Shown piece after piece: positions 1 to 64,000 of a stretch of DNA of 64,000 bases (positions within the stretch are counted from its first letter, which is position 1; every line of letters starts with the position of its first letter). The translations under genes were made by a program, and so were the position numbers. Source of the stretch: Sphaerochaetaceae bacterium. GTDB lineage: Bacteria > Spirochaetota > Spirochaetia > Sphaerochaetales > Sphaerochaetaceae. The stretch is taken from contig JAQQAR010000027.1 in the NCBI GenBank assembly GCA_028532765.1, positions 1 through 64,000 of the forward strand. The letters run 5' to 3'. Below the pieces are notes generated by a model that did not search any database, was not told the DNA's origin, and saw only the letters and a program-made list of their open reading frames with translations.

Positions 1-1
1 C

Positions 2-766
2 TTGCTCTTCTTGATGGTTGGATGTTCGAAAACTCCAGTTGAATCCTCCCAGAATCCTGTGGAGGAAACTCCTTCGACAGTTGTGGTACAAGCTGAACCG
101 ATTGTTGAAGAGACGGATGTTATTCGGGATTTGGAAGAGCCTTCGACGCTGGAAGATCGATTCAGTTACACATATGGCTATCTTCTCTACTCCTCAATGG
201 TACAGCAGAAGGGTTTCAGTGACTTGGAAGCCTCCTATTTTGCAAAGGGAATCCTTGATGCTGATAGGTCTCAGGGGTTCTACACCCAGGAAGAGATGTC
301 CCAAACCCTCTATGAGGTGCAAACCAAACTCCTGCAGATTGCCCAAGAGGAGATGAACGCCATTTCAGCTGCCAATATGGAAGTTGCAGAGGACTTCCTG
401 GAGACCAACAGGCAAAGGGAGTCCGTGAAGGTGACCGATTCAGGACTGCAGTATGAAGTGCTTGTAGAAGGGGATGGGGACCGCCCTACAGAAGACAGCA
501 TTGTAGAAGTCGATTACCAGATTATGCTGTTGAACGGAAAAATCATTGACAGCTCCTATGAACGGGAACAGAGTTCCACCTTCCTGCTGGAAGCTATCAT
601 GGTTCCAGGGTTTATTGAAGGAGTTAAGTTGATGCAGGAAGGTGCAAAGTACCGTTTCTGGATACATCCCGATCTTGCCTATGGGAAGGAGGGGACGGAA
701 ACCATTGAACCAAATACCCTACTGATCATAGAAGTCGAACTCAAGTCAATCAGAGAGGGCCGTTAA
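2..766 (+). CDS. FKBP-type peptidyl-prolyl isomerase lipoprotein (5' truncated)
   Basis: The frame is open from the window edge and starts inside a lipoprotein signal peptide: LMVGC is a lipobox with the acylated Cys at residue 8, so the true start lies upstream. About 100 residues of mostly helical sequence follow, resembling the FKBP-type N-terminal dimerisation region of Mip/FkpA proteins. A C-terminal FKBP domain runs from about residue 140 to 252 (SGLQYEVLVEGDG, VPGFIEGVKLMQEGAKYRFWI, LAYGKEG). The family catalyses prolyl isomerisation and assists folding of exported proteins; here it is predicted to be membrane-anchored. It converges on the next gene with a 17-bp overlap of 3' ends. Confidence 0.85.
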   Translation: MLFLMVGCSKTPVESSQNPVEETPSTVVVQAEPIVEETDVIRDLEEPSTLEDRFSYTYGYLLYSSMVQQKGFSDLEASYFAKGILDADRSQGFYTQEEMSQTLYEVQTKLLQIAQEEMNAISAANMEVAEDFLETNRQRESVKVTDSGLQYEVLVEGDGDRPTEDSIVEVDYQIMLLNGKIIDSSYEREQSSTFLLEAIMVPGFIEGVKLMQEGAKYRFWIHPDLAYGKEGTETIEPNTLLIIEVELKSIREGR

Positions 767-1445
767 GGAACTCAAGCACAGAGGATAGGCTGCTGTGGGT
801 ATGTGTTGGTTGCACCTTGGGATTTGCGGGCTTCCCCTCTTTATTCAGCCAAAGTGTGTCCATGCCACTGGCTATGCCTCCGGCAATATCACTGGATAGG
901 CTGTCTCCGATCATGAGGGAGTGCTGTTTCTGTTCGGTAAGCCCGGTTACTTCAAACATATGTCCAAAAAAACGTGGATCTGGCTTTTGGTATCCTATCT
1001 CTTCGCTGATGAAGATATGATCGAAGTACTGCTCAGTATCTGATATGGCAATCCTGCCTCTTTGTACTTCAGCAATTCCGTTGGTTGCGAGGAAGAGGGT
1101 ATAGCCCCGCTTCTTCAGGGTCTCGAGTACGGTGATGGTCTCAGAAAACAAGATACCCTGCCTAGACAGTTCGTGCTGGTAGCTCTGACTTGCTTCTTCA
1201 GGATTGAGCGAGATGCCAATCTCCAATGCAAAATTTGCAAAGCGCTTCACTTTCAGTTCCTCGATTGTCACTTCGCCTTTCTCAAACTGTTTCCATACCT
1301 CAGCATTGCAGCGGATGTAGTCTTGCTCATGCTTCCTTTCCAGTGGCAGGTTAAGGCTTTTTGCCATCTTCCAGAATGCATTGTGTTCTGCTTGTTCGAA
1401 ATCAAAGAGTGTTCCATCTGCGTCAAAGAAAAGATACCGGTACAT
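750..1445 (-). CDS. yjjG: HAD-superfamily nucleotidase/phosphatase, YjjG-like
   Basis: The 231-residue protein has all HAD motifs: DADGTLFDF near the N-terminus (nucleophile and acid/base Asp pair), LFLATNG (motif II), the Lys in YQKPDPRFFGHM (motif III) and MIGDSLSSDIAGG (motif IV). The alpha-helical cap and overall length match the YjjG/YfnB group of pyrimidine 5'-nucleotidases, which dephosphorylate dUMP, dTMP and non-canonical pyrimidine nucleotides in the cytosol. It is transcribed alone. The exact substrate is inference, since HAD enzymes are promiscuous. Confidence 0.82.
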   Translation of the reverse strand: MYRYLFFDADGTLFDFEQAEHNAFWKMAKSLNLPLERKHEQDYIRCNAEVWKQFEKGEVTIEELKVKRFANFALEIGISLNPEEASQSYQHELSRQGILFSETITVLETLKKRGYTLFLATNGIAEVQRGRIAISDTEQYFDHIFISEEIGYQKPDPRFFGHMFEVTGLTEQKQHSLMIGDSLSSDIAGGIASGMDTLWLNKEGKPANPKVQPTHTHSSLSSVLEFLNGPL

Positions 1446-1534
1446 GTGTTGTCATCCTTTACTTAGGGTGTTCTAGCCAGTACGATAAAGAAAAACGGTC
1501 CAATTGTACAGGACCGGAAGGCAAGGAGCCAAAT

Positions 1535-2140
1535 ATGCAGGATACCTTTCTTAAACGTCACCTCATTCTTTCCACTGTGATTGGTGCGCTCTTGATCATC
1601 GTAGGGATTTTCTTGATGTTCCAACAGGAATCCTTCGTGAAGATTTTCATCTCCCTGTTAGGGGTGTTCCTTGCAGGATCGGGAATTTCCAGCCTGATTT
1701 ACTTGAAGGGATTCAACCTTGGGAGTCGCTCACGTATTGCTACCTTGGTTAAGGCTCTCTTGAGCATAGTAATCGGGTTGGTTGCCATTATCGTCCCTCT
1801 CTCTGCAGCAACCATTAGCTGGACAGTACTGTTGTACATCATCGGGGCACAGCTTTTGTTCTCTGCCCTGATTTCCTTCGTGGATGCATTGCTGAGGAGG
1901 AAAGAGGAACGCTCCCTCTCCCCGCTCTATAGCGAGGGTGTCTTCTCCCTGATCATGGCAATCCTCTTGTTTGTCTTCCCACAGCAGATCGGCAGCCTGT
2001 TGCTCAAGCTGTTCGGGTTGCTCTTCATAGTAAGCGGAATCGGCATGATTCTCTGGTCTCTGCGCATCCGCAAAATCAACCAACAGTTCAAGGAACAGGT
2101 GGTTGAGGCAGAGGCGGAGGTTATCGACCCAGAGAACTAA
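1535..2140 (+). CDS. DUF308 / HdeD-like six-helix membrane protein
   Basis: I place the start at the ATG at 1535 because AAGGAG lies at 1523-1528; upstream in-frame Mets read through the divergent gene's start region. The 201-residue product has six predicted membrane helices in three hairpin pairs (for example ILSTVIGALLIIVGIFLMF and LFGLLFIVSGIGMILWSL), the internally repeated arrangement of DUF308/HdeD proteins. HdeD in E. coli is linked to acid resistance; function here is unknown. The C-terminus is short, acidic and cytoplasmic. A 6-bp inverted repeat (CGGTCC 1496-1501 / GGACCG 1511-1516) sits just before the ribosome-binding site. Confidence 0.75.
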   Translation: MQDTFLKRHLILSTVIGALLIIVGIFLMFQQESFVKIFISLLGVFLAGSGISSLIYLKGFNLGSRSRIATLVKALLSIVIGLVAIIVPLSAATISWTVLLYIIGAQLLFSALISFVDALLRRKEERSLSPLYSEGVFSLIMAILLFVFPQQIGSLLLKLFGLLFIVSGIGMILWSLRIRKINQQFKEQVVEAEAEVIDPEN

Positions 2141-3852
2141 GGGATCAGGAAGGTAGCTGAGATTCCGTAGCGAGCGATGTTGTTTGCATCAGGAATCGAC
2201 TCACCTCCGATGGTTAGCATAGAGCTCTGCAATGGAAGGACTTTTCTGCTGTATACATAATCAATGCGTTCTTTCAGATTCTCGGTGACAAACGTATTTC
2301 CCGCATCGGTATCTGCAGAGAAATGGGTGGCTCTGTATACATCGTAGAATGATGACTCTTCCAGGAAATTCGATAGTGGCCAGATATAGTCAATCTGTCG
2401 ATAGGGTACCGGGCTGAAAGTATTCCAATCCTGGTACGAAGGCTCAAACAGACTGGCTCCTATGATGGTTGGCTCGTTCATTGTCCCTTCTGCCAAGATT
2501 TCTTTCAATATCTTGGTCCGTTCGCCGGTAACCTGTTTTTGTATGGGTTTCCAATCGTTTCCACTGGTGAATGCATCAAAGACCTTATATTCAGGAAGAT
2601 TGGCAATGGAAAGCCTGATTGTCTTCGTGTTGCTGAATTGGACACGTATGCCATGGTTTGTGGTTGAGACGACATTGAAGGAGGTGATGATCGCCCCTCC
2701 TTCAACCAATACGGCATTCCTTCGTGATTGTCTTACAAGATCAATGACATTCTGCATATGTCCTGTGACCATGATGATGGGGGCTTTTATGTCGCTGATG
2801 CTCGTTGCAACCAGATTTTTCATGGTGGGGTCGCTCCAGCGAATATCATCCAGGGGGAGCATCAAAACGTTCAGCGGATCGTTTTCGGCTGAAAGAATCG
2901 TAGTTTCATCTGTGGTGTACAATCTAGGCAGAGACAACTCCTCGAGAGGTGGAATCTGTTGATACTCAGCCTCCAGGGAAGCGAGACGCGCATTCTCAGC
3001 TTCTTCTGCTCTCCTCTGCTCCTCTACCTTCTCCCTCTGTTTTTCTAGTCGTTCTTCCTCGATTCGCTTTGCTTCCTCGATGCGTTGTTGTTCAAGACGA
3101 AGCCTCTCTTCCAGCGTCTGGGTTTTCTCCTCTAATTGAGCTGTAAGGAGTTCGTTGTCTGTCTTTAGGGAATCTATGATGTTTTGCAGCTCCAGCAATC
3201 TCTGTTCCTGGGCTGCCTTCAGAGATTCAATTTCAGAGACATGTTCCAACTCTGCCTCATGCATGATGGTTTGTAGCTCGTTGTTGATGCTCTGTTGCTC
3301 TGAGAGAAGGTTTTCTAGTTCGTTTGCTTGGTAGCTAAGCATTTCGTAGTCTTGCTCGTTCTCCTCAATCTCTTTGTTCAATGCCTCAATCTCAGCTTGC
3401 AGGGCAGTAATGGTGGTCTGGTACTCTTCGGCCTCTTGAGAGAGAGTCAGATCCTTGTTGTCCAACAAGAGATTGCGTTCTTCCAATGATTCTTTCAATG
3501 ACTGGGTATTGTTCTTTTCTTCAGCGAGTGCATCCTCGCTCTCTTGCAGTCTTTTCTCCAATGTACTTTTCTCTGTCTGGAGGGAGGCAATGGACTCCTG
3601 CATGGCTTCATAACGTTGCCTCTCTTCTGCTTCCGCTTGTCTCTCCTGCTCGGCAAGGAGTGCCGCTTCCTCTGCTTCTGCTCTTGCTTGTACTTCGGCT
3701 TCCACAAGAGAATATTTGGTAACGAGCTCTCCCTCTTCTACGGGGGTTGGGGCTTGTATGCTCTCTTTTGCGGAGCGGGCAGTATAGGTCTCACATCCCA
3801 TGAGAATGGTGAGTAGTAGTGCAATCGCTATTAGTACAATACGTCTGTTCAT
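2137..3852 (-). CDS. Coiled-coil lipoprotein with C-terminal globular domain, unknown function
   Basis: The start is taken at the ATG at 3852 because it opens a lipoprotein signal peptide (MNRRIVLIAIALLLTILMGC); the upstream extension lacks such a signal. The 571-residue product is then a long Glu/Gln/Ala-rich coiled coil from about residue 45 to 300, followed by a globular domain of about 240 residues. The latter ends with an ERIDYVYSRK segment and a short final strand, reminiscent of the end of endonuclease/exonuclease/phosphatase folds, but the usual catalytic Asn/Asp/His residues are not evident. This resemblance is tentative. The gene is last in a HIT - Cys-rich - lipoprotein run on the minus strand. 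Confidence 0.7.
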   Translation of the reverse strand: MNRRIVLIAIALLLTILMGCETYTARSAKESIQAPTPVEEGELVTKYSLVEAEVQARAEAEEAALLAEQERQAEAEERQRYEAMQESIASLQTEKSTLEKRLQESEDALAEEKNNTQSLKESLEERNLLLDNKDLTLSQEAEEYQTTITALQAEIEALNKEIEENEQDYEMLSYQANELENLLSEQQSINNELQTIMHEAELEHVSEIESLKAAQEQRLLELQNIIDSLKTDNELLTAQLEEKTQTLEERLRLEQQRIEEAKRIEEERLEKQREKVEEQRRAEEAENARLASLEAEYQQIPPLEELSLPRLYTTDETTILSAENDPLNVLMLPLDDIRWSDPTMKNLVATSISDIKAPIIMVTGHMQNVIDLVRQSRRNAVLVEGGAIITSFNVVSTTNHGIRVQFSNTKTIRLSIANLPEYKVFDAFTSGNDWKPIQKQVTGERTKILKEILAEGTMNEPTIIGASLFEPSYQDWNTFSPVPYRQIDYIWPLSNFLEESSFYDVYRATHFSADTDAGNTFVTENLKERIDYVYSRKVLPLQSSMLTIGGESIPDANNIARYGISATFLIP

Positions 3853-3868
3853 AGGTATTATTGGTTCC

Positions 3869-4150
3869 TTAGAAGTTGAAGAGTGCTTCGGCTCTCGCCT
3901 TGGCACGTGCTTTTTTCTCAGATTCCTCTTTGGAATCCTCACCGAGCATGAAGGAGTCGCAGAAGTTTGCATTCTCCTTATCCTCTATATACTCCTCGAC
4001 TCCTTCAAGGCAGTCGTGGTAGACCCCTGGACTGTAGAACCTGCAATTTACACAGCTGTGCAAGCTTTTTGAACAGGTTGGACATACGGTATGGTAGCCA
4101 ATACTGAGCAATGGGTCGATGGGAGTATGGCAGTGATGACATGCACGCAT
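3869..4150 (-). CDS. Small Cys-rich, probably zinc-binding protein
   Basis: The 93-residue protein has successive CxxC-like pairs (ACHHC, VCPTC, SCVNC), then HDC and NFC, as in tandem zinc ribbons, and ends in a charged Lys/Ala helix. It starts 2 bp from the end of the HIT gene upstream and its stop lies 16 bp before the lipoprotein start, so the three are probably co-transcribed. I do not recognise a named family. Metal binding is inferred from the Cys spacing only. Confidence 0.62.
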   Translation of the reverse strand: MRACHHCHTPIDPLLSIGYHTVCPTCSKSLHSCVNCRFYSPGVYHDCLEGVEEYIEDKENANFCDSFMLGEDSKEESEKKARAKARAEALFNF

Positions 4151-4152
4151 GG

Positions 4153-4554
4153 TTAAAACTCCAATTTCTTTCCATAATCGGCAATCTCGCCATCGCTGTA
4201 GGGCTCTTTGACGAGACGCAAGGTCTTTCCATCCTCTTTGTACCTAGGGATGATATGAAGATGCAGATGTGGTACTTCCTGCCCGCTTTCCTTGCCGTTA
4301 TTGATGATCAGATTGGTGGCATCACAACCTAGGTTTTCTCTGAGCACGCTGTCAGCCTTCTTGGCTAGCACCATCATATGGCTCAAGACTTCTTCTGGAC
4401 AGCTTTCAAGGGTAGGGTATGGTTGTGACGTGATAATCAACAAATGGCCCTTGTTGACTGGATTGATATCGAGAATGGAGAAACAAAGTTCGTCCTTATG
4501 TAAAAATATGGAGGGAATCTCCCCGTTTAAAATCTTGGTGAAAATCGTTTCCAT
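4153..4554 (-). CDS. HIT-family nucleotide hydrolase
   Basis: The start chosen is the ATG at 4554 (METIFTKILNGEIPS), the canonical HIT-protein beginning; a longer frame to 4629 has no support. The catalytic histidine triad HLHLH is at residues 96-100, and LIINNGKESGQEVPH precedes it as in HINT/FHIT proteins. At 133 residues it has the usual Hint length. Family members hydrolyse nucleoside phosphoramidates or adenylated substrates in the cytosol. It heads a three-gene minus-strand unit and diverges from fusA. Confidence 0.9.
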   Translation of the reverse strand: METIFTKILNGEIPSIFLHKDELCFSILDINPVNKGHLLIITSQPYPTLESCPEEVLSHMMVLAKKADSVLRENLGCDATNLIINNGKESGQEVPHLHLHIIPRYKEDGKTLRLVKEPYSDGEIADYGKKLEF

Positions 4555-4639
4555 GGCATACCTCTGAGCTATTGTAACACACAAGTGTCGAGTCGGAAAA
4601 GGATTGTATTGGGAAAAGGGATTGCACAAAAAACCGAGA

Positions 4640-4806
4640 TATACTATTATCCACGAGGTACGTTGGGGTAAGCATGTCCCGCGACCGTTCGTTCTCTTCC
4701 CTTCAGTTGGTAACCTGATGTGTGCTAGGGAGTAAGAGTTTTACATCAGGATGTTGGAATTCTGCAGGGGAATCTGTGGACTCGTTTTTATTCTATACTA
4801 TAGAGG
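4640..4806 (+). promoter_or_regulatory. fusA upstream region: two -10-like boxes, short leader reading frame, hairpin
   Basis: The 261-bp gap between the HIT gene and fusA contains two TATACT boxes (4640-4645 and 4794-4799). The second would start RNA about 10 nt before the fusA ATG, with AGAGG at 4802-4806 as the ribosome-binding site. Between them, ATG at 4674 opens a 14-codon frame (MSRDRSFSSLQLVT) that stops at 4718, inside the left arm of an inverted repeat (CCTGATGT 4714-4721 / ACATCAGG 4743-4750). No good -35 box is seen for either -10. The leader-peptide idea is speculative. Confidence 0.35.
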
Positions 4807-4815
4807 TTATAAAGA

Positions 4816-6924
4816 ATGGCTGACTTGCAAAATTTGAGGAATATCGGAATCAGTGCCCACATTGACTCGGGTAAGACAACACTATCCGAACGCATCCTCT
4901 ACTACTGCAATAAGATCCACGAAATACATGAAGTTCGTGGTAAGGATGGCGTTGGAGCTACCATGGATAGCATGGAGCTTGAACGTGAAAGAGGTATCAC
5001 CATTGCCTCCGCTGCAACAAACGTTACCTGGAAAGGGACAGAAATCAACGTTATCGACACACCGGGACACGTTGACTTCACCATTGAGGTAGAGCGTTCA
5101 TTGCGTGTATTGGATGGCGCTGTCTTGGTCCTTTGTTCCGTTGGTGGCGTACAGAGCCAGTCCATCACCGTAGACCGGCAGATGAAGCGTTACCACGTTC
5201 CTCGTATTGCTTTTGTCAACAAGTGTGACCGTACCGGTGCAAACCCGTATCGCGTCAAGAACCAATTGATCGAGAAGCTTGGTCTGAATGCTGTATTGAT
5301 GCAGATCCCCATCGGTCTGGAGGACAAGATGGAAGGTGTTGTTGACTTGATCAGCATGAAGGCTCTCTACTTCGATGACGGTCCCAATCAGGATGCCGTT
5401 CGTGAAGCTGAGATTCCCGCCCACCTGAGGGAAGAGGCTGATGCACGTCGTGAAGAGTTGCTTGATGGTGTATCCATGTGCTCAGATGAGCTTATGGAAG
5501 CCATGCTCGAAGACACCGTAACAGAGGAAATCATCCGCAAGGCTGTCAGAAAAGCTACCATCAACTTGGAGCTCTGCCCCGTATTCATGGGCAGTGCATA
5601 CAAGAACAAGGGCATCCAGCCCTTGCTTGATGGTGTAGTAAGCTACCTTCCCAATCCTACTGATGTCACCAACAAGGCTCTTGACCTCGACAATAATGAG
5701 GAAGAGGTCAAGCTGGTTGCAGATGAGGACCTTCCTCCTGTTGTCCTGGCATTCAAGCTTGAGGATGGACAGTATGGTCAGCTGACCTATATCCGCGTCT
5801 ATCAGGGTAAGGTGAAAAAGGGTGATGAACTCTACAATACCCGCAGCCGCAAGAAGTTCCGTGTTGGACGCTTGATCCGTATGCACGCATCTACCATGGA
5901 AGATTTGACAGAGGCAGGCTGTGGTGAAATTGCAGCACTCTTTGGTATTGACTGTGCCAGTGGTGATACCTTCTGTGATCCGAAGCTGAACTACTCACTC
6001 TCCAGTATGTTTGTTCCCAACCCGGTTATCTCCTTGGCAATCAAGCCAGTGGACAAGAAGGCTGCGGACAACATGGGCAAGGCACTCAACCGCTTTACCA
6101 AGGAAGACCCAACCTTCCGCAGTTATGTGGATCCTGAGTCCAACCAGACGATCATCCAGGGCATGGGTGAGTTGCACCTTGAGGTCTATGTAGAACGCAT
6201 GAAGCGTGAGTACAAGGCAGAGGTGGAAATCGGTCAGCCTGAGGTTGCCTATCGAGAAGCTATCACCCAGAGAGCCGACTTCAACTATACCCACAAGAAG
6301 CAGACTGGTGGTTCCGGTCAGTACGCACGTGTTGCTGGATATATCGAGCCACTTCCAGATCCTGAAGAGGGTGAGGAAGTTAAAGAGTACGAATTTGTTG
6401 ACGAGATCAAGGGTGGATCCATTCCTACTGAATACATTCCATCCTGTGATAAGGGATTCCAGATGGCCATCAAGAAGGGTGCTCAGCTTGGCTTCCCTGT
6501 ACTTGGTGTGAAGGCTGTTATCAACGATGGTGCATGGCACCCGGTTGACTCATCCGACCAGGCTTTCCAGACTGCAGCTCTCAGTGCATTCCGTGAAGCG
6601 TTCGAGAAGGCAAAACCGGTCATCCTCGAGCCGATCATGAAGGTCGAGGTGGTTGCGCCCAACGAATTCCAGGGTTCTGTATTCGCTTCGGTAAACCAGA
6701 GACGTGGTCTGATCATCAGCTCCACCGAGGATAATGCAATGAGTACTGTTATTGCTGAAGTACCTCTCTCTGAAATGTTCGGATATTCCACGGTTCTTCG
6801 TTCCCTCACCCAGGGTAAGGGAGAATTTACCATGGAAATCGGGAAGTACGGCAAGGTGCCGGTAAGCGTTTCCGAGCAGTTGAAGAAGGATTACCAGGAG
6901 AAGCGGAAGAAAGAACAGAAATAG
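4816..6924 (+). CDS. fusA: Elongation factor G, spdEFG1 type
   Basis: This is a 702-residue translational GTPase with G1 AHIDSGKTT (14-22), RGITI (G2, 59-63), DTPGH (81-85) and NKCD (135-138), followed by EF-G domains II-V and the usual [13 protein letters not shown] end. It catalyses GTP-driven translocation of tRNA and mRNA on the ribosome. Ser in AHIDSGKTT and the [11 protein letters not shown] insert (41-51) are characteristic of spdEFG1, the bacterial relative of mitochondrial EF-G1. In that clade recycling is done by a second EF-G (spdEFG2), not seen here. It stands alone, with a terminator-like hairpin downstream. Confidence 0.95.
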
Positions 6925-6962
6925 TATTTCTTCCTGCAATCCCAAGCCCTCCATGAGGATAA

Positions 6963-6985
6963 ACCCTCCTGGGGGGTCTCTTTTT
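6963..6985 (+). terminator. Probable fusA terminator
   Basis: ACCCT (6963-6967) can pair with GGGGT (6973-6977) around a 5-nt loop, including one G-T pair, and CTCTTTTT follows. The stem is short, so this is a modest candidate. Confidence 0.42.
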
Positions 6986-7069
6986 GCCCTTTTCTGTAAA
7001 AAAGTACCATTTTGTGATTTTCCATAGTATACTAGGGATGAACCTAAAAATTACTTGGAGGTGAGCGCT

Positions 7070-7777
7070 ATGGTAATTCAAGAGTTAAACGAACTGAGTC
7101 CTCTTCGCGTATTTGAGCAGTCTTTGGACGGTGGACTTGGTCGTGGGAACCTCGGGGTCCTTGTTTCCCGTCACGGTGTTGGCAAGACAGCCTGCTTGGT
7201 CCATCTTGCTACTGATAAGCTACTGAGAGGGGAGCATGTCATTCATGTCTCGTTCTCTGGAAATGTAGAACATGTCATCAACTGGTATAAGGAAGTATTC
7301 AGGGAAGTCTCTGATGGCCGTACCCTTGATGATGCAGCGACCGTGTACAACAATATTCTCAGTAACCGTGTGGTCATGAATTTCAGCCAGGAGAATGTCA
7401 CCATTGATAAGGTGCTTTCCAGTCTGGAAACCTTGATCAACCATGGGAGTTTCAAGGCAGACGCCATTCTCTTCGACGGATACAAGCTAACCGTTGCAAC
7501 TGAGGATGATGTTCGTAAGATCAAGCAGTTTGCACAGAATATGAATCTGGAGGTATGGTTCAGTGTATCTCCTGTTCGCTCTGATGTTATGTATGACAAA
7601 TATGGTGTCCCAAACACCATGCACAAATATATCGATTTGATTGATGTCCTTATTGGCCTTATTTACAATGAGGAACGAGACAAAGTGGTAATGACGGCCG
7701 TGAAGGCCCACGAGGGGGAATACGAGAAGCCTATGGGCGTAAGTCTCGACCCCAAGACCATGCTCATTTCCAAGTAG
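7070..7777 (+). CDS. Small P-loop ATPase-like protein, RecA/KaiC-like fold
   Basis: The start at 7070 follows a strong GGAGGTG at 7057-7063. The 235-residue protein has a Walker A (RHGVGKTACLV, near residue 35), a Walker-B-like strand ending in Asp (DAILFDGYK) and alternating strands and helices, like a compact RecA/KaiC-type domain. I cannot name a family or function. It is monocistronic, with a TATACT box at 7028-7033 and a good terminator after the stop. Nucleotide binding is inferred from the motif. Confidence 0.72.
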   Translation: MVIQELNELSPLRVFEQSLDGGLGRGNLGVLVSRHGVGKTACLVHLATDKLLRGEHVIHVSFSGNVEHVINWYKEVFREVSDGRTLDDAATVYNNILSNRVVMNFSQENVTIDKVLSSLETLINHGSFKADAILFDGYKLTVATEDDVRKIKQFAQNMNLEVWFSVSPVRSDVMYDKYGVPNTMHKYIDLIDVLIGLIYNEERDKVVMTAVKAHEGEYEKPMGVSLDPKTMLISK

Positions 7778-7785
7778 TGTTCAGA

Positions 7786-7812
7786 AGAAGGCCGCGTTTG
7801 CGGTCTTCTTTT
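7786..7812 (+). terminator. Rho-independent terminator
   Basis: A 10-bp stem (7786-7795 with 7800-7809, one G-T pair, loop GTTT) is followed by TTT. It ends the P-loop gene. Confidence 0.72.
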
Positions 7813-7829
7813 CAAACAATCGATACAGG

Positions 7830-7853
7830 AGACCGGCTTGAGGAGGCCGGTCT
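7830..7853 (-). terminator. Hairpin after the DUF4867 gene
   Basis: AGACCGGC (7830-7837) pairs with GCCGGTCT (7846-7853) just beyond the stop codon of the minus-strand gene. There is no long T-run on that strand, so termination is uncertain. Confidence 0.35.
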
Positions 7854-7856
7854 TCA

Positions 7857-8567
7857 TCATGATACAGGAATAACCCTGCGGTTCGGGCCTCTCAGCCCAG
7901 CATGAACCCCTTGTCTGATGAGTTTCTCTCGTTCTGGATGGGCAATAAGCCACTTGTTGTTGTTGATGAGCAGTCTTGATTCAGGATCGTTTGATCGCTT
8001 GAGCACTGCCTTCATCTTCTCTTCAAGTGGTTCATTGGTTCCTCTGGGAAGCACAATGATGGATTTGAATCCATCATTTGACACGGCACAGGGGGCAAAG
8101 TGGAGAACATTGGCATCAACAATGGTCACCGATCCCTTGGGGAAATAGAAGAGTTCTGCCTTTGTAGTATCGACTGAATCATAATCCTGCATTGCAGAGA
8201 AGGGGGTGAGAAACTGTAGGCAGTCAGTTACTGCAATGAACAATTCTGGACTCTTGTGATACTCCATTCCGTTTATACGCTGGTTCTTTCCATTACAGTA
8301 CCCGATCTGGATGTCCTGGCCACCATAATAGAGTTTGAGCTTCTCCATGAGAGAGGTTTCTTCCAATGCTGGAAGGTATGTCTCATATGTGGTGTCTTGT
8401 TCTGGAATAGTGGTCACACGATCTGCTAGTGAAACCAACTCGGTAGCATCAAAGTCATGGAGAATCCGACCGTATTCCTTGAATCGGGAAGACTCTATTG
8501 AATGAATTTTCTCATTTGGATTGTTTCTTACAAGGTCCAACGGAACGTGAAACTGGGATGTTTTCAT
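7857..8567 (-). CDS. DUF4867 family protein
   Basis: The start is the ATG at 8567, preceded by GAGGTAA; an in-frame ATG five codons earlier would place this site inside the gene. The 236-residue protein matches what I know of DUF4867: an N-terminal alpha/beta part, then a cupin-like section (GYCNGKNQRINGMEYHKSPELFIAVTD, cited here as residues spanning roughly 90-120) with GSVTIVDANVLHFAPCAV. Members often sit in sugar-utilisation loci and have no assigned reaction. It is divergent from the permease/sulfoquinovosidase operon, now separated from it by an insertion sequence. Confidence 0.72.
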   Translation of the reverse strand: MKTSQFHVPLDLVRNNPNEKIHSIESSRFKEYGRILHDFDATELVSLADRVTTIPEQDTTYETYLPALEETSLMEKLKLYYGGQDIQIGYCNGKNQRINGMEYHKSPELFIAVTDCLQFLTPFSAMQDYDSVDTTKAELFYFPKGSVTIVDANVLHFAPCAVSNDGFKSIIVLPRGTNEPLEEKMKAVLKRSNDPESRLLINNNKWLIAHPEREKLIRQGVHAGLRGPNRRVIPVS

Positions 8568-8593
8568 AGTATTACCTCGCAAATAGTAGCATC

Positions 8594-8621
8594 ACTATAC
8601 CAGTAGCCAGCAACATGGAAA
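8594..8621 (-). promoter_or_regulatory. Promoter of the DUF4867 gene
   Basis: On the minus strand TTTCCA, a 16-bp spacer and an extended -10 (TGGTATAGT, TATAGT at 8594-8599) lie about 27 bp before the start codon. This promoter lies outside the insertion sequence and looks intact. Confidence 0.5.
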
Positions 8622-8627
8622 AGACAA

Positions 8628-8638
8628 TTAAGGAAAAA
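8628..8638 (+). repeat. Left flanking direct repeat of the insertion sequence
   Basis: TTAAGGAAAAA occurs here and again at 9838-9848, on either side of the element. It is compatible with a target-site duplication, although it lies 7 bp and 10 bp outside the 16-bp terminal repeats and IS1595-family duplications are usually 8 bp. Confidence 0.55.
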
Positions 8639-8645
8639 ACGTTAC

Positions 8646-8661
8646 TTGCACAGTGTTGATA
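8646..8661 (+). repeat. Left terminal inverted repeat
   Basis: TTGCACAGTGTTGATA, a perfect inverted match of 9812-9827. Confidence 0.85.
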
Positions 8662-8738
8662 GGAATCCGCGATATAGTGCATGAATTGCGGTTTTACCCC
8701 CTGTATCTATGCAAAATACGGCAGTCCACTGCCATGTT

Positions 8739-9638
8739 CTAGAACTTTTCTACCTTCTCGTGCTTGTCCTTGGGGTGGTTCATGACAAAGCAGAATAGGT
8801 TCAGATAGTCCTGTAGGTCATCCCTGATGAATCCTGAGTGGGAGGCAAGGAAGAGTTTCAGCATCCTGCAGTATTGATTGATCCTGTTCAGCGGATTCTC
8901 GGAATCAGGCAACTGCTTGATCTGTCTCGAATCATACACGATGCTCCTGAGCCTGAGAGCTTCTACCAAAGGCCCGTGTGCTTGTTCCATGTCATGCCTC
9001 ATGGTAGATTCCGGCTTGATGTGAGATGCAAATGTGTCCAGTGTTCCCTGCTTGGTTGGTTTTCCCTCTCCTTCCACAAAGCAGATGACGTTGCTTTGGT
9101 CGCAGGCAATACCGATACAGATCTGGTTGCGGGACAATACCCGGTACTCTTTGCCATCGTCACTTCTCTTTATGTCGGAATTCCGAACCTTGTAGAAGGT
9201 CTCATCAAGCTCAACCTCACCTGACAGTACCAGAGTACCTTGGTATTCCCTCAATACCAGGAAGACCTTTTCCATCCAGTATCTTGTAGTTGTATAGGCA
9301 TTTCGGTTGCTCTTTGATGTCAGGCTGAAGCTGCCGTACCCAAATATGGAGAGCAAGAAGTCGAGCCATTCGGTAAGCGGTAGCTTATGGGAATCGAAGA
9401 TTGTGTTGGTCAAGGCATTGAAAGTCCGCCCGCAATCCTTGCACCTGAACCTGCGAACCCCGTTGGGGGTAAAGCCAAATCTCTGGATGGCGGGGCTTCT
9501 GCAGTGCCTGCATTCCTGTACCTCCAGCGAGTTGAGTAGCTCAACCTCGCCGGTATCAGAGATGGCGGGATGCTTCCAGTGATAATTGTCCTGATTGCTC
9601 TCATCGATAAATGCTTGAAGCGCTGTGGCTTCAGGCAT
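8739..9638 (-). CDS. IS1595-family (ISXO2-like DDE) transposase
   Basis: A zinc-finger region (CRHC ... CKDCGRTF) precedes the DDE catalytic domain, with VELDETF supplying the first Asp and later acidic positions around RHDMEQAHGPLVEAL. This fits the ISXO2-like domain of IS1595-type elements. The start is uncertain: the longest frame begins at 9902, outside the element, so it cannot be native. The ATG at 9638 gives 299 residues and a GTG at 9731 a longer form. The C-terminus runs to VEKF without interruption, so the gene looks intact and the element possibly active. Confidence 0.8.
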   Translation of the reverse strand: MPEATALQAFIDESNQDNYHWKHPAISDTGEVELLNSLEVQECRHCRSPAIQRFGFTPNGVRRFRCKDCGRTFNALTNTIFDSHKLPLTEWLDFLLSIFGYGSFSLTSKSNRNAYTTTRYWMEKVFLVLREYQGTLVLSGEVELDETFYKVRNSDIKRSDDGKEYRVLSRNQICIGIACDQSNVICFVEGEGKPTKQGTLDTFASHIKPESTMRHDMEQAHGPLVEALRLRSIVYDSRQIKQLPDSENPLNRINQYCRMLKLFLASHSGFIRDDLQDYLNLFCFVMNHPKDKHEKVEKF

Positions 9639-9683
9639 ATCGGACCAGGGGGCTTCCTCCTGGATTTCGATCTGATTTTCTTC

Positions 9684-9733
9684 ATGTGGTAGTCCTTTGC
9701 AAGAAGACAGAGGCCAGATAGGGACTACCACAT
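9684..9733 (-). other. 12-bp inverted repeat near the transposase 5' end
   Basis: ATGTGGTAGTCC (9684-9695) and GGACTACCACAT (9722-9733) are perfect inverted repeats with a 26-bp spacer. In minus-strand RNA the stem would cover an AAAGGA motif and an ATG at 9685, like foldback structures that block read-in translation of transposases such as IS10. Confidence 0.5.
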
Positions 9734-9811
9734 CGCAACTATCCAGCCAGCTGTCTTCACAAATTACAGCCACAGTATATGTCTTTGCTTTCCCCTGTTT
9801 CAATGGGGATT

Positions 9812-9827
9812 TATCAACACTGTGCAA
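9812..9827 (-). repeat. Right terminal inverted repeat
   Basis: TATCAACACTGTGCAA, a perfect inverted match of 8646-8661. Confidence 0.85.
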
Positions 9828-9837
9828 ATACGGATTT

Positions 9838-9848
9838 TTAAGGAAAAA
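9838..9848 (+). repeat. Right flanking direct repeat, containing the permease ribosome-binding site
   Basis: TTAAGGAAAAA repeats 8628-8638. Its AAGGA serves as the ribosome-binding site of the following permease and its last A is the first base of that gene's ATG. Confidence 0.55.
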
Positions 9849-10753
9849 TGACGAGCATGATGCAAGCAGTTGGTACACGAAACCGATGGATTTGGAGTGC
9901 AAGAATACTATTTTTGCTTCCCGTTTCGCTACTTTTCTTTTTCTTCTTTATTTATCCCTTCTTCTTTACGGTCTTTACCAGCTTCACCAGTTGGCGGGGT
10001 ATCGGGTCGATGGAGTTCAATGGAGTAAAGAATTATACCAAGTTGATAGCGGACCCTACCTTTCAGAAAGCACTAGGAAACAATATCGTCTGGGCTCTCT
10101 CACAAGGCTTGATCCAGGTTCCTCTTTCATGTTTGGTCGCCATGATTCTGGTACGTAAGCCATTTGGTTGGAGAGGGCTGAGAACTATCTACTACCTTCC
10201 TAATGTTATCTCTACCGTTGCCTTGGCAATGGTCTGGGTTGCTATCTACAACGTCGATGGACCCTTGAATGCAATTCTTGCCAGCCTTTTTGGGATGGAA
10301 AAGTATAACTGGTTGGGAAATCCTGATACTGCCCAGTTCTCCGTGATCTTCCAGACAGTCATCTATATCGGTTACTTCATGATCGTCCTGTTGGCTTCAG
10401 CGATGAATATCCCCAGATCGCTCTATGAAGCAGCAGAGATCGATGGAGCGAGTACCTTGGCCCAGGAGATCAATATCACCCTGCCCATGATCCGTGGTAC
10501 CCTGATCACCACCATGACCCTCGCCATGGCGTATGGGATGCGTCACTTTGAAGCGACCTTCCTGATGACCGGTGGGGGACCAGCGTATGCAACCACCACC
10601 ATGGGCATCGACCTGTACCTGAAAATGGATGCCTTGCGCTATAGTGAGGCCTCGACCAGCGGGGTGTTCCTCATCATCATGGGAACATTGGTCATTACCT
10701 TACTACGGAAACTCTTTGGTTCCTCGGACCCTATGAGTGAAATGGCACAATAG
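9848..10753 (+). CDS. Sugar ABC transporter permease, MalF/UgpA type
   Basis: The 301-residue protein has six predicted membrane helices, the first starting near ILFLLPVSLL, and the cytoplasmic EAA loop (EAAEIDGASTLAQEINITLP) that docks the ATPase. It is one half of a CUT1-family carbohydrate importer. ATG at 9848 lies 3 nt after AAGGA; ATGs at 9857 and 9860 are alternatives. The insertion sequence ends about 20 bp upstream, so the native promoter is now 1.2 kb away. No binding protein or ATPase gene accompanies it here. The next two genes suggest a sulfoquinovosyl-glycoside substrate. Confidence 0.9.
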   Translation: MTSMMQAVGTRNRWIWSARILFLLPVSLLFFFFFIYPFFFTVFTSFTSWRGIGSMEFNGVKNYTKLIADPTFQKALGNNIVWALSQGLIQVPLSCLVAMILVRKPFGWRGLRTIYYLPNVISTVALAMVWVAIYNVDGPLNAILASLFGMEKYNWLGNPDTAQFSVIFQTVIYIGYFMIVLLASAMNIPRSLYEAAEIDGASTLAQEINITLPMIRGTLITTMTLAMAYGMRHFEATFLMTGGGPAYATTTMGIDLYLKMDALRYSEASTSGVFLIIMGTLVITLLRKLFGSSDPMSEMAQ

Positions 10754-10767
10754 GAGCATATATCCAG

Positions 10768-11604
10768 ATGAAACATACCCCTGCATCAATCTTCGGCAAC
10801 ACCCTCAAATGGATTCTCCTGATTAGCTTGCTCGCTTTGGCATTGCTTCCCTTGCTCTGGCTGCTGATCAGCTCACTGAGAACCAATCTTGAACTGCAAA
10901 CCAATCCGTTTGGATGGCCACAGAAGTTCCAATGGGTCAACTACGCCAACGCATTATCCATGGCAAGTCTTCCTCGCTTACTGCTCAATTCAGTGGTTGT
11001 AGCAGTCGTTACCGTGGTGCTGAACAGCCTGGTAACCAGCATGGGAGCATTCATCCTCTCCAGGGAACATTTCAAGGGAAGGGACATCATCTATACCATT
11101 CTCACCGCCGGAGTCTTGGTACCGGTGATTTCTTTCATGGTTCCCTATTTCTCCATGATCACCCGTAGCGGTCTCTACAACACCCTGCTTGCCTTGATAC
11201 TTGTCTATACTGCAGTGAATATTCCTGTTTCCATATTCTTGGTGACGGCATTCATGAAATCCATCCCCAAGGAGTTGGAGGAGGCTGCCATCATGGACGG
11301 GTGCGGCTTCTTCAAGCGTTTCTCCATGATTATCCTTCCTCTCTCCCGCTCTGGGATCGTAACGGCAGCAACATTCTGTTTCATCTACTCATGGAATGAA
11401 TTCGTTATGGCGATGCTGCTGACCAGCTCCATAGAGTCTAGGACCATACAGCTCGGGATCAAGTTTTTCTCCAGCCAGTTCATTACCGATTACAGCAGCA
11501 TGTATGCAGCGGTCATTATCACGATCATTCCCAGCATCCTTGGGTATGTGTTCCTACATGACAAGATCATTGGTGGATTGACTACAGGTGGAGTGAAGGG
11601 GTAG
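10768..11604 (+). CDS. Sugar ABC transporter permease, MalG/UgpE type
   Basis: This 278-residue partner permease has six membrane helices and the EAA motif (EEAAIMDGCGFFKRFSMIILP). It follows the first permease by 14 bp and is followed after 2 bp by the GH31 gene, a clear operon. MalF/MalG-type pairs form the channel of CUT1 importers, with a separate binding protein and a shared or dedicated MalK-type ATPase that must be encoded elsewhere. Confidence 0.9.
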   Translation: MKHTPASIFGNTLKWILLISLLALALLPLLWLLISSLRTNLELQTNPFGWPQKFQWVNYANALSMASLPRLLLNSVVVAVVTVVLNSLVTSMGAFILSREHFKGRDIIYTILTAGVLVPVISFMVPYFSMITRSGLYNTLLALILVYTAVNIPVSIFLVTAFMKSIPKELEEAAIMDGCGFFKRFSMIILPLSRSGIVTAATFCFIYSWNEFVMAMLLTSSIESRTIQLGIKFFSSQFITDYSSMYAAVIITIIPSILGYVFLHDKIIGGLTTGGVKG

Positions 11605-11606
11605 GC

Positions 11607-13634
11607 ATGTTCAGTCATACAAATCAGGATGGAATCCTCTCGGTTTTCTTTAACCAGATGAAAATCCTTGAACATACGGCAGAGCATCCTGTCTTGATGC
11701 TCCAAAGAAACAACGCAACGATTGACATGTACCGAGGCAACTACTTCATCGATGATACTGTTGAGGAAACACTGGTATTGGATGTCTGTACCATCAGTGA
11801 AGCCTACATTGAGGGCAGGGGTGTGTGTATCCTCCATTTTTCCGGGGGATTGTATCACCTGACTTGTGAGCTCAGTGAACAGGATGGTCGACTGATCATG
11901 CGCTTTTCCCCACTTCCACAGCCATATAACCGGCTGGTCCTGCACCTCTTTGCAGAAGAGAGGGAGCACATCTGGGGATGTGGTGAACAGTTCTCATATT
12001 TTGATCTCCGTGGACGAAACTATCCGCTGTGGACCCAAGAGCAGGGAGTTGGAAGAAACAAGCATACGCACATCACCCAGATTGCTGATGAGAGAGATAG
12101 GGCAGGGGGTGATTTCTACACCACGTTCTATCCCCAGACTACCTTTGTCTCAAGCAGGGGGTATTTCCTTCACGCAAACACCGACGGCTATGCTGATTAC
12201 GATTTCTCCCAAGATCATGTTCATCGGTTGTTGTTCTGGGAGGTTCCCTCTTCCCTGGTAATCTCGGTAAAACCATCGCTATTGGAAGTTGTTCAGGATA
12301 TCTCATCCCTATTGGGTCGCCAGCCCTTGCTCCCTGACTGGGTCTATGATGGCATTATATTGGGAATTCAGGGAGGGACGAAGGTACTCCTGGATAAGCT
12401 GTCGTCAATGGAGGCTTTCTCCACACCGATAAATGGTATCTGGATCCAGGATTGGCAAGGAGAGAAATATACAAGTTTCGGAAAGCGCCTTTGCTGGAAC
12501 TGGCAGTGGGACAAGGAACTCTACCCTGGTTTGGACGCTGTGATCGATTCATTGAAACAACGGGGGATAGGAGTACTTGGTTACATCAACCCATATGTAC
12601 TCAAGGACTACCCGTTGTTCACAGAAGCTGCAGGGAAAGGGTATCTTGGCAGAAACAGACTGGGAGAACCCTACTTGGTGGATTTCGGTGAGTTCGATGC
12701 TGGAGTTGTTGATTTCACCAACCCTGAAGCAGTCCAGTGGTATGAGAAGGTCATACAAGACGAGATGATCAGTCTTGGCTTGCGTGGTTGGATGGCTGAC
12801 TTTGGAGAGTATCTCCCCCATGGTATCATGCTTCACAATGGACGGTCGGCACTCCTGGAGCATAATCCTTGGCCAGGGTACTGGGCACAGGTGAATAAGC
12901 AAGCAATTGCCAAGGCAGGGAAAAGCAATGAGATTCTCTATTTCATGCGTTCTGGTTCTGCCCTGAGCTTATTATCCTGTCCCATGATGTGGGCGGGTGA
13001 CCAGAATGTGGACTGGAGTGAGGATGATGGTCTTCCCTCAGCTTTGTGTGCAGCGCTATCCCTATCCATGAGTGGAATGGGATTGCATCATAGTGATATT
13101 GGTGGGTATACCACACTCTATGGGATGAAACGGAGCAAGGAGTTGCTGCTTAGGTGGTGTGAGTTTGCTGCCTTTACCCCACTGATGAGAACCCATGAAG
13201 GTAATCGACCAGCGGAAAACTGGCAGTTTGACTCCGACGAGGAAACCATCCAGTTCTTTGCGCGGATGACCAGGCTTCATGTTGCGTTGAAACCCTATCT
13301 CAAGGAGGTCGTGAGGGAGAATACTGAACAGGGTATTCCTGTTATGCGGCCTCTTTTCCTACACTATCCAGAGGAAGCCTTCTTTAACAACAAGGATTCT
13401 TATCTTCTTGGCAGGGATCTGTTGGTTGCTCCGGTATTGAAAGAGGGAGAGGATAGCAGGAAGCTGGTACTCCCCTCTGGGAGGTGGGTCCACCTCTTCA
13501 CCAAGGAACGTTTCCAAGGGGGGAGTTGCTGTGTAGATGCCCCCCTTGGGATGCCTCCAGTCTTTTTTCGCGAAGAGAGTGCTTTTGCTTCACTTTTCCA
13601 TTCGATTAGTACAGGAACGGTACCACTTCCTTGA
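11607..13634 (+). CDS. yihQ: GH31 sulfoquinovosidase (YihQ-like alpha-glycosidase)
   Basis: The 675-residue GH31 enzyme has the nucleophile Asp398 in WMADFGEYLP and acid/base Asp465 in AGDQNVDW. With a constant offset of 7 from E. coli YihQ, the sulfonate-recognition residues also align: Gln255, Gln281 (IWIQDW), Arg294 and Trp297 (TSFGKRLCW), and Tyr501 (DIGGYTTLYG). YihQ releases sulfoquinovose from sulfolipid-derived glycosides, so that reaction is predicted here, probably cytoplasmic since no signal peptide is seen. It is co-transcribed with two sugar permeases, like the transporter/glycosidase pair of smo clusters. No sulfoglycolytic enzyme is in the window. Its 3' end overlaps the next gene by 29 bp. 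Confidence 0.85.
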   Translation: MFSHTNQDGILSVFFNQMKILEHTAEHPVLMLQRNNATIDMYRGNYFIDDTVEETLVLDVCTISEAYIEGRGVCILHFSGGLYHLTCELSEQDGRLIMRFSPLPQPYNRLVLHLFAEEREHIWGCGEQFSYFDLRGRNYPLWTQEQGVGRNKHTHITQIADERDRAGGDFYTTFYPQTTFVSSRGYFLHANTDGYADYDFSQDHVHRLLFWEVPSSLVISVKPSLLEVVQDISSLLGRQPLLPDWVYDGIILGIQGGTKVLLDKLSSMEAFSTPINGIWIQDWQGEKYTSFGKRLCWNWQWDKELYPGLDAVIDSLKQRGIGVLGYINPYVLKDYPLFTEAAGKGYLGRNRLGEPYLVDFGEFDAGVVDFTNPEAVQWYEKVIQDEMISLGLRGWMADFGEYLPHGIMLHNGRSALLEHNPWPGYWAQVNKQAIAKAGKSNEILYFMRSGSALSLLSCPMMWAGDQNVDWSEDDGLPSALCAALSLSMSGMGLHHSDIGGYTTLYGMKRSKELLLRWCEFAAFTPLMRTHEGNRPAENWQFDSDEETIQFFARMTRLHVALKPYLKEVVRENTEQGIPVMRPLFLHYPEEAFFNNKDSYLLGRDLLVAPVLKEGEDSRKLVLPSGRWVHLFTKERFQGGSCCVDAPLGMPPVFFREESAFASLFHSISTGTVPLP

Positions 13635-14637
13635 GCGTGGATTTTGGAATGAAAATCTCGATCAGGTTCAGGCTCTGGCTCTTAATTAGATACAGGACGG
13701 TGTTCAGGGTACTCTTGGCAACTGCGTACCAGCCAGTGGCTTTCTGGGGTTGCTTGACCTCATTGGTAGGATCTGCATTGAAGGCTTCTCGGTCTGCTTT
13801 ACTCACCTGGAATGTATTGAAATCCCAAGCTCTGACATCATAGTCAGCCTCAAGTTCTTTCTCCTGAGGATCTGGTAGGCGGTGGAAGAAATCTATGCCG
13901 GTAATGGTTTCTATTTCATCGATACTGGTGGCGAAATCCTCAAGATCTTTTTTCGATCCCTCATTGGGGAGCAGGAAGGCGATGGACTTGAGCTCTGGCT
14001 CCCGATAGTCCAGGATAACCTTGTAGTACTGGTTTGGTATGGAGACTTCATTGTCTCCAATGGTGTCATAAGGGCCGTCAGTCAGGACAGGACCAGTGAC
14101 GACATAGATGCTTCCTTCTGTATCGGCAAAATTCCGAACTGTTGCCTCCAGCTTGCTCCATATCCCCCGGTTGAACTGTCCTTCCTGTGGACTCATATTG
14201 CTGAGATAGAAAGAACCACTCATTGCCTCTTCTGACCATGAGAGGTCAGCTGCAGGAATCAGGTGCCCTCGGTCATATCCACTTCCCCGATAGTCATCCA
14301 ATGATGCAGATTCGCTGGGAACGGAAGGATCACTTCTGAAATCATCTCCACGCTCGTACATGCCGTACAGTTCACTCCGGGTAAGCTCATATGCTACCCA
14401 ACGAGCTTGTTCATGCTCTTCATCGTAGAGAAGGGTGTATCCCGGATGAGTGACCACTATATCGGTTGGGGAGTAAGCTGGTATCTCCAAGTCAGGAATC
14501 CCAGAAGTCGAGGTCTGTACATATTCCTGTTCGTTTGGTGCAAGTATAATGGTCAACACCCAGAGAACTACCAGTACAACGAGGAGGGTCAGAATTCTCT
14601 TCCCTCTTTTTTTCGCCTTGTTTGTACGCCTTCCCAT
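13606..14637 (-). CDS. DNA/RNA non-specific endonuclease (NUC family), membrane-anchored
   Basis: After a Lys/Arg-rich start and one membrane helix (residues 14-33), the 343-residue protein has the beta-beta-alpha-metal nuclease core: DRGH at 122-125 (catalytic His125), Asn147 and the metal-ligand region QFNRGIW near Asn156. This matches the Serratia nuclease / NUC1 family, which cleaves DNA and RNA with Mg2+. The signal anchor suggests it acts on the outer face of the membrane, probably for nucleic-acid scavenging. A C-terminal extension of about 70 residues, ending in a hydrophobic stretch, is unusual. Confidence 0.87.
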   Translation of the reverse strand: MGRRTNKAKKRGKRILTLLVVLVVLWVLTIILAPNEQEYVQTSTSGIPDLEIPAYSPTDIVVTHPGYTLLYDEEHEQARWVAYELTRSELYGMYERGDDFRSDPSVPSESASLDDYRGSGYDRGHLIPAADLSWSEEAMSGSFYLSNMSPQEGQFNRGIWSKLEATVRNFADTEGSIYVVTGPVLTDGPYDTIGDNEVSIPNQYYKVILDYREPELKSIAFLLPNEGSKKDLEDFATSIDEIETITGIDFFHRLPDPQEKELEADYDVRAWDFNTFQVSKADREAFNADPTNEVKQPQKATGWYAVAKSTLNTVLYLIKSQSLNLIEIFIPKSTLKEVVPFLY

Positions 14638-14669
14638 GATTCCCTCCCCAAATTTGCCTAATACAGCAA

Positions 14670-14692
14670 GGAGAAGGTAATTTGCCTTCTCC
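14670..14692. other. Hairpin between nitroreductase and nuclease genes
   Basis: GGAGAAGG (14670-14677) and CCTTCTCC (14685-14692) form a perfect 8-bp stem. A second hairpin (GTAACCACGC 14707-14716 with GCGTG and GTTAC to 14733) overlaps the nitroreductase stop codon. Neither has a T-run, so they may slow or process rather than end transcription. Confidence 0.4.
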
Positions 14693-14729
14693 CTGCCTCT
14701 AGAGTTGTAACCACGCTATTGCGTGTAGG

Positions 14730-15236
14730 TTACGAACGAATATAGGTAATGGTACCCTGTTTAGGTACTCTTGGTGAAGGATAGTCACCCTTGGGATATC
14801 CTACAGCAAGGGTTCCGGTTACCTTGTATCCCTCGGGTACGCCGTATGACGAGAGTTGTACACCGAGCTCGGGATTATGGTTGATCCGATTGCACCACAC
14901 TGAGCCCAATCCCAGGGCATGAGCGGCCTGCATCATGTTGGTCATTGCACAGGCGGTGTCTTCCTTCTCAAAGGTATTCCCGATCTCAATGGAGACAAGA
15001 ATCAGGGTTGGTGCGTGGTAAAAAAATGATTCACCTGGACCTGCCACCTTTTCATCGAGCTTGCGCAAGGTCTTTGGGTCCTGGATTGCAGTGAAGTGCC
15101 AAGGTTCCTGATTCATGCCATTGGGGGCAAGAGTTGCTGCTTTGAGAATGAGATCGAGGTCCTCATCTCTGATCTGTTCATCGGAAAAACTTCGCACGCT
15201 TCTACGTGAGAGGATATGGTCAGTGATTGTATTCAT
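14730..15236 (-). CDS. Nitroreductase-family FMN oxidoreductase
   Basis: The start is the ATG at 15236 (MNTITDHILSRRSVRSF), the family's usual N-terminus with FMN-binding RRSVR. The 168-residue protein continues with AATLAPNGMNQEPWHF and the C-terminal VGYPKGDYP, typical of small NADH/NADPH-dependent nitroreductases. Such flavoproteins reduce nitro-compounds or quinones; the natural substrate cannot be read from sequence. It is divergent from lrgA. Confidence 0.88.
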   Translation of the reverse strand: MNTITDHILSRRSVRSFSDEQIRDEDLDLILKAATLAPNGMNQEPWHFTAIQDPKTLRKLDEKVAGPGESFFYHAPTLILVSIEIGNTFEKEDTACAMTNMMQAAHALGLGSVWCNRINHNPELGVQLSSYGVPEGYKVTGTLAVGYPKGDYPSPRVPKQGTITYIRS

Positions 15237-15295
15237 GGAAAGCCTCCTTCTCTCTATGGTACCTCTTCCCAGAATACCTTCCAATAGGGTATGGT

Positions 15296-15676
15296 ATGGC
15301 ATCCATGAAATACTTGATACAGCTTGCACTTATTTTTGGTCTCTGTCTGGTGGGGGATGTCATTTCCTTGGTGCTTCCGTTCACCCTTCCCTCAAGTGTG
15401 ATCAGCATGTTGCTGATTCTTGTGTTGCTATCCAGTGGGTTACTCAAAGAGCACCACATTGGCGAGAGTGCAGACTTCATGCTCAAGAACATGACGTTCT
15501 TTTTCATTCCCCCTGTGGTAGGAATACTGAGGTACTCCTCATTAGTCCAAAGTATATGGTGGCAGTTGCTTGTGGTGAACCTGGTTTCACTGTTTGCTTG
15601 TTTTGCAGCGAGTAGCTGGACCGTGGTCCTGGTACAATTTGTACAGAAAAGATTAAGGGAGAGAAAACATGCTTGA
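15296..15676 (+). CDS. lrgA: LrgA/CidA-family membrane protein
   Basis: The 126-residue protein has four membrane helices and the conserved LPSSVISMLLILVLL segment of LrgA/CidA (UPF0299). The start at 15296 is placed after AATAGGG; an alternative Met is three codons later. The family was described as holin-like in Staphylococcus and later linked to pyruvate or other small-acid transport. It overlaps lrgB by 8 bp, so the two are translationally coupled. Confidence 0.87.
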   Translation: MASMKYLIQLALIFGLCLVGDVISLVLPFTLPSSVISMLLILVLLSSGLLKEHHIGESADFMLKNMTFFFIPPVVGILRYSSLVQSIWWQLLVVNLVSLFACFAASSWTVVLVQFVQKRLRERKHA

Positions 15677-16349
15677 GATTCTTAGCTCTCCATTGTTTGG
15701 GATTTCCCTCTCGGTCTTTGCCTTTCAGGCAGGGGTTTTCATCAACAAGAAACTGAAAAACCCTTTGGCAAACCCCTTGGTGATTGCCATGCTGATCATC
15801 ATCGCTGTGCTACTCATTTTTGATATCCCTCTGGATGCCTATGAAGAAGGTTCTTCAGTCATCTATATGTTCCTTACCCCAGTCACCGCAGTGCTTGCTC
15901 TTTCAATCTACCGACAGAGAGATGTGCTGAGGCAGGCCTTTTTTCCGATAGTTATGGGCACGTTGGCTGGAGCCTTGGCTGCTCTTTCTTCTGTGGTAGT
16001 GACATGCAATCTGCTTGGTTTGGATAGGACAATTCTGGCCAGTCTGCTCTCCAAATCGGTAACCACCCCCATAGCCATTGCCTTGACCGAACAGTTTGGT
16101 GGCCTTCCCCCATTGACCATTGCTTCCACCCTTATCAGCGGTGTTGCCGGGAATCTACTCGCTCCAGTGCTTGCAAAGCTCTTTGGGATCAAGGATGCCG
16201 TTGCTCATGGTGTCGGTATAGGTGCCTGCTCCCATGCGCTTGGTACAAGCAAGGCCTTGGAGATTGGCGGTGTACAGGGTGCCATGAGTAGTATCTCGCT
16301 ATCTTTCTCAGCCCTTTGGACGGTCCTGCTTGCTCCGTTGTTTTTCTGA
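15669..16349 (+). CDS. lrgB: LrgB/CidB-family membrane protein
   Basis: The 226-residue protein has about seven membrane helices and the LrgB hallmark segments SKSVTTPIAIALTEQFGG and AHGVGIGACSHALGTSKAL. LrgB works with LrgA in membrane export or in pyruvate uptake, depending on the organism. Its end overlaps the convergent yitT by 42 bp. Confidence 0.9.
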   Translation: MLEILSSPLFGISLSVFAFQAGVFINKKLKNPLANPLVIAMLIIIAVLLIFDIPLDAYEEGSSVIYMFLTPVTAVLALSIYRQRDVLRQAFFPIVMGTLAGALAALSSVVVTCNLLGLDRTILASLLSKSVTTPIAIALTEQFGGLPPLTIASTLISGVAGNLLAPVLAKLFGIKDAVAHGVGIGACSHALGTSKALEIGGVQGAMSSISLSFSALWTVLLAPLFF

Positions 16350-17249
16350 TTTGATGATACGTCTCATCGGAACAAACCCCTCACCCAGTGCCTGGTAGGT
16401 CTCATGTACGAACATGAATGCCTTTGGGTCCTCTTCGTGTACAATCTGTGTCAGGTGGTTGATCTGTTGGTTGTGAACCACAGCCAGGAGGAGCTTCCTC
16501 TCCTTCTGCGTAAAGACCCCAACACCGTTGATCAGGGTTCCTCCATGTCTCAGCTCTGTGATGATGCGCTTTCCTATTGCCTCGTGCCGATCACTGACGA
16601 TATAGGCGGTTTTTGCGTATTTGGTTCCAAGGTTCATCACCATGAAATTCACCATCTGTCCTGAGATGTAGAGTGTGATGATTGCAAAGAGAGCACGCTC
16701 CAATCCAAAGACAAGTGCACCCACAATAATGATAAGCCCATCACAGAGGAAGAGCGCTGTTCCCAGTGCAAGCGGAGTGTAGCGGCTGATGATCTGGGCG
16801 AGGATATCAGTACCTCCGGTGTTTGCACCAGAGCGCATTACAACGCCAATACCACTTCCAAGCAAGACTCCTCCGAAGATAGCTGAGAGGAGCGTATCCA
16901 TCCTATCCACGTAGGGTAATACCCCGTCATAATTGGTGAGTTGTCCCATGAGGCTGACCCAAAGACTAAGCAGTATCGTTCCTGCCAGGCTCTTTGCTCC
17001 ATAGAGACGGCCAAAGATTCTCAGCCCTATGAAAAAGAGGGGAAGACTGATCAGGAGCATGACCAATCCTGTATCAAAACCGGTTACATGGTAGAGGATG
17101 GTTGCAATGCCGTTTACCCCTCCACTGGCAATTCTTGCAGGGGTTATGAATAAGGCAATTGCTGCTCCTGCCGCTGCTGTTCCCAAGACAAGATAGAGCG
17201 CCTCGATAATGAGGCGCCCGGTGTGTGAGTGCTGCATATCAGCATCCAT
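16308..17249 (-). CDS. YitT-family membrane protein (DUF161 + DUF2179)
   Basis: The 313-residue protein has six or so membrane helices (DUF161; GVNGIATILYHVTGFDTG and GSGIGVVMRSGANTGGTDILA) and a soluble C-terminal DUF2179 domain (GGTLINGVGVFTQKERKLLLAVV). YitT proteins are widespread and have no proven substrate. Its start lies one base after the uxuB stop, so it probably rides on the hexuronate operon, which is an unusual partner. Confidence 0.88.
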   Translation of the reverse strand: MDADMQHSHTGRLIIEALYLVLGTAAAGAAIALFITPARIASGGVNGIATILYHVTGFDTGLVMLLISLPLFFIGLRIFGRLYGAKSLAGTILLSLWVSLMGQLTNYDGVLPYVDRMDTLLSAIFGGVLLGSGIGVVMRSGANTGGTDILAQIISRYTPLALGTALFLCDGLIIIVGALVFGLERALFAIITLYISGQMVNFMVMNLGTKYAKTAYIVSDRHEAIGKRIITELRHGGTLINGVGVFTQKERKLLLAVVHNQQINHLTQIVHEEDPKAFMFVHETYQALGEGFVPMRRIIKSEKQRSKQDRPKG

Positions 17250-17250
17250 C

Positions 17251-18855
17251 CTATTGTACGTACTTGATCAACGTCGCTCGAATTGCTCCCTTTCCTGCTA
17301 TCAACTCAGCAAAGTAGGAGAGCACCAAGTCTGCCATACCAATCTTCTGAAGGTTAACACCCCAGATGGATTCGTCCTTGAGCAGAGCTTCCAATGCGGG
17401 GAAAGGACCCTTCATCCCAATCTTGATATCCTTGAGATAGGCCTGTGCCTCTTCAAGACGTGGATCAGGGCTTGGTGTGAACGGGTTGAGTTCATCATCC
17501 AGTCCCATAAGGTAGCGTAGCCATCCAGCGAAAACCAAGGGGATGAGCTTCAAGTCTTGTACGTCCAGCTGATCACTGGCAAGGTATGACTTGATCGTCT
17601 CACCGAACCTGATCGCAAGTTTCTGACTGGTATCAGTTGCAATTCTCTGAGGGGTGTCTGGCATGAAGGGGTTGGGGAACCTGACGGTGAGCACTTCATC
17701 AATGAATGCCTTCGGGTCAAGAATTCCGGGATCGGTTACTACCGGCATCCCTTCCTCATACCCGATGATTTCCACCATCCGCTTCAACTGTGGGTCCCTC
17801 ATCTCTTCACTGATGAGCGAGTGTGAAAGCAGGCAGCCATAGATGGCGAGAGTTGTATGCAGGGGATTCAAGCAGGTGGTCACCTTCATTCTTTCAACCT
17901 TATTGACAGTATCCCTGTCAGTAAAATAAACACCGACTTCCTCAAGTTGGGGCCTGCCGGCAGGGAAGTCGTCCTCTATGACTAGGTACTGGGGTTCCTC
18001 TGCATTCACAAACGCCGCTGTATAAGTGTTCTTGTCTGTGATAACCAGTGAGGTATCCTCAAACCCATCGGCCTTGAGCATTGCTTCAACCTTTGCATCT
18101 GGACGCGGGGTGATCTTGTCGATCATGGACCAAGGAAATGAGACGTCACTTTGGAGATAGGAGACAAAACCCTCTTTCACCAAGCCTTTCTCTTCCCATG
18201 CCTGGGCGATGGTCATGACAGCGTCCTGGAGCTTTTCTCCGTTGTGTGAACAGTTGTCCATGCTTACAAGGGCAAGTTTACCCCCATCAGCCATAAAGCG
18301 CTCATACATCAGTGCAACAAGCCTTGGTAGGAACATGATATTCTTTTCTGGCCCTGAGAGAAGGTCTTTCTCGATTGCTGGGTGGAATGATCCATCCCCA
18401 CGCTTGAGAGCGTACCCTTTTTCGGTGATGGTGAAGCTTACCATCTGAAGGGAAGGGGAGCGGAACGTCTTCTGGAAAAATGCCCACTCTTTAGCGAATT
18501 GCTGGTCACATTTGTAGGCAGCAGCGACAGAGGCAATGACCTCCTTGGCGATGGATCCATCACTCTTGAGGGTTACCATCAGGGTCATGTTGTCGTGTTT
18601 CTCATAGACCTCGTCGATGATCTGGTAGTCAAAGCCTTCCCCTACGATGATGCCTGTCTCTGCAAGTCCTTTACTAAGGAGTCTCTGTTGGAGTGCTGCG
18701 GGGAAAATACGGAAAATGTTTCCTGCACCAAAATGCACCCAGGTAGGTTGCTTCTCCGTCTTCTGTACCATTGATGCGCGATCATAGGATGGCAGGATAT
18801 ACCCCTTGTCTTCCCATTCGCTTCTGTTCTGTATTCCTGTGTTGGTTAGTTTCAT
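17251..18855 (-). CDS. uxuB: D-fructuronate reductase (mannitol dehydrogenase family)
   Basis: The 534-residue protein has the NAD-binding VHFGAGNIFRIF segment near residue 40 and the family signature KVTTCLNPLHTTLAIYG with catalytic Lys, Asn and His. It catalyses NAD(H)-linked interconversion of D-fructuronate and D-mannonate, the step before UxuA in hexuronate breakdown. The pairing with uxuA makes fructuronate reductase far likelier than mannitol 2-dehydrogenase. It overlaps the gntR stop by 4 bp (ATGA). Confidence 0.9.
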   Translation of the reverse strand: MKLTNTGIQNRSEWEDKGYILPSYDRASMVQKTEKQPTWVHFGAGNIFRIFPAALQQRLLSKGLAETGIIVGEGFDYQIIDEVYEKHDNMTLMVTLKSDGSIAKEVIASVAAAYKCDQQFAKEWAFFQKTFRSPSLQMVSFTITEKGYALKRGDGSFHPAIEKDLLSGPEKNIMFLPRLVALMYERFMADGGKLALVSMDNCSHNGEKLQDAVMTIAQAWEEKGLVKEGFVSYLQSDVSFPWSMIDKITPRPDAKVEAMLKADGFEDTSLVITDKNTYTAAFVNAEEPQYLVIEDDFPAGRPQLEEVGVYFTDRDTVNKVERMKVTTCLNPLHTTLAIYGCLLSHSLISEEMRDPQLKRMVEIIGYEEGMPVVTDPGILDPKAFIDEVLTVRFPNPFMPDTPQRIATDTSQKLAIRFGETIKSYLASDQLDVQDLKLIPLVFAGWLRYLMGLDDELNPFTPSPDPRLEEAQAYLKDIKIGMKGPFPALEALLKDESIWGVNLQKIGMADLVLSYFAELIAGKGAIRATLIKYVQ

Positions 18856-19577
18856 GAAGGCCTCCAGGCTTGTTGGTGTTGGAACTGAAGTGGAGCGTAC
18901 GTCCTCTCCTGTTTGAAGTACTCAGGGTATCGACCAACCATCAATTCAGTTTCCTGTAATAGTTTTGAAAGGTGTTTATCCTCAAGGTTGAGGATGGCAT
19001 CAAGTTGTTTGTGCTTGAGTGCATTCAGCATCAGACGGTGTTGCTCAATAATATCTGCAAGGACATTTTTCTGATAAAAGGAGAGAAGACGAATCCTATG
19101 GTGGTTTCCGCCTTGGGCGAGGATGATGTTCCAGATGCGTTGCATACCAATGGCATGGAAGATGATTGCATGGAAGGTGTTGTCAGCTTCAAGGAATTTG
19201 ATGAAATCATCACCTATTGCATGCGCTGCCTGTTCTTCAATTGCAGCTTCCATAGCCTTGAAATGATCATCACGTGCCACGTAGATGAATTTCTTGACTG
19301 CATGGTCTTCAAGGCTTTTGCGCAAAAAACGTTCCTCTTCAACCTGCTTTAGATTGATGAGTGAGACTCGGGTTCCTTTTTGTGGAAAGATATCAACCAG
19401 GTTGTCAGAGCTCAATCTCATGAGTGCATCCCTGACAGGAGAGCGACTGACCTGCAACTGCACGGAGAGCTGTTGCAGGTTCAACTCCTCTCCCGGCTTG
19501 AAGCGCAGGGAGAGAATTTCGTCCCGAAGGGTCTGATAGATTTCCTCAGATGCAGTAACACGAACTATTTGTGCCAT
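18852..19577 (-). CDS. GntR/FadR-family regulator of the uxu operon
   Basis: The start is the ATG at 19577 preceded by AGAGGAAAT. The 241-residue protein has a winged-helix domain (EEIYQTLRDEILSLRFKPGE, then LQVSRSPVRDALMRL recognition helix) and a C-terminal helical FCD effector domain with the metal-binding positions (DNTFHAIIF, HRLMLNAL). FCD regulators of this type sense uronate intermediates and repress their operon. It sits between uxuA and uxuB. Confidence 0.88.
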   Translation of the reverse strand: MAQIVRVTASEEIYQTLRDEILSLRFKPGEELNLQQLSVQLQVSRSPVRDALMRLSSDNLVDIFPQKGTRVSLINLKQVEEERFLRKSLEDHAVKKFIYVARDDHFKAMEAAIEEQAAHAIGDDFIKFLEADNTFHAIIFHAIGMQRIWNIILAQGGNHHRIRLLSFYQKNVLADIIEQHRLMLNALKHKQLDAILNLEDKHLSKLLQETELMVGRYPEYFKQERTYAPLQFQHQQAWRPS

Positions 19578-19578
19578 A

Positions 19579-20655
19579 CTATTTCCTCTGGTCACTTTTC
19601 TGAATAGCCTCGTAAAGCCCGAGAATGTAGGATGCACCGAGTGCACGGTCATACAATCCATAGCCGGGCATTGCCACTTCTCCCCAGATCATTCTTCCAT
19701 GGTCTGGTCGAGCTGGCCCTTCGAAGCCGATGTCATAAAGTGCCTTTACAATCTCATAGAGATCAAAGGAACCATCGCTTGAGAGGTGGGCAGCTTCCTC
19801 AAACACTCCCTCTCCAAAATGATGCAGGTTCCTGATATGGGCAAAATGGATTCTTCCGGGCAGTGAGCGGATAATACCGGGAAGGTCGTTCTTTGGATTG
19901 GTTCCAAAAGATCCTGCACAGAAGGTGAGTCCATTGAATGGTGCATCAACAGCCTTCATGACTTTCAGGATTTTCTCCTTGCTGGTAATGATCCTTGGCA
20001 GCCCAAACACAGGCCAGGCTGGATCATCCGGATGGATAGCCATCTTGATGCCGTACGTTTCACAGGTTGGCTGGATTGCTTTAAGGAAGTAGACAAGGTT
20101 CTCGAAGAGTTTGTCATCAGAGACATCCTTGTACGCTTCCATCAGTTCCTTGATCTTGGCAAGGCGTTCTGGTTCCCAGCCCGGCATCTCGAAGCCCTGG
20201 GAGCTATTGTTCGTCTGGTCGAGGAAAGACTGTGGGTCGATCCCATCAACCACTTTCTGGTCATATGCCAATACGGTGCTTCCGTCACTTCTCATCTTGG
20301 CAAGTTCAGTCCTGGTCCAGTCGAAGACCGGCATGAAGTTGTAACAGACAGTGGTAATTCCTTCCTTGCCGAGGTTCTCAAGGGTCTGGATGTAGTTTGC
20401 GATGTACTTGTCGCGGTCCTCTCCACCAATCTTGATGGCGTCATGAATATTGACGCTCTCAATGCCGAGTACTTTCAAATCAGCGGCTTCTACCTCTTTC
20501 TTGAGCTCCTGGATTCTTTCGATCGGCCAAACTTCCCCAGCGGGAATATCGTAGAGGGTGGTGATAACCCCTTCAACGCCTGGAATCTGGCGGATCTGTT
20601 GTAGGGTAACGGTATCGTGCTTTGAGCCGAACCAGCGAAGTGACATATGCATCAT
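19579..20655 (-). CDS. uxuA: Mannonate dehydratase
   Basis: The start at 20655 follows GGAGG by 8 nt; four in-frame residues of a longer reading frame are unlikely to be used. The 358-residue TIM-barrel enzyme has MHMSLRWFG, the IESVNIHDAIK segment, HPDDPAW and HIRNLH metal and active-site regions of UxuA. It dehydrates D-mannonate to 2-keto-3-deoxy-D-gluconate. First gene of uxuA-gntR-uxuB(-yitT). The KDG kinase and aldolase are not in the window. Confidence 0.93.
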   Translation of the reverse strand: MMHMSLRWFGSKHDTVTLQQIRQIPGVEGVITTLYDIPAGEVWPIERIQELKKEVEAADLKVLGIESVNIHDAIKIGGEDRDKYIANYIQTLENLGKEGITTVCYNFMPVFDWTRTELAKMRSDGSTVLAYDQKVVDGIDPQSFLDQTNNSSQGFEMPGWEPERLAKIKELMEAYKDVSDDKLFENLVYFLKAIQPTCETYGIKMAIHPDDPAWPVFGLPRIITSKEKILKVMKAVDAPFNGLTFCAGSFGTNPKNDLPGIIRSLPGRIHFAHIRNLHHFGEGVFEEAAHLSSDGSFDLYEIVKALYDIGFEGPARPDHGRMIWGEVAMPGYGLYDRALGASYILGLYEAIQKSDQRK

Positions 20656-20671
20656 GAGTGGTGCCTCCATA

Positions 20672-20708
20672 TATGTTATACTAATAGTCTAACATACTAA
20701 TATATTAG
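20672..20708 (-). promoter_or_regulatory. uxuA promoter/operator region
   Basis: Two inverted repeats lie just upstream of uxuA: CTAATATATTAG (20697-20708, perfect) and ATGTTA / TAACAT (20672-20677 / 20690-20695). ATACTAAT is repeated at 20678 and 20694. On the minus strand TATAAC (20680-20675) is a plausible -10. GntR operators are short AT-rich palindromes, so the encoded regulator is the obvious candidate to bind. Confidence 0.45.
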
Positions 20709-20751
20709 AGGCAATACCCCAATCCTTTTCCTCTTCATCCATCCTAGAAGC

Positions 20752-21498
20752 CTATCTTCGGTCGCCCATCACCAACATGGAAGCGGTGCGGTCCAGGAAC
20801 AAGGTGCACTCTTTCTTTGTCCTGAGCGCAGCACAAGGGGAGTAGACCCCTATCTGGTCATAGAGACACATGGCAACCGCACGTGCTTTTCTTTGGTCGG
20901 GTACGGAGCAGATAAGATGTTTGGCTTTCAGGATCTGCCTTACAGACATGGTGATTGCTTTTGAGGGAACCTCATCAATCTTTGGGAACCAACCTTCGCT
21001 TACCTGTTGTCTTCTGCATCGGTCCTCAAGCTCCACCACAATGTAGGGGTCGTCGGTTTCAAAATTGGCAGGGGGGTCGTTGAACCCGATATGTCCGTTT
21101 TCCCCAATGCCAAGGAAGGAGACATCCACTTTTTTCTTTTTGATGAGAGCGTTCAATCTCTTGACCTCTTCTTCCAAATTCTCTGCATCGCCGTTGATCT
21201 GGTGAAATGCACCAAGGTGAGTTACCTTCTCGACAAAGCGATTGTTCAAGTAATAACGGAAACTGGAAGAGTGGGTGTCGGGAAGATCTACATATTCAGC
21301 CAAGCCGAATGCCTCTACCTTGCTCCAGTCAATGTCTGCTTTTGCAAGATGTTCGTAGAGGGAGAATTGACTTAAACCGGTTGCGACGGATATGACAGCA
21401 TGGCCTTTCTTCTCGATTGCATCCTGAATAATGGTAATGCCTAGCTTTGCTGCCTGGTAGCCCATGTCATGTTTGTCTTCGCAAATGGTTACACGCAT
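20752..21498 (-). CDS. NagB-like sugar-phosphate isomerase/deaminase paralogue
   Basis: The 248-residue protein has the NagB fold signature LGIGENGHIGFNDP (His136 matching catalytic His143 of E. coli NagB) and a GLAEYVDL segment. In NagB this segment is (N)(M/L)DEYVGL and its Asp72 is the proton-abstracting base; here it is Ala67. Glu148 of NagB is Asp141 here. So aldose-ketose isomerase/deaminase activity on glucosamine-6-phosphate is doubtful as written. It lies upstream of the uxu operon on the same strand, separated by about 95 bp. Confidence 0.75.
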   Translation of the reverse strand: MRVTICEDKHDMGYQAAKLGITIIQDAIEKKGHAVISVATGLSQFSLYEHLAKADIDWSKVEAFGLAEYVDLPDTHSSSFRYYLNNRFVEKVTHLGAFHQINGDAENLEEEVKRLNALIKKKKVDVSFLGIGENGHIGFNDPPANFETDDPYIVVELEDRCRRQQVSEGWFPKIDEVPSKAITMSVRQILKAKHLICSVPDQRKARAVAMCLYDQIGVYSPCAALRTKKECTLFLDRTASMLVMGDRR

Positions 21499-21556
21499 CT
21501 ATTGTAGTTCTCCTTACCCTCCAGTCTAACAAAAGTGCTGTACTGGGTACAGAGGC

Positions 21557-22522
21557 TTAGAGAAAGGCTTCTTCTGAGCTTGGATGGGTTGTATTCCAAC
21601 TCTTTGTATCAATAATGAGCTGTTTGGTAACTTCCTTAGCACCATAGGGGGCAAAGAGTTTTTCCATTCCCAGGAACCCAGATGCCAAGGTGATTACAAC
21701 CTTCTGGTAGTGGAAGCGAGCCATCTGACGGCTGAATGAGTCGAAAAGGAGACGGAAAAGGCCAAGTCCACGGTACTCTGCCTTGACTCCAAACAGTGGT
21801 ACTTCCACGAGATAGTCGGCAAGCATGGTGTAGGAGAGGAATGCTGCCAAACTCCCATCCTGTGCTTTGGCCAAGTAGAAATGATCGAGTTCGTCGAGTT
21901 CCAGGTGACGCATCAAAACTACGCTTGCAATGCGGTCTTCTTCACTGCCTGCCTCAAGTTCAGTTACCAATGATTGGACCATGTTCATGATCTCTTCGGT
22001 TACCGGTCCTTCAAGGGTTTCAAAGGTGAAGTCTTCCAACAGGATGTCTTCGGTGAGTTCTGTCTCTCCATCGCTCAACTCCAGCAGTTGATTAAGGCTC
22101 TCCTGTTCCCGGTACCAGGAGACAACCACACGCTTAAGTTGTTCATCACGGAAACTGAACCATTTTCGCTCCAGTATTGGTGTCTCGCTGAGCGTGTCCT
22201 TGAACTTTCTGAAGACCCCCCTCCCGCTCTGTAGGGCGGCAAGAAGGCGGGACCGATAGAGGGGATTCCTTACCCTGTTTGCAAACATTTCCATGAGATG
22301 AAAACCATCAGATGGTTCCCAGTCAGGTATGGGAATGAACCGGTTCTCTCGCTCTTCTTCATCAATATCATCGAGATATTGTATCTCATCCTCTCTCACG
22401 AGAAACTCATCCTTGAGATCAAGGAAGTAATAGTTCGCTTGATCTTCCATCGCAAAGATGATGGAATCGAGGAGATCCCTACTTAAAACAGGCAAACGAT
22501 ATGCTACATGTTCATTATCCAT
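21557..22522 (-). CDS. UPF0158 domain fused to GNAT acetyltransferase
   Basis: The start is the ATG at 22522. Residues 1 to about 165 resemble UPF0158 proteins (EMFANRVRNPLYRSRLLAAL, SGRGVFRKFKDTL, KWFSFRDEQLKR). The rest is GNAT-like, with a central strand LAAFLSYTMLADYLVEVPLFGV and acetyl-CoA-loop segment YRGLGLFRLLF. The GNAT substrate is unknown. The fusion suggests that UPF0158, itself uncharacterised, helps choose the acetylation target. Divergent from enolase. Confidence 0.68.
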   Translation of the reverse strand: MDNEHVAYRLPVLSRDLLDSIIFAMEDQANYYFLDLKDEFLVREDEIQYLDDIDEEERENRFIPIPDWEPSDGFHLMEMFANRVRNPLYRSRLLAALQSGRGVFRKFKDTLSETPILERKWFSFRDEQLKRVVVSWYREQESLNQLLELSDGETELTEDILLEDFTFETLEGPVTEEIMNMVQSLVTELEAGSEEDRIASVVLMRHLELDELDHFYLAKAQDGSLAAFLSYTMLADYLVEVPLFGVKAEYRGLGLFRLLFDSFSRQMARFHYQKVVITLASGFLGMEKLFAPYGAKEVTKQLIIDTKSWNTTHPSSEEAFL

Positions 22523-22569
22523 AGGTCTATGATAGCCCGCTAAGAAGGGGGGCGACAAGTGCGTTCGCC

Positions 22570-23933
<1,364 letters not shown>

Positions 23934-23958
23934 GACACGTTGTTACGTAGTACTATTT

Positions 23959-23983
23959 CGGGCCATCGCAATGCGGTGGCCCG
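23959..23983. terminator. Hairpin between eno and the convergent CPBP gene
   Basis: An 11-bp stem (23959-23969 with 23973-23983, one T-G pair, loop AAT) is GC-rich. The T-run after it is weak on either strand, but its place between convergent genes fits a shared terminator. Confidence 0.6.
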
Positions 23984-24006
23984 TTCCTATCGAAAACCAG
24001 ACTTTA

Positions 24007-24879
24007 TCATTTTTGCATGTGGAGTTGAGCCATGATATCCTTTCTGACCATGAGGAATACCATTAACAACCCAATGATGAGTTGCAGGAGATCCAAGGGA
24101 GTACCGATTGCTTTGGTGGTGGTCAGGAGTGGAAGGCTGGGAAGGGAGGACCCCTTGTAGTTGCAGATAAGGGCAACAAAGAGGTTATTGGCTGCGTGGA
24201 TTGCCAGAGCTGGTTCAAATCCTCCAGTGGCAATGCTCAGCGCAGTAACCAGACCACCGAAGAGTGCGTAGAATACCAAGACGAGCGTTGGGTTCTCTGC
24301 ACTGCCTAGTTCCCTGTTTGAGAGATGGGGGGCCGTGAACAGGATTGCAGAAAGTACACAGGCAAGGACATTTCTCATTGCCCCTCTTCTCAGTTTTTCC
24401 CCTTGCACAACCCGAATGGGGAATACCCTGAATACCACTTCCTCACTGCTGGTCTGGATGGGGGTAAGGACCAGGACCAAGGGAAGCAACATCAGATGTT
24501 CCAGAATGGAAGCGTCACTGGTACTGTATGCCTCTGGTTCAACCATGAGTCCAAGAAGTAGAAAAAGCATTGCCACCAGAAGATATGCCCCCATACTCTT
24601 GAAAAAGAGGATGAGACGAAATGTACTGTGGTCGGTGATAAGTGATCGTGGACTTGTGGTAAGCAACAGCTTCCATGAGACTACGATACCCAAAGCCATG
24701 GCAAGGAAGGGTGCATTTGCCCTTAGGTAGGGGATGTTGAAATGCCCAAGCATAGTTACAAAGTAAGGGCCCAGTATCAGCCAAAAAAGCAGGCTGAGAA
24801 CCATGGCCAGTGCCAAGCTGAAGGGCGAACTTTCTATTTTTGTATCCTTCTGCATCAAGTTTCTTCTTGGTTTTTCCAT
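24007..24879 (-). CDS. CPBP-family intramembrane metalloprotease
   Basis: The 290-residue protein has about seven to eight membrane helices and the CPBP (Abi, CAAX-protease-like) motifs: EEVVFR with the paired Glu and distal Arg, FTAPHLSN, and HAANN near the C-terminus. The fold is a glutamate-type intramembrane protease. Physiological substrates are unknown. Met at 24855 is an alternative start, as neither has a clear ribosome-binding site. Confidence 0.85.
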   Translation of the reverse strand: MEKPRRNLMQKDTKIESSPFSLALAMVLSLLFWLILGPYFVTMLGHFNIPYLRANAPFLAMALGIVVSWKLLLTTSPRSLITDHSTFRLILFFKSMGAYLLVAMLFLLLGLMVEPEAYSTSDASILEHLMLLPLVLVLTPIQTSSEEVVFRVFPIRVVQGEKLRRGAMRNVLACVLSAILFTAPHLSNRELGSAENPTLVLVFYALFGGLVTALSIATGGFEPALAIHAANNLFVALICNYKGSSLPSLPLLTTTKAIGTPLDLLQLIIGLLMVFLMVRKDIMAQLHMQK

Positions 24880-24906
24880 GACGTACGCTCATCGTACACA
24901 CAAACA

Positions 24907-24915
24907 TGATATACT
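24907..24915 (+). promoter_or_regulatory. Extended -10 promoter placing the RNA start at the addB ATG
   Basis: TGATATACT (TG at 24907-24908, TATACT at 24910-24915) is a perfect extended -10. Initiation about 7 nt after it falls at 24922-24923, on the addB start codon, and no ribosome-binding site is present. No clear -35 is seen. Confidence 0.45.
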
Positions 24916-24922
24916 GCAACGT

Positions 24923-27538
24923 ATGAGTCTATCACAAACGAAACGTTCCTATGTGCACGAGGCTTTTGACCAGGGATTGATTTGTGTATTCCCCACCGAG
25001 GTTGCAGCTCGATCATACCTGGTAGACTATGCGCTCCATGGGAAACATCATGCAATCCTGGCGGAGAGAGCCATCTCCTATGATACCTTTCGAGGCTATT
25101 TTCTGCCTCATCATGAAACCATGGCCCCGGCAAACAGTCTTACCCGTCAGCTCTTTATCCATCAGCTACTCGAGTCGGGGAGTTTGCTTCGCTATTTTCT
25201 CAATCCAACGTATCCGGAGATGAACAACCGGGTGAAAGGATATCTTGCCAAGTTATTGCCATCCCTCGTGGAAGCATGCCAGGGGGAGGTGCTCAGTAAC
25301 CTCGACTCTGCCATGCAGACGGACCTATTGGTGCTCTATGGGCAGTACCAGCAGTTCCTGGATGAGCATCAACTGTTCGAACCCAGGTACGAGAAGCCAA
25401 GCATACCCGATGACTGGGACACTGGAAAGTCATATTGCATTCTTTTCGCAGATACCAACCCGGAGGCGGAGAGCTTGTACGAACAGCTGGGAAGGCCATC
25501 CTTCATGGAACTAAGGAAAGCTCCTGAAGAGGATCCTTCAGTGTTCTTGGAAGTGTTTCCCAACCACCTCGTAGAGATCAAGCAAACGCTCAAAAGGGTG
25601 AGGGATCTCTTGGATGCAGGAGTGGAGACACACCAGATTTTAATCGGCACTACTGCAACCGACACCCTCATGGATGTACTCCGCGAGGAAGCAATGCTTT
25701 ATGGTATCCCCTTGACGGTAAGGGAAGGGAAATCGGTACTTGCCTACAGCAGTGGGCGGTTTCTCAGCCTGATTCAAGAGGTATATGACGAACAATTCAG
25801 TCTGGAAAGCTTGAAATCACTCTTACTCGATCCTGGTATTCCCTGGGCTGAGGGAGAAAAACATCGTATTTTCATCAAGCGTGCAGTCAGGCAGTCAGTC
25901 ATGCATGGTTCCCTGTATGGAGAGGATCAGTACAGTTCCTTGCTGGGAGACAGGGATTTGCAGAGGTGGTATGAGGGCTTGAAGAAGAGCATCATAGCAA
26001 TTGTCCAGGCTGAGGATATTGAGGACTTACGACGGAAAATCAATCACTTCCAGGATACCTACTTCATTCCAACCCAGTGGGTCGGCACTCCGGGGGAAGA
26101 TGTCTATGCGTTCTGTCTTGATGCCATGGCTCAGGTAAGGGATGCGATGGAGAAGACCGGAATCACCTCGTACCCCAGGATCTTTTCCTTTTTACTTGCT
26201 CACCTACAGAACAAGCGATATGTATTTCAGCAGAAGAGTGAGGGCATCGCCGTCTACGGGTGGCCTCAGGTATCTGTTCTGAATGCTGACTATCTTTTCA
26301 TCCTTGCCCTTGACCAAGAAGGTTCGCGGTGCGTTGAACGCCCCTTGAATTTTCTGCCTCAACAGATTGAGAAGGCGCTACGCAGGGAGGTCGATACCAC
26401 CGAAGCCCATTTCCGCTGTGCAACCCTCGCTGATGGACAGCGTTTCCTCTCCTGCCATATGCGTCGCTATGAAGGGGAGATGATGGTTCCTTCCTATTTC
26501 CTGCAGCATGGGCGCCTTACACAGTATGAAGCTGATCAGCAGGCCATTACCGATCCATTGGCTGCAGAACTGTTTCTCTACAAGCATGCAGCTCTTCCTG
26601 ATGTGAGGGCAACAGCAAGCCAGAGGGATTGGTTTCTGGCAGCCAAGAAGACCGTACTTGCTGAACGTGCTGACGACTATGCACGCCATCCCATCAAGCC
26701 AGACCTTATTGCAAGGCTCAAGGATGATAAGGGAAGATTCCAGTTCTCCCCAACCGGCATAGACCAGTTTGACCACTGTCCGTATGCATGGCTTGCAAGG
26801 TATCTCTATGGACTTAAAACAGAGGAGTATGAAGTGCAGCCGGTAGACCACCAGAGAATTGGAATGCTCCTTCACACAGTCTACCAGCGGTTTTTCTCTG
26901 AGATTTCTGATTATGATCCCCAGAAAAGGGAGATGTATCAGGAGCGCCTGTATGCACTGTTTGACGAGTGTCTGGTCTCCTACTATGGGCAGCGTGGGCC
27001 TTCCCCATCGATGAGGAGCTGGATCATTGCCAGCTATAGGGAGAAGGTGGCATCAATTCTTGATGCGGAATCGGCACTGTTCGCCCATGGAAGATCCATT
27101 GCATTCGAGGCATCCTACGAGGTAGAGCAATTTCCTCTTCTCATAAACGGCCGAATCGACCGTGTAATCAGCCTTAATCCTCCAGAGGATACCAAGCTTG
27201 CTGTCATCGACTATAAAAAAGGGGTACCGGAGGTAAAACGTGTTTCGGGGCATCTTGAGTCATTTCAGCTACCCGTCTACCGATTCTTGTTGACCCATGA
27301 CCGTGATGTCTCCGTATCCAACGCTTCCTACTACAGCGTCAAGGACGAAAAGTACTACACGCTCTGGTCCCAGGAGGATGATCCATCTGCACTGCTTTGT
27401 GAAGAGCAACTGCAGCAGCGCCTGGAGAGTCTGCTTGATGCCGTGCAGGGTGGGCATCTGATGGCAACGCCATCAAAGAAACATTGTGGACCTTGTCCCT
27501 ACCGATCCTTGTGCCGGAGGAGGTACGCAACGCTATGA
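24923..27538 (+). CDS. addB: AddB-like nuclease subunit with Fe-S cluster motif
   Basis: The ATG at 24923 gives 871 residues. The C-terminal PD-(D/E)XK nuclease shows FSPTGIDQFDHCPYAW, a later GRIDRV acidic strand and AVIDYKKG (catalytic Asp and Lys), then HCGPCPYRSLC. The four Cys, one before and three after the nuclease core, match the 4Fe-4S staple of AddB. No N-terminal Walker A is visible, so this subunit probably does not hydrolyse ATP. With AddA it forms the RecBCD-type complex that resects double-strand ends for recombination. Overlaps addA by 4 bp. Confidence 0.85.
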   Translation: MSLSQTKRSYVHEAFDQGLICVFPTEVAARSYLVDYALHGKHHAILAERAISYDTFRGYFLPHHETMAPANSLTRQLFIHQLLESGSLLRYFLNPTYPEMNNRVKGYLAKLLPSLVEACQGEVLSNLDSAMQTDLLVLYGQYQQFLDEHQLFEPRYEKPSIPDDWDTGKSYCILFADTNPEAESLYEQLGRPSFMELRKAPEEDPSVFLEVFPNHLVEIKQTLKRVRDLLDAGVETHQILIGTTATDTLMDVLREEAMLYGIPLTVREGKSVLAYSSGRFLSLIQEVYDEQFSLESLKSLLLDPGIPWAEGEKHRIFIKRAVRQSVMHGSLYGEDQYSSLLGDRDLQRWYEGLKKSIIAIVQAEDIEDLRRKINHFQDTYFIPTQWVGTPGEDVYAFCLDAMAQVRDAMEKTGITSYPRIFSFLLAHLQNKRYVFQQKSEGIAVYGWPQVSVLNADYLFILALDQEGSRCVERPLNFLPQQIEKALRREVDTTEAHFRCATLADGQRFLSCHMRRYEGEMMVPSYFLQHGRLTQYEADQQAITDPLAAELFLYKHAALPDVRATASQRDWFLAAKKTVLAERADDYARHPIKPDLIARLKDDKGRFQFSPTGIDQFDHCPYAWLARYLYGLKTEEYEVQPVDHQRIGMLLHTVYQRFFSEISDYDPQKREMYQERLYALFDECLVSYYGQRGPSPSMRSWIIASYREKVASILDAESALFAHGRSIAFEASYEVEQFPLLINGRIDRVISLNPPEDTKLAVIDYKKGVPEVKRVSGHLESFQLPVYRFLLTHDRDVSVSNASYYSVKDEKYYTLWSQEDDPSALLCEEQLQQRLESLLDAVQGGHLMATPSKKHCGPCPYRSLCRRRYATL

Positions 27539-30500
27539 TTCGATTCGAAGAGTTTCTGAAGCACACAAATGCGAGGCTGGATGACAACCAGAGGAAGGCT
27601 GTGAATGTCCTGAACAACTGTGTTGTCTCTGCCGGAGCCGGCTCAGGCAAGACCACGGTTCTCAGTTACCGATTCCTTCGTCTGGTTCTTGAAAGAAAAG
27701 CCCGATGTGATGAAATCCTGACCCTGACGTTCACCCGAAAGGCTGCAAGGGAGATGCATCAACGTATTCATAAGCATCTCCTTACCTGTCTTGAGGATGA
27801 AGATATTGCCCAACAACTTGAAACCTTCAGTGAAGCGGCCATCGCCACATTGGACAGCTTCTGTGCAACGATAGTCAGGAGCAATTCTGTGGCCTATGGA
27901 GTGCCTCAGGATTTTGTCATTGATGATGAGAAAAACCTAGGAACCATCCGTCGTGTAGCTACTGAATTGCTGGATGTGTATCCACAGAGCCCGGGGGCGA
28001 AGTTGCTCAGTGAGCTCTATACCCCAGACACCCTGATAGACAAGGTATTTGTCCCACTGGCAAGTACCTATTACTGCCTACCCAATACTGTTGAGGTAGG
28101 GGGAGCTGAGCGTATTCTTGCAGCAGTGGAGAGGGAGTATGAACGTCTGCTTGTCCAGTACCGTGAGATGTTGACTCTCTACGCTTCCTTCACCGACAAG
28201 GGCAATACTGTACAAGGCTACAAGAGCGATGCACAGTCGATGCTCTCCAGGATGGATGCCTGTAAGAACAGGGATGAGCTGCGATCCTTGTTGTGTTCCA
28301 AATTTGCCCATCGTAGGGCTCCGGGAAACGGGAAAGCAGATGATATCCAGACCATTAAGGATACAGTGGCGATATATCGGGAGCTGAGAAGCAAGCTCTG
28401 TATGGCGTTGAGTATTATGCTTGCTCAGGAGCAGCTACATGCAGTGATGGAATTCATGCAGGAGTTTGTAAGCAGGTATCAGAGAGAAAAACGCTCGAGC
28501 GGGATTCTTACCTTTGCCGATGTCTCTACCCTTGCGGTGACGATGCTTGCTGAGGACAAGGCTTTGCGCTCTTTCTACAAGAAGAAATTCCGCTACATCA
28601 TGATTGATGAATTCCAGGATAATAATGCACAGCAGAAAGCAATGCTCTACCTGCTAGCGGAACGACTGGACAGGGAAGGGGATGGCATCCCCCAGCCTGA
28701 GGATTTGCAGAAGGATAAGCTATTCTTTGTAGGAGATGAAAAGCAGTCGATCTATCGATTCAGGGGCAGTGATGTTCGGGTTTTCAAGCAACTGAGCGGA
28801 GAGTTGGCTTCCATCGGAGGGGAGACCATCACCCTGGGAAGGAACTACCGTAGTGAGCCGGACTTGATCAAGCTGTTCAATACGATGTTTTCCAGCATCA
28901 TGAAGAATGAGGGGGAGAGCTACGAGGCAGACTTCTCAACGCTGGAGTTCCGTGATGCTTCCTCTGGTGTGCAAAGCAGCTGTACGCTTCTGATCAAGCC
29001 CTATCAGGAAAGTGGTGGTGACGAAGAGGAGGAGGAAGCTTCCTCCGTTGAAGCTGAGGCATATACCATTGCAAAACTGGTCAGGCAGATGCTTGAAAGT
29101 GATGAGTTCTTGATACCCTCAAATGAGGGACCAAGAAGACCCAAGGCAAGCGATATTGCACTCCTGCTTCGTACGACCAGCAACCAGCTGAGTTTTGAGA
29201 AGGCCTTCAGGAGATTTGATGTGCCCTATACGGTACAGGCAGCACGGTCCTTGATGCTGGAAGCTCCAGCGAACGATCTGTATGCCATGTTACAGCTCAC
29301 GCTGTATCCTGAAGATAAGCAAGCGTATGCCACAGTCCTTCGCTCTCCCTTCTGTAACCTGAGCGATTGGGCTATTACCCATGTGATACAAGAACCACTT
29401 TTTTCCCTCTTACCTTTACTCTCTGAGGATGACGCTGAGCGGTTGGCCTCTTGCGGGGCTTTTTACCAGCGGTTGCGCGAGGCGGTAGGCAGTGAATCGT
29501 TGAGTACCCTTGCCCTGATGCTTTGGTATGAGAGTGGTTACTACCTCTCCTTGGTTTCCCACCCGCAGTATCAGGTATATGTCGAACATTTTGCTTTTTT
29601 CCACCGCCTTGCACAGATTCAGGAAGAACAGGGCAAGAGTATCAGCCAATTTGTCGATTTCCTGAGACGAAATCTGGTTCAGAACGAAAAAATCGACCAA
29701 CTCGAGGTAATAAAGGAACAGGAATCGGGGCTTCAGATTATGTCGATCCATAAGTCAAAGGGGCTGGAGTTTCCCATTGTAATCGTGGGAAATGCCGCAT
29801 CCAAGGGAAAAGGTGGAGGGGACTATCTCAGTACCTTCCTCGATATTCCACTTCCACACTATCTCTCTTCCTCCTACTATATCTCTGCCACGAAGCAAGA
29901 GACCGTCCGTCATGCCGGGACGCTCTTCGCAGGTAGTGAAGAACAGGACATGGAGATTGCTGAGCTGAAACGGTTGTTGTACGTTGCCATGACCAGGGCG
30001 GAGACCCATCTCATACTTAGTGGAGCATTTTCCAAGAACAACAGGGGGCTGAATCCTGACAAGAAAGCTGATACATTGCTGCAGATGCTGGTTGGCAGTC
30101 TCTCCCTGGATATCGACAATCCTGTACATGATGAGGGTATCTTGAAAGTGCGGCCAATAGAGAGTATTCCTGAGCACTTTCTCTACAGCGGAGAGCGAGA
30201 GGATAGCTTAGCTGTGCTTGAAAGGTTACAAACTGCTGAGAGCTGGTATGATCAAGCCACACCAGATTGCAAAGGGCACCCTATCCGTATTGCCACCACG
30301 AAGCTTCATCCGCTTGTCCATGGGGGTGAAGGCGTCCAATTGCCACTGTATCCTAGTGATGAGATTCTTGGTGGATATACCGAGGATCAGGTAACCGGGT
30401 TTGGTACGTTCGTCCATGCCCTCTGTGAACAGATGGTACTGGGCAATGAGGTGAAGGAACTCGCTTCTCTTATGCCTGACTCCCTGACAAGGGTTATGAA

Positions 30501-30870
30501 AACACAGGAGTTAACCGTGCTCCAACAGGATGCTCTTGTCTTGTGTAGCGGGTTCATAAAGAGTGAGTGGTATGAGAGAGAGGTAAAACCCTATCCTGCC
30601 CAGTGTGAAGTAGGCTTTTTCAGTGCCGTTGAGCAGGAAGGACGGACCGTTGTGGCTGAAGGTTCGATTGATTTGCTGGTGAGGCAGAATGATACCTACC
30701 TCGTAATAGATTTCAAGACTGATAGGTGGAGAAATGAAGATGTCCACCGTCTCCAGGTAGCGACCTATATGCAAGCAACAAATAGAATGTATCAACGTCC
30801 TGTGCGGGGGTGCGTTATCTATTTGCGTGATCCAGACCAGGTGTTGGTATGGGAAGGAGAGAATCTATGA
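27535..30870 (+). CDS. addA: AddA helicase-nuclease subunit
   Basis: The start is the ATG overlapping the addB stop. The 1111-residue UvrD-type helicase has Walker A SAGAGSGKTT (about 32-41), TFTRKAAREM, IMIDEFQD (Walker B), GDEKQSIYRFRGSD, RNYRSEPDL, MSIHKSKGLEFP and YVAMTRAETH. A C-terminal nuclease follows: EGSIDLL, VIDFKTD and QVATYM. It drives unwinding and cuts one strand in the AddAB complex. The stop overlaps dlgD by 4 bp. Confidence 0.93.
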   Translation: MIRFEEFLKHTNARLDDNQRKAVNVLNNCVVSAGAGSGKTTVLSYRFLRLVLERKARCDEILTLTFTRKAAREMHQRIHKHLLTCLEDEDIAQQLETFSEAAIATLDSFCATIVRSNSVAYGVPQDFVIDDEKNLGTIRRVATELLDVYPQSPGAKLLSELYTPDTLIDKVFVPLASTYYCLPNTVEVGGAERILAAVEREYERLLVQYREMLTLYASFTDKGNTVQGYKSDAQSMLSRMDACKNRDELRSLLCSKFAHRRAPGNGKADDIQTIKDTVAIYRELRSKLCMALSIMLAQEQLHAVMEFMQEFVSRYQREKRSSGILTFADVSTLAVTMLAEDKALRSFYKKKFRYIMIDEFQDNNAQQKAMLYLLAERLDREGDGIPQPEDLQKDKLFFVGDEKQSIYRFRGSDVRVFKQLSGELASIGGETITLGRNYRSEPDLIKLFNTMFSSIMKNEGESYEADFSTLEFRDASSGVQSSCTLLIKPYQESGGDEEEEEASSVEAEAYTIAKLVRQMLESDEFLIPSNEGPRRPKASDIALLLRTTSNQLSFEKAFRRFDVPYTVQAARSLMLEAPANDLYAMLQLTLYPEDKQAYATVLRSPFCNLSDWAITHVIQEPLFSLLPLLSEDDAERLASCGAFYQRLREAVGSESLSTLALMLWYESGYYLSLVSHPQYQVYVEHFAFFHRLAQIQEEQGKSISQFVDFLRRNLVQNEKIDQLEVIKEQESGLQIMSIHKSKGLEFPIVIVGNAASKGKGGGDYLSTFLDIPLPHYLSSSYYISATKQETVRHAGTLFAGSEEQDMEIAELKRLLYVAMTRAETHLILSGAFSKNNRGLNPDKKADTLLQMLVGSLSLDIDNPVHDEGILKVRPIESIPEHFLYSGEREDSLAVLERLQTAESWYDQATPDCKGHPIRIATTKLHPLVHGGEGVQLPLYPSDEILGGYTEDQVTGFGTFVHALCEQMVLGNEVKELASLMPDSLTRVMKTQELTVLQQDALVLCSGFIKSEWYEREVKPYPAQCEVGFFSAVEQEGRTVVAEGSIDLLVRQNDTYLVIDFKTDRWRNEDVHRLQVATYMQATNRMYQRPVRGCVIYLRDPDQVLVWEGENL

Positions 30871-31868
30871 TGCGAATTCCATTTGAGACGATGTGTGCAC
30901 AATTTGAACGCGTGCTTGAGAGCCGGGAGATGGAGAAGCATGATGCTGCGCTCTGTGCTCGACTGATAGCTGAAACTTCACTTGAAGGGGTATACACCCA
31001 TGGGGCAAATCGATTTGCCTCATTGATCAAGGGTATTGATGAAAAGCGTGTCGATGTGCACGCCCATGCCCAAATGAGTGATTCATTCGCTTCTCTTGAG
31101 CGATGGGATGGAAAGCGTGGTGTAGGAAACCTCAATGCCTATGCCTCCATGAAGCGAGCTATTGAACTGGCAAAAGAGCATACCATCGGTTGCGTTGCCT
31201 TGAAGCATACCAACCATTGGATGAGACCTGGTACCTATGGATTGATGGCTGCCAAGGAGGGGTGTATTGCGCTTCTCTGGACCAACACGATGCCACTGAT
31301 GAGCCCATGGGGGGGCTCTGATACCAAGATTGGGAACAATCCTCTGGTACTTGCCATTCCCAGTGAAGAAGGGCCACTTCTTGTTGATATGGCGATGTCA
31401 CTTTTCAGTTATGGCAAGCTGGAAACCTATGTAAGGGAGAAGAGGGAACTACCCGTCCCAGGTGGATGGGACGAAAAGGGAGAGCTTACTACCGACCCAG
31501 AAGCGATCCTACAAAGCAAGCGATCTCTTCCCATTGGTTTCTGGAAGGGAACCAGCTTGGCTCTTGCCCTTGATTTGATTGCTGCAACCCTCTCTGGTGG
31601 AAGGACTACCCGATCAATTGGGTCCTTGGAGGAGGAAGGGGAAGTCTCCCAGATCTTTTTGGTCTTTGATACCTCCAAGTTCCCCGACCAGGAGAACCTG
31701 CAGAAAGAGATCCAGGCAACCCTTGAAGACCTGGTAAACTCAACCCCTTTGGAGGCAGAGAAACCTGTTCGTTATCCAGGCCAATTCAGGGAGCAAACAA
31801 GAAAGGAGAATCTAGAGAAGGGCATTCCCGTTGATGAGGTCGTTTGGGAAACCATTCTCTCCCTCTGA
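30867..31868 (+). CDS. dlgD: 2,3-diketo-L-gulonate reductase-like dehydrogenase
   Basis: The 333-residue protein belongs to the malate/lactate dehydrogenase (LDH2/MDH2) family and resembles E. coli YiaK across its length: GVYTHGANRF, ALKHTNHWMRPGTYG, DMAMSLFSYGKLE, LPIGFWKGTSLALALD and the C-terminal GIPVDEVVWETI. YiaK reduces 2,3-diketo-L-gulonate to 3-keto-L-gulonate with NADH. The substrate here is inferred. Its ATG overlaps the addA stop (ATGA), with AGGAGAG upstream, so it is co-translated with a DNA-repair operon that has no obvious link to it. Confidence 0.82.
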   Translation: MMRIPFETMCAQFERVLESREMEKHDAALCARLIAETSLEGVYTHGANRFASLIKGIDEKRVDVHAHAQMSDSFASLERWDGKRGVGNLNAYASMKRAIELAKEHTIGCVALKHTNHWMRPGTYGLMAAKEGCIALLWTNTMPLMSPWGGSDTKIGNNPLVLAIPSEEGPLLVDMAMSLFSYGKLETYVREKRELPVPGGWDEKGELTTDPEAILQSKRSLPIGFWKGTSLALALDLIAATLSGGRTTRSIGSLEEEGEVSQIFLVFDTSKFPDQENLQKEIQATLEDLVNSTPLEAEKPVRYPGQFREQTRKENLEKGIPVDEVVWETILSL

Positions 31869-33107
31869 TCAGATATAAGCGAAAATTGGACCAAAAAGCA
31901 GGACAACAATGAGGAACCAGAATGCATAGATAACCATGAATATGCTCTGTATCCGAATGAAGGATCTTCTTCTCAGCAGTGTTACTGCCAGTGAGCCAAG
32001 GTTTGCAAGCAAGAGTAGGTTCTCAGCAAGGACAGCCAAGCGGTTGGGGCTTAGTCCGTATTGAAGGAACCTCCCCCCTATGGCAATGAGGGCGAATACA
32101 TCGATGCCTATGGCTGCCAATGCTGCGGTGATGAGCACTATGCGGTAAAAGGGTGTGGTTTGTTCGCTCTCCAGAAGATCTGTTGCATAGAGGATCATCA
32201 TCAGAACCAAGGCAAGCAGCACGTCGATTACCAACAAAAGATTTCGGTCTTCTGTAATAGGAAGTCTCCCTACTATTAAGGCAGTCAGGAAGGAGAGCAT
32301 TACCACCGTGATTACCGGGAGGAAAATGGTAGCCAGAAGCCGGGTGAGGGAGGCTATCTGGTTCCTTCTATATTGCAGAAGGTACCGGGCAGATAGGGGA
32401 AGCAGGGCTAGGATTCCGGTAACAACGAATGGGGCGAGACGATCCTCTACATTGACTCCTACCGCTTCAAAGAGCACGAATGTGAGCATCGTAACCACAA
32501 ACACGGCACAAGCTAGCAGGAATGTGAGGAGAAGCACTTCTCCGGTAAGGCGTATATGTCTACTCATTCTCTCCTGTAGTGACCCTTTCTGGGTGGGGAG
32601 GGCAAGACTGACCACCAGAAGTAAGGGCAAATGGATGAGTGCCAGGATCTTTGTCTGTGCTTCTTCAGTGCCTGTCATGCTGAATTGCAGATTCATCAAG
32701 AGTGTAAGGATGCCAAGAAAAGAGAGATACCCGACAAGATATTTTCTCTCCTTTACCAGATACAGAGCAAGAAACAGGAGCATAAGGAAGGGTAGGTTCA
32801 AGCCATAGAATAGCATGGTGTTGTCGCCAAAGGGATATCCTAGGAGCGTCGGTATCTGGGAGATGATGAGTTGGCTGACCAGTACAATGATGAATAGCTT
32901 GGAGGCTGCTCTCTTGTGAGGTTCTTCAAGTAGGCTGAATCGTGCTCCCATGCGATAGAGGGAGAGCAGGGTTGCTTCATCCCTTGGGAGGATTTCTTCG
33001 AGCTCCCTCTGCATCTGGGCTTGCTTCAGGAGCTTCTCATCACCAGAATCAGGTTGTTCCTGTTGCAACAGTATTTGTTCTTTCCATACAGAGAGTATCG
33101 TTTTCAT
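31869..33107 (-). CDS. Polytopic membrane protein, unrecognised
   Basis: The 412-residue protein has a cytoplasmic N-terminal stretch of about 70 charged residues, then about ten membrane helices. LSPNRLAVLAENLLLLANL is reminiscent of DUF4153-like proteins, but I am not sure of the family and assign no function. A TATACT box on the minus strand (33129-33124) and GGAGG lie immediately before the start. It converges with dlgD, which ends at the adjacent base. Confidence 0.65.
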   Translation of the reverse strand: MKTILSVWKEQILLQQEQPDSGDEKLLKQAQMQRELEEILPRDEATLLSLYRMGARFSLLEEPHKRAASKLFIIVLVSQLIISQIPTLLGYPFGDNTMLFYGLNLPFLMLLFLALYLVKERKYLVGYLSFLGILTLLMNLQFSMTGTEEAQTKILALIHLPLLLVVSLALPTQKGSLQERMSRHIRLTGEVLLLTFLLACAVFVVTMLTFVLFEAVGVNVEDRLAPFVVTGILALLPLSARYLLQYRRNQIASLTRLLATIFLPVITVVMLSFLTALIVGRLPITEDRNLLLVIDVLLALVLMMILYATDLLESEQTTPFYRIVLITAALAAIGIDVFALIAIGGRFLQYGLSPNRLAVLAENLLLLANLGSLAVTLLRRRSFIRIQSIFMVIYAFWFLIVVLLFGPIFAYI

Positions 33108-33159
33108 ACAAACCTCCGAGAAAGTATAACACCGGTGTGGTGAAATGGATACAATACCT

Positions 33160-33199
33160 GAAAAAAATCAAAAAAACGGGTTGGCACCAAGCCAACCCG
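33160..33199 (-). terminator. Rho-independent terminator of fucI
   Basis: A perfect 9-bp stem (33177-33185 with 33191-33199, loop of 5) is followed on the minus strand by a T-run of six, an interruption, then seven more Ts. This is the clearest terminator in the window. Confidence 0.92.
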
Positions 33200-33221
33200 C
33201 GAATGATACAAGAACTGTTGC

Positions 33222-35048
33222 TTAGTACTTGCCGTACAGTGGTCCAAAGGTGGAGCAGGCGCGATAGTCAGCTCCTTCCTTGTCCATGCCAAGCATTGAC
33301 CATGCACTGGGACGGAAGATCTTATCTTCCTCAACATTATGCATGCATACCGGGATGCGCAGCATTGCACAGAGTGAGATGATATCAGCACCAAAGTGCC
33401 CATAACTCAGTGCTCCGTGGTTTGCTCCCCAGTTTGCCATGACCGAGTAAACGTCCTTGAAGGGACCTTCCTTGCCATTGGTTCTGGGTACGAACCAAGT
33501 GGTCGGCCAGGTCTGGTCGGTGCGTTTGTTGATAACGTCGAAGACATTCTCCGGTACTTCACAGGTCCATCCCTCAGCAAGCTGCAGGACAGGGCCTACA
33601 CCCTTGACCATATTGATCCTGACCATGGTTAGTGGCATACCGCCTTCACTGAGGAAGGTTGAGCTATAACCACCACCGCGGAAGTAACCACCGTTGGCGA
33701 CGCTGAAGCGGGTATTCTCGAGGGTTTTCTTTACATCTTCCTCGGTAATCTCCCAATAAGGCTTCATCTCGCTTTCGCCTTTCTCGTTCTTCATCTGACC
33801 AGCAGCATCAAGCGTGGTAGCACCACTGTTGATCAAGTGAATGAATCCTTCCTTAGCCAAGCCCTCTGGCTTCCAACCGGAAACTCTCTCAATAGCTGCA
33901 GGGCTCCAGTAGGTTCTCACATCGCTGAAGATTGCAGCACGGTTGGTGAGCAACTTACAGAAGAGCATGCTGATACCGTTCAGGTGGTCATTCTCTGTTG
34001 CCATGATATACGGTTCACGGATGCCGTTCCAATCAAAACTGGTGGTAAGCATGGTTTCCATGAAGTCACCATTCGGCCAATGGTCGGTCCACTGTCTCTG
34101 GCCCTGGAATCCTGCACAGATTGCATTATGCCCAAGTGCCTCTTCCTTGAAACCGAGCTTCTCGAGCTTCTTGTTGCCAACCATGAGGTCACGACCGATC
34201 ATGGTCATCTTGGTGCAGTACTCCCAATCCTTGGCAAGCTGCTCCTCACTTCTCTGGTACTCAGGAGGGTTGGCAACATCTTCAGCCTGGATGCAGTTTT
34301 CCTTTACCCATACAATAGCCTTTTTATATTCTTCAGGATCATAGATTTCTTCAGCGATACGGCGTTCAATCTCGCACATATCGACCACTTCACTGCGCAT
34401 TCCCAGGTAGGACTGCAGGAAATCCTGGTCGACGATTGATCCAGCGATACCCATGGACATGCCACCGATGGAGAGATAGCTCTTTCCTCTCATGGTTGCT
34501 ACAGCAATACCTGCACGTGCGAAGCGGAGGATCTTTTCAGCTACATCCTCAGGGATGGAGGTATCATCGTTGTCTTGTACGTCACGACCATAGATGCCAA
34601 AGGCAGGCAGACCTTTCTGGGTATGAGCGGCAAGTACTGCAGCAAGATATACTGCACCTGGGCGTTCTGTCCCATTGAAACCCCATACACCCTTTACGGT
34701 CATGGGATCCATGTCAAAGGTCTCTGTTCCATAACACCAGCAGGGAGTTACTGTCAGGGTGACGGCTACTCCTTCCTTGGCAAATTTCTCTGCACAATCC
34801 GCACTCTCTCTCACACGACCGATGGTTCCATCAGCAATAACACATTCAACCGGCTCTCCGGTTCCATGGAACAGGTTTTCGCTGATCAGCTTTGCTGCAG
34901 CCTTTGCCATGTTCATGGTCTGATCTTCCAAGGACTCGCGAACGCCTCGCTGTCTGCCGTCGATGACCGGGCGAATTCCAATCTTGGGAAGGGAAGAAGC
35001 ATAGCGCTTCTCAGGCCCAACCGATTGCATTCCATTTGTATTTGCCAT
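33222..35048 (-). CDS. fucI: L-fucose isomerase
   Basis: The 608-residue protein matches FucI throughout: [48 protein letters not shown], and the Mn-ligand regions ATENDHLNG (Glu) and [10 protein letters not shown] (Asp). It converts L-fucose to L-fuculose (and D-arabinose to D-ribulose). A mutarotase gene is divergent across a LacI-type operator. No fuculokinase or fuculose-1-phosphate aldolase lies adjacent; rhaB and the rhamnulose aldolase of this island might serve. Confidence 0.96.
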
Positions 35049-35066
35049 AGTATCCCCCTTAGGTAT

Positions 35067-35095
35067 ATAATTACAAATGTAATCGTTTACATCAA
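35067..35095 (-). promoter_or_regulatory. fucI promoter with LacI-type operator in its spacer
   Basis: On the minus strand TTGATG (35095-35090), 17 bp and AATTAT (35072-35067) form a promoter. The near-palindrome TGTAATCGTTTACA (35078-35091) lies in the spacer, where a bound LacI-family protein would block RNA polymerase. It differs by one base from the perfect palindrome at 60041-60054. Confidence 0.6.
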
Positions 35096-35152
35096 GGATA
35101 GTATCGCATAGAGCACGAGCAAATGCAATCCAAAATTTTTAAGGAGTCAACG

Positions 35153-35578
35153 ATGTTGAAAACAATTCCCTCAATCCTTAGCCCTGAACTATTGAAGATT
35201 CTCATGGAAATGGGCCATGGCGATGAGATCGTGATCGGAGATGGAAATTTCCCTGCTGCATCCATGAATGACCGGGTGGTCCGCTTGGATGGACATGGGG
35301 CAGACGAGGTGCTGAAAGCAATCTTGCAGCTGTTCCCTCTTGATACCTATGCAGAGAACGCGTTCCTGATGGACACAACCCCTGGGGACACAGTTCAAAC
35401 TCCTATCTGGGATGTCTACGAGGCCACCTGCAAAAATGGTGATCCCGCATTTAAAGGCTTTACCCGTCTTGAGCGCTTCGCCTTCTATGAACGGAGTCAG
35501 AAAGCATATGCCATTGTTGCTACTGGAGAGACCGCACTATATGCAAACATCATTTTGAAGAAGGGTGTAGTGGTCTAA
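35153..35578 (+). CDS. fucU: L-fucose mutarotase (FucU/RbsD family)
   Basis: The start at 35153 follows AAGGAG (35140-35145). The 141-residue protein has the FucU/RbsD active-site segment MGHGDEIVIGDGNFPA (His22, Asp30) and a final FYERSQKAYAIVATGE strand. The family interconverts alpha and beta anomers of fucose. Divergent from fucI and convergent with the AraC gene, whose end overlaps by 4 bp. Confidence 0.93.
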   Translation: MLKTIPSILSPELLKILMEMGHGDEIVIGDGNFPAASMNDRVVRLDGHGADEVLKAILQLFPLDTYAENAFLMDTTPGDTVQTPIWDVYEATCKNGDPAFKGFTRLERFAFYERSQKAYAIVATGETALYANIILKKGVVV

Positions 35579-36417
35579 TCTTCCTTGGGGGTGGTCCACA
35601 GCTGCTTATATTGCCGTGGACTCATCTGCATATGACTCCTGAACTGGCGTGCGAAGTAATTTGCATCTGAGAACCCTGTTTTTTCGCTGATCCTCTCAAT
35701 GCTCAGGTCGGTAGTCAGGAGTAGATTGGAGGCATAGGCGATTCGCCTATGGATATGGAAATCGACTGGAGACCAACCCGTTGATAGCTTGAACTGTCGG
35801 TTGAGTGTGCTTGCACTCATGTTCGAGACCTCAACCAGTTCATTCAAGGGTATGCTGCGGTCGATATTCTGCTCCATATAGATGATGACTTTCTCGAGGC
35901 GCTGATCATTCTGGAAAGCAGAACCTCGTCGAGCACTGTGGAACCTGCTTACCAGGATGAGAAATTGGAGCAATTTGGAGTAGGTCATTGAGGTCGAGCC
36001 TTTGCTGTAGTCCTGTTGCTCAGACTCCTCCTTTACTGCGCTTATCAGGGAAACAATCTCAGCGTGTTGGTGTGAGTTGAGCCGAACCAGTGGGACGTCT
36101 CCCTCTGCTTGCATGAATGTCTCAGGAAACCCAGCCACGTCCTTGACCTCGGGATAGAGCACTGAAAAGGCCTTCTTTCCAATAAGTAGATTGTAGAGGA
36201 CCAGATTCTCGATATCTGCATATCCATGAATGGTTCCTGGGCGAATACAGAACACCATGCCTTCCTGCAACTGTCGCTTGTCCTGTTCCAAGAGGTGGAT
36301 GCCTTTTCCTGATACTACCACCACGATTTCATAGAAATCATGTCCATGCAATGAGAAAGGAATCTCTGGGTCACGGAGTAATACCTTCACAGGAAGGCTG
36401 TTTTCCTTGAAGAACAT
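35575..36417 (-). CDS. AraC-family regulator of the rhamnose genes
   Basis: I place the start at the ATG at 36417 (MFFKENSLPV), matching the usual RhaS-like beginning before FSLHGHDFYEIVVV; an ATG at 36444 would put the coding region inside the operator. The 280-residue protein has an N-terminal cupin sensor domain and two C-terminal helix-turn-helices (LNELVEVSNMSASTLNRQF and IERISEKTGFSDANYFARQF). It resembles RhaS/RhaR and diverges from rhaA, so it is predicted to activate rhamnose promoters when sugar is bound. Confidence 0.87.
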   Translation of the reverse strand: MFFKENSLPVKVLLRDPEIPFSLHGHDFYEIVVVVSGKGIHLLEQDKRQLQEGMVFCIRPGTIHGYADIENLVLYNLLIGKKAFSVLYPEVKDVAGFPETFMQAEGDVPLVRLNSHQHAEIVSLISAVKEESEQQDYSKGSTSMTYSKLLQFLILVSRFHSARRGSAFQNDQRLEKVIIYMEQNIDRSIPLNELVEVSNMSASTLNRQFKLSTGWSPVDFHIHRRIAYASNLLLTTDLSIERISEKTGFSDANYFARQFRSHMQMSPRQYKQLWTTPKED

Positions 36418-36441
36418 GGTTTCGTGCAATGTAAAACTAGA

Positions 36442-36511
36442 CATGATAAAATCGTGCTAGAATTTGATTATTCTGTCAAGGTAAAAAATGCAAATGGTGG
36501 CAAACTATTAA
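36442..36511 (+). promoter_or_regulatory. rhaA promoter with AraC-type direct half-sites
   Basis: CATGATAAAATCGTGCTA (36442-36459) is repeated exactly at 39917-39934. A second half-site begins with GATTATTC at 36466, 21 bp after GATAAA at 36445, the two-turn spacing usual for AraC/RhaS proteins. TATTAA (36506-36511) fits as the -10. The -35 position is AAAAAA, so the promoter should need an activator. Confidence 0.72.
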
Positions 36512-36540
36512 GTAAATACTTTCGTATGAGGAGGGCTATC

Positions 36541-37791
36541 ATGTCTTACTATGAAGAAGCCAAGAAAATATATGCGAACTATGGTGTCGATACCGACTCT
36601 GTCCTTGATCAATTGTCTGACGTTCCCATCTCTGTCCACTGTTGGCAGGGTGATGATGTTGGCGGTTTCGAGCGTCCCGATGCCGAACTGGCTGGTGGTG
36701 GAATCCAAACCACAGGAAACTACCCCGGCAAGGCAAAAACTGTAGAACAGTTGCGTCAGGATCTGGAGCAGGTATTCTCCCTGGTTGGTGGAAGTCATCG
36801 GCTGAACCTGCATGCCAGCTATGGGGAGTTCGGGTCCACCTTTGTTGACCGTGACCAGATTGAGGAGAAGCACTATCAAGGTTGGCTTGATTGGGGCAAG
36901 AAGATGGGTATCCCTCTGGACTTCAATGGAACCTTCTTCAGCCATCCAATGGCTGATGATGGCTATACATTGGCAAGCAAGGATGAGAGAATCCGTAGGT
37001 TCTGGATTGAGCACGCAAAACGCTGTAGGAAGATTGCTGCCTGGATTGGAGAGCAACAGGGGAGCCCCTGTATCCTCGACACCTGGGTTCCCGATGGTGC
37101 AAAAAACCTTACCGTTGACAAGTTCGGGTACCGTGCCATTCTCAAGGAGAGCCTTGATGAGATTTTTGAGACCGAGTATCCCAGCGAATTTATGCGTGAT
37201 GCTCTGGAGACCAAGCTCTTTGGCATCGGAAGCGAAGCCTTCGTGGTTGGCTCGCATGAGTTCTATATGAACTATGCAGCAAGAAACAATAAGATGCTCT
37301 GCATTGATATGGGACACTTCCACACAGAAGAAGATATCTCAGATAAACTTTCCGCCATTCTCCTCTTCGATGATGAGATTCTCTTGCACGTCAGTCGTCC
37401 CATGCATTGGGACAGTGATCATGTGATTCTGTTCAATGACAAGATCAAGATGGTTGCTGAGGAGCTGGTAAGAAGTGGAAAACTGGAATCCTCCCACATT
37501 GGCCTGGATTTCTTCGATGCATCAATAAACCGCATCGGTGCCTGGGTTACCGGCATCAGGGCAATGCGTAAGGCCTTGCTCTTTGCCCTTCTTGAGCCGA
37601 TTGATCAACTCATTGAGTATGAAGAGTCAGGAAATGGCTATGCAACCATGGCGTTGCTTGAACAGCAGAGTGTTCTCCCCTTTGGTGCCATCTGGGATGA
37701 GTACTGCAGAAGAACCAACACTCCACTGGAGAGTGAACTCATTGAGTTGGTAAGTACCTATGAGAGGGAAGTATTGGGGGAACGTTCATGA
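36541..37791 (+). CDS. rhaA: L-rhamnose isomerase
   Basis: The start at 36541 follows GAGGAGGG. The 416-residue protein matches RhaA (VPISVHCWQGDDVGGFE, GGIQTTGNYPGKA, DFNGTFFSHP, DTWVPDGAKN, CIDMGHFHTEEDISDKLSA cited in part as GHFHTEE, HVSRPMHWDSDHV). It converts L-rhamnose to L-rhamnulose with Mn2+. Overlaps the aldolase start by 4 bp (ATGA). First gene of the AraC-controlled unit. Confidence 0.96.
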   Translation: MSYYEEAKKIYANYGVDTDSVLDQLSDVPISVHCWQGDDVGGFERPDAELAGGGIQTTGNYPGKAKTVEQLRQDLEQVFSLVGGSHRLNLHASYGEFGSTFVDRDQIEEKHYQGWLDWGKKMGIPLDFNGTFFSHPMADDGYTLASKDERIRRFWIEHAKRCRKIAAWIGEQQGSPCILDTWVPDGAKNLTVDKFGYRAILKESLDEIFETEYPSEFMRDALETKLFGIGSEAFVVGSHEFYMNYAARNNKMLCIDMGHFHTEEDISDKLSAILLFDDEILLHVSRPMHWDSDHVILFNDKIKMVAEELVRSGKLESSHIGLDFFDASINRIGAWVTGIRAMRKALLFALLEPIDQLIEYEESGNGYATMALLEQQSVLPFGAIWDEYCRRTNTPLESELIELVSTYEREVLGERS

Positions 37792-38867
37792 GTTTTGCAT
37801 CCCTGATTGCCCACTCCAAGCGGTATGGCTCGGACCCTTCTTACGTATTATTGGGAGGTGGAAACACCTCCTATAAAGAGGGGAATATCCTCTATGTAAA
37901 GGCTAGTGGCCATGCCTTGGGAACCATTGATGAATCTGGGTTTGTCCGGATGGATCTGGGAAAGCTGGATAAGATCTGGGGAAAACAGTACAGCAATGAT
38001 GACGAACAGAGAGAGGATGAAGTCCTCAAGGATATGATGGATTGTCGCCTTGAAGTAGAGACAGCACGGCCTTCTGTTGAGGCCTTGCTCCATGCATTGC
38101 TCCCCTTTCCCTATGTCATCCACCTTCACCCTGCCATGGTGAATGGTCTTACCTGTGCACAGGAAGGAGAGAAGGCTGTTGCCAGACTTTTTCCTGAAGC
38201 GCTCTGGATTGAATTGGTGAAGCCTGGATTCATCCTTGCAGATATTGTTCGCTCCAGGATGGCCGAGCAGAAGAAGGAAACAGGGACCGTCAGCTCCCTG
38301 ATTTTCCTGCAGAACCATGGTATTTTTGCCGGAGGGCAGAGTTTGGAGGAGATTGAAAGCCTCTACAACTCCTTGATGGGAAAAATTTCCTCCCAGTTGG
38401 TAAGAAAGCCTGATTTTTCTCCTCTGGAGGCAGACTCTTCCCGTGTTGAATCAGTCAAGAAAGAGCTTGGGGGTCTTACTAAAGAACCGGTTCTTTTCTC
38501 TTGGAACAAGGAATTTGCGCACTACCTGCAGGATGAGAACCATTTCCAAGCAGTTGCTTCCTCCTTTACCCCTGACCATATTGTCTATGCCGGTTTCAAG
38601 CCACTCTGGGTTGAAGAGGGGCAGGATGTGGTTTCTGCTTTCAAACAGTATGAGGCCGAACATGGGGTAAGTCCAAAGATTGTCTGCGTACAGAACCTAG
38701 GGGTATTCTCCCTGGGAGAGAAGCCGATGCCACTCTTTGTGGATACCGTATCAATTGCAGTATATACCGAGAGTTTTGGAGGACCCCGTTTCATGGATGA
38801 TGCAATGATTGATTTCATCAGAAACTGGGAAGTGGAGAAATATCGGTCTTCAGTTGCATCAAAGTAG
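37788..38867 (+). CDS. rhaD: Rhamnulose-1-phosphate aldolase, aldolase domain only
   Basis: The 359-residue class II aldolase has LLGGGNTSYKE, ASGHALGTI, the zinc-ligand HLHPAMVNGLTC and FLQNHGIFAGG. It resembles the N-terminal half of the bifunctional rhamnulose-1-phosphate aldolase / lactaldehyde dehydrogenase (about 690 residues) and stops after FIRNWEVEKYRSSVA, just where the dehydrogenase half would start. It should cleave rhamnulose-1-phosphate to DHAP and L-lactaldehyde. A separate SDR at 52420 may supply the missing half. Confidence 0.85.
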   Translation: MSFASLIAHSKRYGSDPSYVLLGGGNTSYKEGNILYVKASGHALGTIDESGFVRMDLGKLDKIWGKQYSNDDEQREDEVLKDMMDCRLEVETARPSVEALLHALLPFPYVIHLHPAMVNGLTCAQEGEKAVARLFPEALWIELVKPGFILADIVRSRMAEQKKETGTVSSLIFLQNHGIFAGGQSLEEIESLYNSLMGKISSQLVRKPDFSPLEADSSRVESVKKELGGLTKEPVLFSWNKEFAHYLQDENHFQAVASSFTPDHIVYAGFKPLWVEEGQDVVSAFKQYEAEHGVSPKIVCVQNLGVFSLGEKPMPLFVDTVSIAVYTESFGGPRFMDDAMIDFIRNWEVEKYRSSVASK

Positions 38868-38872
38868 GTAAG

Positions 38873-39826
38873 ATGGCATCACTGCAGGATATAAATAAGC
38901 GTTTTAATGCGGTGATGCCGTTTGTTACACCGATTGGTGTGGTGCTCGGCTTGATACTTGGGCACCGATTGGACTCCTATCGATTTCTTGGAACCTATTT
39001 TTTTGCATTCATTACCTTTGTAGGAGCATTGGGGGTAAGCTATCGTCAGTTTGCCCAGATTGCACGTAGAATGGCCTCTGTGTTGCTTGTGCTCTTCAGT
39101 GCTCATATAGTGCTGCCGGTTTTTGTTGCACTCATTGGACGAGTGGTTTTTCCCACCCAGCCAGATATTGTCACTGGTTTTGTGTTGCTCTCTTCGATTC
39201 CGATCGCGGTCACTGCATTCATATGGTCGACCATTTATGAGGGAGACGCAGCCCTTGCTCTTTCACTCATCATTCTTGATACCTTGCTTTCTCCCATCCT
39301 GACACCTCTGACGATCAGGTTGCTCTCCAATACGACAGTGGCAATTGACCAAGGAGGGATCATGACCAGCTTGCTGGTGATGATCGTCCTTCCATCCCTT
39401 GTGGGGATGTTGGTTACCCAAACCATGCCCAAGGTTGCAAAAGAGGTTGTACTCTATCTCAGCCCAGTTACCAAGCTTCTTCTTATTGTAGTGGTAATAA
39501 TCCATGTAGGGGCTCTCTCTGGTTCTCTCTCCTTTTCCTGGATCTATGTTCCACTCATCCTGATGAACCTCTTTGTCATTGCCTTAGGGTTCCTCCTTGT
39601 CTATGTACTCGGGAGGTATGTCCTGAAGGTGGATCGCCCCAGCCTTGTCAGTATGACGTTCACCGGAGGAATGAGGAATATCAGTGCAGCTTTGGTGCTT
39701 GCTACCACCTATTTTCCTCCTCTTGCTGCCCTTCCTGTCATACTGGGAATCCTCTTCCAGCAGACATTCGTAGGGTTACTGGGAGGAGTGTTGTTTGGAA
39801 ACAGGAGAAATAGTTCTCCTTCTTAA
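38873..39826 (+). CDS. BASS (SBF-like) family transporter
   Basis: The 317-residue protein has about nine to ten membrane helices and the BASS hallmark near the C-terminus (TFTGGMRNISAALVLATTYF). BASS proteins are Na+-coupled transporters of bile acids, pyruvate or other organic acids. It follows the aldolase by 5 bp and is the last gene of the rhaA unit, so export or uptake of lactaldehyde, lactate or a related acid is plausible but unproven. Confidence 0.78.
   Translation: MASLQDINKRFNAVMPFVTPIGVVLGLILGHRLDSYRFLGTYFFAFITFVGALGVSYRQFAQIARRMASVLLVLFSAHIVLPVFVALIGRVVFPTQPDIVTGFVLLSSIPIAVTAFIWSTIYEGDAALALSLIILDTLLSPILTPLTIRLLSNTTVAIDQGGIMTSLLVMIVLPSLVGMLVTQTMPKVAKEVVLYLSPVTKLLLIVVVIIHVGALSGSLSFSWIYVPLILMNLFVIALGFLLVYVLGRYVLKVDRPSLVSMTFTGGMRNISAALVLATTYFPPLAALPVILGILFQQTFVGLLGGVLFGNRRNSSPS
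39803..39820 (+). terminator. Hairpin at the end of the transporter gene
   Basis: AGGAGAA (39803-39809) and TTCTCCT (39814-39820) form a 7-bp stem with loop ATAG, overlapping the stop region. It has no T-run, so it is a weak terminator candidate. Confidence 0.35.
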
Positions 39827-39916
39827 TCTATACTTATAGAGATATTCACGTAAATCGCTTTCTTTGTTTTGTCTTATGACTTTCGATGTATAGAAAATAG
39901 GGTTCCATCTCTGTTT

Positions 39917-39986
39917 CATGATAAAATCGTGCTAAAAAATGACTATTCAGTTATTGCAGATTTTGAAATCGGTGTCACACTATGAG
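39917..39986 (+). promoter_or_regulatory. Promoter of the rhamnose ABC operon with AraC-type half-sites
   Basis: CATGATAAAATCGTGCTA (39917-39934), the second half-site starting GACTATTC at 39941 (21 bp after GATAAA at 39920) and the -10 TATGAG (39981-39986) have exactly the spacing of the rhaA promoter. The -35 position again has no consensus. Confidence 0.72.
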
Positions 39987-40020
39987 TAAAGGAAGTTGTG
40001 ACAGTAGTTTTGCTGTTTGC

Positions 40021-40064
40021 CCTGGTGTTCTGCCAGGTACAGATAGGTTCCGGGTTTTCCCGGA
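40021..40064 (+). other. Two hairpins in the leader of the binding-protein gene
   Basis: CCTGG/CCAGG (40021-40025 / 40033-40037) and TCCGGG/CCCGGA (40049-40054 / 40059-40064, loop TTTT) form consecutive stems 13 nt before AAGGAG. Structured leaders can protect abundant binding-protein mRNAs. No riboswitch class is recognised. Confidence 0.5.
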
Positions 40065-40092
40065 GAAGATTTCTCAAAAGGAGTGTTTTGTT

Positions 40093-41106
40093 ATGAAGAA
40101 AACATTGTTGTTTGTCCTCATCATGACCATGGCCCTTGGTGCAATGTTCGCTCAGGGAACCAAGGAAGCAGCCCCGGCTGGCGAAAAAGAGATTGTCATT
40201 CTCGGAAAGAGTATGGGAAATGGGTTCTTTGATGCAGTATTCAAAGGTAGTGAAGAAGCTGCCGCTGAGCTTGGTGGGATCAAGACGACCTATATGGCAC
40301 CTCCCCAGGCTACTGCAGAGGGACAGATTGAGATCATCGAGACCTTGATCGCACAGAGAGTTGATGGCATTGCCATCAGCGCAAACGATGCAGATGCATT
40401 GATTCCTGTAGCCAAGAAAGCCATGGCAGCCGGTATCAAGGTTATCAGTTATGACTCTGGCATCAACGTAGGTGGACGTATTGTTGACCTTCTGCCCAGT
40501 AACCCTGAACTCATTGGACGCCAGCAGATTCAGCTTGCTGCTGAACTGACTGATTACAAGGGTGATGTTGCTGTCCTTTCCGCTTCTGCTCAGGCTACCA
40601 ACCAGAACCTCTGGATTGAGTGGATGAAAGAAGAAATCAAGGAAGCTGAATATTCCAACATGAAGCTTGTTGAGGTTGTCTATGGTGATGATGCCCCCGA
40701 TAAGAGCTATCGTGAAGCAGTCTCCTTGATGCAGAAATATCCTAACCTGAAGGCTATCATCTGCCCGACCACTGTTGGTCTGCTTGCAACCGCACAGGCT
40801 GTCAAGGACGCTGGAAAGAGTGGCGTTGTTGAAGTCACCGGTCTTGGTCTTCCTTCAGAGATGAAGGGCTACATCCTCGACGGCACCTGCCGCCAGATGG
40901 CACTGTGGAATCCAATTGACCTTGGATACAGTTCCACCTACATCCTTGATGGACTGATTGATGGTACCATCGACGGAGCAACTGGTGAAGAGATTCCTGC
41001 TGGTCGCATGGGCTCAATCAAGGTCGAAGAGAATGGTATTGCCTTCATGAGTACTCCTTATGTATTCAACAAGGACAACATCGAGAAGTTCGCAGAGATC
41101 TATTAA
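40093..41106 (+). CDS. Rhamnose-type CUT2 ABC substrate-binding protein
   Basis: The start at 40093 follows AAGGAG and opens a signal peptide (MKKTLLFVLIMTMALGAMFAQ). The 337-residue product is a type-1 periplasmic binding protein with two lobes (VILGKSMGNGFFDAVFKGSEEAA, VDGIAISANDADALIPVAKKA cited in part as VDGIAISANDAD, VTGLGLPSEMKGYI). With the next three genes it forms a ribose-type importer. The rhaM gene at the operon end and the shared AraC site with rhaA point to L-rhamnose; an AI-2-like ligand is less likely. Confidence 0.87.
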   Translation: MKKTLLFVLIMTMALGAMFAQGTKEAAPAGEKEIVILGKSMGNGFFDAVFKGSEEAAAELGGIKTTYMAPPQATAEGQIEIIETLIAQRVDGIAISANDADALIPVAKKAMAAGIKVISYDSGINVGGRIVDLLPSNPELIGRQQIQLAAELTDYKGDVAVLSASAQATNQNLWIEWMKEEIKEAEYSNMKLVEVVYGDDAPDKSYREAVSLMQKYPNLKAIICPTTVGLLATAQAVKDAGKSGVVEVTGLGLPSEMKGYILDGTCRQMALWNPIDLGYSSTYILDGLIDGTIDGATGEEIPAGRMGSIKVEENGIAFMSTPYVFNKDNIEKFAEIY

Positions 41107-41119
41107 TCGAATCACACCT

Positions 41120-41149
41120 GGCTCCTGCTTCCCTTCGGAAGCGGGAGCC
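41120..41149 (+). other. Strong hairpin between binding-protein and ATPase genes
   Basis: A 13-bp stem (41120-41132 with 41137-41149, one T-G pair, loop CTTC) lies between genes of one operon. Without a T-run it is better read as a 3' stabiliser or partial attenuator that favours the binding protein. Confidence 0.7.
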
Positions 41150-41177
41150 TTTGCATCTGCTTGCATAAGGAGGAACA

Positions 41178-42695
41178 ATGCAACAGGCATTGTTGGAAGT
41201 ACAACACGTAACAAAGGTGTTTCCCGGTATCAGAGCCTTGGATGATGTACATCTCTCCCTACGAAGGGGTGAAGTGCATGCCCTCATTGGAGAGAACGGA
41301 GCAGGAAAGTCCACCTTGGTGAAGATTCTCACCGGAGTCTATATCCCTACCAGTGGAACAATGACCTTTGAGGGGAAAGAAATCTCCTTCAAGAATGCAA
41401 TCGACGCCCAACAGGCAGGGATTGTAGCCATCCATCAGGAAGCATCCATGTTTCCCGAGCTCAGTGTCACAGAGAATATCTATATGGGACACCACCTCAG
41501 GAATCCGAAAACAAAAAAACTCGACTGGAAAACCATGCAGGAGAATACCCAGGCATTGCTCCAGAGGATGCAACTTGATATCAATCCAGATTCCCTGGTC
41601 AAGAATCTCAGTGTTGCACAGCGCCACATGGTGGAAATTGTCAAGGCACTCAGCCTTGATGCAGATCTGGTCATCATGGACGAGCCAACCAGTGCACTTA
41701 CCGGCCGAGAGGTCGATGATCTATTCAGGATAGTCCGTTCCTTGAAGGAAGAGGGCAAGGCAATTCTCTTCATCTCCCATAAGTTTGAAGAGATCTTTGA
41801 AATTTGTGATTACTACACGGTTTTCCGTGACGGACAATATATCGGGGAAGGGAAGGTAGCAGAGAGCAACGAAGATACGATCATTAACATGATGATCGGG
41901 CGCTCAATAGACCAGATGTACCCCCACCATGAACCAAAGATCGGCAAAAAGGTGCTTGAGGTTAAGCACCTCAGTCAGCTTGGTGCCTTCAAGGACATCT
42001 CCTTTGATTTGCATGAAGGGGAGATACTCGGTCTCTTCGGGCTTGTCGGAGCTGGTCGCAGCGAGGTGGTGAGAACCATTTTTGGAATTGACAAGGCCAG
42101 TGAGGGGACGATGCATTTGCTCGGGAAACCCTTCATGCCCAAAGGTGCCATTGACAGTATGCGGAAAGGAATTGCCCTAGTACCTGAAGACCGCCAGAGG
42201 CAGGGTTTGGTGTTGAAAATGAGCTTGACCCATAATATCAGCCTACCGGTGTTGACCAATCTCTGCTGGAAAGGCCTGGTGACCAGAAAGAAGATTGAAA
42301 AGAGCTATGTCCAGGAACATGGTGATCAAATGGAGATAAAATCGGCAGGGTACCATGTCGATGCTGAAACGCTCAGTGGGGGTAACCAGCAGAAGGTCGT
42401 CCTTGCCAAGTGGATTGGGACAAATCCGAAGATTCTCATTCTTGATGAACCTACAAAGGGTATTGATGTAGCAACGAAGGCAGCAGTACACGAATTCGTT
42501 TGTGATATGGCAGACAAGGGTGTTGCCGTTATTTTGATCAGTAGTGAGCTTCCTGAAATCTTGGGAATGTCAGACCGGATCGTCGTGATGCATGAAGGGT
42601 ACCAGACAGCCATTCTTGATGCAGAAGAAGCGACAGCAGAGTCAGTAATGCGGTATGCAATCGCAACTGTACAGATGGAGGCCTCCAATGCCTGA
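41178..42695 (+). CDS. Rhamnose-type CUT2 ABC transporter ATPase
   Basis: The 505-residue protein carries two ABC cassettes, as in RbsA/MglA. The first has GENGAGKSTLV, LSVAQRHMVEI (a variant signature) and IMDEPTSALT. The second has a degenerate P-loop GLVGAGRSEVV, LSGGNQQKVVLA and LDEPTKGIDV. It energises import by the two permeases that follow; its stop overlaps the first of them by 8 bp. The start follows AAGGAGG. Confidence 0.94.
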   Translation: MQQALLEVQHVTKVFPGIRALDDVHLSLRRGEVHALIGENGAGKSTLVKILTGVYIPTSGTMTFEGKEISFKNAIDAQQAGIVAIHQEASMFPELSVTENIYMGHHLRNPKTKKLDWKTMQENTQALLQRMQLDINPDSLVKNLSVAQRHMVEIVKALSLDADLVIMDEPTSALTGREVDDLFRIVRSLKEEGKAILFISHKFEEIFEICDYYTVFRDGQYIGEGKVAESNEDTIINMMIGRSIDQMYPHHEPKIGKKVLEVKHLSQLGAFKDISFDLHEGEILGLFGLVGAGRSEVVRTIFGIDKASEGTMHLLGKPFMPKGAIDSMRKGIALVPEDRQRQGLVLKMSLTHNISLPVLTNLCWKGLVTRKKIEKSYVQEHGDQMEIKSAGYHVDAETLSGGNQQKVVLAKWIGTNPKILILDEPTKGIDVATKAAVHEFVCDMADKGVAVILISSELPEILGMSDRIVVMHEGYQTAILDAEEATAESVMRYAIATVQMEASNA

Positions 42696-43689
42696 CTTAT
42701 CCTTCTCCTCCTTTGTAAAGAAAGCACTGGCCCGTAGGGAGGCAACCCTTACCGTATTGTTGGTGGTGCTCCTGGTGCCGATTTCAGTCCGCTCTCCGCA
42801 GTTTCTTTCTGCGAAGAACATCTCCACCATCCTCAACGACATGGCTATCCTCTCCATTGTCGCCATTGGTGAGTTCTATGTAATCCTCTCAAATGGGATT
42901 GACCTATCGGTAGGTTCCATTATCGCCTTCACCGGTATGGCTACCGGTATGATCAATGAGGCAAATCCTACAGTCAGTCCCTTGCTCCTCTTGCTTGCAG
43001 GAATGGGTATTGGAATGGTAATGGGACTCTTCAATGGTGTATTGGTTGCCTACGGAAAAATCCCCCCGATCATCACCACATTGGGTACGGTGAATATCTA
43101 TCGCGGGCTTACCTTTCTCCTCAGTGGAGGTACGTGGGTTACAGCCCATGAGATGAGTAAATCCTACATAGATTTCCCTCGTAACAGTTTCCTCGGAATT
43201 TCTAACCTTCTCTGGATTGCCATTATTGTCATTGCTGTATTCTATTACTTCAGTAGATATACCCGCATAGGACGAGAAGTCTATGCAATCGGGGGAAACC
43301 CGACAGCAGCAAAGTTTGTAGGAGTGAATGAGAGTAGGGTCAGGGTAGTAGTATTCCTTATCAGTGGAACACTCTGTGGCCTTGCAGGGGCTCTTTGGAC
43401 CGCTCGCTATGCTTCTGCAGTGAATGAGATGGCAACTGGGTTTGAAATGCAGGCAGTAGCAGCCTGTGTACTTGGTGGTGTCAACTTTGCCGGTGGCTCC
43501 GGTGGCATTATCGGGGTGGTCCTGGGGACGCTCTTCCTTGGTGTGGTCACCAATGCGTTGCCGGTTATCTACCTGTCAGTTTTCTGGCAAACATTCGTCC
43601 AAGGCTTGATCATTCTCATCGCATTGACGCTCAACACCATCAGCGACCAGCGAAAGACGAAGAAGCTGCTTGCACAGAGGAGAGGCTAG
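42688..43689 (+). CDS. Rhamnose-type CUT2 ABC permease 1
   Basis: The start at 42688 follows GGAGG and overlaps the ATPase stop. The 333-residue RbsC-like permease has about ten helices and the hallmark segments NGIDLSVGSIIAFTGM, IPPIITTLGTVNIYRGL, AIGGNPTAAKFVG and CVLGGVNFAGGSGGIIGVV (in part). It pairs with the second permease. Confidence 0.93.
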   Translation: MPDLSFSSFVKKALARREATLTVLLVVLLVPISVRSPQFLSAKNISTILNDMAILSIVAIGEFYVILSNGIDLSVGSIIAFTGMATGMINEANPTVSPLLLLLAGMGIGMVMGLFNGVLVAYGKIPPIITTLGTVNIYRGLTFLLSGGTWVTAHEMSKSYIDFPRNSFLGISNLLWIAIIVIAVFYYFSRYTRIGREVYAIGGNPTAAKFVGVNESRVRVVVFLISGTLCGLAGALWTARYASAVNEMATGFEMQAVAACVLGGVNFAGGSGGIIGVVLGTLFLGVVTNALPVIYLSVFWQTFVQGLIILIALTLNTISDQRKTKKLLAQRRG

Positions 43690-43691
43690 GT

Positions 43692-44735
43692 ATGGCTGAA
43701 AAAAGAGATTTGGTAGCAAAATCCCGGCTTATTGATGAGATGTCGCTCAAGAACCGGTTGATTGAATATTTTACCCAGTGGGAAGTTCTGCTCTCCATTA
43801 TTATTGTACTGGTGTTCGTCTTTTTCACTATCAGAACCCCGTACTTCCTTGATTGGTTCAATCTGATGAATGCAACGTTCCAATTCAGTGAGAAGGCAAT
43901 CATGGCCCTTCCGATGATCTTTATCATCATGTGTGGTGACATTGACATCTCGATTGCCTCCATTATTGCTCTTTGTGCATATGCGGTAGGAAATGCTGCA
44001 CAGGCGGGAGCTTCCATTCCTTCCCTGATATTCATTGCCCTGCTTGTTGGCACCCTCGCTGGATTGTTCAACGGGGTGATGATCACCGCCCTCGAAATGC
44101 CGGCCATCGCGGTCACCCTTGCGACACAGTCAGTATTCAGGGGGATTGCAATTGGTTTATTGGGAGATCAGGCACGTACTGAATTCCCAGAAAACTTTGG
44201 GTTCTTTGGTCAGCAATTCATTCCTGGTACCATTATCCCCTTTGAGTTCGTTCTCTACTTGGTCTTGGTATTGCTCTTTGCGTTTGTCTTGCATAAGACA
44301 ACGTATGGAAGAAGATTGTACGCCATCGGGAATAGTGCTGAAGCGGCTCGTTTCTCCGGTATCAAGGTAAAGACCATGAGGATCATCAACTTTACCGTTA
44401 CCGGATTCTTCTGTGGTCTTACCTCCATATTGCTGGCTAGTCGAATTCTCTCTGTCCGCTCAAACATTGCCACCGGATGGGATTTGGAAATCATCACCCT
44501 CGTCGTGCTTGGTGGTGTTGCCATCACCGGGGGCAAGGGGAGTGTGTATGGTGTTTTCATTGGCTCCATGTTGGTCGGTTACTTGAAGTTCGGCATGGGC
44601 TTGTTGAAGTTCAGTGGAACCCTGATGACCATTGTCATTGGATTACTTCTCATCTCTGCGGTCCTCCTTCCCCGATTGCTTGATATGTACAAGGCAAACA
44701 GGAAGCTACGGCTACAGCAAATGAGTAGAAATTAG
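43692..44735 (+). CDS. Rhamnose-type CUT2 ABC permease 2
   Basis: The 347-residue RbsC-like permease has CGDIDISIASIIALCAYAV, ALEMPAIAVTLATQSVFRG, AIGNSAEAARFSG and VVLGGVAITGGKGSVYGVF. It starts 2 bp after permease 1. Two distinct permeases are typical of rhamnose (RhaP/RhaQ) and AI-2 importers, unlike ribose systems with a homodimer. Confidence 0.93.
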   Translation: MAEKRDLVAKSRLIDEMSLKNRLIEYFTQWEVLLSIIIVLVFVFFTIRTPYFLDWFNLMNATFQFSEKAIMALPMIFIIMCGDIDISIASIIALCAYAVGNAAQAGASIPSLIFIALLVGTLAGLFNGVMITALEMPAIAVTLATQSVFRGIAIGLLGDQARTEFPENFGFFGQQFIPGTIIPFEFVLYLVLVLLFAFVLHKTTYGRRLYAIGNSAEAARFSGIKVKTMRIINFTVTGFFCGLTSILLASRILSVRSNIATGWDLEIITLVVLGGVAITGGKGSVYGVFIGSMLVGYLKFGMGLLKFSGTLMTIVIGLLLISAVLLPRLLDMYKANRKLRLQQMSRN

Positions 44736-44745
44736 GAGATCACAT

Positions 44746-45060
44746 ATGATGAGACAGGCATTCGTCATGCAGTTGAAGAAAGGATATGAACAAGAGTACA
44801 AGAAACGTCATGATGAGATTTGGCCGGAGTTGAAGGCGCTTCTCAAGGAAAGTGGGGTTTCTGACTACACCATTTTCCTTGACCGGGACAGTGGTCTCCT
44901 CTTTGCTTTTCAGAAATCAGAAGGAGAATCGGGGAGTCAGGATCTTGGCTCCAATCCCATTGTTCAGAAGTGGTGGGCCTATATGGCTGATATTATGGAC
45001 ACGAACGAAGACAACTCTCCAATCTCTCTTCCTTTGGAGGAAGTCTTTCATATGGATTGA
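44746..45060 (+). CDS. rhaM: L-rhamnose mutarotase
   Basis: The 104-residue protein matches RhaM: Tyr18 and His22 of YKKRHDEIWPEL fall at the E. coli active-site positions, and WWAYMADIM is the C-terminal signature. It interconverts rhamnose anomers before isomerisation. Its place directly after the two permeases is the best evidence that the transporter carries rhamnose. Confidence 0.94.
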   Translation: MMRQAFVMQLKKGYEQEYKKRHDEIWPELKALLKESGVSDYTIFLDRDSGLLFAFQKSEGESGSQDLGSNPIVQKWWAYMADIMDTNEDNSPISLPLEEVFHMD

Positions 45061-45080
45061 CGAATCCCTTTCGAAAACAC

Positions 45081-45143
45081 TTGAAAAGTTAACGATACTG
45101 TAATAGAATCGAAAGCGTAACGAAAGTGATAAGAAAGTAGGAG
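45081..45143 (+). promoter_or_regulatory. DeoR-operon promoter with three phased operator repeats
   Basis: TTGAAA (45081-45086), a 17-bp spacer and TAGAAT (45104-45109) form a strong promoter. GAAAG follows at 45111, 45122 and 45133, an exact 11-bp period (CGAAAGCGTAA, CGAAAGTGATA, AGAAAGTAGGA), covering the RNA start. CGAAAA also occurs at 45072. Direct repeats with helical phasing fit a DeoR-family repressor. Confidence 0.72.
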
Positions 45144-45151
45144 TGTATCAT

Positions 45152-45907
45152 ATGATAGGGCTTTCCCCTCGGGAAAAACACATACTCCAGCTTCTGAAAA
45201 GTGGTGAAGAGTATCCTGTATCCAGGCTCAGTGCAGAGCTTGGAGTTTCTGCGGTTACCATCAGGGGAGATTTACGGGATCTGGATTCCAAAGGACTGGT
45301 TATACGAAGCCATGGCCGGGTCGTGGTTGCCTCCGCCCCCCAAGCAGCCTTTCGTGATGATACTAATACTCCAAAAAAAGACCTAATTGCAAAACTTGCT
45401 GCCACCTTGGTGAAGGATAATGACTTTATCATGATTACCAATGGGTCCACCTGTTCCCTGATTCCCAGACACATATTCGGGAAAAGAAATGTACGGGTGG
45501 TTACCAATTCAACGCTTATACTGCCCTATGCACGGGCAAATACCCAGCTTCAGGTCACGCTGGTTGGTGGTGAGTACCGAAGCGAAGCCGAGGCCCTCGT
45601 CGGGCCTGCTGCCATTTCCCAGATAGAGAACTACCATGTATCCACCACCTTCTTCGGTACAGATGGATTTACCATGGAACATGGACTTACCACCAGCTTG
45701 ATCGAGAATGCACAGGTGGTACAACGTATGTGCGCACAAGCCACACGGCGGGTTTTGTGCGTTGATTCCTCAAAGGTGGGGAATCGTGGGTTTGTGCGGA
45801 TCATGCCGGTAACAGAGATAGATACCATTGTCACAGACAGTGGTTTTCCTGCGGACCTGATCACCCAGCTCGAGGAGCAGGGTGTTGAGGTCCTTATTGC
45901 AAAGTAG
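45152..45907 (+). CDS. DeoR-family regulator of the dehydrogenase/rhaB operon
   Basis: The start at 45152 lies 8 nt after AGGAG; a GTG at 45143 inside that motif is unlikely. The 251-residue protein has the DeoR helix-turn-helix (VSRLSAELGVSAVTIRGDL) and the sugar-phosphate-binding DeoRC domain (FIMITNGSTCSLIPRHI, FFGTDGFTMEHGLTTS, VCVDSSKVGN-like VLCVDSSKVGN). Such proteins repress until a phosphorylated sugar binds. It heads an eight-gene run ending in rhaB, so rhamnulose-1-phosphate or DHAP is a likely ligand. Confidence 0.88.
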   Translation: MIGLSPREKHILQLLKSGEEYPVSRLSAELGVSAVTIRGDLRDLDSKGLVIRSHGRVVVASAPQAAFRDDTNTPKKDLIAKLAATLVKDNDFIMITNGSTCSLIPRHIFGKRNVRVVTNSTLILPYARANTQLQVTLVGGEYRSEAEALVGPAAISQIENYHVSTTFFGTDGFTMEHGLTTSLIENAQVVQRMCAQATRRVLCVDSSKVGNRGFVRIMPVTEIDTIVTDSGFPADLITQLEEQGVEVLIAK

Positions 45908-45919
45908 AGGAGTGAACAC

Positions 45920-47254
45920 ATGGCACAACAAGTTGTGATGCCCAAACAGGGAAACTCAGTGGAATCCTGCATTATTGTGGAATGGAATGTCAAAGTAGGG
46001 GACAAGGTTGCTGTAGGGGATGTCCTATGCTCAGCAGAAACCGATAAGTCAACCATTGACGTTGAATCGACCGCTGAAGGTGTAGTCCTGGCCATACTGT
46101 ATGAGGAAGGGGATGATGTTCCCGTAATGGTTCCCATCGTCATGGTCGGAGAGGAAGGCGAGAAGGTCGAGCTTCCCAAGACAGAAACCAATAAAGAAGA
46201 ACCTAAGGAAGAGAAACAGGAAGCAGCACCAGCTGAGGACACACAACCTGAAAAAGCTACTCCGCCTGCTACAGCAGACAAGGCTCAGGGATCCAGCCCC
46301 AGGGCGCGCAATCTGGCTTCCTCCATGGGAGTATCTCTCTCCTCTGTACAGCCCACCGGTCCTAAAGGTCGCATCATTGAACGTGATGTAGCCTCAGTGG
46401 CTGGAGAGCCTCTCAGTCCGGTTGCAAGACAGCAGGCTCTTGAGCAGGGAGTCCAGGTTCCAGGACGTGGTAGTGGCATGGGAGGAAGAGTCCTCTCTTC
46501 AGACCTACAGGAGAAACCTGCGATTGCTACCCCATCACGCATGGGAGAAGTCTCTGAAGAGATTCAGGAGATACCTGTGAAGGGAGTGAGAAAGGTAACT
46601 GCCAGGAGGATGATGGAATCCATCCACTCCACATGCCAGCTTACCCTTCATGCCCAGGCTGATGCACGTGCTCTGAAACGTCTGAGAGCAGGATTCAAGA
46701 GTGCCAAGAGTGAGCTCGGTTTGAACAAGGTTACGATCAATGATTTGATCCTCTTTGCAGTCAGCAGAACCTTGCTGGAGTTCCCTGCATTCAATGCACA
46801 CTTCCTTGGGGATAAGATGTTGCGCTTTAGTCATGTGCATCTTGGTGTCGCTACCGACACACCGAAGGGCCTTCTGGTCCCTGTGGTTCGCAATAGTGAC
46901 ATGCTCAGCCTCCGCCAGCTCTCTGAAGAGACCAAGGCCCTGATTGATAAATGCAAGGAAGGAACAGCCCAACCTGACGAACTCAGTGGTTCAACCTTTA
47001 CGGTAAGTAATGTAGGAGCCTTTGGTATTGATGCATTCACCCCGGTGCTCAACGTGCCTGAGGTTGCAATCCTTGGTGTTGGCGGCATAACCCTGACGCC
47101 GGTAGAGGATGAGGATGGTGATATCGTCTTTATTGAAAAGATTGGACTCTCGCTGACAATGGACCACCAGGCAGTCGATGGTGCAGATGCTGCACGCTTC
47201 CTCAAGGCATTGATGGACAACATCGCCACCATTGATCTCTTGTTGGCACTGTAG
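45920..47254 (+). CDS. 2-oxoacid/acetoin dehydrogenase E2 component
   Basis: The 444-residue acyltransferase has one lipoyl domain (ETDKSTID, lipoyl Lys43), an Ala/Pro/Glu linker, two subunit-binding-type motifs (SPRARNLASSMGVSL at about 126-157 and LSPVARQQALEQG at about 166-195) and the catalytic domain ending in DHQAVDG (His416, Asp420). It transfers the acyl group from lipoamide to CoA. Two binding motifs in a single-lipoyl E2 are uncommon. Part of E2-E3-E1, 12 bp after deoR. Confidence 0.9.
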   Translation: MAQQVVMPKQGNSVESCIIVEWNVKVGDKVAVGDVLCSAETDKSTIDVESTAEGVVLAILYEEGDDVPVMVPIVMVGEEGEKVELPKTETNKEEPKEEKQEAAPAEDTQPEKATPPATADKAQGSSPRARNLASSMGVSLSSVQPTGPKGRIIERDVASVAGEPLSPVARQQALEQGVQVPGRGSGMGGRVLSSDLQEKPAIATPSRMGEVSEEIQEIPVKGVRKVTARRMMESIHSTCQLTLHAQADARALKRLRAGFKSAKSELGLNKVTINDLILFAVSRTLLEFPAFNAHFLGDKMLRFSHVHLGVATDTPKGLLVPVVRNSDMLSLRQLSEETKALIDKCKEGTAQPDELSGSTFTVSNVGAFGIDAFTPVLNVPEVAILGVGGITLTPVEDEDGDIVFIEKIGLSLTMDHQAVDGADAARFLKALMDNIATIDLLLAL

Positions 47255-47263
47255 GGAGGATAC

Positions 47264-48616
47264 ATGAGTACCTATGATTTAATTGTAGTTGGCAGCGGTC
47301 CTGGTGGATATGTTGCCGCAGAAAGAGCAGGCGCACTTGGCAAGAAGGTCCTGCTCATAGAGAGAGGGCACCTTGGAGGAGTCTGCACAAACTGGGGGTG
47401 TATCCCCACCAAGAGCCTTCTGAACAGTGCCAAACTCTATCATCATGCACTTGATGGTGCAAAACATGGCGTTGAGGCTGCTGGGGTGACATTCAGCCTT
47501 CCTGATGCAATGAACTGGAAGAATGATACGGTGGGGACACTCAGGAGTGGTATAGAGTTCCTGATGAAATCGAACAAGGTGGAAACGGTTTTTGGTGAAG
47601 CTGAATTCATTGACCCTCATCATGTGAAAGTAGGTGATACCATCTATGATGGTTCTTACCTGATGGTCGCTACCGGTTCTTCCGCTTTTGTTCCACCTAT
47701 CCCGGGAGCAAAATTGGAGCATGTGCTCACCAGTAATGAGATCCTGGATCTCGAGGAAGTGCCCAAGTCCCTGGTTGTCATCGGTGGTGGGGTTATCGGA
47801 ATCGAATTTGCCTCGTTCTTCTCCATGATCGGTACCAAGGTCACCGTCATAGAGATGATGGATGAAATTCTCCCCATGATGGATGGCGAATTCGCCAAGC
47901 TGATGAGACGTGAGCTCAAGGAAGTTGACTTCCGCCTTGGTTGCAAGGTAGAGGAAATTACCAAGGAAGCGGTGTTGTATACCGATGCCAAGGGAAATAA
48001 ACAGTCGACTGAAGCAGCACTGGTCTTGATGAGTGTTGGGCGTAGGCCGAACACCCAGGGACTGGAGAAGCTTGGATTGGATATAGACCGGCAAGGGGTG
48101 GTGGTAAATGACCGTCTGCAAACCAATGTTGCCAATATCTGGGCGATTGGGGATGTGAATGGTCGCTCCCTCCTTGCTCATAGCGCCTCCCGCATGGCAG
48201 AGGTTGCCATCTCCAATATCTTCGGTTCAAAAGAGATGCGTATGCGCTACAACGCAATTCCTTGGGCAGTCTATGCGAATCCTGAGGCAGCTGGTTGTGG
48301 CATTACAGAAAAGGAAGCCAAGGAGAAAGGCATTCCTGTGAAGAGTCAAACTGTGCAGATGCGCGCAAACGGTCGTTTCCTCGCTGAGCAAGGTAAGCGT
48401 GCTTCCGGCTTGGTGAAAGTGATTTGTCACCAGGAAAGCGGTGCCATTCTTGGAGTTCATCTGCTGGGACCCTACAGCAGCGAGATTATCTGGGGCGCTT
48501 CAGCTCTTATTGAAGCAGAACTAAGAGTCCAGGATGTCAAAGAGATAGTATTTCCACACCCGAGTGTATCCGAGCTTATCAAGGATGCTTGCTTTGCACT
48601 CGACCATAGCCTGTAA
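47264..48616 (+). CDS. lpdA: Dihydrolipoamide dehydrogenase (E3)
   Basis: The 450-residue flavoprotein has GSGPGG for FAD (10-15), redox CTNWGC (Cys41, Cys46), VIGGGVIGIEFASFF for NAD and the C-terminal HPSVSELIKDA with active-site His and Glu. It reoxidises dihydrolipoamide of the preceding E2. This is a complex-dedicated copy, 9 bp after E2 and 11 bp before E1. Confidence 0.94.
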   Translation: MSTYDLIVVGSGPGGYVAAERAGALGKKVLLIERGHLGGVCTNWGCIPTKSLLNSAKLYHHALDGAKHGVEAAGVTFSLPDAMNWKNDTVGTLRSGIEFLMKSNKVETVFGEAEFIDPHHVKVGDTIYDGSYLMVATGSSAFVPPIPGAKLEHVLTSNEILDLEEVPKSLVVIGGGVIGIEFASFFSMIGTKVTVIEMMDEILPMMDGEFAKLMRRELKEVDFRLGCKVEEITKEAVLYTDAKGNKQSTEAALVLMSVGRRPNTQGLEKLGLDIDRQGVVVNDRLQTNVANIWAIGDVNGRSLLAHSASRMAEVAISNIFGSKEMRMRYNAIPWAVYANPEAAGCGITEKEAKEKGIPVKSQTVQMRANGRFLAEQGKRASGLVKVICHQESGAILGVHLLGPYSSEIIWGASALIEAELRVQDVKEIVFPHPSVSELIKDACFALDHSL

Positions 48617-48627
48617 GGAGTAACGAT

Positions 48628-51081
48628 ATGGCCAGAACGATACCATTTGATCCAGTAAAATTGAGGGAGCCACTCACCATTGAAACACCCTCGATTCCTG
48701 TTAACCAGTACAAGAGCAACATCAAGAAAGAGCTCAAGCAATATGGAAAGGAACGACTGATCCGTGCTTATTATGACATGCTCTTGATTAGAAAATTTGA
48801 GACCATGTTGGACACCATCAAGAAAGAGGGTGTGTATCAGGGGATCTCCTACAACCACCGCGGACCAGCCCACCTCTCATCCGGTCAGGAAAGTGCTGCT
48901 GTCGGGCAGGCAATGGTACTCGATCCGGAGGATCAGATCTTTGGTTCACACCGTAGCCATGGTGAGATTCTCGCCAAGAGCATGAGTGCCATCTATAAGA
49001 TGGAGGACAAGGAACTGCTCGCCATCATGGAATCATTCATGGATGGAGAGACCTACAAGATTGTAGAGAAACACTTTCCTGGAGAGAATGTCCGTGACCT
49101 AGCAGAGAACTTTGTATTGTACGGTGCCTTGGCTGAGATTTATGCCAAGAAGCCTGGATTCTCAGCAGGCCTTGGTGGTTCAATGCATACCTTCTTCAAG
49201 CCCTTTGGCAGTATGCCCAACAACGCAATTGTTGGAGGTTCCTGTACTATTGCAGTTGGTGCTTCCCTCTATAAGAAGATTAACCGAAAGAAGGGAATTG
49301 TTATCGCCAATATTGGTGATGGAGCTCTTGCACGTGGTCCTGTCTATGAAGGTTTGGTACTCTCCTCCATGGACCAGTACAAGACCCTCTGGGAAGACAA
49401 TCCTGGATATCCTCCCTTCATGCTCAACTGTTTTGACAACCTCTATGCCATGGGCGGTCAGCCTGTTGGTGAGACCATGGGCTACAAGGTTGCTGCAAGG
49501 GTTGCCTCTGCTATCAACGAATACTCCATGCACACCGAGCGTGTTGATGGATTCAACCCTCTTGCTGTAGCAGATGCCACGGCACGCAAGAAAGAAATCC
49601 TCCTCAAGGGAGAGGGCCCAGCGTTCATGGACACCATCACCTATCGTTACAGCGGTCATAGCCCCAGTGATGCCATGACCTACAGAACGAAGGAAGAGCT
49701 GGAAGCTTTCCGTAACCAGGATCCAATCGTGGCCTATGGTAACTACCTCATTGAAAACAAGGTTGTCAGTCAGGAAGAGCTCGATCAGTTTGATACAGTG
49801 CTTGAAGAGAAAATGAGAAAGACACTCGAGATTACCGTTGATCCGGTACTCAGCCCCATGGTTGATGAAAAATTCGTTGAGTCTGTCATGTTCTCCAATG
49901 GCAGTGTTGAGAAGTTGGATGATGGCGAACCAGTACTCCTCGAGAAGCTGGAAGACAATGCAAGGGTGAAGCAAATTGCCCGCAGAAGTCGCTATGCATA
50001 CGACGAGAACGGCAAGGAACTGCCTGCTGCAAAGCAGTACCAGTATCGTGATGCTGTCTTTGAGGCAATGGCACATCGCTTCTCCATTGACCCGACGATG
50101 ATTGCATATGGAGAGGATCATCGTGATTGGGGTGGCGCATTTGCCTGCTACCGTGGTCTTACCGAACTGCTTCCTCCTTCCCGGTTCTTCAACTCCCCGA
50201 TCGCTGAATCAGCAATTGTTGGAAGTGGAGTAGGCTACGCAATGGCCGGTGGACGAGCAGTTGTCGAGTTGATGTACTGTGACTTCCTTGGTTGCGCAGG
50301 GGATGAGGTATTCAACCAGATGCCAAAATGGCAGGCTATGAGCGCCGGTGTCCTGAAGATGCCACTTGTGCTGCGTGTATCAGTTGGTAACAAGTATGGT
50401 GCACAGCACTCACAGGAATGGACCAGCATGGTTGCTTCCGTCCCCGGATTGAAGGCAATGTACCCTGCAACACCGTATGATGTGAAAGGCATGCTCAACT
50501 ACGCACTCCGTGGTACTGACCCTGTGGTATTCTTTGAGAGCCAGAAACTCTATGGAATTGGCGAGATGTTCGTGAAGGAAGGAGTTCCTGAGGGCTACTA
50601 CGAAATTCCTGAAGGAGAACCGGTTGTCCGAAGGGAAGGTAAGGATGTAACGCTTATTGCCCTTGGACCCGCTCTCTATACTGCAACCAAGGCGGCAGAA
50701 CAGCTTGCCGAGAAGGGGATTGAGGCAGAGGTAATCGACCTGAGATGGATCAACCCACTCAAGTATGAGTTGTTGATCGAATCAGTGAGGAAGACTGGTA
50801 GAGCTGTCTTCGTGACCGACAGCTCCGAGCGTGGTAGTTATCTGCACACCGTAAGCTCCAACCTTAGCAGGCTTGCCTTTGATTATCTCGATGCCCCGAC
50901 AATAGTGGTCGGGTCAAAGAACTGGATCACACCGCCAGCAGAAATGGAGGAGTACTACTTTGCACAGGCGTACTCGGTACTGGATGCCATCCACGAACAG
51001 ATTTTACCGATTCCAGAGTATGTCCCCCAGAGCAATTTCACCGACGGTGAGTTCTTCAGGACAAGCAGACTCGGCGTCTGA
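48628..51081 (+). CDS. Fused E1 alpha-beta thiamine-diphosphate dehydrogenase
   Basis: The 817-residue protein joins both E1 halves. The alpha part has SHRSHGEILAKS, GLGGSMHTFF and the thiamine-diphosphate motif starting NIGDGALARG (GDG 230-232), then SGHSPSDAMTYR. The beta part starts near residue 472 (YRDAVFEAMAHRF) and has GEDHRDWGGAF, SPIAESAIVGSGVGYA and a transketolase C-terminal domain. It decarboxylates a 2-oxoacid, or cleaves an acetoin-like ketone, and acylates E2 lipoamide. Substrate unknown. Fusion and an extended alpha insert set it apart from housekeeping pyruvate dehydrogenase. Confidence 0.88.
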   Translation: MARTIPFDPVKLREPLTIETPSIPVNQYKSNIKKELKQYGKERLIRAYYDMLLIRKFETMLDTIKKEGVYQGISYNHRGPAHLSSGQESAAVGQAMVLDPEDQIFGSHRSHGEILAKSMSAIYKMEDKELLAIMESFMDGETYKIVEKHFPGENVRDLAENFVLYGALAEIYAKKPGFSAGLGGSMHTFFKPFGSMPNNAIVGGSCTIAVGASLYKKINRKKGIVIANIGDGALARGPVYEGLVLSSMDQYKTLWEDNPGYPPFMLNCFDNLYAMGGQPVGETMGYKVAARVASAINEYSMHTERVDGFNPLAVADATARKKEILLKGEGPAFMDTITYRYSGHSPSDAMTYRTKEELEAFRNQDPIVAYGNYLIENKVVSQEELDQFDTVLEEKMRKTLEITVDPVLSPMVDEKFVESVMFSNGSVEKLDDGEPVLLEKLEDNARVKQIARRSRYAYDENGKELPAAKQYQYRDAVFEAMAHRFSIDPTMIAYGEDHRDWGGAFACYRGLTELLPPSRFFNSPIAESAIVGSGVGYAMAGGRAVVELMYCDFLGCAGDEVFNQMPKWQAMSAGVLKMPLVLRVSVGNKYGAQHSQEWTSMVASVPGLKAMYPATPYDVKGMLNYALRGTDPVVFFESQKLYGIGEMFVKEGVPEGYYEIPEGEPVVRREGKDVTLIALGPALYTATKAAEQLAEKGIEAEVIDLRWINPLKYELLIESVRKTGRAVFVTDSSERGSYLHTVSSNLSRLAFDYLDAPTIVVGSKNWITPPAEMEEYYFAQAYSVLDAIHEQILPIPEYVPQSNFTDGEFFRTSRLGV

Positions 51082-51093
51082 TAAGGAAAGCCC

Positions 51094-52410
51094 ATGGATT
51101 TGAAACAGCTTGAAAAAAGCATCAATGATAGAGATCTTGCTACTCGACTTACCTCGAGTAGTGAGATTGGTTCCCTGATTCAAGGCGGCTCTCTCAAGAG
51201 AACAGCGCTTGAAGAGGTGAACAATCATGTGCATACCACCTATTCATTCAGTCCGTATGAACCTTCTGCGGCAGCCTATGCTGCCTGGAAGGCAGGGCTG
51301 GGTATTGTAGGAAGTATTGACCATGACAGCATTGGTGCGGCACAGGAGATGCTGGAAGCAGCACAGAATATCGGGATTGCCAGCACGGTAGGATTTGAGC
51401 TGAGAACAAGTTTTCTCGACACTCCCCTAGGGGATAGAAAGCTCAACAATCCGGACAGTATCGGAATTGCCTATATGTGCGTCCACGGGGTTCCCAAGCA
51501 ACACATCTCGACTGTTGCCAAGTTTCTCCAGCCGGTTCAGAAAATTCGTAACGAGAGGAATAAGGCTCAAGTCGAGGCTTTGCAGGCCTTGGTAGGGCAG
51601 TATGGCTTCGACCTTGATTTTGAAAGGGATGTCCTTCCTCTCAGTAGAGCTGAACAGGGAGGTTCTGTCACCGAACGGCACATTCTCTATGCTATGGCAA
51701 ACCAGAGTATTTCAATGTTTGGAAAAGGGGAGAAGCTGGTCCACTTCCTAAAGAAGGACTTGGGGCTGACTCTCGCTGGAAAGGTGCAGGACTGGTTGCT
51801 GGACAAGGACAACCTCCACTATGCATATGATCTCTTGGGAGTCTACAAGAGTACCTTCTTGCCTCGGTTCTTCATTCAACCTTCCAAGGAAGAGTGTTTG
51901 GATGTACGTGAGGTGGTCTCCTTTGCCAACAGCATTGGTGCCATTGCAGCCTATGCCTATCTTGGTGATGTGGCTGAGAGTGTGACCGGGGATAAGAAGG
52001 CAGAGAAGTTTGAGGATGAGTTCCTGGAGGAGCTGTTGGACTTGCTGGTGGATATTGGCTTCCCTGCGGTAACTTATATGCCTCCTCGCAATACCAAGGA
52101 GCAGATGCTTCGTTTGCAGAAGCTTGCCAGGGAGAGAAACCTGATGGAGATCAGTGGGGTCGATATCAACAGCAGCAGGCAGAGTATGAACTGTCCTGAG
52201 TTGTTGGAACCTACGGCCAGGCATCTCGTTGATGCAGCTTGGGCGCTGGTAGCGCATGAGAAGCTCGCCTCCTGTGATGATACGCTTGGTCTGTTCCATT
52301 CTGAAAATCCAATGTCGGGGTCTTCTCTCGAAGAGAAGTTGAAACATTACGCAGCACTAGGAAGAAAAATGAATACCCATGACCCATATTCCCTCGTGCA
52401 GCAGTTCTAA
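51094..52410 (+). CDS. PHP-domain metal-dependent hydrolase, unknown substrate
   Basis: The 438-residue protein has PHP metal-ligand motifs: NNHVHTTYS (His45, His47), GSIDHDSIG (Asp76, His77, Asp78), VGFELR with Glu, and later His/Asp-rich segments including SGVDINSSRQ. PHP enzymes are usually phosphoesterases in the cytosol. No trinucleotide or polymerase features are present. It sits between E1 and the SDR with 10-12 bp spacings, so it belongs to this pathway; removing a phosphate from a dead-end intermediate is one possibility. Confidence 0.8.
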   Translation: MDLKQLEKSINDRDLATRLTSSSEIGSLIQGGSLKRTALEEVNNHVHTTYSFSPYEPSAAAYAAWKAGLGIVGSIDHDSIGAAQEMLEAAQNIGIASTVGFELRTSFLDTPLGDRKLNNPDSIGIAYMCVHGVPKQHISTVAKFLQPVQKIRNERNKAQVEALQALVGQYGFDLDFERDVLPLSRAEQGGSVTERHILYAMANQSISMFGKGEKLVHFLKKDLGLTLAGKVQDWLLDKDNLHYAYDLLGVYKSTFLPRFFIQPSKEECLDVREVVSFANSIGAIAAYAYLGDVAESVTGDKKAEKFEDEFLEELLDLLVDIGFPAVTYMPPRNTKEQMLRLQKLARERNLMEISGVDINSSRQSMNCPELLEPTARHLVDAAWALVAHEKLASCDDTLGLFHSENPMSGSSLEEKLKHYAALGRKMNTHDPYSLVQQF

Positions 52411-52419
52411 GGAGAAGCA

Positions 52420-53580
52420 ATGACTACGTTTACAGAACAGATTAACTTTGAAATTCCCCCAGTGCTTCGTGGCTTGACCTTTGATGGTCAGAAGGGTTTG
52501 TTTATACACCGTGTCACTGGCAAGAAGGTGGACCTTTCCCTGCCATCTCCACAAGAGTTTGAGAGTATCGAAGAGGCCTCAGTGGCGTGGAAGAAGTTGC
52601 TCGATGCCTACACTTCAGAGAGAAAGGTTTTCCCTTCTGTAATAGAAATTGCAGGAATGGACCTTCAGTACGGGCTCGGGACCAACTATGATGAGGCCCT
52701 CAGGGCGGAAGGAGTGAGCCTGCTACCTACCCTTCCTCCCACTTTCAGCCGTGCGGATGTGGTTCGTGACAAGGTAGCCTTGGTCACCGGTGGTGCCCAA
52801 GGTTTTGGGGAGGGCATGGTTCGCTCCCTTGTTGAGAATGGAGCCTTTGTCTATATAGCAGATATGAATGCAGATGGGGCAAAAAAGCTCAGTGATGAGC
52901 TGAACTGGGAAGCCTGCATCACTGTTTCCAAACCTCTCACAGTCAATGTGACTGATGAGAAGAGTGTGGAGGCAATGATGAATCAGGTAGCTGAAGAGAC
53001 CGGGGGATTGGATCTGTTTGTATCAAATGCAGGGGTTCTTCGTGCCGGTTCAGTGAAGGTGATGGAGTTGAAGGATTTCCAGTTTGTTACCAACGTTGAC
53101 TATACAGGATTCTTTATCTGCACAAAGTTTGCCTCTAGACTGATGGCATTGCAGAATATTCCCAGTGCCTCGTATTTTACTGATATTATTGCCATCTCCA
53201 GTAAGTCCGGATTGGAAGGTTCCAATAAGAATGGTGCCTATGCAGGTGCAAAATTCGGGACCATCGGACTTACACAGAGTTTTGCTCTGGAGCTGGTTGA
53301 GGATAACATTAAGGTCAACGCAATCTGTCCGGGCAACTTCCTTGACGGTCCGCTTTGGTCGGACCCTAAGAGAGGGTTGTTCGTGCAGTACCTGGAAGCG
53401 GGAAAGGTTCCAGGAGCGAAAAGTGTTGCCGATGTAAGACGGTTCTATGAATCGAAGGTGCCGATGAATCGTGGATGTCGCACAGAGGACGTCATGAAGG
53501 CACTTCTCTACATAGTCGAACAGACCTACGAGACAGGTCAGGCGGTTCCCGTAACCGGTGGCCAGGTCATGCTTAATTAG
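52420..53580 (+). CDS. Short-chain dehydrogenase with N-terminal extension
   Basis: The 386-residue protein has about 115 residues of unknown fold, then an SDR domain: ALVTGGAQGFGEGMV (about 120-134), NAGVLRAG, Ser in DIIAISSKSGLE and YAGAK (Tyr274, Lys278). The SDR half recalls the dehydrogenase half of the bifunctional rhamnulose aldolase and sorbitol-6-phosphate dehydrogenases. I infer oxidation or reduction of lactaldehyde or a derived hydroxyketone. It follows the PHP gene by 9 bp. Confidence 0.85.
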   Translation: MTTFTEQINFEIPPVLRGLTFDGQKGLFIHRVTGKKVDLSLPSPQEFESIEEASVAWKKLLDAYTSERKVFPSVIEIAGMDLQYGLGTNYDEALRAEGVSLLPTLPPTFSRADVVRDKVALVTGGAQGFGEGMVRSLVENGAFVYIADMNADGAKKLSDELNWEACITVSKPLTVNVTDEKSVEAMMNQVAEETGGLDLFVSNAGVLRAGSVKVMELKDFQFVTNVDYTGFFICTKFASRLMALQNIPSASYFTDIIAISSKSGLEGSNKNGAYAGAKFGTIGLTQSFALELVEDNIKVNAICPGNFLDGPLWSDPKRGLFVQYLEAGKVPGAKSVADVRRFYESKVPMNRGCRTEDVMKALLYIVEQTYETGQAVPVTGGQVMLN

Positions 53581-53590
53581 GAGAATAGAA

Positions 53591-54865
53591 ATGAAAACAC
53601 GTGCTATCCGTCTGTATGGAGTGAATGATCTTCGCCTCGAAGAGTTTGAGCTTCCCCAGATTGCAGAGGACGAAATCCTCGCAAAAGTGATAACCAATAG
53701 TATCTGCATGAGCGACCACAAGGCCGCTGAGCAGGGTGCAAGCCATAAGAGAGTTCCCGATGACGTCGACAAGAACCCGATCATGCTGGGTCATGAGTTC
53801 TGTGGAGAAATCGTTGAGGTAGGAAAGAAATGGCAGGACAAGTTCAAGGTTGGTTCACGTTTCTCTATCCAGCCAGCTTTGAATTACAAGGGTACCCTTG
53901 ATGCCCCTGGATATTCGTTCCAGTACATCGGAGGGGACGCAACCTATGTGGTGATCCCTCATCAGGTAATGGAACTGGATTGCTTGCTCCCTTATGATGG
54001 GGATGCCTTCTTCCTTGGAAGTCTTGCTGAACCTGTTTCCTGTGTCGTTGGAACCTTCCACGCCATGTACCACACGACTAATGGGTCGTATGAGCACAAG
54101 ATGGGAATCGTCGAGGGTGGCAATATGGCCATTCTTGCCGGGGTTGGCCCCATGGGTCTCTCTGCAATTGACTATGCAGTGCACAACCCTGATCGTAAGC
54201 CCGGTCGCTTGGTCGTTACCGACATAGATGATGCACGCCTCAAACGTGCACAGGACCTGTACAGCGTTGAGGATGCCAAGCAGAACGGGGTTGAGTTAAT
54301 CTATGTCAATACCAAGAACTACAGTGACCCGAATGCAACCTTGATGGAATACACTGATGGAAAGGGCTACGATGATGTGCTGGTCATGGCTCCTGTAAGA
54401 ATGCTGGTGGAGCAGGCCGATGCAATCCTCGCAAAGGATGGTTGTCTGAACTTCTTCGCAGGTCCAAACAAAACAGATTTCACTGCAAGCATGAACTTCT
54501 ACAACGTGCACTACGCTTCCACCCATATTGTGGGTACCAGTGGTGGTAATACCGATGATATGAGGGAGTCCTTGCACCTGATGGAAAAGGGGTTGATCAA
54601 CCCTGCAGCAATGGTAACCCATATCGGAGGGCTCTCAGCAGTTCCTGAGGCAGTGATCAACCTGCCAAATATCCCTGGTGGAAAGAAGATGATGTATACT
54701 CATCTTGACTTCCCCCTCACAGCACTGACCGATCTTGCTGAACTGGGTAAAACCAATGAGGTGTTTGCTGAACTTGCAAAGCTGGTTGATAAGCACAATG
54801 GATTGTGGTCAGCTGAAGCAGAAGCCTACCTCTTGGAAAACTGCAAGAAACGAATCAAGGAGTAA
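53591..54865 (+). CDS. L-sorbose-1-phosphate reductase-like MDR dehydrogenase
   Basis: The start at 53591 follows AGGAG. The 424-residue medium-chain dehydrogenase has the catalytic-zinc residues Cys39 (ICMSDHK) and His68-Glu69 (GHEFCGEI), and an SLAEPVSCVVG segment. It lacks the four-Cys structural zinc lobe. GYSFQYIGGDATYVVIP and overall length resemble SorE. Rossmann GVGPMGLSAIDYA follows. In this setting it may act on a C3 diol or hydroxyketone rather than sorbose-1-phosphate, because no sorbose genes are present. Confidence 0.85.
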   Translation: MKTRAIRLYGVNDLRLEEFELPQIAEDEILAKVITNSICMSDHKAAEQGASHKRVPDDVDKNPIMLGHEFCGEIVEVGKKWQDKFKVGSRFSIQPALNYKGTLDAPGYSFQYIGGDATYVVIPHQVMELDCLLPYDGDAFFLGSLAEPVSCVVGTFHAMYHTTNGSYEHKMGIVEGGNMAILAGVGPMGLSAIDYAVHNPDRKPGRLVVTDIDDARLKRAQDLYSVEDAKQNGVELIYVNTKNYSDPNATLMEYTDGKGYDDVLVMAPVRMLVEQADAILAKDGCLNFFAGPNKTDFTASMNFYNVHYASTHIVGTSGGNTDDMRESLHLMEKGLINPAAMVTHIGGLSAVPEAVINLPNIPGGKKMMYTHLDFPLTALTDLAELGKTNEVFAELAKLVDKHNGLWSAEAEAYLLENCKKRIKE

Positions 54866-54867
54866 TT

Positions 54868-56292
54868 ATGAAAAAGCATATCGCCATCGACTTAGGTGCT
54901 TCCAACGGCCGGGTTCTCGTCGGGGACCTCGGCGAGTTTGAAGTCGTACATCGGTTTGTCACCCAAAACGACCAGATACTGGGGGAGTTCTATTGGAACA
55001 TCCAAAGCCTGTTTGCCGAGATCAAGGTGGGACTGAAGAAGGCTTTTGCCAAGTATGGAAGTGATATCACCTCCATCGGTATTGACACCTGGGGCGTTGA
55101 CTATGTGCTTACTGATGACAAAGGGGGCTTGGTCTCCCTTTGCTATCACTACCGTGACAGCAGAACTGATGGGTTGATCGAGCAGGTATCGAAGCAGTTG
55201 GGCGGAAAGATGCGGATCTATGAGAGAACCGGGATTGCCTTCCAGCCCTTCAATACCCTCTATCAACTTGCTGCCATGAAACGTGATCGCCCTGAAGCCT
55301 TGAAGGCAGCATCTCATTACCTGTCAGTACCAGACTTGCTTGCCTATTGGTTGACTGGGATCATGAAGAATGAACGTACCCACGCTTCAACTACGCAATT
55401 GTATGATCCAAAGCAAAAAACATGGGCATGGGACCTTATCGATGATATGGGTTCTGAGCGTTCCTTGTTCGGTGAAATCGTTGACAGTGGTACTGTATTG
55501 GGAAGCTTGACCACGGATGTTGCCCACGAAGTGGGGGCCTCCTCTGAGGTGGTCGTGATTGCCAGTGCTGCTCATGATACTGCGAGTGCAGTTGCTGCCG
55601 TTCCTGCTGAGGCTGGTGGGACGCCCCTGTATATCTCCAGCGGTACCTGGTCACTTCTGGGAGTTGAGCTCTCTGAACCCCGAACTGACCAAGCTTCCAT
55701 GGAGAGTGGGTTTACCAATGAGGTAGCAGCCAGCGGTGGTATCCGATTCCTCAAGAATATCATGGGGATGTGGATACAACAGGAGTGTGTCAGGCACTGG
55801 GAAAGGGAAGGGCAGGAGATCAAGTGGAAAGAGCTTGATGAGGAAACACTTCGCTGTACAGATTATCAAGGATACATCGATCCCTCTGATACCCGGTTCC
55901 TTAAACCCAATAGTCACGATAATCTGATGACTGACAGGATTGATGCCTGGTGCCGGGAGCATGATCTTCCCGCTCCTTCCAACCATGGCGAGTACATGGT
56001 TGCCATCTATCGAGGACTTGCCAAGGCCTATGCGAAAGCAATTAGTGATCTGGAGGCAGTGATCGGGAAGAAGTTTGCAGCCCTGCATATTATTGGTGGC
56101 GGATGCAAGAACGAGATTCTCGACCAATGGGCAGCCACTGAAACCGGTCTCCCTGTGTATGCAGGACCGGTGGAAGCTACAGCATTGGGCAACTTGGTAG
56201 TCCAAGCCTGGGCTACCGGTGAACTGGAAAGCCTGCAAGAGGGACGTGACCGGATCAAGCGGGAACAGAAGGTAAAGATCTTCAAGCCGTAA
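54868..56292 (+). CDS. rhaB: Rhamnulokinase
   Basis: The 474-residue FGGY-family kinase has AIDLGASNGRVLVG, GIDTWGVDYVLTD, SGTWSLLGVELSEP and IIGGGCKNEILDQWAA, closely matching RhaB. It phosphorylates L-rhamnulose at O1, the step between RhaA and the aldolase encoded 17 kb upstream. It is the last gene of the DeoR-led operon, 2 bp after the MDR, and gives that operon its rhamnose link. Confidence 0.94.
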   Translation: MKKHIAIDLGASNGRVLVGDLGEFEVVHRFVTQNDQILGEFYWNIQSLFAEIKVGLKKAFAKYGSDITSIGIDTWGVDYVLTDDKGGLVSLCYHYRDSRTDGLIEQVSKQLGGKMRIYERTGIAFQPFNTLYQLAAMKRDRPEALKAASHYLSVPDLLAYWLTGIMKNERTHASTTQLYDPKQKTWAWDLIDDMGSERSLFGEIVDSGTVLGSLTTDVAHEVGASSEVVVIASAAHDTASAVAAVPAEAGGTPLYISSGTWSLLGVELSEPRTDQASMESGFTNEVAASGGIRFLKNIMGMWIQQECVRHWEREGQEIKWKELDEETLRCTDYQGYIDPSDTRFLKPNSHDNLMTDRIDAWCREHDLPAPSNHGEYMVAIYRGLAKAYAKAISDLEAVIGKKFAALHIIGGGCKNEILDQWAATETGLPVYAGPVEATALGNLVVQAWATGELESLQEGRDRIKREQKVKIFKP

Positions 56293-56314
56293 CATAAAGA
56301 GCATCAGACAAAGC

Positions 56315-56338
56315 CAGCCCTTCCTTAACGGGGGGCTG
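56315..56338. terminator. Hairpin between rhaB and the convergent SNF2 gene
   Basis: CAGCCC (56315-56320) pairs with GGGCTG (56333-56338). T-rich sequence after it is short on both strands. It overlaps the stop codon of the helicase gene. Confidence 0.45.
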
Positions 56339-59300
56339 TCTCTGTATGGCTCTCCCTCAGTTCTATGAGTTCTTTCAGCTGTTCAGTTGAGAGCTCTGTT
56401 ATCCAATTCTCCCCCGCCGATACAACACTGTCAGCCAAATCTTTTTTGGAAGTGAGCATATCGTTTATGCGTTCCTCAAAGGTTCCTTCTGTAATGAGCC
56501 GGTGGACAGTTACCTGTTTGTCTTGCCCGATCCTGAACGCACGGTCGGTTGCTTGGTTCTCCACTGCTGGATTCCACCATAGATCATAGTGAATCACATG
56601 GCTTGCAGATGTAAGATTCAATCCAGTACCGCCTGCTCGAATTGAGAGAAGCATCAGCCAGCATTCAGGGTCAGATTGGAATTGCTTCACCATCGTATCG
56701 CGCTGTGTCCTGGTAGAACCTCCGTGCAGGAAGGGAGCTTCCAGTGAAAATGATTCTTTCAACAACTCTTGAAGCAGGAACCCCATTTGGGCGTATTGGG
56801 TGAAAATCAACACTTTCTCATTTCTCTGATGAATTGACTCAAGCAGGTCCATCAAGAGGGTAGTTTTCCCGGAATTCCCAGTTTCCTTGTTACTGGTGTC
56901 ACAGTAAAGGGCAGGGTGGCAACAGACCTGTTTGAGGGCTGTCATTAACTTGAATACCGCTCCCTTTTTTTCAATTCCATCAGCACCTTGCAGGGTTTTC
57001 TCCGTCTGCTCTACAATTCCCTTGTATAGTACTTTTTGCTCCAAGGATAGATTTGCGTACTTTTCAAGTACCAGCTTCTCTGGTAGGTCGTTGATGATTG
57101 AAGTATCAGTTTTGACTCGACGAAGCATCAAGGGTTTTGTAAGGGATCGGAATGCCTTCAAGGCAGCCTGATCATGGTACCGCTCAATGGGAATGGCAAA
57201 ATGGCTCTTGAAGCTTGTCTGATTACCCAGGTAACCCTTCATGACACAATCTATGATGCTCCAGTAGTCAAGCATTCGGTTTTCCACTGGTGTACCGGTC
57301 ATGGCGATGGAGTGATCGCTCTTCAGCTTGCTGACAGACTTTGCTTGGGCTGAGTCCCTATTCTTGATTGCCTGTGCCTCATCAAGGATGGTCACCGAGA
57401 AACGAGTTTTCTGTAAGAGTTCACTATCTCTTCTCACTGTAGCATAGGTGGTAATGATGCAGTCACTTCCCTTCTCAAGCTGTCGGTTTTGCCCATGATA
57501 CACAAAGGTTGAGAGAGAGGGGGCAAAGCGAGATATCTCATGTTCCCAGTTAGTCATCAGAGAGGCTGGAACAACAATCAAAACTGGTTTTTTCTGTGTG
57601 ATGATCTTCTTGTTCTTCAGGGCGACCAAGAATGTTATGACCTGTATTGTCTTACCTAATCCCATGTCATCGGCCAAGAGTGACCCCAATCCGATTGCAT
57701 GGTTGTGCATCAACCACTGAAACCCTCGCTCCTGATAGGGCCGTAATGAAGCATTGACTTCTGATGGTACTGCTATGGGTGTAATCTGCAAGAGGGAGTC
57801 AAATAGTTCCTGTACACCTTTTTCCATCATCACCGGCTGTTCATCATAGGTGCCCAACAAATGTGCCTTCAGGAGGTCGAGTGGGGAGAGTTTGATGGCT
57901 TTCTCCAGTCTGCGGTTGATTCTTCCAATCTCCTTTTCATCGAGCAATACATATTGATCCTTGAACGCAACATACTTTCGACCTTGATCCAACATGGATT
58001 GCAACGTTTCTGGGTCGATTGAATCCTCTCCCAAAACAATAGTCCATGAAACATCCAAGAGATCCCGTAAGGCAAGAAAACTCTCAGCAGATCCTCCACT
58101 GGAGGTACTCATGCGAACAGAAACACGTGGAGAGAGCGTCTTTTGCAAGCTTCTTGGGATGATCATACTGACCCCAAGTGCTTTCAAAGCTGGAAGGGCA
58201 TTGAACCAAGCATCGAGAAATTCATCACCAGTAACGGTAGTACTACCTCGTGCCATCAATGCTTTCTGGATGGGATTGAAGTAGGTTCCCAGATAACTGA
58301 GATCCTGGAGAATTGCAGCCGTCTCTGTGTTTTCTGAAAGAAATAAGGAGAGATCAATCGGTTCCTTATCTGCCTCTTTGACTTGGATGGTACACTGGAA
58401 GGTATCCTTTTCTGTTTCCTTCATCCAAAGGACGGGACGATGAGAGCGGATTGTGAGCATAAGTCTTCCAAGCCAGTGATGGATGGCAAGGGGATTCCCT
58501 CTCTGAGCAAGGGTCCTGACTTTATAGGGTGCTCCTGCAAAGAACAATGCATGCTCGTCAGTTTCTGGGATATTTGTAGTATCCACTAATAGGTCGCTGT
58601 AGGAGCGAACAAACAATGACACCATGAGAAAGATTTGTTGGAGCTTGTCTGCTGGTTTGGAATCAATGAAGACTAGATCCTTATCCTGCAACCTGGCTGC
58701 GAGGGAGTCTGTTATAGCCTTGATCTCAGGATTAAAATAGGCAGGAATCCAGTGAAGAATGTATTGGTCTTTACCAAGATCCAACAGTCTTGGGATGGCG
58801 CCATGAGTCTGCAGAAGCCGAAGGGCAAAGTTGTGTGCAAAGAGCAGGAGTGAAAGGACAGGCGGGTACTCCTCTGTTGAACCAATGGGAAAGGATTGGA
58901 GATAGGAGAGACATCCATCCATCTCTTGTGATGAAAAGGCAAGCTTGCCTTTGCCCTGTTTGAGAACTCCTTGCATTGTTTTTCCTTGATAGGTGATCTT
59001 ACACTCATCATAGAGGATGCTCGGAATCTGCTGAGGGATCTCCAGCTGATTGACAAATTTTGTGGTCTGTTTCGCAAGGCTTGAAATATAGGAGAGATAG
59101 TCTCGCTTGAAGTCATATTGAGGGGCAAAGAGAGGGGCCTCGGTAAGGACACGTTCAAGCACTGGTTTCATGTCCGGGATTACCTGGAGATCAAGCTCGC
59201 CCAATACAGTAGAAACACCCTTCCCATTGATCAGGGTAAGAGAATCCAAGGTTGGTATCTGCTCTTTAACAGTACTCCCGGAGTTCAGAAGCGATGATTG

Positions 59301-59789
59301 TACATCAAGTCCATGGAGGCGAAAGATAAGAAAAGGGTCCTTGTCGATCTCATTGGCAATCATGTAGATGACCGCAGCCAAGTGCTTGCAGGGGACAGCC
59401 CAGTCAGGACAGCTGCATTGCATCCCCAAATCCTTCCATGATTGCGGGAACAGCTTAATGCCGATATCCATACACTCTTGTTCAAGTTCTGGGGGGAGTT
59501 CTCCTGTTTGCAGGCTTCCCAGATAATAGGGATTTTCCCTGATAAGATCGATCAGTCTCTTGTTGTCTGCTTTCGTGTATTGACTGATTCCAACGATTAT
59601 TTTGTAAGGGGTAGCTCTTGTTCCTTGCACCCGTGCGGTTACATTACCTCTGTCGATTGTAATGGAACGAACTGAGCCGTTACGGGCATATCGCTTCCCT
59701 CTGGGTATCCTGTTCGAGTAATCGATTTGTGTAAGGGAGTCGAGCCATCGCTCTCCCCACCATGTGTTTCCATATTCGGTGTATGCCAT
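56325..59789 (-). CDS. SWIM zinc-finger SNF2-family helicase
   Basis: The ATG at 59789 (MAYTEYGNTWWGERWLDSL) gives 1154 residues. Order: an N-terminal region, a SWIM zinc finger CSCPDWAVPCKH (125-136), a long middle region, and a SNF2 ATPase with ADDMGLGKTIQV, LDEAQAIKN, a later HYDLWWNPAVENQATDRAF and RIGQDKQV. SNF2/RapA-like enzymes translocate on DNA to remodel nucleoprotein complexes. It is alone on this strand, between the rhamnose and second sugar operons. An in-frame TTG at 59816 is an alternative start. Confidence 0.9.
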   Translation of the reverse strand: MAYTEYGNTWWGERWLDSLTQIDYSNRIPRGKRYARNGSVRSITIDRGNVTARVQGTRATPYKIIVGISQYTKADNKRLIDLIRENPYYLGSLQTGELPPELEQECMDIGIKLFPQSWKDLGMQCSCPDWAVPCKHLAAVIYMIANEIDKDPFLIFRLHGLDVQSSLLNSGSTVKEQIPTLDSLTLINGKGVSTVLGELDLQVIPDMKPVLERVLTEAPLFAPQYDFKRDYLSYISSLAKQTTKFVNQLEIPQQIPSILYDECKITYQGKTMQGVLKQGKGKLAFSSQEMDGCLSYLQSFPIGSTEEYPPVLSLLLFAHNFALRLLQTHGAIPRLLDLGKDQYILHWIPAYFNPEIKAITDSLAARLQDKDLVFIDSKPADKLQQIFLMVSLFVRSYSDLLVDTTNIPETDEHALFFAGAPYKVRTLAQRGNPLAIHHWLGRLMLTIRSHRPVLWMKETEKDTFQCTIQVKEADKEPIDLSLFLSENTETAAILQDLSYLGTYFNPIQKALMARGSTTVTGDEFLDAWFNALPALKALGVSMIIPRSLQKTLSPRVSVRMSTSSGGSAESFLALRDLLDVSWTIVLGEDSIDPETLQSMLDQGRKYVAFKDQYVLLDEKEIGRINRRLEKAIKLSPLDLLKAHLLGTYDEQPVMMEKGVQELFDSLLQITPIAVPSEVNASLRPYQERGFQWLMHNHAIGLGSLLADDMGLGKTIQVITFLVALKNKKIITQKKPVLIVVPASLMTNWEHEISRFAPSLSTFVYHGQNRQLEKGSDCIITTYATVRRDSELLQKTRFSVTILDEAQAIKNRDSAQAKSVSKLKSDHSIAMTGTPVENRMLDYWSIIDCVMKGYLGNQTSFKSHFAIPIERYHDQAALKAFRSLTKPLMLRRVKTDTSIINDLPEKLVLEKYANLSLEQKVLYKGIVEQTEKTLQGADGIEKKGAVFKLMTALKQVCCHPALYCDTSNKETGNSGKTTLLMDLLESIHQRNEKVLIFTQYAQMGFLLQELLKESFSLEAPFLHGGSTRTQRDTMVKQFQSDPECWLMLLSIRAGGTGLNLTSASHVIHYDLWWNPAVENQATDRAFRIGQDKQVTVHRLITEGTFEERINDMLTSKKDLADSVVSAGENWITELSTEQLKELIELRESHTETAPR

Positions 59790-59963
59790 GGTTTTTACTA
59801 TGCAGTATTCATGCAAAAATTACCACCAATTTACTTGTCAATTTGGTACTGATCCATGCAAAAAGAGAGCAGGAAAACTACTCCATACCAATCCAAATAT
59901 ATCGATATTGCAAGGAGACATATCGTTCGATTCCAATAGATTTTCTAATTTGTGCGAGAGTAT

Positions 59964-59977
59964 TGTAAAGGTTTACA
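59964..59977. promoter_or_regulatory. LacI-type operator, distal
   Basis: TGTAAAGGTTTACA has 6-bp inverted arms with a GG centre. It lies 77 bp upstream of the perfect site. The region 59790-60195 has no gene and holds these operators, a promoter and leader hairpins. Confidence 0.6.
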
Positions 59978-60040
59978 CTTAGCTGTAGGTGTGTAAATAT
60001 AGTAAAAAACATACTAAAGGCTATACAAAGTAGAAAAACC

Positions 60041-60054
60041 TGTAAACGTTTACA
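60041..60054. promoter_or_regulatory. LacI-type operator, proximal, perfect palindrome
   Basis: TGTAAACGTTTACA is a perfect 14-bp palindrome with the central CG usual for LacI-family operators. It ends 8 bp before the TTGACA box. A LacI-family gene follows the operon at 63884. Confidence 0.78.
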
Positions 60055-60062
60055 TTTTTTCA

Positions 60063-60091
60063 TTGACAAATGGATTTTCCGATGTGAAGAT
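60063..60091 (+). promoter_or_regulatory. Promoter of the second CUT2 operon
   Basis: TTGACA (60063-60068), a 17-bp spacer and GAAGAT (60086-60091) preceded by TG at 60083. The -10 is weak and the extended TG may compensate. Confidence 0.45.
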
Positions 60092-60105
60092 ACATAAGAC
60101 ACAGG

Positions 60106-60174
60106 CAATAGGGGTTGTCCATCAGCGATGGATGCCTATTGTGAATATCACGCTTGCCAGGAGGCGAATCCTGG
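60106..60174 (+). other. Structured leader: three nested and tandem stems
   Basis: CAATAGG (60106-60112) pairs with CCTATTG (60135-60141) around an inner CCATC/GATGG stem (60119-60123 / 60127-60131). CCAGGA/TCCTGG (60157-60162 / 60169-60174) follows, then AAGGAG. The layout resembles the leader of the other binding-protein gene at 40021-40064. Confidence 0.55.
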
Positions 60175-60195
60175 AATTACTCAAAAGGAGTTTTT

Positions 60196-61272
60196 ATGAA
60201 GAAGACTGTAGCTATTTTGTTGGTACTGGCACTTGTCTGTACTGGTCTTTTCGCACAGGGCGGAAAAGAAGCAGCCGATGATACGGTTAAAATCGGTGCA
60301 CTTATCAGAAATCTGAACGAACAGTTTGTTAAGGACTATGCTGACAATCTTCGCAAGCTTGCAGAAGAGAACGGCGTTGAATTGAACCTGCAGGATGCTC
60401 AGGGTGACGTAGCTCGTCAGCTCGACCAGCTCAACACCTTGATCACCCAGGGATACAAGTATTTCGTGATTATTCCTCAGGACACCAGTGTAACTGAGCA
60501 AATGGCACAGCAAATCCAGGCTGTTGGTGGTGGCGCTGCCTTCTCCAATATCCAGCCTTCTGTTGATGCGCTGAAGGTAGGTAAGGATTTCTACCTTGCT
60601 TCCTCACCTGAGTTGGTTGCTGGTCAGTACCAGGCACAGATTGTAGATGACTACTTCACCCAGTATCCTGACAAGGCACCTGGTAAAGTGTTGAATATCC
60701 TGTACTTGCAGGGACAGCTTGGGCACCCCGCTCAGATCAGCCGTGAAGCTGGTTTTGTTGATACCCTTGAAAGCCTTGGTTATACCGTGAACTTTGTTGC
60801 AAAGGACACAGCTGACTGGACTCCAGACAAGGCTCAGGAAAAGATGGACACCTGGCTTGCAGCACACCGTGGCAAGTTCAACCTCGTGGTTGCACAGAAC
60901 GACGGCATGGCTCTTGGTGCAGTTGAATCCTTGGTTACCAACGGTTTGGTTGACAATGATGCCAGCGATGGTACCATCCTGAGTTTCCCTGTTCTCGGTA
61001 TCGATGCAACTGCCGATGCATTGAACTCCATGGATCAGGACAAGCTGTATGCTACCGTTCTGCAGGACTCAGTTGGACAGAGCAGCACCGCATTTGAGCT
61101 GGCTCTTGCAATGGCCACCAAAGGCACTGCACAGGGCGTAACCGCTTGGGGAATCGAGCCTGCCAAGGAAGTCATCAGTGAAGCACCTGCAAATGACCCA
61201 GCTGTCATTTCCCAGTGCTACCTGGTTCCTTTCAAGCCGATCACCAAAGAGAATTACAAGGACTTGATGTAA
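60196..61272 (+). CDS. CUT2 ABC substrate-binding protein 2
   Basis: The start at 60196 follows AAAAGGAG and opens a signal peptide (MKKTVAILLVLALVCTGLFAQ). The 358-residue product is a type-1 periplasmic binding protein with IGALIRNLNEQFVKDYADNL, LITQGYKYFVIIPQDT, VVAQNDGMALGAVESLV and VLGIDATADAL. It belongs to the ribose/xylose/galactose group. The LacI-type operator shared with fucI makes L-fucose a reasonable guess. First gene of the operon. Confidence 0.9.
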   Translation: MKKTVAILLVLALVCTGLFAQGGKEAADDTVKIGALIRNLNEQFVKDYADNLRKLAEENGVELNLQDAQGDVARQLDQLNTLITQGYKYFVIIPQDTSVTEQMAQQIQAVGGGAAFSNIQPSVDALKVGKDFYLASSPELVAGQYQAQIVDDYFTQYPDKAPGKVLNILYLQGQLGHPAQISREAGFVDTLESLGYTVNFVAKDTADWTPDKAQEKMDTWLAAHRGKFNLVVAQNDGMALGAVESLVTNGLVDNDASDGTILSFPVLGIDATADALNSMDQDKLYATVLQDSVGQSSTAFELALAMATKGTAQGVTAWGIEPAKEVISEAPANDPAVISQCYLVPFKPITKENYKDLM

Positions 61273-61280
61273 GACAAGAT

Positions 61281-61311
61281 TGTCTCCTGCTGCTGCCAGC
61301 AGTAGGAGACA
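61281..61311 (+). other. Strong hairpin between binding-protein and ATPase genes
   Basis: A 13-bp stem (61281-61293 with 61299-61311, one G-T pair, loop TGCCA) starts 8 bp after the stop codon. It occupies the same place as the stem at 41120-41149 in the other CUT2 operon and probably protects or partially terminates the upstream mRNA. Confidence 0.7.
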
Positions 61312-61353
61312 CTTTATGAACGACGATTGCAAAATATGGAAAGAGGAAGACAG

Positions 61354-62856
61354 ATGGACACAACATTTGCCCTGGAAATGGAAGGTATTACCAAAACCTT
61401 CCCTGGTGTAAAAGCCCTTGATGGAGTAACGCTCCGGGTAAAACCAGGAACAGTACACGCCTTGATGGGCGAGAATGGTGCAGGCAAATCGACGTTGATG
61501 AAGTGTTTGTTCGGTATTTACCAGGAAGATAAAGGGATTATCAAACTCAATGGAAAGGAGCACCGATTCAAGGACTCCCATGATGCGCTCAACCAAGGGG
61601 TGTCGATGATTCACCAGGAGCTGAGCAATGTTCCTGAGCGCTCGGTAGCAGAGAATCTGTTCCTCGGTCGCGAGCCACTGAACAAGTTTGGTTTGATCGA
61701 TCACAAGAAAATGAATGAGGATACCCGTCACCTGCTCAAGAACCTGGAGATCAATGTAAAACCAGAGGTTCGCATCGGTTCTCTATCCATTTCCATGCAG
61801 CAGACCTGTGAAATTGCCAAAGCAGTCAGTTACAATGCCTCGGTGGTTGTCATGGATGAACCCACCAGCTCTCTCACGGATAACGAGGTCAAACATCTCT
61901 TCAAGATCATCAACCAACTGAGGGAGCAGAACGTAGCGGTTATCTATATCTCCCATAAGATGGAAGAGATTTTTACTATAGCTGATGAAGTGAGTGTCAT
62001 GCGTGATGGCCAGATGATTGGAAGTTATGACGTAGCAGATATGACCAACGAGAAACTCATCTCTCTTATGGTCGGTCGTGATGCAAAGCTTCGGTTCCCT
62101 GAGTTCAAGAGTAATGTGGGAGAGGTCCTGTTGAAGGTGGAGAATCTAAGCTCCCCCAATCCCAGAAGCTTCCAGGATGTATCCTTTGAGGTGCATCGTG
62201 GGGAAATCCTTGGTATTGGTGGACTTATGGGAGCACAACGTACAGAATTGATGGAAGCAATCTTCGGTGTGCGTGCAACCCAGGAAGGAAAAATCTATGT
62301 TGATGGGGATGAGATCCTGAACATGACTCCCCGAAAAGCCATCGAACATGGTATCGGGATGATTACCGAGGATAGAAGAGGCAGTGGTATTTTTCCCTTG
62401 ATGAATATATCAAACAATACTTCAATTGCCTCCTTGAAAGAGTATCTGAACAAGTTGCACCTCCTTAAGCACAAGGAGATGAAGGAAGAGTCCGTTCGAT
62501 ACAACAAGGCACTCAGGACCAAGACTCCTACCATGGAGACATTGATCCAGAACCTCTCAGGAGGTAATCAGCAGAAGGTTATCATCAGTCGATGGTTGAT
62601 GACCTTGCCGGACATCCTGATCATGGATGAACCGACCAGAGGTATCGATGTCGGGGCTAAATATGAGATATACCAGATTATGGGACAACTGGTTGAACAG
62701 GGCAAGGCCATTATCATGGTCTCCTCAGAAATGCCGGAATTGATCGGAATGTCCCACCGGGTAATGGTTCTTTGTTCTGGGAAATGTACTGGCGTGTTGG
62801 ACAAGTCTGAGTGCACCCAAGAGAATATCATGCGTCTTGCAACGAAGTTCATGTAA
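61354..62856 (+). CDS. CUT2 ABC transporter ATPase 2
   Basis: The start at 61354 follows AGAGGAAG by 5 nt. The 500-residue double-cassette ATPase has GENGAGKSTLMKCLFG, a variant first signature LSISMQQTCEIAKA, VMDEPTSSLTDNE, then GLMGAQRTELMEAIFG (second, degenerate P-loop), LSGGNQQKVIISRW and MDEPTRGIDVG. It powers the permease that follows. Confidence 0.94.
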   Translation: MDTTFALEMEGITKTFPGVKALDGVTLRVKPGTVHALMGENGAGKSTLMKCLFGIYQEDKGIIKLNGKEHRFKDSHDALNQGVSMIHQELSNVPERSVAENLFLGREPLNKFGLIDHKKMNEDTRHLLKNLEINVKPEVRIGSLSISMQQTCEIAKAVSYNASVVVMDEPTSSLTDNEVKHLFKIINQLREQNVAVIYISHKMEEIFTIADEVSVMRDGQMIGSYDVADMTNEKLISLMVGRDAKLRFPEFKSNVGEVLLKVENLSSPNPRSFQDVSFEVHRGEILGIGGLMGAQRTELMEAIFGVRATQEGKIYVDGDEILNMTPRKAIEHGIGMITEDRRGSGIFPLMNISNNTSIASLKEYLNKLHLLKHKEMKEESVRYNKALRTKTPTMETLIQNLSGGNQQKVIISRWLMTLPDILIMDEPTRGIDVGAKYEIYQIMGQLVEQGKAIIMVSSEMPELIGMSHRVMVLCSGKCTGVLDKSECTQENIMRLATKFM

Positions 62857-62878
62857 GAAAGAGGGAGAAAAACCTACC

Positions 62879-63871
62879 ATGGAAATGAAAAAACTACTTA
62901 ACGACAGCAAAAAAGTTGCCTCACAATATACAACCTGGGTCACCTTTGTTGGATTGTTGCTATTGCTTTCCATTCTGACCAACGGACAAGCACTGCGGTG
63001 GAGCAGTATCAGGAATCTCCTGATTGCAGAATCGGTCAGATCCTTTGCAGCCCTGGGTGTTGGTATGATCATCATCACCAAGGGAATCGACCTTTCCATC
63101 GGATATGTCGTCTGTTTGACCGCTAGCGTTGCGGCTTCCTTTGCACAGAATCCGGATTACAGCTCTGCTATCTATGCAGGCCAGACTTTCCCTCTGATCG
63201 TTCCCATCGTTGCAGCCGTTGCCGCTGGTGGCCTGTTCGGTCTCTTTAACGGGTACTTGATTGCATATGGAAAGCTTCCTCCCTTTATTGCAACACTGGG
63301 TTCCATGTCCATTGCAAAGGGTTTGCAGCTCATCTATACCAAGGCAGCCGTTGTTGGTTCTCTGAACCAGAACTTCAAGAACATCAGTCAGGGAAGCGTT
63401 GGTCCTGTTCCCAATCTCATCATCTATGTTGCCATTGCAGCACTGGTTGTCTGGATATTACTCAAGCATACCCGTCAGGGAACTCACTTCTATGCGATCG
63501 GTGGTAATGCACAGGCAGCGCGGGTAAGTGGTATCAATGTCGAACGTGACCTTATGATGGTCTACTTCTATGCAGGTTTGCTCTATGGTACAGCTGGTAC
63601 CCTTCTGGCAAGCCGCCTTGGCTTGGCAAACTCGCTTACCGCAAACGGTATGGAGTTGGATGCCATTGCTGCAGTTACCGTTGGTGGTGTTTCACAGAAT
63701 GGTGGTGTTGGTAAGGTCAGTGGAATGATGGTCGGTGTCTTTACCATGGGCTTAATCAACTACGGAATGTCCTTCCTGGGCGTTGACAGCTACTACCAGC
63801 AATTGGTAAAAGGCTTTATCATTATCATCGCGGTCTACTTCGATATGAAGAAATACGCACGCCGCGCATAG
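62879..63871 (+). CDS. CUT2 ABC permease 2, single permease
   Basis: The ATG at 62879 gives 330 residues. The RbsC-like permease has TKGIDLSIGYVVCLTASVAA, KLPPFIATLGSMSIAKGL, AIGGNAQAARVSG and AAVTVGGVSQNGGVGKVSGM. Only one permease gene is present, so it should form a homodimer as in ribose and xylose systems, unlike the two-permease rhamnose system. Confidence 0.92.
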   Translation: MEMKKLLNDSKKVASQYTTWVTFVGLLLLLSILTNGQALRWSSIRNLLIAESVRSFAALGVGMIIITKGIDLSIGYVVCLTASVAASFAQNPDYSSAIYAGQTFPLIVPIVAAVAAGGLFGLFNGYLIAYGKLPPFIATLGSMSIAKGLQLIYTKAAVVGSLNQNFKNISQGSVGPVPNLIIYVAIAALVVWILLKHTRQGTHFYAIGGNAQAARVSGINVERDLMMVYFYAGLLYGTAGTLLASRLGLANSLTANGMELDAIAAVTVGGVSQNGGVGKVSGMMVGVFTMGLINYGMSFLGVDSYYQQLVKGFIIIIAVYFDMKKYARRA

Positions 63872-63883
63872 GTAGGTTGGTAC

Positions 63884-64000
63884 ATGGGCAAACGAGAAGC
63901 AGCAACAATCAAGGATGTCGCGAATCTTGCTGGCGTCTCCATTGCCACTGTCAGTAGAGTTCTGAACAATCTCGGGGTGGTGAATCCCGAGACGGAAAGG
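63884..64000 (+). CDS. LacI-family regulator (3' truncated by window end)
   Basis: The 39 visible codons begin MGKREAATIKDVANL and contain the LacI helix-turn-helix with GVSIATVSRVLNN and the hinge-side start. Gene continues past the window. It lies 12 bp after the permease and is the natural candidate to bind the palindromes at 59964 and 60041, and by similarity the one at 35078. Confidence 0.93.
   Translation, partial: MGKREAATIKDVANLAGVSIATVSRVLNNLGVVNPETER

Follow-up and report, generated by a model that had tools for sequence, protein, structure and literature searches.

A recent loss of the sulfo-TK pathway has very probably left, in the Sphaerochaeta species studied here, an intact but orphaned sulfoquinovosidase (SQase) gene, yihQ, with two permease genes and sqvB beside it, as a decaying remnant. 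The window, by which we mean the whole stretch of 64,000 nucleotides that was analysed, comes from a 93-contig draft genome (G000). The kind of enzyme and the ancestral pathway were already known for this group of organisms; what is new is the deletion scar, the removal of the pathway in the window species and the likely survival of the gateway enzyme, YihQ, as a relic.

Identity of the enzyme

The open reading frame at 11607-13634 begins with ATG and encodes 675 amino acids with no internal stop. Among solved structures, phmmer placed E. coli YihQ first (5aed/5oht, E = 9.4e-238), with the SQase 8r56 also among the best; only GH31 SQases follow YihQ before the E-value falls by about 150 orders of magnitude to other GH31 enzymes. 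With the curated YihQ equivalog model PRK10426 the protein reaches 914.8 bits (cut-off 553); it is 53% identical to E. coli YihQ, and its closest named match in the genome-collection search is from Sphaerochaeta halotolerans (84% for the yihQ protein). When the AlphaFold model (pLDDT 87.6, pTM 0.90) was used for a fold search of the PDB, ranks 1-23 were all SQase chains (TM 0.92-0.96), with other GH31 structures at a TM of about 0.7.

The preliminary description had proposed that seven key residues are found at a constant offset of 7 from E. coli YihQ, and alignment with the E. coli protein bears this out: Gln255, Gln281, Arg294, Trp297, Asp398, Asp465 and Tyr501 all match at YihQ numbering minus 7, and none of the seven varies across an alignment of 28 related sequences. 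Asp398 and Asp465 are the GH31 catalytic pair, presumably acting as nucleophile and acid/base, and the remainder correspond to Gln262, Gln288, Arg301, Trp304 and Tyr508 of YihQ, which we take to be the sulfonate-pocket set. Arg294 and Trp297 are not shifted from the aligned pocket. Two other GH31 proteins of the window genome, used as controls, keep the Asp pair and lack the Gln/Trp/Tyr set, which shows that the match goes beyond what GH31 enzymes have in common. As judged by its sequence, residue set, family model and predicted fold, the gene encodes a genuine YihQ-family alpha-sulfoquinovosidase, an enzyme that frees the sugar of plant sulfolipid, and the SQase identity originally proposed for it stands.

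Other Sphaerochaeta have a second YihQ-like paralogue, 36-40% identical (L117:8389-10602, L118:8712-10718, L119:8578-11469, L120:9083-11101, L121:9146-11143). In these sequences Gln replaces the sulfonate Arg301, and Phe replaces Tyr508 in two of the five; they are probably not sulfoquinovosidases. Gln is also found at the Arg301 position in the YihQ-like proteins of two loci from other spirochaete families (L122:6967-8964 and L123:927-2927), which lie beside DUF4867 and sulfo-TK-type genes.

What remains at the locus

The features of the window from sqvB to yihQ are as follows.

7857-8567, minus strand: SqvB/SftX (DUF4867), putative SQ mutarotase (Pfam PF16161, E = 3.3e-66; listed open reading frame 7857-8582)
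8572-8635, minus strand: 3' remnant of sqwE (TauE-like exporter), aligning to the 3' end of sqwE in the related genome G012
8636-9837, unstranded: IS1595-type element of 1202 bp with terminal inverted repeats (NCBIfam IS1595 transposase, 76.2 bits, cut-off 75)
8739-9902, minus strand: called transposase open reading frame; the TTG start is located beyond the right end of the element, and the true start is downstream
9838-9858, unstranded: second target-site copy, scrap of sqwE and deletion joint (CAT microhomology at about 9856-9858)
9860-10753, plus strand: MalF-type ABC permease, its native upstream region deleted
10768-11604, plus strand: MalG-type ABC permease
11607-13634, plus strand: yihQ, GH31 sulfoquinovosidase, intact in the window strain and frameshifted in a second genome of the same species (G041)

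Four genes of the operon thus remain: sqvB, malF, malG and yihQ. The preliminary description had reported MalF/MalG-type permeases with no binding protein, ATPase or sulfoglycolytic enzyme; this is correct, but it overlooked the nearby sqvB, which survives at the left edge of the deleted operon. The DUF4867 protein has been named SqvB (PMC9594981) and also, as a sulfoglycolysis-associated protein, SftX (PMC13219744).

The IS1595-type element sits in the tail of sqwE and is flanked by an 8-bp target duplication, TTAAGGAA, at 8628-8635 (where the sqwE remnant ends) and 9838-9845. It occurs once in the window assembly, and more copies are found in G012 and G014; the copy in G012 shares the ends of the window copy and is flanked by an 8-bp duplication of its own, and for the copy in G014 no duplication is clear. 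Positions 1-8638 of the window align to the related genomes G018 and G012 as far as the inside of the 3' end of sqwE, and the alignment to both resumes at 9856 with the start codon of malF; the two end points are about 8.2 kb apart in each. A short piece of sqwE lies past the element's right end and runs into the start of malF at a CAT common to both. The deletion of about 8.2 kb begins within sqwE and reaches the malF start codon; it accounts for the missing binding protein and, with the insertion, for the odd layout. Judged from the anatomy of the locus, insertion most likely came first and deletion second, and the deletion was most likely formed by an illegitimate joint beside the element and not by way of the element's own ends. 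The joint created an in-frame ATG at 9848 ahead of malF, and an AAGGA sequence precedes the in-frame start. A search for an outward promoter from the element gave only chance-level consensus matches upstream and none on the plus strand near malF.

Left of the scar (3540-8638) G012 is the genome nearest to the window (about 98%), and right of it G018 is (95.5%). This switch in similarity suggests that these species have recombined in the region of the locus.

A binding-protein-dependent sugar importer of the CUT1 type would need two permeases, a binding protein and an ATPase. A MalK-type ATPase (OB_MalK domain) gives one strong match per genome in all four genomes tested (C9:21747 in G000), with a weaker second match in G041, and the complete operons of the closest relatives also lack an ATPase. 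The absence of an ATPase gene is therefore normal, a MalK-type ATPase shared among transporters being the usual state in these genomes, and only the binding protein has truly been lost. The window species thus has the permeases and the shared ATPase, and its cognate binding protein is deleted.

The complete operon in relatives

Downstream of yihQ, gene content is the same in the window and its five closest relatives (L104-L108). Upstream of malF, these relatives have genes for a binding protein, a 438-aa fucose-isomerase-like protein and a ROK regulator; reading divergently from these are genes for a split transketolase, an RpiB-type isomerase and an iron alcohol dehydrogenase. The G012 stretch could be extended beyond this point, and there the next genes encode a TauE-like exporter and the DUF4867 protein. 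At the same syntenic position, all five thus carry an operon for the binding protein, SqvD, the ROK regulator, SqwG/H, SqwI, SqwF and SqwE. The best model for the isomerase (SqvD) is SftI, which it matches below the cut-off (201 versus 700 bits), and SqwE was assigned by position and appearance only; the other proteins match SBP_bac, ROK, Transketolase_N, Transket_pyr with Transketolase_C, LacAB_rpiB and Fe-ADH.

The sulfo-TK families and gene order lie beside YihQ in the close relatives (L104-L108 and L126), in agreement with the layout of SqvB, SqvD, SqwGH, SqwI, SqwF and SqwE published for this pathway (PMC9594981, PMC12890257, PMC13219744); our assignment is by families and gene order. Comparable gene sets occur near yihQ in other Sphaerochaeta loci, in some other spirochaetes and in some Clostridium-like genomes, and sulfo-TK is already known in Spirochaetes and part of the Sphaerochaetaceae (PMC12890257, PMC13219744). 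A model of the SQ isomerase finds an orthologue in all 16 other genomes of the genus that carry this particular yihQ (in G010 it is split into two pieces). The reverse of the window is seen in G015, a Sphaerochaeta with only broken yihQ fragments and yet with sqwG/H-like genes (C81:35946-36270, C10:6312-8063).

Search for the pathway elsewhere in the genome

The DNA of the deleted segment has no match in G000. With a combined protein query, G000 and G041 gave nothing closer than distant paralogues (best E about 1e-63 and 9e-71), and the relatives gave near-identical matches. A second query, made up of the binding protein, SqvD, SqwE, Bacillus SftI and SftT and E. coli YihS (YihV and YihT were left out), gave in G000 and G041 only paralogues of 23-30% identity, most of which are also present in G018. 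The SQ isomerase model likewise found only distant paralogues in these two genomes and no orthologue. Neither genome has orthologues of SqvD, SqwGH, SqwI, SqwF, SqwE or the binding protein, all of which the same searches find in the relatives. SqvD is common to sulfo-TK, sulfo-TAL and sulfo-EMP2 (PMC9594981), so its absence speaks against all three, and the absence of YihS speaks against sulfo-EMP. These four pathways define the scope of the search.

The distant paralogues in G000 include an isomerase on contig C56 (26% identical to SqvD) and one on C62 (30% identical to Bacillus SftI). The former lies in a cluster (L138:9974-15396) of a fucose-isomerase-like gene, a split transketolase, an FGGY kinase and a transaldolase-like gene, by a DeoR regulator and a GH3 gene, which we take to resemble a branched-pentose (apiose-like) pathway; the latter has a fucose-aldolase-like gene as its neighbour. 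As both neighbourhoods resemble other sugar clusters, we rejected these hits as parts of an SQ pathway.

The same scar in a second genome

G041, an independently assembled single-contig genome of the same species, has a target duplication and a deletion joint identical to those of the window. Its yihQ is broken: a 1-bp change in length near codon 69 leads to an early stop, and a further 42 bp are missing downstream of the frameshift. Both malF and malG are open. Within the 24 kb aligned, length differences between G041 and the window occur at a few sites at about 2.7 and 3.8 kb, in the element, in yihQ and in a YitT-like gene, which is uninterrupted in the window and has an insertion of about 1.8 kb in G041 (window 16714-16729 compared with L134). 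Because the other genes compared, from EF-G to NagB, have no indels between the two genomes, random sequencing error is an unlikely source of the yihQ lesion.

Codon counts on the species branch of yihQ (9 non-synonymous, 27 synonymous) give no clear sign of relaxation. That branch may, however, be mostly older than the deletion.

Discussion

We suggest the following history. The ancestor would have had a cytosolic SQase and a binding-protein-dependent MalFG importer, powered by the shared MalK-type ATPase, that brought in sulfoquinovosyl glycerol. YihQ would have released sulfoquinovose (SQ), which SqvB/SqvD, SqwGH, SqwI and SqwF would have converted to two xylulose-5-phosphate and isethionate, the latter being exported by SqwE. 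In the window species an IS1595-type element inserted in the tail of sqwE, and a deletion at the CAT microhomology, most likely later, removed the rest of sqwE, sqwF, sqwI, sqwH, sqwG, the ROK regulator, sqvD and the binding protein. The remnant of sqvB, malF, malG and yihQ would no longer support SQ import, or SQ catabolism by any route tested, and would be decaying. The yihQ of the window is thus probably a leftover. In this history the data show the enzyme family, the synteny, the deletion with its joint, the lack of orthologues and the yihQ lesion of G041; the substrate and flux in the relatives, the sequence of events and the present lack of use are inferred.

The preliminary description had instead pictured an organism that takes up SQ glycosides, hydrolyses them and completes SQ breakdown with sulfoglycolytic enzymes encoded elsewhere in the genome. 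Its account of the enzyme has held; the genome-wide completion of the pathway is not supported, since pathway orthologues are absent from G000 and G041 and found in the relatives. An intact YihQ with every SQase residue is what a working pathway would need, and the genome does have distant SqvD-like and transaldolase-like paralogues, one with a split transketolase beside it. However, the same paralogues are present in G018 alongside a true sqvD/sqw operon, their contexts look like other sugar pathways, and orthologues of the binding protein, SqvD, SqwE and YihS are all lacking; we regard this explanation as very unlikely. For a 93-contig draft it might also be proposed that the junction is an artefact and that the assembly merely failed to include the sulfo-TK genes, particularly as mobile elements often cause misjoins. 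The element is however single-copy and internal to its contig, and in the single-contig G041 the duplication and the joint recur and the genes are again absent. We reject this explanation, which has next to no chance of being correct.

Against the loss of function that we favour stands the state of the surviving genes. In the window strain yihQ, malF and malG are intact, selection on yihQ is not clearly relaxed, and another binding protein could serve the permeases. The shortened operon might accordingly still do part of its job: with a borrowed binding protein and the shared ATPase, and with malF read from the in-frame start behind AAGGA, YihQ would split sulfoquinovosyl glycerol, the glycerol would be used and the SQ wasted or shared. 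Yet the native upstream region and the binding protein are gone, the promoter matches upstream are at chance level with none on the plus strand close to malF, and yihQ is broken in the sister strain, and so we consider a partly working operon very unlikely. That a former SQ degrader has turned SQ releaser, with MalFG, a borrowed binding protein and YihQ scavenging glycerol and passing SQ to its neighbours, appears to us decidedly unlikely.

Environmental surveys use yihQ as a marker gene for SQ degraders (PMC13219744). The presence of yihQ alone does not prove an SQ-degrading organism; in the window species the marker has outlived the pathway. The locus also offers a pair of closely related spirochaete lineages, of which one has kept the sulfo-TK operon and the other has not, a useful setting for testing operon function.

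Comparison with known systems

The window protein most resembles E. coli YihQ (5aed, 5aee, 5aeg, 5oht), with which it shares the named pocket and catalytic residues at 53% identity and a TM of 0.95. The SQases BmSQase (8r56), E. rectale (6pnr) and A. tumefaciens (5ohs/5ohy/7ofx) have the same family and fold and are further from it (44-49% identity). E. coli YihQ feeds sulfo-EMP, whereas the ancestral partner of the window yihQ was in all likelihood sulfo-TK, now deleted. The operon of the relatives (split transketolase, RpiB-type isomerase, Fe-ADH, FucI-like isomerase, exporter, DUF4867 and YihQ) matches in its components the sulfo-TK systems of Clostridium sp. MSTE9 and Sphaerochaetaceae (PMC12890257, PMC13219744); compared with these, the window species keeps only sqvB, the two permeases and yihQ. 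Truncated yih cassettes of E. coli (PMC12608037) are likewise sulfoglycolytic cassettes that have been shortened in some strains. Those cassettes lose the SQase and keep yihTUVW, whereas in the window the SQase has been kept and the catabolic core lost.
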